This document shows, in pieces, positions 1-23,047 of a stretch of DNA of 23,047 bases. Source of the stretch: Thraustochytrium sp. TN22 (taxonomy: Eukaryota > Sar > Bigyra > Thraustochytrida > Thraustochytriidae); assembly GCA_013306675.1 (NCBI GenBank), contig JABLUY010000383.1:1-23047 (forward strand), written 5' to 3'. A program made the translations under genes and the position numbers. The notes beneath the pieces were generated by a model that worked only from the letters and a program-made list of their open reading frames with translations, was not told where the DNA came from and did not search any database. Position 1 is the first letter of the stretch; each line of letters starts with the position of its first letter.

Positions 1-150
1 CGGCGCGGCGCGGCGCAGAGGAGGATTTTCGAAACGCGGGCGGGCGGCGGGACGCGGCCCACGAAGCGGCGGCGCGTGGGCGGCGGCGCGGCGGAGGGCG
101 GCGGCGAGAGCGAGGAGGGCGGCGGCGCGAAGCGGCGGTCGCGCGACGGC

Positions 151-1697
151 ATGGCAGAGCTGCCCAAGGCGGCCATGCAGGCGCCGCCGCAGGGCACCAA
201 CGCGGGGGAGCCTGCGACGCACTCCTTCGTGGTGTCCGGGACCAAGTTCGAGGTGGACCGCCGCTACGAGCTCATCAAGCCCATTGGCCACGGCGCCTAC
301 GGCGTGGTTGTGTAAGTCGGTGAGGGCGCGGTGCAGTGCAGTGCCGGCAGCGCTTGCGCGCGGCGGAGGCGCGGCGCGCGGCGCTCGCGTGCGCGCGGCC
401 GGTGGGTCGTTCCGAGTGGCAGTTGGCGACCGGGGCGCCCGCGGCCGCGGTGCGCGCGCGGCAGAGCTTGGCACGCGGCAGGGCCAGGCGCGCGGCGGGC
501 GGGCGGGCGCGCGCGGGGGCAGGCGGGCAGGCAGGCAGGCAGGCTGGCTGGCTGGCTAGCAGGCAGGCAGGCAGGCAAGCAGGCAGGCTGGCAGGCAGGC
601 AGGCAAACAGGCAGGCGGAGACGGACAGATGAAGGGGAGCGGACACTGACGACGAGACGAGACACAGGTCGGCACAGGACAATGTGACCAAGGAGAAGGT
701 GGCCATCAAGAAGGTGCCCCGCGCGTTCGACGACCTCATCGACGCGAAGCGCATCCTGCGCGAGATCAAGCTGCTGCGGCACTTCAACCACGAAAACATC
801 ATCTCGATGCGCGACATTCTCAAGCCGCCGAGCCTGGACGAGTTTGAGGACATCTACATCGTGACGGACCTGATGGAGACGGACCTGCACCGCATCATCT
901 ACTCGAAGCAGCGACTGTCGGATGATCATGTGCAGTACTTTGTGTACCAGATGCTGCGGTCGCTCAAGTACATGCACAGCGCCGGCGTGCTGCACCGCGA
1001 CCTGAAGCCGTCCAACCTGCTGCTCAACTCCAACTGTGACCTCAAGGTGTGCGACTTCGGCTTGGCCCGCGGCGTGAACGACGACAAGCTCGACCTGACC
1101 GAGTACGTGGTCACCCGCTGGTACCGCGCGCCCGAGATCATGCTCTCGTGCCGGGAGTACACGTACGCCATCGACGTTTGGTCCGTCGGTTGCATTCTGG
1201 GCGAGCTGCTCGGCCGCAAGCCCATGTTCCCCGGCGAGGACTACATCCACCAGCTCAACCTCATCAGCGACCTGCTCGGCAAGCCCACCGCGGCCGACCT
1301 CGCCTTTGTCACCTCCGAGAAGGCGCGCCGCTTCATGGAGAAGCAGCCGGAGAAGAACCGCATCCCCTTTGCGACACTCTACCCGCGCGCCAACCCGCAC
1401 GCCGTCGATCTGCTCGAGCGCATGCTCGTCTTCGACCCGGCCAAGCGCATCACCGTCAAGGACGCGCTCGCTCACCCTTACATGGCGTCCCTCGCCAACC
1501 CGGACGACGAGCCGGATTGCCCGGTCACCTTCAGCTTCGAGCACGAGACCGTCGAGGACTTCAGCAAGCCCATGCTGCAGGAGCTCATCTGGAAGGAGAT
1601 GGTCTACTACCACCCCGACGCGCAGGCTGCGCTCGATCTGCGCAAGAGCCAGGGCATCCTCGCCATCGACGCGCTCGAGTCCAAGATGCAGATGTAG
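151..1697 (+). CDS. ERK-like mitogen-activated protein kinase (TEY type), two exons
   Basis: Serine/threonine kinase of the MAPK family, about 396 aa. Exon 1 is 151-311 and exon 2 is 668-1697; the 356-nt intron has a GTAAGT donor at 312 and a CAG acceptor ending at 667, and this join restores the glycine-rich loop (GHGAYGVVVSAQDN). Visible motifs: VAIKK lysine near residue 68, HRDLKPSN catalytic loop with Asp near 165, DFGLAR, the dual phosphorylation motif TEY at about 198-200, and VVTRWYRAPE of the P+1 loop. The acidic stretch NPDDEPDCP resembles a common-docking region. ERK-type MAPKs are activated by MAPK kinases on the Thr and Tyr of TEY. The ATG at 151 is the first in frame, but the frame stays open to the window edge, so the N-terminus could be longer. 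Family assignment is firm; the ERK1/2-like subtype is inferred from TEY. Confidence 0.94.
521..615 (+). repeat. GGCA/GGCT tetranucleotide microsatellite in MAPK intron
   Basis: Imperfect tandem array of GGCA units with interspersed GGCT and AAAC variants, lying wholly inside the deduced MAPK intron. It accounts for the unusually large size of this intron compared with the 79-123 nt introns elsewhere in the window, and for long spurious open frames on both strands. Confidence 0.9.
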
Positions 1698-1883
1698 ACA
1701 ATACACCACACAAACATAAGCTTACAAGAATCAGACGAAAGCTTGCACCACGCCGGGCCACCAACCACACTGGCGCCAAGTGGAGGACCTCACTCTGGAT
1801 CACTGCACTGCATGCAACCCTCCCAGGCTGGCAGGAAAAAGCAAGCCTCTTGCCCAAACTTGCAGTGGTCACTGGCGCCAATG

Positions 1884-4112
1884 TCACCGGCACAGGTACG
1901 CCGTGGCGAGCCGATGAAGGGTTTGGCGACGCTCTTGGTAGGCCGGTGACTCGCCCGCGAGCACCGTCCCGAGAAAGGCGCGCCATAGCGCGGCGCGCGC
2001 GGGCGCCGACCCGCCGCAGGCGTCCGGATCAGGGTACACCAGGTGAAAGTTCTCCACCGCGCCTGACTCGCGCTGCAGGTGCAAAAGGTACATGAGCATG
2101 GCCTCGTCGCGGGCCAAGGTGCGCGCGTCCACGTCCGAAAGATTGCACGAGTGCACGAGGCGCCGCGCGGTTCGCGCCGGCAGGCCGCGCTGCGCCTGCA
2201 GCGCAATGCGCGCCACCTCCTGCTGCATCTGAGACTTGGTCGTGTCGTAATGCGATTGCGAGGCGCCCGACATTTGCATGCTGGGCTCGCCGTTCACCTC
2301 GATCACGCGCGGCACCAGATCCACGTCGACGATGAGGTCCACACCCAGGAGGTGGTAGCAATTGGAGCACGAGAACGCGGCGTTGAGCCCGCGAAAGTAC
2401 TCGCCGAAGCGGCCCTCCGCCGCGACGAGCATCATACCCACGGCACGGCGCAGTCGCATAAACAACGTCTGGAATTGCTCAAATCCCAACTCGCGCTCTA
2501 GCTGCGCGAACGACCACGTCAGCAGATTCACGTCGTGCTGCTTGCGCTTGTTCACCGAAGTGTTCGTCAAGTACTGCGTCTTGTTCCCGCCGTGACGTGC
2601 AGACGGGTCGTACGGGTCCGTTGCGAGGCGTACCAGGCCATCGCGGTACAGGTAGCCGCGCGCGAACGGGCTCACGCTCGTCACCAGCACGTACGTGCGC
2701 AAGTCCCACTTGCGCCTGTCAAGCAGATGCGGCCGCGATAGGTATGGTTGCACGATGAGGCGCTTGGCGCTCGCGCCCTCCTGCGTCGCCAACGTCTCCA
2801 GCTCTGCATCCGCGTCCAGCACGAAAATACCCTTGCCGCCGCCCTGCTTAAAGGGCTTGATAATCCACGGCCGCCGCGCACGCCGGTCCAGCGTCCGCAG
2901 CAGCGACGTGCGCTCCGCCGGCAGTACCCAGCACGGAAATGAAAAGGCCGGCACCCAAGGCCCGCTGCGCTTGATCGTCGCGCAGTACTGGTCCTTGGAC
3001 CAGAGCACCTCCTGCAGACCGGCGACGCGGTTCACGCGCGTGAAGGCTGCGTGGTCGCTCTCGAGCCGCACAAAGTCCGCCGGCGACAGGCACTTTTCCG
3101 TGCTGAGCGAGAGGCAGAGGATGACACCCCAGTCGCGGTTGCGCACCGACCGCAGGGATCCGGCGCTGCGCCCGTTCGCGACGGCGGCGCTCAGCTGCGA
3201 CACCTCCTGCACCTTGAGCCCGAGAAGGCGATACGCCTCCGAGACGGGCGTGAAGTCGCGCTGGATGATGCTGCTCGTGCCCAGCACGATGGCCTCCTTG
3301 GCGCGCATGCGGCTGCGACCCTCCATCGGGTCCCAGTTCACGCGGTCGCGCACCGCCTGGCCTGCGAAGACGACCAGCTCCAGCCGCTGACGCACGTCGC
3401 GCGGCGTGTCGTCGCCTTCCACGGGCGGCTCCGGCGCTTGCCACGGCCCTGTCGGCACCAGCCGCTCCGCGTCCGCCGCGGCGATGAGCGCTGCGACCTC
3501 CGCGTCTACCTGCTCCCACGCCGCCGGTTGTGCCGGCTCTGCGACAACTTCGTCCCACTGCTCCTGCTGCTCCTGCTGCGCCTGCTGCGGGTTTCGAAGC
3601 GTGGCCTCAGGCTCCACATCCCAGGCGTCATCGAGGTCCGCATCGTCGTCGTCGCTGCCGTCGGCATCTTGCAGCTCCCCGAGGTCCCCGACGCCGTCCT
3701 CCAGCAGCTCCGCGCTGTCCAGCTGCGGCTCCTCGCCCCACTCGTCCAGGCCCTTGGTCGCCGCCGTGCCCGCGGGTGCCGCTGGCGCAGCCGCCTCGGT
3801 CCTGAGCCTGGGCCTGTTGTGCTGCCCGGCGTCCGGCGTCCGGTCGGCGGCGCGCAGGCGGTCGGTGAGCACGAGCAGCGCCAGGGACCAGGCCGCCAGG
3901 CCGAGCGCCGCCGCGCCTGCGCGCGCCCAGGGCGGCCAGCGTCGCCGCCGCCGCCGCCGCCGCTTCTTGCGCGGCGAGGCGGCGCTGCCGGCGTCCTGGT
4001 CGTCGCCAACCCGGTCTGGGGCGGCGCCGGCGGCGGCCGCGAGGGCGGCGGCGGCCGCGGCCGCAGCCTCTGCCGGCGCAGCCGCGCGCGCGCGCCGCAG
4101 CGCGCTGGCCAT
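1884..4112 (-). CDS. Tubulin-tyrosine-ligase (TTL/TTLL) domain protein with N-terminal membrane anchor
   Basis: Single-exon protein of about 742 aa. Start: the ATG at 4112 (MASALRRARA) is the first ATG in frame; upstream frame has only a TTG. Residues 1-48 are Ala-rich, followed by a poly-Arg/Lys run (about 49-58), one hydrophobic helix (about 62-83, AAALGLAAWSLALLVL), then an acidic, Glu/Gln-rich linker to about residue 250. The C-terminal half is an ATP-grasp TTL domain: VNRVAGLQEVLWSKD, ATP-binding WIIKPFKQGGGKGIFVLD (near 415), VQPYLSRPHLLDRRKWDLRTY, LTNTSVNK, LLGVDLIVDVDL and the metal/ATP-binding IEVNGEPSMQ (near 604). Known TTL/TTLL enzymes ligate Tyr, Glu or Gly to tubulin or other proteins in the cytosol. 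Poly-basic sequence before a single helix predicts a type II signal anchor, which would place the catalytic domain in the lumen. The substrate cannot be told from sequence. It is convergent with the MAPK gene (186 bp apart). Confidence 0.88.
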   Translation of the reverse strand: MASALRRARAAAPAEAAAAAAAALAAAAGAAPDRVGDDQDAGSAASPRKKRRRRRRRRWPPWARAGAAALGLAAWSLALLVLTDRLRAADRTPDAGQHNRPRLRTEAAAPAAPAGTAATKGLDEWGEEPQLDSAELLEDGVGDLGELQDADGSDDDDADLDDAWDVEPEATLRNPQQAQQEQQEQWDEVVAEPAQPAAWEQVDAEVAALIAAADAERLVPTGPWQAPEPPVEGDDTPRDVRQRLELVVFAGQAVRDRVNWDPMEGRSRMRAKEAIVLGTSSIIQRDFTPVSEAYRLLGLKVQEVSQLSAAVANGRSAGSLRSVRNRDWGVILCLSLSTEKCLSPADFVRLESDHAAFTRVNRVAGLQEVLWSKDQYCATIKRSGPWVPAFSFPCWVLPAERTSLLRTLDRRARRPWIIKPFKQGGGKGIFVLDADAELETLATQEGASAKRLIVQPYLSRPHLLDRRKWDLRTYVLVTSVSPFARGYLYRDGLVRLATDPYDPSARHGGNKTQYLTNTSVNKRKQHDVNLLTWSFAQLERELGFEQFQTLFMRLRRAVGMMLVAAEGRFGEYFRGLNAAFSCSNCYHLLGVDLIVDVDLVPRVIEVNGEPSMQMSGASQSHYDTTKSQMQQEVARIALQAQRGLPARTARRLVHSCNLSDVDARTLARDEAMLMYLLHLQRESGAVENFHLVYPDPDACGGSAPARAALWRAFLGTVLAGESPAYQERRQTLHRLATAYLCR

Positions 4113-4341
4113 GGGAACTTGGGCGTGGCGCGCGCCGCGCGGACACTCTTCTTCGCTGACGCTGACATTGACATTGATCTCATGTGCCTGACTGACATTG
4201 CAGGCTGAGCCCAAATTCAAAAGTCAAACTGACGTCCGAGTCGTCCAGACTCCAAACCTCGCCGCGCCAGGCCCGGTCTGCGAGCGGGCGCGGAGCGGCA
4301 GCGGTAGCAGGGCGGCGGCGGCGGCGGCGGCGAAGTGCAGC
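4113..4341. promoter_or_regulatory. Divergent intergenic region between TTL-like and alpha/beta-hydrolase genes
   Basis: The two start codons are 229 bp apart and point outward, so both promoters and 5' UTRs must lie here unless there are undetected upstream exons. It contains a short repeated GACATT/GACATTG pattern (about 4161-4200) and a (GGC)n tract just before the hydrolase ATG. No TATA box or other core element is convincing. Confidence 0.5.
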
Positions 4342-5659
4342 ATGATGCAGGTGACGGCGGCGGCGCTGCGCGAGAATGGGCTCGCCGAGGAGGTGACCCT
4401 CAAGCGCGCGACCTTCATGACGGTGGCGGCGCACCTCGTCTGGATGCGCCACGCCGGCAAGCTCCCGGCGCTGCCGCGCACGGCCGTGCGCGGCGCACTC
4501 ATGGCGGCGCGCTTCCTCGTGGTGCTGCTGCTCGTGGAGTTCATCGTGTCGTCGCTGGTTCTGCCGGCGCAGGTTGGCGCGCCCACGGACCAGGAGCTGC
4601 CCGAAGCGTGGGAGGTGCTGCAGGTGCCTGTGCCGGACGCCCAAAACGCCTCGCTCAGCATCGGCATCTTCCAGCCGGCCAAGTCTGCCGCGGACGGCCC
4701 CACCATTGTCGTGCTCCCGCCCAACGGCGCCGGCTTTGAGCAGCTCGTCGACTTTATGGAGGAGTACGCTGCGCGCATCGGCGCCAAGCAGATCGTTGGC
4801 ATGAACTACCGTGGCGTCGGCAACAGCACTGGCGTGCCGCGCAACGCGGCTGTCCTCGTGCAGGACGCCGAGACCGTCCTCGCCTTCCTCGAGCAGGACC
4901 GCAAGGTGCCCACCTCCTCGCTCATCGTGCACGGCTGGAGCCTGGGCGGCGGCGTGGCGCTTCAGCTGCGCGCCAAGCGGCCTGACCTCATCATCGTCAG
5001 CGACCGCTCCTTCCGTGACCTCCTCTCTGCTGCCAGCTCCCTGCTCGACAACCCCGTGGCCGCGGTGCCCATTGGCATTATCTCAGGCATCCTCCTGTCC
5101 TTTGTCGCCTTTGGCGACTCCTACGCCAACTTTCGCTTCTCTGCGAAGTGGGGCGGTATGGCCTTGGTACGTTTCATCTTCTCCTTTGTGGTCTGACGGA
5201 CAAATCGACCCACTGACGATCTCCGCTTCCCGCTCGACGATTTGCTTGTGTCACAGGGCGCCATCTTTGGCCTTGGGGCCTTCTCCTACATCATCCCGGA
5301 GGCGCTTCGCTTTTTCGGCTGGGAGTTCACCCTGGACCCTGCTGCGATCTACAGCGCGCCCACCATTGTGCTCTTCCACCGCGAGGACGGCATCCTCGAC
5401 TATGAGAGCGTGTCGTTGCACGAGATGCTCGACCTCAGCAAGGGCAACATCTTCCCGATTGAGATGACGCGCCTCCACAAGGAGCCCGCGCACAACCACA
5501 TGTGTACGTTTCTTCTTCTTGCAGCTGCGTGCATGTACGATGTCCGAGGGGCGACTAACGAAGGATTGCCGTGCACCCGCAGACCCCATCACTGATGACG
5601 GGGAGGAGTTCGAGATGCTCGCCAAGGCTCTCCGCAAGTGTCTGGCGCCCACAAACTAG
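4342..5659 (+). CDS. Membrane-anchored alpha/beta hydrolase, three exons
   Basis: About 382 aa from exons 4342-5166, 5257-5503 and 5583-5659. Introns of 90 and 79 nt have GTACGT donors and CAG acceptors; using the GTACGT at 5504 keeps the frame open (HNHMYPITDDGEEF), whereas the nearby GTGTAC donor gives an early stop. ATG at 4342 is the first in-frame ATG. One hydrophobic helix at about 52-74 (AARFLVVLLLVEFIVSSLVL) suggests an N-terminal anchor. Fold motifs: MNYRGVGNSTG, nucleophile elbow HGWSLGGG with Ser near 200, an Asp in HREDGILD (319 or 323) and His in HNH (354 or 356), giving a plausible Ser-Asp-His triad. The RGVGNSTG plus elbow pattern recalls the chlamydial DUF818 and ABHD-type serine hydrolases. 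Substrate unknown; esterase or lipase-like activity is an inference from the fold. Confidence 0.85.
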
Positions 5660-6250
5660 TCCGCATCACACACAAAAAATTGCGGACCATGATGAATTTT
5701 TCAAGAAAAGACGCCACGTCAGAAGCGTGTAACTTGACGATGCTTCCGCCGTCCTGCCCCACAGCGATGGCGGTCGGCACATGAGACCTGGCTATGCGCT
5801 GTAGTATCGAGACGCGCGAGAGGCATGCCAGGATGAGATGCTTGTTTGTGTTGAGACGTTCGATGCGCTTGCCAAGTGCTAAATGATCATCATGCGAAGC
5901 TCTAGATGCTCTTGCAAAGGCCCTCTGCCAACTACGAAGGTATAACCCAGACGTTCTTGAGCGCCTCCTGCACTTCAGAATTGCCAATGCCGAGCTCCTT
6001 AAACGCCGCGTTCTTGCTCTTCTTTTTGAGCAAGGTTTTGATATCCCAATCCCATCGCCCTAGACGGAGTTTAATCAGGATAGCCATATTATCCCTAGTA
6101 AATCGGCTCTCCTGCTTGCGCTCGACTGACCTGTTGCTATCATGATTCTAATCATTTTTGGAACTTTCAACTACTGGGTTTGTATGGAAGCGTAAAGTGT
6201 TGGTCACTTCCGACTGGCCTGTGCGGATGCTGAGGCCAACTTGGGCTGCA
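5660..6250. other. AT-richer intergenic stretch with coding-like relics
   Basis: This stretch is visibly less GC-rich than everything to its left. It contains two TTAA tetranucleotides (about 5999 and 6071) and two coding-like open stretches on the minus strand in different frames (5932-6147, and about 5681-5880 including the peptide HVPTAIAVGQDGGSIVKL). Neither could be assigned to a family. The change in composition starts directly after the hydrolase stop codon and continues into the transposon remnant, so the stretch is best read as the left part of an inserted or degenerate block. Terminal inverted repeats were looked for by eye and not found. Confidence 0.45.
5932..6147 (-). pseudogene. 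Unassigned coding-like fragment
   Basis: A 71-codon open stretch between two in-frame TAG codons, with an ATG at 6087. Its amino-acid composition looks protein-like and not like random translation of this GC-rich genome (for example GRWDWDIKTLLKKKSKNAAF followed by KELGIGNSEVQEALKNVW, a predicted amphipathic helical segment). No family recognised. It lies just downstream of the transposase remnant, so it may be the tail of a decayed element or of another lost gene. It could also be chance. Confidence 0.25.
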
Positions 6251-7926
6251 TCAAGGGCACGATGGACTCGTGCTGAGGCTGCTGCGAGAGGATCTTGAAC
6301 TATGGCTTGATGGGGTGTCGGTGTAGCTGGCTTGGGCTACGTGGTCGTTCCTGCTCTGCGCTGTAGGGGTACCGGACGAGGCACTGGCGCTGCTCGAATC
6401 GACATGATCGAGGCAAATGGGCGAAGGTGTTCCGTTGACGTTTGTCTTGCGCTTCTTGAAGCCTTCGTGAGGCTCGACGCGCACGCGCGTGTGCCACTTG
6501 GAAAAGCAGGTTGTGCGTTCATTCTTTCTCATGAACACGTGCAGAGGCACACCGCAGATGGTGCAACGACGGTGCGTTTGCTTGCCGCAGATGACGCAGA
6601 GCCGCTTGGCGGGAATCCTCTTGTTGTTGGCGTTGAAGGATGCCTTTCCCGCTGCCTCTGAGTCATGTTGCAGTGCGGCATCGAGGCGGATGTCGCGGGC
6701 TTGGCCGTGGTTGAAGAACTTCTGCAACTCGGGGGTTCGCTTGCGCTTACCGGCGGTCACGAGGTCCCTCGCCGCTTCCCTGGTGAGCCCAGTGGGCTTG
6801 GGCATGCTTGGCTGCATGTTGAACTCCACCTGCGCCGTATCGAGCTGCCTGCTCCTGTAGACGTGACGGACCATGTCGACAGTGAGGCGGAACGAGACAG
6901 TGCTGAGCGCTTCAGAGCGGTTCACCTTGTCGCGGAGGGCCTTTAGCCCGTCGCTGTCTTCGAGGTTGCTCTTCCTCGCAGCCTGTAAGTAGCGGTAGAC
7001 CACGATGGCGTTGACAACGAGCTGCTTGTACGTGCGCAACGCGATGTTCTGGTCGCAGCTCAGATTCATGCACTGCGTGTTGGTGATCTGCTCCACGTAC
7101 TGTGTGCTTCCGTCGACGCCGCCCTTTGCGACGTTGTATAGCTCCTGCGGTAAGCACTTGATGACATGCACGGGCCGCATGGGCCCCTTCAGAGCGACAA
7201 GCTTGCGCATGGCGCGCCACAGCCGGAAGTGCGAGCTCAGCACCGCCCCCTCCTCCTCGCCGAAGATGGCAGGTGGCTTGGGCGGCGCACCCGCTGTCGA
7301 TGCTCTGGTGCGCCCATGTCGTGAGCTTGTCCGCCCACGGTTTCAGAGCGCGCTCCATGGCGAGCCGGGCGTCCGGAGGCACTTCAACGAGGCAGGCGTA
7401 CAAACACGAACTCGTGCTGGCAGCAACGTAGAGCACGTGATCGATTTGGAGGACCACAGCTTGGTGCAAGACTTGCGCGCGGTGCTCGGCAGGTATGGCC
7501 TTCCACCAAGTCTCGTCCCCCACGTGTTCATCTGGGTGCTCACGATACGTGCGTCTACCGCGCCTCCAGGCGCGACGCGCGTCTTGATCTCGACGCTGCA
7601 TAGTACTGACGATGCGTCGCACTCCGCGCCTGGAAGCCGGACGCGAGCGACTCCATCCGGCGAGACTGCGAGCCCCGGAACGGTCTTGTGCTGAATGAGG
7701 CCGACCTCGAACATGCACTCGCACCACGCGTCGGTTCGTCGACCAACGCAAGTATGTCTTCGAAGTCTTGCTGCGCAGCGGCCTCAGCACGAGCATCCTC
7801 GTCGCCAAGCTCCTCTCCTTCTTCGTCTTCGTCCCCTGTGTCCCGCTTGTCCAGGGGCACGAACTCGCTGTCGCTGTCGCTGTCGCTGTCGTCCTCCACG
7901 CGGTGGTTAGGCCTCGCCGATGCCAT
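6251..7926 (-). pseudogene. Frameshifted piggyBac-like transposase remnant with YqaJ-like nuclease segment
   Basis: One gene appears spread over the three minus frames. From the ATG at 7926: an acidic N-terminus (VEDDSDSDSDSEFVPLD); a frame change near 7725-7745; a YqaJ/PD-(D/E)XK-like segment with LAVSPDGVA followed by CSVEIKTRV; a second change at a run of five C (plus strand, 7517-7521); then DETWWKAIPAEHRAQVLHQA; a third change near 7285-7310; and finally a 330-aa stretch containing YNVAKGGVDG, which matches the GGVD region of piggyBac DDE transposases, and a Cys-rich tail (CVICGKQTHRRCTICG ... CFSKWH) like the piggyBac C-terminal zinc domain. The second Asp seen after GGVD in piggyBac is replaced by Thr, and the region expected to hold the first two catalytic Asp residues is not seen. 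Three shifts argue for a dead copy, although assembly indels in homopolymers cannot be excluded. No terminal repeats identified. Confidence 0.62.
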
Positions 7927-8323
7927 GATGTCGCAGTGCGGGCCCGACTCCACGTCCAAGCGCTGCGGCAGGGGCGTGCGAGCTGAGAGCAGGCACAAGG
8001 CACCCGCCAGGGCCGCCTGCAGCCGCGCGCCGCAGCGCCTGCGGCTCCAGCGCGCTCCGCGACGAAGTCGCGCGCGAGCTCCCCCCAAAGCCGCTCTGGG
8101 CGAACTGCCGAGCTCATCTCATCCTAACCACCACGCCTTCGGCCAAAATGAATAGGGGGCAGGAGCCTTGGGTCGCTTCGAGTGGGCCTCTTCAAGCTCG
8201 GCCCCATCGCTGCGTTTTTGATCGAATGCGGAACTAACTTCGCCAGACTCTAGGCCACTTTTTTGGAGCAAATCGGGAGTAAAGTACCCTCTTAATACGC
8301 TTTAGTGCCCCCTGTGCCGGGCG
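7927..8323. other. Intergenic region between transposase remnant and GmrSD-like gene
   Basis: About 400 bp containing the presumed promoter or 5' end of the transposase remnant and the 3' flank of the GmrSD-like gene. There is a TTAA at about 8292 and a 7-bp inverted pair GGGGGCA/TGCCCCC (about 8153 and 8306). Neither has a convincing partner at the other side of the element, so no element boundary is called. Confidence 0.35.
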
Positions 8324-9459
8324 TCACCGAGGGACCCCCGCGTGGTAGGCGGATACGAGTAAGCATAGAGGTGTGATTGGGATATTTGGGATCGGGTTGT
8401 CCTTTGCGTTGGCGGCCTTTCCGTTCGTGAATGCGAAAGAGAAGTGGATCGTCAGATCCGATGAATCGTCTTTTCGTGCGCGTATCTCGGTTCGCAACAC
8501 GCCTTTGTTGAGCTTTTGCGAACATTGGAAGCCGCGTGGAATGAGAATGCCATTGTCTTCTTCTCCAGCCTTGTACAGCACGCGCATCGGACTCTTCCCC
8601 CATGACTGAACCTGCACCTGGCGCTTGCCAGGTTTCGTTGCCTTGAAGGAGGTCGACAAGGTGGCTGCGCCATCCGTGGCAGCGCGTGAAGGCGATCCAG
8701 CTGCGAGTGCCGTCTTTGAAATATGATCCGACAGAGCGAATTTACCCTCCAATCGTCGTGGCCGCCCGGGTTGGTTCTGTTGCTGCTGCTGCTCTTGCCG
8801 CTGCTGCTCCTGCTGCTGTAGTTGCACTTGCTGTTGCTGCTCTTGCTGCTCTTGCAGTTGCTGTTGCTGCGGGGGTTGCATGGGTGGGTGCTGGGGCTTC
8901 TGCGACGGATGGTCTTGCGGCGAATGCGACTGTTCCAGCGTCTGCTGGGGTTGCGGCGGTGGATTCCGAGGCTGCTGTGGTGGCGGAAATAGCGGAGGAT
9001 GCGGCACTTGGTGCTGCTGCTGCTGCGTCGGCGTCACGGACAGCCGCTGCTTTTTTTGTTGCTTTCCAGATGCCAACTCCGTCTCGGCAGGCCGCTTTCC
9101 ACGGGCCGCGCTGCAGTTGTCAGTCAAGCGAGCTTGAACCTTGTCTAGGCCGATGATGAGAAAGCCGCTGAGGTCTTCGAACAGCTTAGGCCTAGAGTTG
9201 GGGAATTTCGTGCTGGTGACCTCGTTTAGCAGACGTTCGCCCAGGTTGTAGAGGTCGATGCTGTTTCCGGTCTGCAGCCAGCACGTCCTTTCGGCGGGGA
9301 CTGCGGCGGGAGTCGCCTCGGAGCCACAAATGCAAAGGTCCTCGGCAGCGACCGGTTCAATTTCGTCAAAGGAGCTGGAGGCACAGCAACCGCCCACGAT
9401 GTAGCTGAGGCTGCCGCTGCTGCCGCTGCCGCTGCCGCTGCCGCTGCCGCTGCCGCTGC

Positions 9460-9499
<40 letters not shown>

Positions 9500-12406
9500 G
9501 CTCAATATGCGGAAGTAGAGGCGAAGAGCTGGCTTGCTTTCGGCCGAAGAGCTGCTCGACGCTTCCTCGCGAACCTCGAATGCGGCCTGGAAGCCATTCC
9601 TTACGACGATGGACGTCTCCTTACACCTGATTTGAACCTTCACGGTGGGCCGAGCCTGCGAGTCACCCAAGCTGAGCACGCGCCAGCGTGCTCCCGTCTG
9701 ATCGTCCTTGCCGTGAGGCAAGTCGTTGACGCTGCTGACATGCTTCATCCGGTCCTCATCGTTGTATGCAAGCTTGAGGAAGTCGAGCGCCATGCGCGAG
9801 GCGTCTGGATCGCCGCGTCGCCCGCGTTGGAGGAGGGCAAGGAGAAAGGAGCGAGTGGCCTCCGCATCCTCAGCGTCCGTGTCAGTACGTGTTGGAAGCG
9901 CAGCAAGCGCATCTGCATAACTTCCAGCACGTTCCAGCTCCGAGAGTCCCCAGAATCCGTGTTCGTTCTCCAAGCGGATATGAGCCTCAAAGTACTCCGC
10001 GTTGGGCCATGGACCTGAGTTCTTCTCCACCTTGAAGGAGCCTTTGTTGTTGGCAGCCAGAGTTTCCCGGAGATGCGGGTCGAGCTCGTCGTCCCGAAGC
10101 TTGCGAGACTCGTCGTAGGCTGCACTGAGGAAAGCCTCGAGCGAGGTGGGATGCTCGCAACAGCGCTTGAGCGGCGCGCGGCCGGCCGGAGAAGAGGCAG
10201 AGGCCGGAGGCAGCTCGAAGTTGTACGGAGTGAATACTCCCAGCGCTTTGAACATTGCATGGACCTGCCCACAGAACAGACGGCGCCCACTCTTAGAGGT
10301 CCAAAACGTGCTGCCATCAGGCTCGGTTTCCGGATAGACGATACCCATTGCCAGGCCGAGCCCCGGGACGCGCTTGAGGGCAACCTTGCTCATGAGACCA
10401 CCAAGATTACCGTCCACGAGGCCGCGCTTGGCCGCGTACGGCTTGTTCTTGAAGAGTCTGTTCACCGTAGCAGGAAGGACGTGGATGTTGCCGAGGCCAT
10501 GACAAGGTGGGCGCTGTTCAGCCGATGAGCCGCCTGCAGTGTTATTCTGCTGCGTAGCAGACCTGGTCTCATTCTGCGGGTTCACGTGCTCCAGCTGCAG
10601 CTCATAGCGGCTCCAGTCGCTCGTAGTAAGCTTCTCGCCGCCTGCTCCGTCATCAACCTGGGATTCCACGTCGGCGATCTGCAGAGCATAGCGAAGTCCC
10701 ACTTTGTTGTGCGGCGCAAGTTTGGTGTATGCGTTTGGGTTGGTGACGCGCGACGCGAATTCGCGGCGCAAGGCCTTCGAGGTGCCGAGCTGACCAGCGA
10801 GGTGCTTGAGAATCGTAGCCAGGTTTGGCTTGGGGTTCAGTTTGCAGAGACAGGCCATGACTTTGTTCGCTGTAATCGCGAAACTGAACTCATTCCATGC
10901 CGAGGTTGTTGCCACCAATCTGAAAACGCAGAAACGCTCCAGCAGGCGCGTCACTGCGACCTTTGCGAGCAGCTGATCTTCTGCGGAAGCGGACTTCTTG
11001 GTTGTGATGTGGCTGGCCTCGTCGATCAGAAGAAAGACATAAGCTAGCATGCCGAGAAGATGATGAACAAGGCCGTCGAGGGCAGTCATGCGCGTGAGGA
11101 GTGCCTTCAGCTCCTCCTCGGTACCTGTTTTTGTTTCAGTCAGGTCTGGCAGGCGGACTTCCACCAGCAGGTGGAGCTGCTTCTCGAGCCTCGTCAGCAG
11201 ATCGACTACAACCTTGCCCGGAAGCACACTCGCTACACGCCTTTCTTGCATCTTCCTGAAGAGGAGCTCCGAGAAGGCCTGCACCGCTGCAGTCTCACAA
11301 TCAGCCCGCTCGGAGGCGGCCGGCTGCCCAGAGGCTGCGGTAATGATGTTCATTGCGTCGTTCATGAGCCTCGTGCGCAGCTCACGAGGGTGTTTGCAGA
11401 GCGCATCGTGCACCTTTTCGAAACGGGTGTCGATCTTTTTCTGATGCTCCTGGTTGAAATCGTCGTCTCGGGACTTGACCAGATTTTGCACGAAGGTCCT
11501 CAAATGGTCTTCTGGTGTGAAGAGTAGAGCGCGGTGCGCATTGACTTGCCGGAAGAAGTCTAGCGCCATCTTGCGATTCTCCAGAATCGTGCAATTTACA
11601 ACGACAGCATCCCGCAGCTTCTCGACGAACTCGTTGAGCTGCTTGCGGAAGACATCCTCCGAGGACATTCTCGCTGTCTCGTTGATGCAGAGCACGAACT
11701 CGGCGAGGTTCTCGAAAATTCGCCGACAAATCCCGAAGGGAAGTTTGTTGATGTGATTGCGCGCTTCTCGAGAGGTACGATCCTTGCACCATTCCAGGAA
11801 CTGCTGGAGCTGGAATGAGTGCCTAACGTTGCCGCCCGGATCGATGTCGGTTTTCAGTTCGATATCCACAGGTGCAGTTGCCTCTTCGGCGAAAATGGCA
11901 TTGCAGATGTCGTCGAGGAAAGTGGTGCTCTCTTGTTCGGTCACCGACTCCCACTTGATCCTCGACGCTCCCCATTCTCCGGACCTTTCGCTGCTGCTGG
12001 TCGTCAGCAGAGCGCGCGCTTTGCCGTAGACTTCCTCGGCCTCCTCCTCCACTGACGCCAGGTACAGACAAATGGCATGGAGGAGCAAGAAGATGCTCAT
12101 GAGGCGCTGCTGGCCGTCAAATACTTCGTACACCTTGGCCTGCCCTTTGTCGCTTTTAGGATCGAGGAAGTACATGGTGCCGAGGAGATAAAATTCCGAC
12201 TCGCGCTCCATGAGCTCCCTCCAGAGCTCCCGAAAGAAGTCTCCGACGCGTTCGGCTCCCCACTCGTACGGCCTCTGCTCCTTGGGGATGAGCAGGAGCT
12301 TGGCGTCCGAGCCAGCACAGCAGAGCTCTTGCAAGGACGGAAGCGACGCCGTTCCCACCACGTTACCCGTGCTCGCCTCCTCGGAAATGGACGCTCCGTT
12401 CGACAT
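8324..12406 (-). CDS. GmrSD-like protein: DUF262 plus DUF1524 HNH nuclease, with long low-complexity tail
   Basis: Intronless 1360-aa protein starting at the ATG at 12406. The N-terminal DUF262 domain shows IPKEQRPYEWG (about 40-50), YLLGTMYFLD and FDGQQRLMSIFLLLHA (about 96-111); DGQQR is the signature of this ParB/Srx-related family. A helical middle leads to a DUF1524 HNH-type nuclease: LQLEHVNPQNE with His 607, then CHGLGNIHVLPATVNRLFKN and K in PYAAKRG. This is the order in the single-chain GmrSD enzymes of bacteria, type IV restriction systems that cleave DNA carrying modified cytosines. Beyond about 730 the protein is unlike those enzymes: an unassigned region, a Ser/Gly repeat, a bipartite basic motif KRPAETELASGKQQKKQR (about 1104-1121), Gln/Pro-rich sequence and an unassigned C-terminal domain. 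The motifs and the long frame are intact, so the gene is probably functional or recently so. Base composition is lower in GC than flanking host genes. Real activity and substrate are unknown. Confidence 0.9.
8771..8880 (-). repeat. CAG/CAA-type repeat encoding a Gln-rich tract
   Basis: Imperfect trinucleotide repeat (CTG/TTG on the plus strand) inside the GmrSD-like gene, translated on the minus strand as a Gln-rich tract broken by Leu, Glu and Val. It is followed towards the N-terminus by Pro/Gln-rich sequence. Such tracts are typical of eukaryotic nuclear proteins and absent from bacterial GmrSD enzymes. Confidence 0.85.
9411..9500 (-). repeat. Compound (CTGCCG)n-(CTG)n microsatellite encoding Gly-Ser and Ser tracts
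   Basis: In the plus strand a hexanucleotide CTGCCG array passes directly into a CTG triplet array. Read on the coding (minus) strand it gives a poly-Ser run followed by alternating Gly-Ser. The length remains a multiple of three in frame, so the host gene stays open. It may act as a flexible linker between the unassigned middle region and the C-terminal part. Confidence 0.92.
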
Positions 12407-12429
12407 CCTGCGGCTCGGACCTGCAGCCT

Positions 12430-13095
12430 ATGCCTACGAGCGCCGTGACGCGCTGCAGAGCGCGACGGCCAGCCCGCCTGCGGGCTGCTCACACTGTCGC
12501 TCTGGCTGTTCAGGTCGCGCTGCACGCGCCGCACGCGCTCTCGCGCTCTCGCGCTCTCGCGCTCCGCGATATCCGTCTGCTTGCTGGGCCTCCTCGAAGC
12601 AGCTTCCGCGGAGGAGAACCTTCACCCAGCAGTGTTATCGGCTGTTATCGCCGTCGGCCTCGAAGGAAGGGGGTACATAAGATTGCCGAGACACGGGGTG
12701 CCGACACGCGGGCAGACCTGCAGCCGCGTTGCGCTGAGTTGGAGGTGGCACACGGGTCGGTCTTACAGCAGGAGGGGGAGGGCGGCCAGCGCACGAACAA
12801 CTGGACGCGTTTCCTCCTTCGTCTCTCTCCGGGTAAGGTAGTGGTGGTACCCGGTACCCACCATACCCTGTTAGCGGCAGGCTCACCGGTCGAGCAGAGC
12901 TCCATTGACAGTGAGATAGATAATGTCGACCCACCTGTGGTGCTACCATGGTATCAGGAGGATACCAGGTTTCAACTTGCTATACTCGCGCGTGCCCTGC
13001 GCAATGAGGTCGAAGAGAATCGTTCGGAATATCTAAACGTCATGACATCTGCTCACCAACCTTCGCATGTCTTTTCAGTTAAAAGCGCGCCTTGA
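12430..13095 (+). CDS. Possible hypothetical protein (weak)
   Basis: A 221-codon open frame from an ATG at 12430, only 23 bp from the divergent start of the GmrSD-like gene and overlapping the last codons of the SDR gene on the other strand. The first half is Arg/Ala-rich and looks like chance translation of GC-rich DNA. The second half (about 12800-13095), where base composition is balanced, is more protein-like, for example SEIDNVDPPVVLPWYQED and FQLAILARALRNEVEENRSE. No family recognised. It could be a small gene, a relic within the foreign block, or chance; otherwise this 670-bp gap holds only short repeats and a small inverted repeat near 12949-12967 (TGGTATC/GATACCA). Confidence 0.25.
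   Translation: MPTSAVTRCRARRPARLRAAHTVALAVQVALHAPHALSRSRALALRDIRLLAGPPRSSFRGGEPSPSSVIGCYRRRPRRKGVHKIAETRGADTRADLQPRCAELEVAHGSVLQQEGEGGQRTNNWTRFLLRLSPGKVVVVPGTHHTLLAAGSPVEQSSIDSEIDNVDPPVVLPWYQEDTRFQLAILARALRNEVEENRSEYLNVMTSAHQPSHVFSVKSAP
12535..12570 (+). repeat. GCGCTCTC octamer tandem repeat
   Basis: About four consecutive copies of an 8-bp unit, the last degenerate, located upstream of the GmrSD-like start codon. Short enough to be ordinary replication slippage. Confidence 0.7.
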
Positions 13096-13997
13096 CGACG
13101 GAGCCGCCGTCCACGACAATGGTGGAGCCCGTGACAAAGCTGCCGGCGGGCGAGGCGAGGTACAGGCAGACGCCGGCCATGTCGCCGGGGCGGCCAATGC
13201 GGTTCACGGCGGTGCCCGAGGCGACGCCCTCCTCGCTCGCGCGCTCAATGGTGCCGCGCATCATGCGCGAGGGAAAGGGGCCCGGGCAGACGGCGTTGCA
13301 CAGGATGTTGCGGTCGCCCAGCTTGCCGGCGAGCACGCGAGAGAGGTGCGTCACGGCGGCCTTGCCGGAGCTGTACGCGTAAGTGTCCATAGCCGGCACG
13401 CGCAGCGAGTCAATGGACGAAATGTTGATGATGCGCGCCGGCGACTGGCTGCGCTCGGCCGCCTTCTCCAGCAGCGGCACCAGCAGGCGCACGAGGTTGA
13501 AGACGCCCTTGACGTTCAGCGCGTACACCTTGTCCCATGCGGCCGGCTCGTACTGCTCGATGGGCTGCGCCCAGTTCGTGCCCGAGTTGTTCACCAGCAC
13601 ATCAATGCCCGCCGGCTCCAGGCGCTTGAGCTCCTCCGCGAAGCCCGCCACGCCGTCGTCCGTGCCGAGGTCCGCCTGCAGCGCCTTGCACGTGCCGCTG
13701 CCGAGGGCCTGGATCTCTTCCGCGAACCCGCTCGTGTCCTTGCGCGACACGATGTACACCTTGGCGCCGTTCTTGACGAAGCCCATGGCGATCATGGCGC
13801 CAATGCCGGAGCCTGCGTTTCGGCCCGCGCCGCGCTCGTCAGCCGTCCGCTCCTCCCCTCCTTCCGCGCCTGTCGATCGGCCTCAACCTACCGCCGCCCG
13901 TCACAACCACGACCTGGCCCTTGACGCCGAAGAGGTCCTGCACGCCGAGGTCCGCCATGGCGTCCACATCGTTCTCGCCCTGCTGCGCCTTGGGCAT
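13079..13997 (-). CDS. Short-chain dehydrogenase/reductase (classical SDR), two exons
   Basis: NAD(P)-dependent oxidoreductase of about 279 aa. Exon 1 is 13892-13997 and exon 2 is 13079-13812 (minus strand); the 79-nt intron has a GTAGGT donor and CAG acceptor and splits a Gly codon inside the cofactor-binding TGGGSGIG motif, which is a strong check on the join. The ATG at 13997 (MPKAQQGEND) follows an in-frame TAG; a second Met 13 residues on is an alternative. Other motifs: DVLVNNSGTNW, catalytic NISSIDS Ser, and YAYSSGKAAV holding the YxxxK pair, then NAVCPGPFPSRMM and TGSTIVVDGG near the end. Length is typical of classical SDRs. There is no peroxisomal SKL-type tail. Substrate not predictable; the tail resembles the FabG/gluconate-5-dehydrogenase type. 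Confidence 0.93.
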
Positions 13998-14788
13998 CTT
14001 CTTGCCTGTGGCTGTCGCTGGCCGCTACTCCTGCCTCCCAAGTCGCTCCTGCTGCCGCTGCGCTGGGGCTGGCGGGGCTGGCGCTGCCGGAGTAGCGGGT
14101 CTGCTCGCTCTGCGCCTCGCGGCCGGCCGCGACGCAGCGCGACGCAGCGCCGCGCGGCGGTGCCGGGCGCTGGCCGGACTGACGGCGAGGCCTCTGTCCT
14201 CTCCCGTGCAGTGGCACACCAGTAGTAGTTAGGTCCAGGACAGGCGCACTGCACCGCGCGTGACCTGGAGAGGTGGGAGCACTGTGCCACTGGCACGGAG
14301 ATGGAGGCGGAGAAAGCCAACCTTCAAGTTCGGGGGCGATGGGACGGGACGAAACCCGTGCTTTGCCGCGCTGCAATCAATGCCACGCGACGTCGAGACT
14401 CGAGCAGCGCTGCAATGCGAGCGATGCTGCAGGGCGAACTTGAAGGAGACCGCGAACGTTGGGCGGCGATTTGCTGCCAGGCCTTGCTGGGCTTGGTGAC
14501 GCGAACTCTTCAAGTCAATGTGCGGACGTTGATGATGCCAGGGCTGCGTGTGGCAAGACTACGGGATCAGGACCTTGGCGATGCAGCCCCGTCAAGTACA
14601 AGTGGAATGAAGGTGAAGAACGAGGCTTGAGCAAGCAAGTCGTACACGAGCAAGCAAGCTAGCGATGAGATTCGAATCGCCGTGAGGCAAGGGACAAGCA
14701 AGTCGATTGTCTCTTTTGCCATGGCCAGTGGAGAATCGCGTTTGGCGTTGCGCAAACGAGAACGCGGGAACGCGCATGACGCACCGGG
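13998..14788. other. Divergent intergenic region between SDR and PqiA-like genes
   Basis: About 790 bp that must hold both promoters. A 109-codon ATG-initiated open frame at 14301-14630 (+, starting MEAEKANLQVRG) could be a small gene or an upstream exon, but has no recognisable domain. The segment 14630-14715 carries direct repeats of the type AGCAAGCAAGTCG. I see no tRNA or other RNA gene here. Confidence 0.4.
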
Positions 14789-17585
14789 ATGCGCGCGAGG
14801 GAAGACAAAAGCAGACGCAATCGACGCGCGACGCAGACTCGGACTCTTCTCGAGTTGCCCGCGCCGCGCTTGCGCCTGCGCATTCGCGCGCGCGTGCGTG
14901 CGCCTGCGCCTGCGCCTGTGCGAGCGCGCCCCCTCGTGGCGGCGATGCTGCTGGTGGCGGGCGGCGTGCTGGTGGCGTGCAGCGCGACGCTGCGGCACCT
15001 CCTGGAGGACGTCTTCGCGTACCTGTGCGCGGTCTGGGCGCACGAGCTCGTGGTGCTCTGCACGCTGGTCTGCGCCGTCGGCGCGCTGCTGCTTTCGGCG
15101 CGCGAGGATGTGCGCAGCGCACGCCGCTGTTTTGCGGCAGGCGACCCTGCTGCCAGCGCCGGCCGCGGCCCCGTCAAGGACGAGGACCTCAAGCGCGGCG
15201 GTAGCGGCGACGGCGTCGGCGCCGCCACCGACAAGTCTACACCACAGGCAACGAGGCCCAAGCGCAGGCGTGCCAGGGCCAGCCAGGCGCTGCTGGGCGC
15301 CATGGCCGGCTCGCTGGGCGCGCAGAGCACGGCCGCCGCGCGCTGCGAGGGCCTCTCCGTAGACAGCTGGGCGCTCGACCTGCGCGCCGGGGCAGTCGTG
15401 TTGGAGAACGTGACCGTCGCATGCACGGGCGCCGACCATGGGGCGACGCTGTACGAGTTCACGGCCGCGCTGACGCTTTCCCTTGGGCCCGACGGCGGGC
15501 TAGCCTGCAGCTCCGACACGGCGATGCAAGAGGAGGCGGACGCCCTCTGTACGCTTGCTCTGGCCGAGGCCGCGCCGCTGCACGAGGCGGTGCTTCTAAA
15601 GACCCCGTCTGAGGCAGCGACAACGCCGGCGGTGTCGCCGACCAAGAACGAGTGGCGGCACATCCTCATCTTCGCGGTCTGCTTCCTGGGCGCAGGCGCG
15701 CTTCTGGAGGTCTTCATGATCATCTTCATGCCGAACTCTTTGCTCCGGTGCATCCAGCGGCGGCTCGGGGATGGCGGCTCGCTGGAGGCGCCGTTGGCGC
15801 GGCGCGTGCGCCTCGGTTCCATTGGGTCCTCGCCCGAGCTCGACGCGCCACTCATGGCGCCGGAACGCGCCGCGCTCATCGTGGAGCCTGTTCACGGCAT
15901 CCTGGCGCGGGCCCCACGCATCCCTCTGCACGGCCAGATCTTCGTGCCCATCTTCACGCTGGTCTGCGTGCTCATGTTTGCCTTCGCCAACAGCGTGACG
16001 GGCGCTAGCGTCGAGATTACCGTCGAGTACCAGCATCGGCCCTGGTGGCCGCCCTGGCACCCGCACCCAGACTGGCAGGACAAGCTCTTCGGTCCATACG
16101 AGCTCTTCCAGTTCTCACTCGTCAACACCATCACGGAAATGTACTCAGCCGGCGTCTACATTCTGGCGCTCCTCGTGCTGGTCTGGTCCGGCGTCTGGCC
16201 CTACCTCAAGCTACTGCTGCTGCTCGTGTGCTGGGTGACGCCCACGCGTTTCCTTCCGATTGATGCGCGCGGCCGCGTGCTCGTGGTCCTCGACGCGCTC
16301 GGCAAGTGGTGCATGATCGACATCTTCCTCATGGTGCTCATGAGCGTCGCTTTCCGCTTCCACATCGAGTCCGCCGAGGTGCCCTACGCGTCCTGGATCT
16401 TGCCGCGCGAGTACGCCATCTTTGACCTCACCGTCGGCAGCCACTGGGGCCTCTACGGCTACATGCTGGCCGCCATCACGTCCATCCTCCTCGGCCACGT
16501 CATCCTCGGCTACCACCGCACGGCCGTGGCCGGCCAGGTCTCCTCGCTCCTGCGCCAGAGCCTGTATCCAGTCGACGCGAGCGAGCCCCTCCTGGACTCA
16601 ACCTGCGGCACGGGCGCCGCTGCCATCGAGGACGGCCACGGCGCGGAGGAGGACGAAGATGTGGACGCCGACGAGGAAGCCGACATGGCGCGGGTGCACG
16701 CCGAGGCCGACATCGTGCTGGGCGCCGATGAAGAGCTGGCACGGCTCGCGGCGGGTCGCCGCCACCGCCGCGCGCTCGGGGAGGCGGCGCTGCGCATGGC
16801 GCGCGGCTCGAGTCGCAGGAAGCGTCGCTACTGCTGCACGTGCCCGCAGGGCTCGTATTTTAACGTGGGCTCCGACGAGCTACCACTCGAAGGACACGCC
16901 GCGGCCATGATCAACAAAAAAGTGGCCGTGGCAGACGCCCTGGGCGAGCCCACACGCGTTGCCGTGGCGCTGGCGCTCGTGTCCACCTTTGCCATTGTCG
17001 TGGCGGGCGCCGCGGCCGACTCCTTCGAGTTCACCTTCACGGGCGCGGCCGCGCGCCTCATCCGCGCCGTGCAGCCGGACTCGGCCGTGCGCACCTATAG
17101 TATTCTCTCCATCGCGCAGGCGCTTGACCCGGGCGACGACATCATCAACCCCCCCGCCGCGAGCCGGCGTCATCTTCGTGCAGACCGTCTATCTGCTCTT
17201 CGCCTTTGTCATGCCGCTCGTGCAGTGCTTCTTTCTGCTCGCGCTCTGGCTCGTGCCCATGCGCCTGCGCGACCAGAAGATCGTCATGATGGTCACCGAG
17301 CTCATCTCGGCCTTTTCCGCGCTCGACTGCTTCATCGTCTCCATCATCGCGGCCTGCTTCGAAATTGGTCAGTTCGCCGTCTTTCTCGTCGGCGACCGCT
17401 GCGATCGCGTACAAGAATACCTTCACGAGCCCTGCTTTGGCATTCAGACCGCCTTTCTGCCTGGCTGCTGGGTTACGGTCGCCGCCGCCGCGGCGCTCTT
17501 CACTGTCAACCAGGTCGTTGTGCGTCTTTGCGACCAGGTTCTGCGTGACCGTGAGCTCGAACCTCTGCAGGCTTACTATCTGTGA
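14789..17585 (+). CDS. Two-domain PqiA-like multi-pass membrane protein, apparent frameshift
   Basis: Polytopic membrane protein of about 931 aa if read across one frame change. The first frame runs from the ATG at 14789 (alternative ATG 14945, directly before a hydrophobic helix and perhaps the true start) to about 17154; the second runs from about 17150 to the stop at 17585. The switch falls at a run of seven C (17149-17155), where one base fewer restores the frame. Two copies of a PqiA-type unit are visible: the first ends with WPYLKLLLLLVCW and LGKWCMIDIFLMVLMSVAF; the second has FEFTFTGAAARLI, YSILSIAQAL, then VMPLVQCFFLLALWLVP and SALDCFIVSIIAACFEIGQF. Between them lie an acidic loop and CCTCPQGSYF. 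Bacterial PqiA is an inner-membrane partner of MCE lipid-transport proteins; eukaryotic versions are uncharacterised, so a role in membrane lipid handling is only inferred. Confidence 0.82.
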
Positions 17586-17902
17586 TGACACGACGAAAGC
17601 CGGGAGGTCGAAGAGAGCCGAGATGGTGGCGTCTTTCCGTAGAGAAAGACCGCCAATGTCTCCCCGTCCTCCTCCTTCTTCTTCTTCGTCTTCTTCTTCT
17701 TCTTCTTCTTCTTCCTCCTCCTCCTCCTTCTCCTCCTCCTCCTTCTTCTCCTCTCCTTTTCCTTTTTCGTCGCAACTGTAGCCTGATCGTATTGCCCTCG
17801 TCGAAGAAGGGAAAAGGTGGAGAAGAGTCTGAACATCGCCAAAATCCGGTCCCCCAAAACTTTGTACGTACGTATCTTCATCCATCATTCATCAGATTTT
17901 TA
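17586..17902. other. Convergent 3' intergenic region with long pyrimidine tract
   Basis: The PqiA-like gene and the LRR gene converge on this 317-bp gap. Its main content is an almost pure C/T tract on the plus strand at 17661-17768, built of CTT and CCT units. The remainder (17770-17902) has no gene and presumably holds both polyadenylation regions; no clear AATAAA was seen. Confidence 0.6.
17661..17768 (+). repeat. Polypyrimidine (TTC/TCC)n tract
   Basis: About 105 bp of almost uninterrupted pyrimidines on one strand, made of TTC triplets flanked by TCC triplets. It generates spurious Ser-rich or Glu/Arg/Lys-rich frames on both strands. Homopurine-homopyrimidine mirror-like tracts of this kind can adopt triplex DNA. 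Confidence 0.9.
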
Positions 17903-20737
17903 TCACTCCAGGCGCGGGTCATCGGGGACATCGTGCAACTTGTTGTGCTTGAGCGTGAGACGTTCGAGCGTGGCGTTCGCGCCAAGACACCGCCGCAGCG
18001 GCTCCGCGGTAGGCGCGCCGACCAGATTTAGGTCCAGGTTTAGCACGCGCAGGTGGTGATTGCGCGTCGTCAGCACGTCGAAGAGCGGGTTCACATCCGC
18101 GCTCGTAAACCGGTTCCACGAGAGATCCAGCACGTGCAATAGCGTCGCACCCATGGCCGTGTTGCTGAGCAGCTGCGCCAGCGCCTGCGAGAGCTTCGCG
18201 TTCCCGCCCAGGGCGTTTCCGGCAAGCGAGAGCTCGCGAATCGCGGCGTGGCGGTCGAGCGCGAGCACGACCGCCACAGCCGACGCATTGTCAAACTGGT
18301 TATACGAGAGGTCCAAGCGCACAAGGCCTGCGAGCGCGAGATCGAACTGCCTCGTCAGGAGAGCCGCCGTCTGTGCGCCGGCCAGGTTGCGCGCCAGGTC
18401 CAGCGTGCGCACCTCGTGCGACTTGCTAATGGCCGTCACGATGCTGGCGCACGCCTGGTCATCGAGCTGATTCTCGCGCAGGGACAGGCGGTCCACGGGC
18501 TGCTGGTGCTTGAAGAGAGCCTCGGTGACTGTGTTGGCGTTGCGCGAGCCGACCGCGAAGTGGGCAAAGTCAAACGCCGCGGCCGAGGCCGATCGCGCCA
18601 GCGGCCCTGGAACCGCCTGGCTGCCCATGCTCCTGTTGCTGCGCTCGCTCCTACCACTGCTTCGTCCGCTACTACACGACCCGCTCGCCGACTGTTCGCT
18701 CGCGCAGCGCCGCAGGCTCGGCTCGGCTTGCTCTGGGTGCGTCGAGGCGTCCTCGTCGGCCAGGACGAGACCGCCCCACTCCCAGTCGTCATCCCAGTCC
18801 CAGCGAAAGCAGTCCCAGCGGAGCGCCTCCCGGCGCTCGCGCTCGCGCACAATGCGGCGCAGCGAGCGCTGCAGGTCCTCGGTCTGCCGGTTGCGCAGAA
18901 AGGGCAGCTGGCTTGCCTGGCGCTCGGCGTTCTTGGCCAAGAGGCTGGTCCACAGGGGCGCCTGCGGGTCGCGTGGCATTGCCACCGAGGTGGCGTCCAC
19001 GCCCACGGCAACGCCCTCGGCAGCGAGCGTCTCCAGCACGAGCTCCCACAGCACGTCCTTCTCCTGGCTCGTAAAGGGCCTCTTGCGCGCCGCCTCGATG
19101 ATATCGGCCCGCAGCTGGATCTCGCGCTCCTCTGCGGCGCGGAACTCGGACTCCACGTGCTCCAGGTGCGACAAGGTGCGCATCCACTCCATGGTCCACG
19201 TGGACAGCACGAACTTCAGCACGGCGTCCAGGGGCGAGACGAGGTCCACGTTGCGGGATCGCGCGCGCGAGATGCCCAAGTCCGCCGGCGCCTGCGCGAG
19301 CCGCTGCAGGTTGCCCTCGAAAGTACTGCGCACCGTGGCGTTCCACGGCAAGGGCGTCTTGAGGCGCTCGCAGTCTTCGTGCGCCACTTCAATGAGCCAG
19401 GCGCGCGACTTCGGGTCAAAGAGGCCCTCCAGCAGCGCCTGCACGCGCTCCTGCGGCACCCAGGACTGGCCCTCGCCCAGGTCCAGGCACTCGCGCCACT
19501 CGCGCGTGTTGTCGAAGAGGAGCGACACGAGGCTGTAGAGCACGTCCGAGAGCAAGGACGTGTACATGTCCGGCTTGTTAAAGCCGAGCACGATGCTGAC
19601 GGCCTCCACGCGCTCGCTCTGGCCCTCGCACGCCTGGATGCTGGCGACCAAGCTCATGAGGTGCTCGTCCGCCATGGTCTTGACGCCGTACTGATCCTGG
19701 GCGAACTTGCTCATGAAGCCGCCCAGCTCCAGCGCGCGGCCCTGCTCCTTGGACTTGCGGAACCACTGCTCCAGGACCTCGTTCAGCTCCGGGATGAGCA
19801 GGCGCATCGGCAGCTTGCGCACCGCCGGCGGTTGACTCGTGGACGCGCGCCGCTTCTTGGTGGGCGCCTCGCCGTTCACCACGCGCAGCACTTTAATCAG
19901 TCCATGCATTTTGGGCCGGCGGTACTCCTTGACATCAATCTGACTCTCAATCGGGTGCTGCGCGAAGACTGACTCCAGGTCCTGGGAGCGCACGTCCACC
20001 ATGCCGCCAGAGAACGCGAACGAAAACGCCTGCTCCACCGAGGTGCGTCGGCGCCTCTGCACGTGCGCGCCCCACCCCGGTCCGAGGTCCTGCCCCGCAG
20101 TGTGTGAGCCACCGCCGGAGGTCCTTCCACTGCGCATCGATCCGCCATCGCGAAAGGTGCCTGCCTTGTCGAGAGCGTTGCTCGCGCGTTCCTCGCCCTC
20201 GCTGTCGCTGCTGTCACTGTTGCTACTGCTGCTGCTTGCGCGACTCGCGACGCCCAGGCTGCGGGCCGAGCTACGTCTGCTCCTGGCGCTCTTGTGGGCC
20301 GCGGAACCCTTGCTTGATGCGGCGACCAGATTGGCGACTTCCATTCCCAGACTCCGCGACGAGGGCTCGCGGCTCGGGCCCGCCGCGAAGACCATCTTCG
20401 TGAACTTCGCGAAGAGCTCAGGATCGTCGCGACCTGGCAGCAGCTGGGCGTCCTCGCAGACCACGCATCTCTTCCTCACTGCCAGTGCCTCCTTCTCGTC
20501 CGCGTCTCCCTCCTGCTCCTGCCCCTGCTCCTGCTCCTGCTCCCCTGCGCCCGGGTCGAGCAGCACCTCCCGCACAGTCTCGTTGAAGCTGCACTCTTCG
20601 CAGAGCAGGCAGCCTCCCTCGCAATACTCGAACCTTGCCGCGTCCTCGTCCAAGGCCTTTTCGCAGATGCTGCAGGCGGCCTCCTGCGCCACCTCGAGCG
20701 GCTCCTCGCCCTCCGCGGCGGCCGCAGGCGCGTCCAT
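17903..20737 (-). CDS. Cys-rich (RING-like) protein with C-terminal leucine-rich repeats
   Basis: Single-exon protein of 944 aa with ATG at 20737. N-terminus: eight cysteines in paired spacing, C22-C25, C39-C43, C46-C49 and C91-C94 (CSICEKALD, YCEGGCLLCEEC, RCVVCED), suggesting a two-zinc treble-clef/RING- or PHD-like module with an acidic Glu/Gln-rich loop before the last pair. Residues about 100-260 are Ser/Arg-rich and probably disordered. The centre (about 300-640) is helical and unassigned. A second Ser-rich linker precedes ribonuclease-inhibitor-type LRRs from about 735 to the end, with LSLRENQLDD, TLDLARNLAG, RLDLSYNQFD, ELSLAGNALGG, VLDLSWNRF, VLNLDLNLVG and RLTLKHNKL. A zinc module plus LRRs would fit a ubiquitin-ligase-like or scaffold protein, but no catalytic evidence is present. 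Function is left open. Confidence 0.8.
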   Translation of the reverse strand: MDAPAAAAEGEEPLEVAQEAACSICEKALDEDAARFEYCEGGCLLCEECSFNETVREVLLDPGAGEQEQEQGQEQEGDADEKEALAVRKRCVVCEDAQLLPGRDDPELFAKFTKMVFAAGPSREPSSRSLGMEVANLVAASSKGSAAHKSARSRRSSARSLGVASRASSSSSNSDSSDSEGEERASNALDKAGTFRDGGSMRSGRTSGGGSHTAGQDLGPGWGAHVQRRRRTSVEQAFSFAFSGGMVDVRSQDLESVFAQHPIESQIDVKEYRRPKMHGLIKVLRVVNGEAPTKKRRASTSQPPAVRKLPMRLLIPELNEVLEQWFRKSKEQGRALELGGFMSKFAQDQYGVKTMADEHLMSLVASIQACEGQSERVEAVSIVLGFNKPDMYTSLLSDVLYSLVSLLFDNTREWRECLDLGEGQSWVPQERVQALLEGLFDPKSRAWLIEVAHEDCERLKTPLPWNATVRSTFEGNLQRLAQAPADLGISRARSRNVDLVSPLDAVLKFVLSTWTMEWMRTLSHLEHVESEFRAAEEREIQLRADIIEAARKRPFTSQEKDVLWELVLETLAAEGVAVGVDATSVAMPRDPQAPLWTSLLAKNAERQASQLPFLRNRQTEDLQRSLRRIVRERERREALRWDCFRWDWDDDWEWGGLVLADEDASTHPEQAEPSLRRCASEQSASGSCSSGRSSGRSERSNRSMGSQAVPGPLARSASAAAFDFAHFAVGSRNANTVTEALFKHQQPVDRLSLRENQLDDQACASIVTAISKSHEVRTLDLARNLAGAQTAALLTRQFDLALAGLVRLDLSYNQFDNASAVAVVLALDRHAAIRELSLAGNALGGNAKLSQALAQLLSNTAMGATLLHVLDLSWNRFTSADVNPLFDVLTTRNHHLRVLNLDLNLVGAPTAEPLRRCLGANATLERLTLKHNKLHDVPDDPRLE

Positions 20738-21137
20738 GGCGTCCGTCCTATGCGCGGCACGTCGCGGCCGAGCCGAGCGACTCCGATTTTATCCGCAGGA
20801 TGGCGCGTGGCACGGCGTGTGCCAAGGGTGCCGTGGCATGACATGGCACCATGCCATGCCATGCCATGCCATGCCTGCCGTGCCGTGGCACTTGGCATCA
20901 TCCACTGCACGTACGGTCGCCCTCGACCCGCAAAACGGCTCGTCCATGTTGTGCGGCCACTCGGTTCCCAAGCAAGCAACTCCGAGTCTGCGGCAGACGC
21001 GGCCTTGGTCAACGCCGCTGCGCCGCAAGCCCACTCCAACTTGAACTCGAGGTTGGAGTCGCCTCCGCGAGGCCGGCCCCGCGGCTCGCACGGCCCTGCG
21101 CGCTGCCCTGGGCCGTCCTGGGCGCGTGCGGCACGGC
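20738..21137. promoter_or_regulatory. Divergent promoter region between LRR and p31comet-like genes
   Basis: Start codons at 20737 (minus) and 21138 (plus) point outward, so this 400-bp interval should contain both promoters. Its striking content is a cluster of ATGCC/GGCAT motifs in both orientations at about 20829-20882, including a five-copy tandem array. No TATA element recognised. Confidence 0.5.
20851..20875 (+). repeat. ATGCC pentanucleotide tandem repeat, five copies
   Basis: Five exact copies of ATGCC, preceded by GTGGCATGACATGGCACC, which carries the same core in the opposite orientation and forms an imperfect palindrome with GTGCC/GGCAC ends. The position inside a divergent promoter makes a protein-binding role possible. 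Confidence 0.85.
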
Positions 21138-22062
21138 ATGGCCGCGTCGGATGCGGAGCGCAAGAGGCATGAGGCGCGCGAGAGGGCGCTCGCGAGGCGG
21201 CAGGCGGCGCGCGATCGCGCGGAGCGCCTGCGAGGCGAGCGGCAGGTTGCGGCGAAGCTGCGGCGGCGGCGGCCGCTCACGGAGCACGTCGGCTGCGTCG
21301 TGGACCTCGCGTTCAAGACGGAGATCGGCAAGGACCTCGTGGAAACCGTCGCGGGCTTCAGCCTCGAGTACCTGCTCTTCGTGCGCGGGCAGCTCCCGAG
21401 GTAAGTCGCTTGTCGGACGAGATTGGGTTGGGACTTTCGAACTGCTGGACTGACGTACCTGGTACAACGCTTTGCACCGCAGCCTCGTGTCGGAGTTGCG
21501 CAAGGAGAAAGGGGCCGACGGGACGGCACCCCGCGGCAACGTGCTGCGCGAGCGGCGCCGCGTGGAGCGCACCATCGCGGCGATTGACCGGTTCAAGCGC
21601 GCGCTTGGCGATTTGAAGCGGGTTCGCGCCGTGGCAGTCGTGCTCGGCCAGTCCCTCGCCTCGCCGCAGGAAGTCTTCGTGCTTCGTTTCACCGGGTCCC
21701 CCAACGCCGACGCCGATGCCAGCGCGGCGCTCAGCGAGCACCAGCAGTCACTCGTGCAGCGCAAGGTCGCCCGCTGCTTTGCGCAAGCCGCACAGCTGCC
21801 AGAGGCGTGCGCCAAGACGCGCGCGCTTGTGCTGGTGAACGCCGTGCTGCCCGCAGAGGCCATTGAGGACCTCACGCCGAGGCCCGATTTTACACTGGAC
21901 CGCCTACGCATCCGTGGCAATGGCGCAGCGGTGCACGTTTTAGATGTCCACCATGCGAGCGCATGTGGGCTCGACGCGGAGGCCAGTCCCCTTGCGGCCC
22001 TGGCGGCCAGCCTCGACGACAGCGCCTGGCTCATGTATACGCCCCGGCTGCAGGGTCTGTAG
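21138..22062 (+). CDS. Candidate p31comet (MAD2L1-binding protein) homologue, two exons
   Basis: About 280 aa. Exon 1 is 21138-21400 and exon 2 is 21483-22062; the 82-nt intron has a GTAAGT donor and CAG acceptor, and the join reads FVRGQLPSLVSELRKE. ATG at 21138 is the first in frame. The first 45 residues are strongly basic and helical (Arg/Ala/Glu). Then come EYLLFVRGQLP, VRAVAVVLGQSLASPQEVFV and a C-terminal beta-rich part with RALVLVNAVLP and DFTLDRLRI. The order of an R-x-Q-x-P helix, a VLxLG...SPxE strand-helix and a later strand region is what I recall for the HORMA-like p31comet fold, and the length is right (human about 274 aa). p31comet is the adaptor that brings Mad2 to the TRIP13 ATPase to silence the spindle checkpoint. 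The assignment rests on remembered pattern, so confidence is moderate. Convergent with LSM12, 137 bp apart. Confidence 0.58.
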
Positions 22063-22199
22063 GCGGAAAATGATTGTGAAAGTGGTGACCGCAGAAAAAC
22101 ATAAGATGCCTCCGGTTCAGATCGGATGTGGCGCTCGCGCCAGCGCTGTAACTGTGTGTCGCGGCGCGGGGCCCTTCCATCCGCACGCCCGATGGCGTT

Positions 22200-22948
22200 C
22201 TAAAGCTCCTTGTTGCGAATGCGCTGGTTGATGGACTGCACAATCTTCTTGAAGCGCGAGAGCGCGGCGGCGTCCTTGCCCTGGCAGGACTCCGCCGTGT
22301 AAGGCGGCTTGATGACGATACCGAGCTCGGACACGATGTCCTTGCCGTCCCAGCGCAGGTTGTAGGTCTTGTCCAGCGCGTCGAAGAGTTTCTGCGCGTC
22401 CTCCGACACGCCCTTGCCCATGCGCTGCGCGACCTTGGCCTCTCGCGCGAGGCCCTCGCGCTCGCGCCGGCGCACAAGCGCCTCGGGCATGGCCGGCAGC
22501 GGCTGCACGGGCCGCAGTCCCTCCAGCTTCTGCGCGATCCGCTCTCGTCAGCACGCAGCGCAGCACAGCACAGCGGAGCGCAACGGAGCGCAGCGGAGCG
22601 CAGCACCCCTCACACGGACCGCATCCCCCCGTCGTCACTTACCTCAACCTGCTCCACGGTGCTGAGCTTGACGAACCGCAGGTCCTCCTTGAGCGTGCTC
22701 TGCGGGTGCGGCTCCTCTGCGCATCGCGTCGCGTCGCATCGCGTCCAGGTCCACGCACGTCGCCTCACGTCAGCCAGCCAGCCCACGTCCTCCTCCTCCT
22801 CCTCCTCCTCCTCCTCCTTGCCGCCGCAGCCGCACGTACCGAGGATGACCAGGTCGTTGCCCGCGTCGCACACGAAGACGAAGCCGTGCGCCTGCGCGCC
22901 GCCCGCCAGCCGCAGGCGCACCTCGCGGCCGGCCTCCAGCTGCGCCAT
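22200..22948 (-). CDS. LSM12: LSM12 homologue (Lsm plus anticodon-binding-like AD domain), three exons
   Basis: About 170 aa. Exons on the minus strand: 22840-22948, 22643-22716 and 22200-22529. Introns of 123 and 113 nt have GTACGT and GTAAGT donors with CAG acceptors; an AG 12 nt earlier for exon 3 would add four in-frame residues. The first join gives DLVILEEPHPQSTLKEDLRF, completing the Lsm half (GREVRLRLAGGAQAHGFVFV ... VKLSTVEQVE). The C-terminal AD domain is clear: AQKLFDALDKTYNLRWDGKD, then SELGIVIKPPYTAESCQGKD and ALSRFKKIVQSINQ. LSM12 proteins bind RNA and ataxin-2-type partners in animals and yeast and affect translation and stress granules; the role here is inferred by homology. 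Intron 1 has no in-frame stop and is a multiple of three. Confidence 0.88.
22547..22612 (-). repeat. GC-rich imperfect tandem repeat in LSM12 intron 2
   Basis: Imperfect repeats of CAGCACAG and GCGCAGCGGA-like units (plus strand) fill the middle of the second intron and give it a pyrimidine-leaning minus strand before the acceptor. Confidence 0.65.
22788..22818 (-). repeat. (TCC)n microsatellite in LSM12 intron 1
   Basis: About ten TCC units on the plus strand, GGA on the transcribed sense strand. If the intron were retained the array would be translated as a poly-Glu run, because the frame stays open through the whole intron. Confidence 0.88.
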
Positions 22949-23047
22949 GCTGCCGCCGCCGCCCGCGCCGCCGCCGCCGCCCGCGCCGCCGCCGCCGCCC
23001 GCCGCCCGCCCGCGCGCGCGAAGGTGGTCTGCGCGCCCGCGGCGGCG
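22949..23047. other. GC-saturated upstream flank of LSM12
   Basis: The last 99 bp are almost pure C/G with CCG and CCGCCG arrays. It is presumably the 5' UTR or promoter of LSM12 and runs out of the window. No gene visible. Confidence 0.5.

Follow-up and report, generated by a model that had tools for sequence, protein, structure and literature searches.

The window, by which we mean the whole stretch of DNA analysed (23,047 bases), is contig C314 in its entirety, from a genome that totals 37.9 Mb and is assembled as 453 contigs. This genome also encodes a polyunsaturated fatty acid synthase of the PfaA type in a single open frame (3044 codons), close to a second synthase-like frame in the opposite orientation, an indication of a thraustochytrid host (PMC8660808). 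Translation of the minus strand of the window from 8324 to 12406 yields a single-exon, uninterrupted frame of 1360 amino acids plus stop, and the plus strand carries many stops across the same interval. The earlier note, which had proposed a GmrSD-type restriction enzyme here in one intact 1360-aa frame, was correct in its coordinates, although the frame lies on the minus strand; each of the motifs IPKEQRPYEW, DGQQRL, LEHVNPQ and GLGNIHVL...NRL is found in the translation. Ten frames of the window were scanned against Pfam, seven giving a match and three none. Matches above the cut-off were to a protein kinase, a tubulin-tyrosine ligase, a short-chain dehydrogenase, PqiA (two frames) and LRR, and an alpha/beta hydrolase frame matched below it. 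The kinase gene is split: a stop at 313 closes its start (...HGAYGVVV) and its body resumes only at about 684, so that an intron no longer than about 370 bases is apparent. The idea that the flanking eukaryotic genes contain introns was checked on this one gene, with which it agrees.

Both GmrSD families, PF03235 and PF07510, score above the Pfam cut-off in the window protein. GmrSD_N (DUF262) covers aa 36-291 (11534..12301, on the minus strand like all features below) with 62.3 bits against a cut-off of 33.2 (E 9e-17), while GmrSD_C (DUF1524, HNH) covers aa 589-662 (10421..10642) with 23.4 bits against a cut-off of 23 (E 5.9e-5), a match that is marginal when taken alone. In-house profiles made from 60 prokaryotic and viral rows scored 78.8 bits on the first part and, at aa 597-661, 28.4 bits on the HNH part. 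The single-chain DUF262-DUF1524 order, which had been recognised from motifs, is supported by these positions. Translation and alignment place the IPKEQRPYEW motif, which includes Glu43, at aa 40-49 (12260..12289) and DGQQR at aa 97-101 (12104..12118), and a second conserved GmrS region with N289 aligns at aa 278-303 (11498..11575). A linker region, modelled mostly as helices, follows at aa 304-588 (10643..11497). The HNH sites identified by alignment are E606-H607 (10586..10591), N640 (10487..10489) and N649 (10460..10462), and the C-terminal part of the GmrSD-like body extends over aa 663-845 (9872..10420), where confidence in the model is low in places.

A structure search with the predicted model of the body (aa 1-880) revealed a resemblance to SspE, DndI and BrxU over most of its length. 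Ranks 1-7 were all entries of these three proteins, spanning model residues 12-849, with SspE and DndI as the top-scoring solved folds, above BrxU; the model was built with GmrSD rows and is biased towards this outcome. The HNH region is modelled as two strands and one helix. In this model, the window protein has the whole-chain fold of the GmrSD type IV restriction enzymes, with an identity of 13-16% to SspE and DndI and of 13% to BrxU over the structural alignments.

GmrSD_N loci number six in this genome and are spread over five contigs; five of the loci exceed the Pfam cut-off, and two protein searches recovered the set again. Besides the window copy, the loci are C439a and C439b (in tandem, about 12.7 kb apart), C266, C188 and C277. 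Each is a long open frame (1253-2396 aa in our translations), and none of the five paralogues of the window protein reaches the GmrSD_C cut-off. Adjoining frames match M12B/PAN and Arm (C266), CDC37 (C188) and RhoGAP/BAR (C277) in Pfam, and two of the six flanking frames tested, those beside the C439 copies, have no Pfam match. With six copies and flanks of this kind, the earlier placing of the gene on a eukaryotic chromosome, as opposed to a contaminating sequence, is upheld.

For comparison with prokaryotic and viral relatives, 106 loci (26 viral, and the best 80 of at least 205 from genomes) gave 106 frames, in each of which the DGQQR motif was required. Seventy of these passed the filters (500-800 aa, exact duplicates removed, a [IVL][ED]H[IV] motif), and 60 of the 70 (13 viral, 47 genomic) form the alignment A3. 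Ten were left out for the sake of a smaller set (L031, L033, L035, L038, L039, L040, L092, L103, L110 and L113), most of which resembled near-copies, judging from the length of the ORF and the position of the motif. DGQQR and EH are conserved in this alignment by choice, since the selection required them; N289, N640, N649 and K660 were not so selected.

In the alignment the window protein has D97-R101, N289, E606, H607, N640, N649 and K660, and C439a and C266 retain the same set of residues. C439b, which is 77% identical to C439a, has H for N289 and K for N649; C188 lacks N289, E606, H607, N649 and K660; and C277 lacks these five together with Q99. N640 is retained in all six. The putative catalytic residues are, on this alignment, intact in three of the six copies and partly lost in the other three. 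The site residues described for GmrD are D113, H114, N169 and N178 (PMC4619093), and in SspE, as summarised in PMC9646914, GTP hydrolysis requires DGQQR and nicking requires the HNH domain. Three near-invariant positions, D60 (59 of 60 rows), G293 (58 of 60) and R830 (55 of 60), differ in all six copies, an observation that counts against a plain reading. The YQR motif also departs from the usual: its Tyr is present in 46 of the 60 rows, whereas five of the six copies have Glu and C277 has Gly. The window Glu-Gln at 43-44 would lie opposite Y30 and Q31 of SspE, in a register that is inferred rather than aligned, and these two residues are reported to be required for phosphorothioate sensing (PMC9646914). 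With the Tyr replaced in this way, the trigger chemistry may differ from that of SspE.

Estimates of dN/dS from our own Nei-Gojobori script were 0.58 for C439a/C439b and 0.35 for C439a/C266, the latter comprising 0.185 for the DUF262 part and 0.58 for the HNH part; beyond the C439/C266 trio, pairs approach saturation. Along the C439a/C439b pair, dS ranges from 0.04 in the second tail repeat to 1.0 in the first. This unevenness suggests conversion or recombination between the tandem copies, to which alignment error in low-complexity sequence may add.

A tree of the six copies and the 60 prokaryotic and viral rows, obtained by a quick search without bootstrap, joins the six in one group (SH-aLRT 100) on a stem of 1.68 changes per column, and no prokaryotic sister of this group is resolved among those rows. 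The program warned of a possibly false placement of C277, a long branch, and of an unusual letter composition in C188 and C277. The 80 prokaryotic loci retained, the best of at least 205, show 24-43% identity in the best segment of each, which covers 62-268 query residues. The proposal of horizontal acquisition stands in so far as the gene is of a prokaryotic kind; a recent transfer does not, since both the low identity to these best 80 loci and the long stem indicate that any transfer is not recent. The pattern fits one old acquisition followed by duplication, in a direction of transfer that we infer.

Behind the GmrSD body, all six proteins carry two or three tail repeats (14 in total). Thirteen of these measure 100-127 residues; the first repeat of the window protein (aa 905-1099; 9110..9694) is broken by a Ser/Gly-rich insert and measures 195. 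The repeat alignment contains one invariant V and one invariant G, with G33 and Q111 almost invariant. The second repeat of the window protein (aa 1261-1360; 8327..8626), as judged from the repeat alignment, apparently lacks its latter half, of which no continuation was seen in other frames downstream. The repeats share with the FYRN/FYRC chromatin proteins a collinear V..hG, hhP.GF, FG...VQ..L pattern, but fall below the curated Pfam cut-off and are not accompanied by SET. Indeed, even at E up to 1 Pfam matches neither FYRN nor FYRC in the window protein, and it shows no SET or other chromatin family above cut-off in any of the six proteins. The best FYRN match, in the C188 paralogue, reaches 17.9 bits against a cut-off of 24 (E 0.0024), and only one of the 14 repeats gives a FYRN match when taken alone, again below the cut-off (15.3 bits, E 0.015).

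The host genome contains three FYRN and two FYRC loci above cut-off, in other frames, and a profile match to its FYR segments was obtained. Thirteen repeats (only the first repeat of the window protein was excluded, owing to its insert) compared with the FYR segments of three genome loci gave a score of 21.3 over 101 columns (P 0.0067), which none of 200 column-shuffled FYR alignments reached (best 18.0). Against single FYR segments, the scores were 20.2 (C110), 11.8 (C237; P 0.22) and 24.7 (C46, across just 17 columns). Six of the repeats, picked by eye and post hoc, scored 30.4 (P 1.6e-4; none of 200 shuffles, best 18.4). Neither 21.3 nor 30.4 was attained by any of 184 unrelated chunks (best 16.8), these being the chunks among 200 drawn that were long enough for use. 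We call the repeats only "FYR-like" because none reaches the Pfam cut-off, a profile search of the PDB retrieved no FYR chain, and the six-repeat profile gave weak results in hmmsearch (E 0.23 and 1.2, Z = 6000). By profile similarity, then, the tail repeats appear to resemble FY-rich (FYRN/FYRC) chromatin domains.

All six proteins have an NLS-type basic motif within the linker that separates the first and second repeats, or at its edge. In the window protein, pattern matching finds a bipartite motif at aa 1104-1121 (9044..9097), ahead of a Gln/Pro-rich linker seen in the translation at aa 1127-1213 (8768..9028). The motif is also bipartite in C439a, C439b and C277, and takes the form KKRK/KRKR in C266 and KRGR in C188. 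Single matches of this type mean little, since shuffling gives an expectation of 0.6-1.6 bipartite patterns per whole protein and further ones occur elsewhere in C439b, C266, C188 and C277; it is the shared place that counts. Taken with the FYR-like repeats, these basic motifs suggest that the proteins are tethered in the nucleus.

We propose, with a rough probability of 0.45, that these genes encode a family of nuclear, NTP-gated DNA nickases, acquired once and most plausibly devoted to defence. A single-chain GmrSD-type enzyme, composed of a DUF262 NTPase/sensor, a helical linker and a DUF1524 HNH nickase, would have entered a thraustochytrid-like ancestor on a single occasion, acquired FYR-like repeats at its C-terminus together with basic signals of the nuclear type, and been duplicated into six genes. 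The DUF262 domain would bind DNA and hydrolyse NTP via DGQQR, some feature of the DNA (its modification or foreign status) would switch the chain from closed to open, and the HNH domain would then nick the DNA. The FYR-like repeats may hold the protein on chromatin or on nuclear partners, by tethering or docking, and the paralogues without catalytic residues may serve as regulators, decoys or scaffolds. Nuclear defence against DNA viruses or mobile DNA would be the most plausible role. A comparable working order, from DNA sensing through NTP hydrolysis at DGQQR and conformational change to HNH cutting, has been outlined for SspE and BrxU, and the window protein seems to have the parts for such a mechanism, each step of which would follow by analogy. 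A more tentative suggestion is that the family amounts to a eukaryotic nuclear restriction-like immune system, in which chromatin-docked, NTP-gated GmrSD nickases would scan the DNA of the nucleus for foreign or modified sequence, for example from DNA viruses that replicate there, with dead paralogues as sensors or regulators.

A loose search of the genome yielded only one C5-methylase candidate, which we take to be of the Dnmt2 type. This single candidate could fit host DNA that lacks 5mC and would tolerate a modification-dependent nuclease, a weak reading because the methylase search was loose and DNMT6 is reported from the labyrinthulomycete Aplanochytrium (PMC9998398). As targets, mirusviruses are merely conceivable, some of them being predicted in PMC12768974 to reproduce in protist nuclei.

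The FYR-like repeats and basic motifs also point to chromatin in a more general sense, and it is possible, if rather doubtful, that the family represents a domesticated chromatin or DNA-maintenance factor, whose GmrSD body would act in repair, recombination, gene regulation or chromosome upkeep by way of its DNA-binding and NTPase parts, with nicking directed at host DNA or dispensable and with no immune role. Such a factor would accord with the loss of HNH or NTPase residues in three of six copies whose long open frames nevertheless persist, with the weaker constraint on the HNH part than on the DUF262 part (C439a/C266), and with the lack of defence genes among the window frames scanned. A purely structural role, however, would not need the catalytic residues that the window protein, C439a and C266 retain, and the uneven divergence of the tandem C439 pair is more conflict-like than housekeeping-like. 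Defence directed at transposons or mobile DNA within the genome instead of viruses, by nicking of replicating or extrachromosomal copies in the nucleus, would call for an identical anatomy to that of the nuclear nickase proposed above. A stretch about 1 kb from the gene (6254-7243) has the weak look of a transposon remnant, but lacks Pfam support, and this narrower role is unlikely. It is also quite improbable that the family is simply decaying after its acquisition and has no current function: catalytic residues are missing from half of the copies, the young C439 pair has a dN/dS of 0.58 and the second repeat of the window protein looks truncated, yet all six are still long open frames, and neutral decay would not leave a DUF262 dN/dS of 0.185 in copies so old that pairs are near saturation. 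Finally, a bacterial contaminant or assembly chimera, which the prokaryotic domain architecture and single-exon frame might evoke, is hardly credible when the six copies are spread over five contigs, among neighbouring frames for kinase, tubulin-tyrosine ligase, Arm, CDC37 and RhoGAP/BAR, and have tail repeats akin to a eukaryotic domain found in the same genome.

Returning to the acquired nickase family, its presence in a eukaryote is not new in itself, since GmrSD homologues were reported in eukaryotes in 2015, with Bacillariophyta, Chlorophyta and Heterolobosea among those listed (PMC4619093). Those homologues resemble the present ones in lying on the eukaryotic side and are set apart by their description there, the extra domains named being DUF4268, DUF4357 and DNA_binding_1, not FYR; the same account notes no more than five homologues in any one genome (in Helicobacter), compared with six here. 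Among the characterised enzymes, BrxU is described as cutting modified-cytosine DNA, and SspE and DndI as phosphorothioate-responsive anti-phage nucleases. The window protein differs from BrxU in its eukaryotic chromosome and in about 500 additional C-terminal residues, which contain the FYR-like repeats and basic motifs, and in belonging to a family of which half appears catalytically dead; it differs from SspE and DndI in having Glu in place of the usual Tyr of the YQR motif. Among the leading matches in a subset of the open-access literature, we found no report of a FYR-like fusion or of a mixture of intact and dead paralogues. What seems new, within the scope of those matches, is a multi-copy eukaryotic GmrSD family with FYR-like repeats and with both intact and dead active sites.

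Some prokaryotic defence modules are described as conserved in eukaryotic immunity (PMC11249213). Because a DNA cutter in the nucleus is hazardous, a multi-copy, long-kept family combining GmrSD with FYR-like repeats may offer a concrete case of how a DNA-cutting defence is tamed. The host is a thraustochytrid, a group for which genetic engineering has been reviewed (PMC8467673), and the genes could perhaps be removed or tagged. If the reading as a nuclear immune system is true, a phage-defence nuclease would have been rebuilt here with FYR-like tethering.

Synonymous divergence between the tandem paralogues of the window gene on contig C439 (C439a and C439b, at loci L008 and L009) varied with gene position, with dS values ranging from 0.04 to 1.0. 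Since dS is so uneven along the gene, the sequences suggest that gene conversion or recombination has occurred between the two copies. The frame of C439b extends upstream by approximately 280 residues that resemble leucine-rich repeats (L009:5009-5875, minus strand; Pfam LRR_4, E = 1.4e-4, below the cut-off), representing either a genuine LRR-GmrSD fusion or an adjacent gene that is read through in frame. Among the prokaryotic relatives, the paralogue profile matched two DUF262-like stretches in each of the proteins of L087 and L109, which are ~1000 amino acids long and derive from uncultured Firmicutes and uncultured Bacilli, respectively.

In the window, Pfam matched PqiA (paraquat-inducible protein A), a bacterial-type membrane domain, twice at 14789-17585 (plus strand), in two overlapping reading frames that are perhaps connected by an intron. 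The ORF at 6254-7243 (minus strand) carries, close to its end, a Cys/His cluster which, by eye, we take to resemble a piggyBac-type transposase tail; Pfam did not support this identity (zf-RING_16, E = 0.29).

The first FYR-like tail repeat of the window gene (9110-9694, minus strand) contains a Ser/Gly simple-repeat expansion, possibly differing in length among strains, which is absent from all 13 others of the 14 such repeats compared across the six paralogues.
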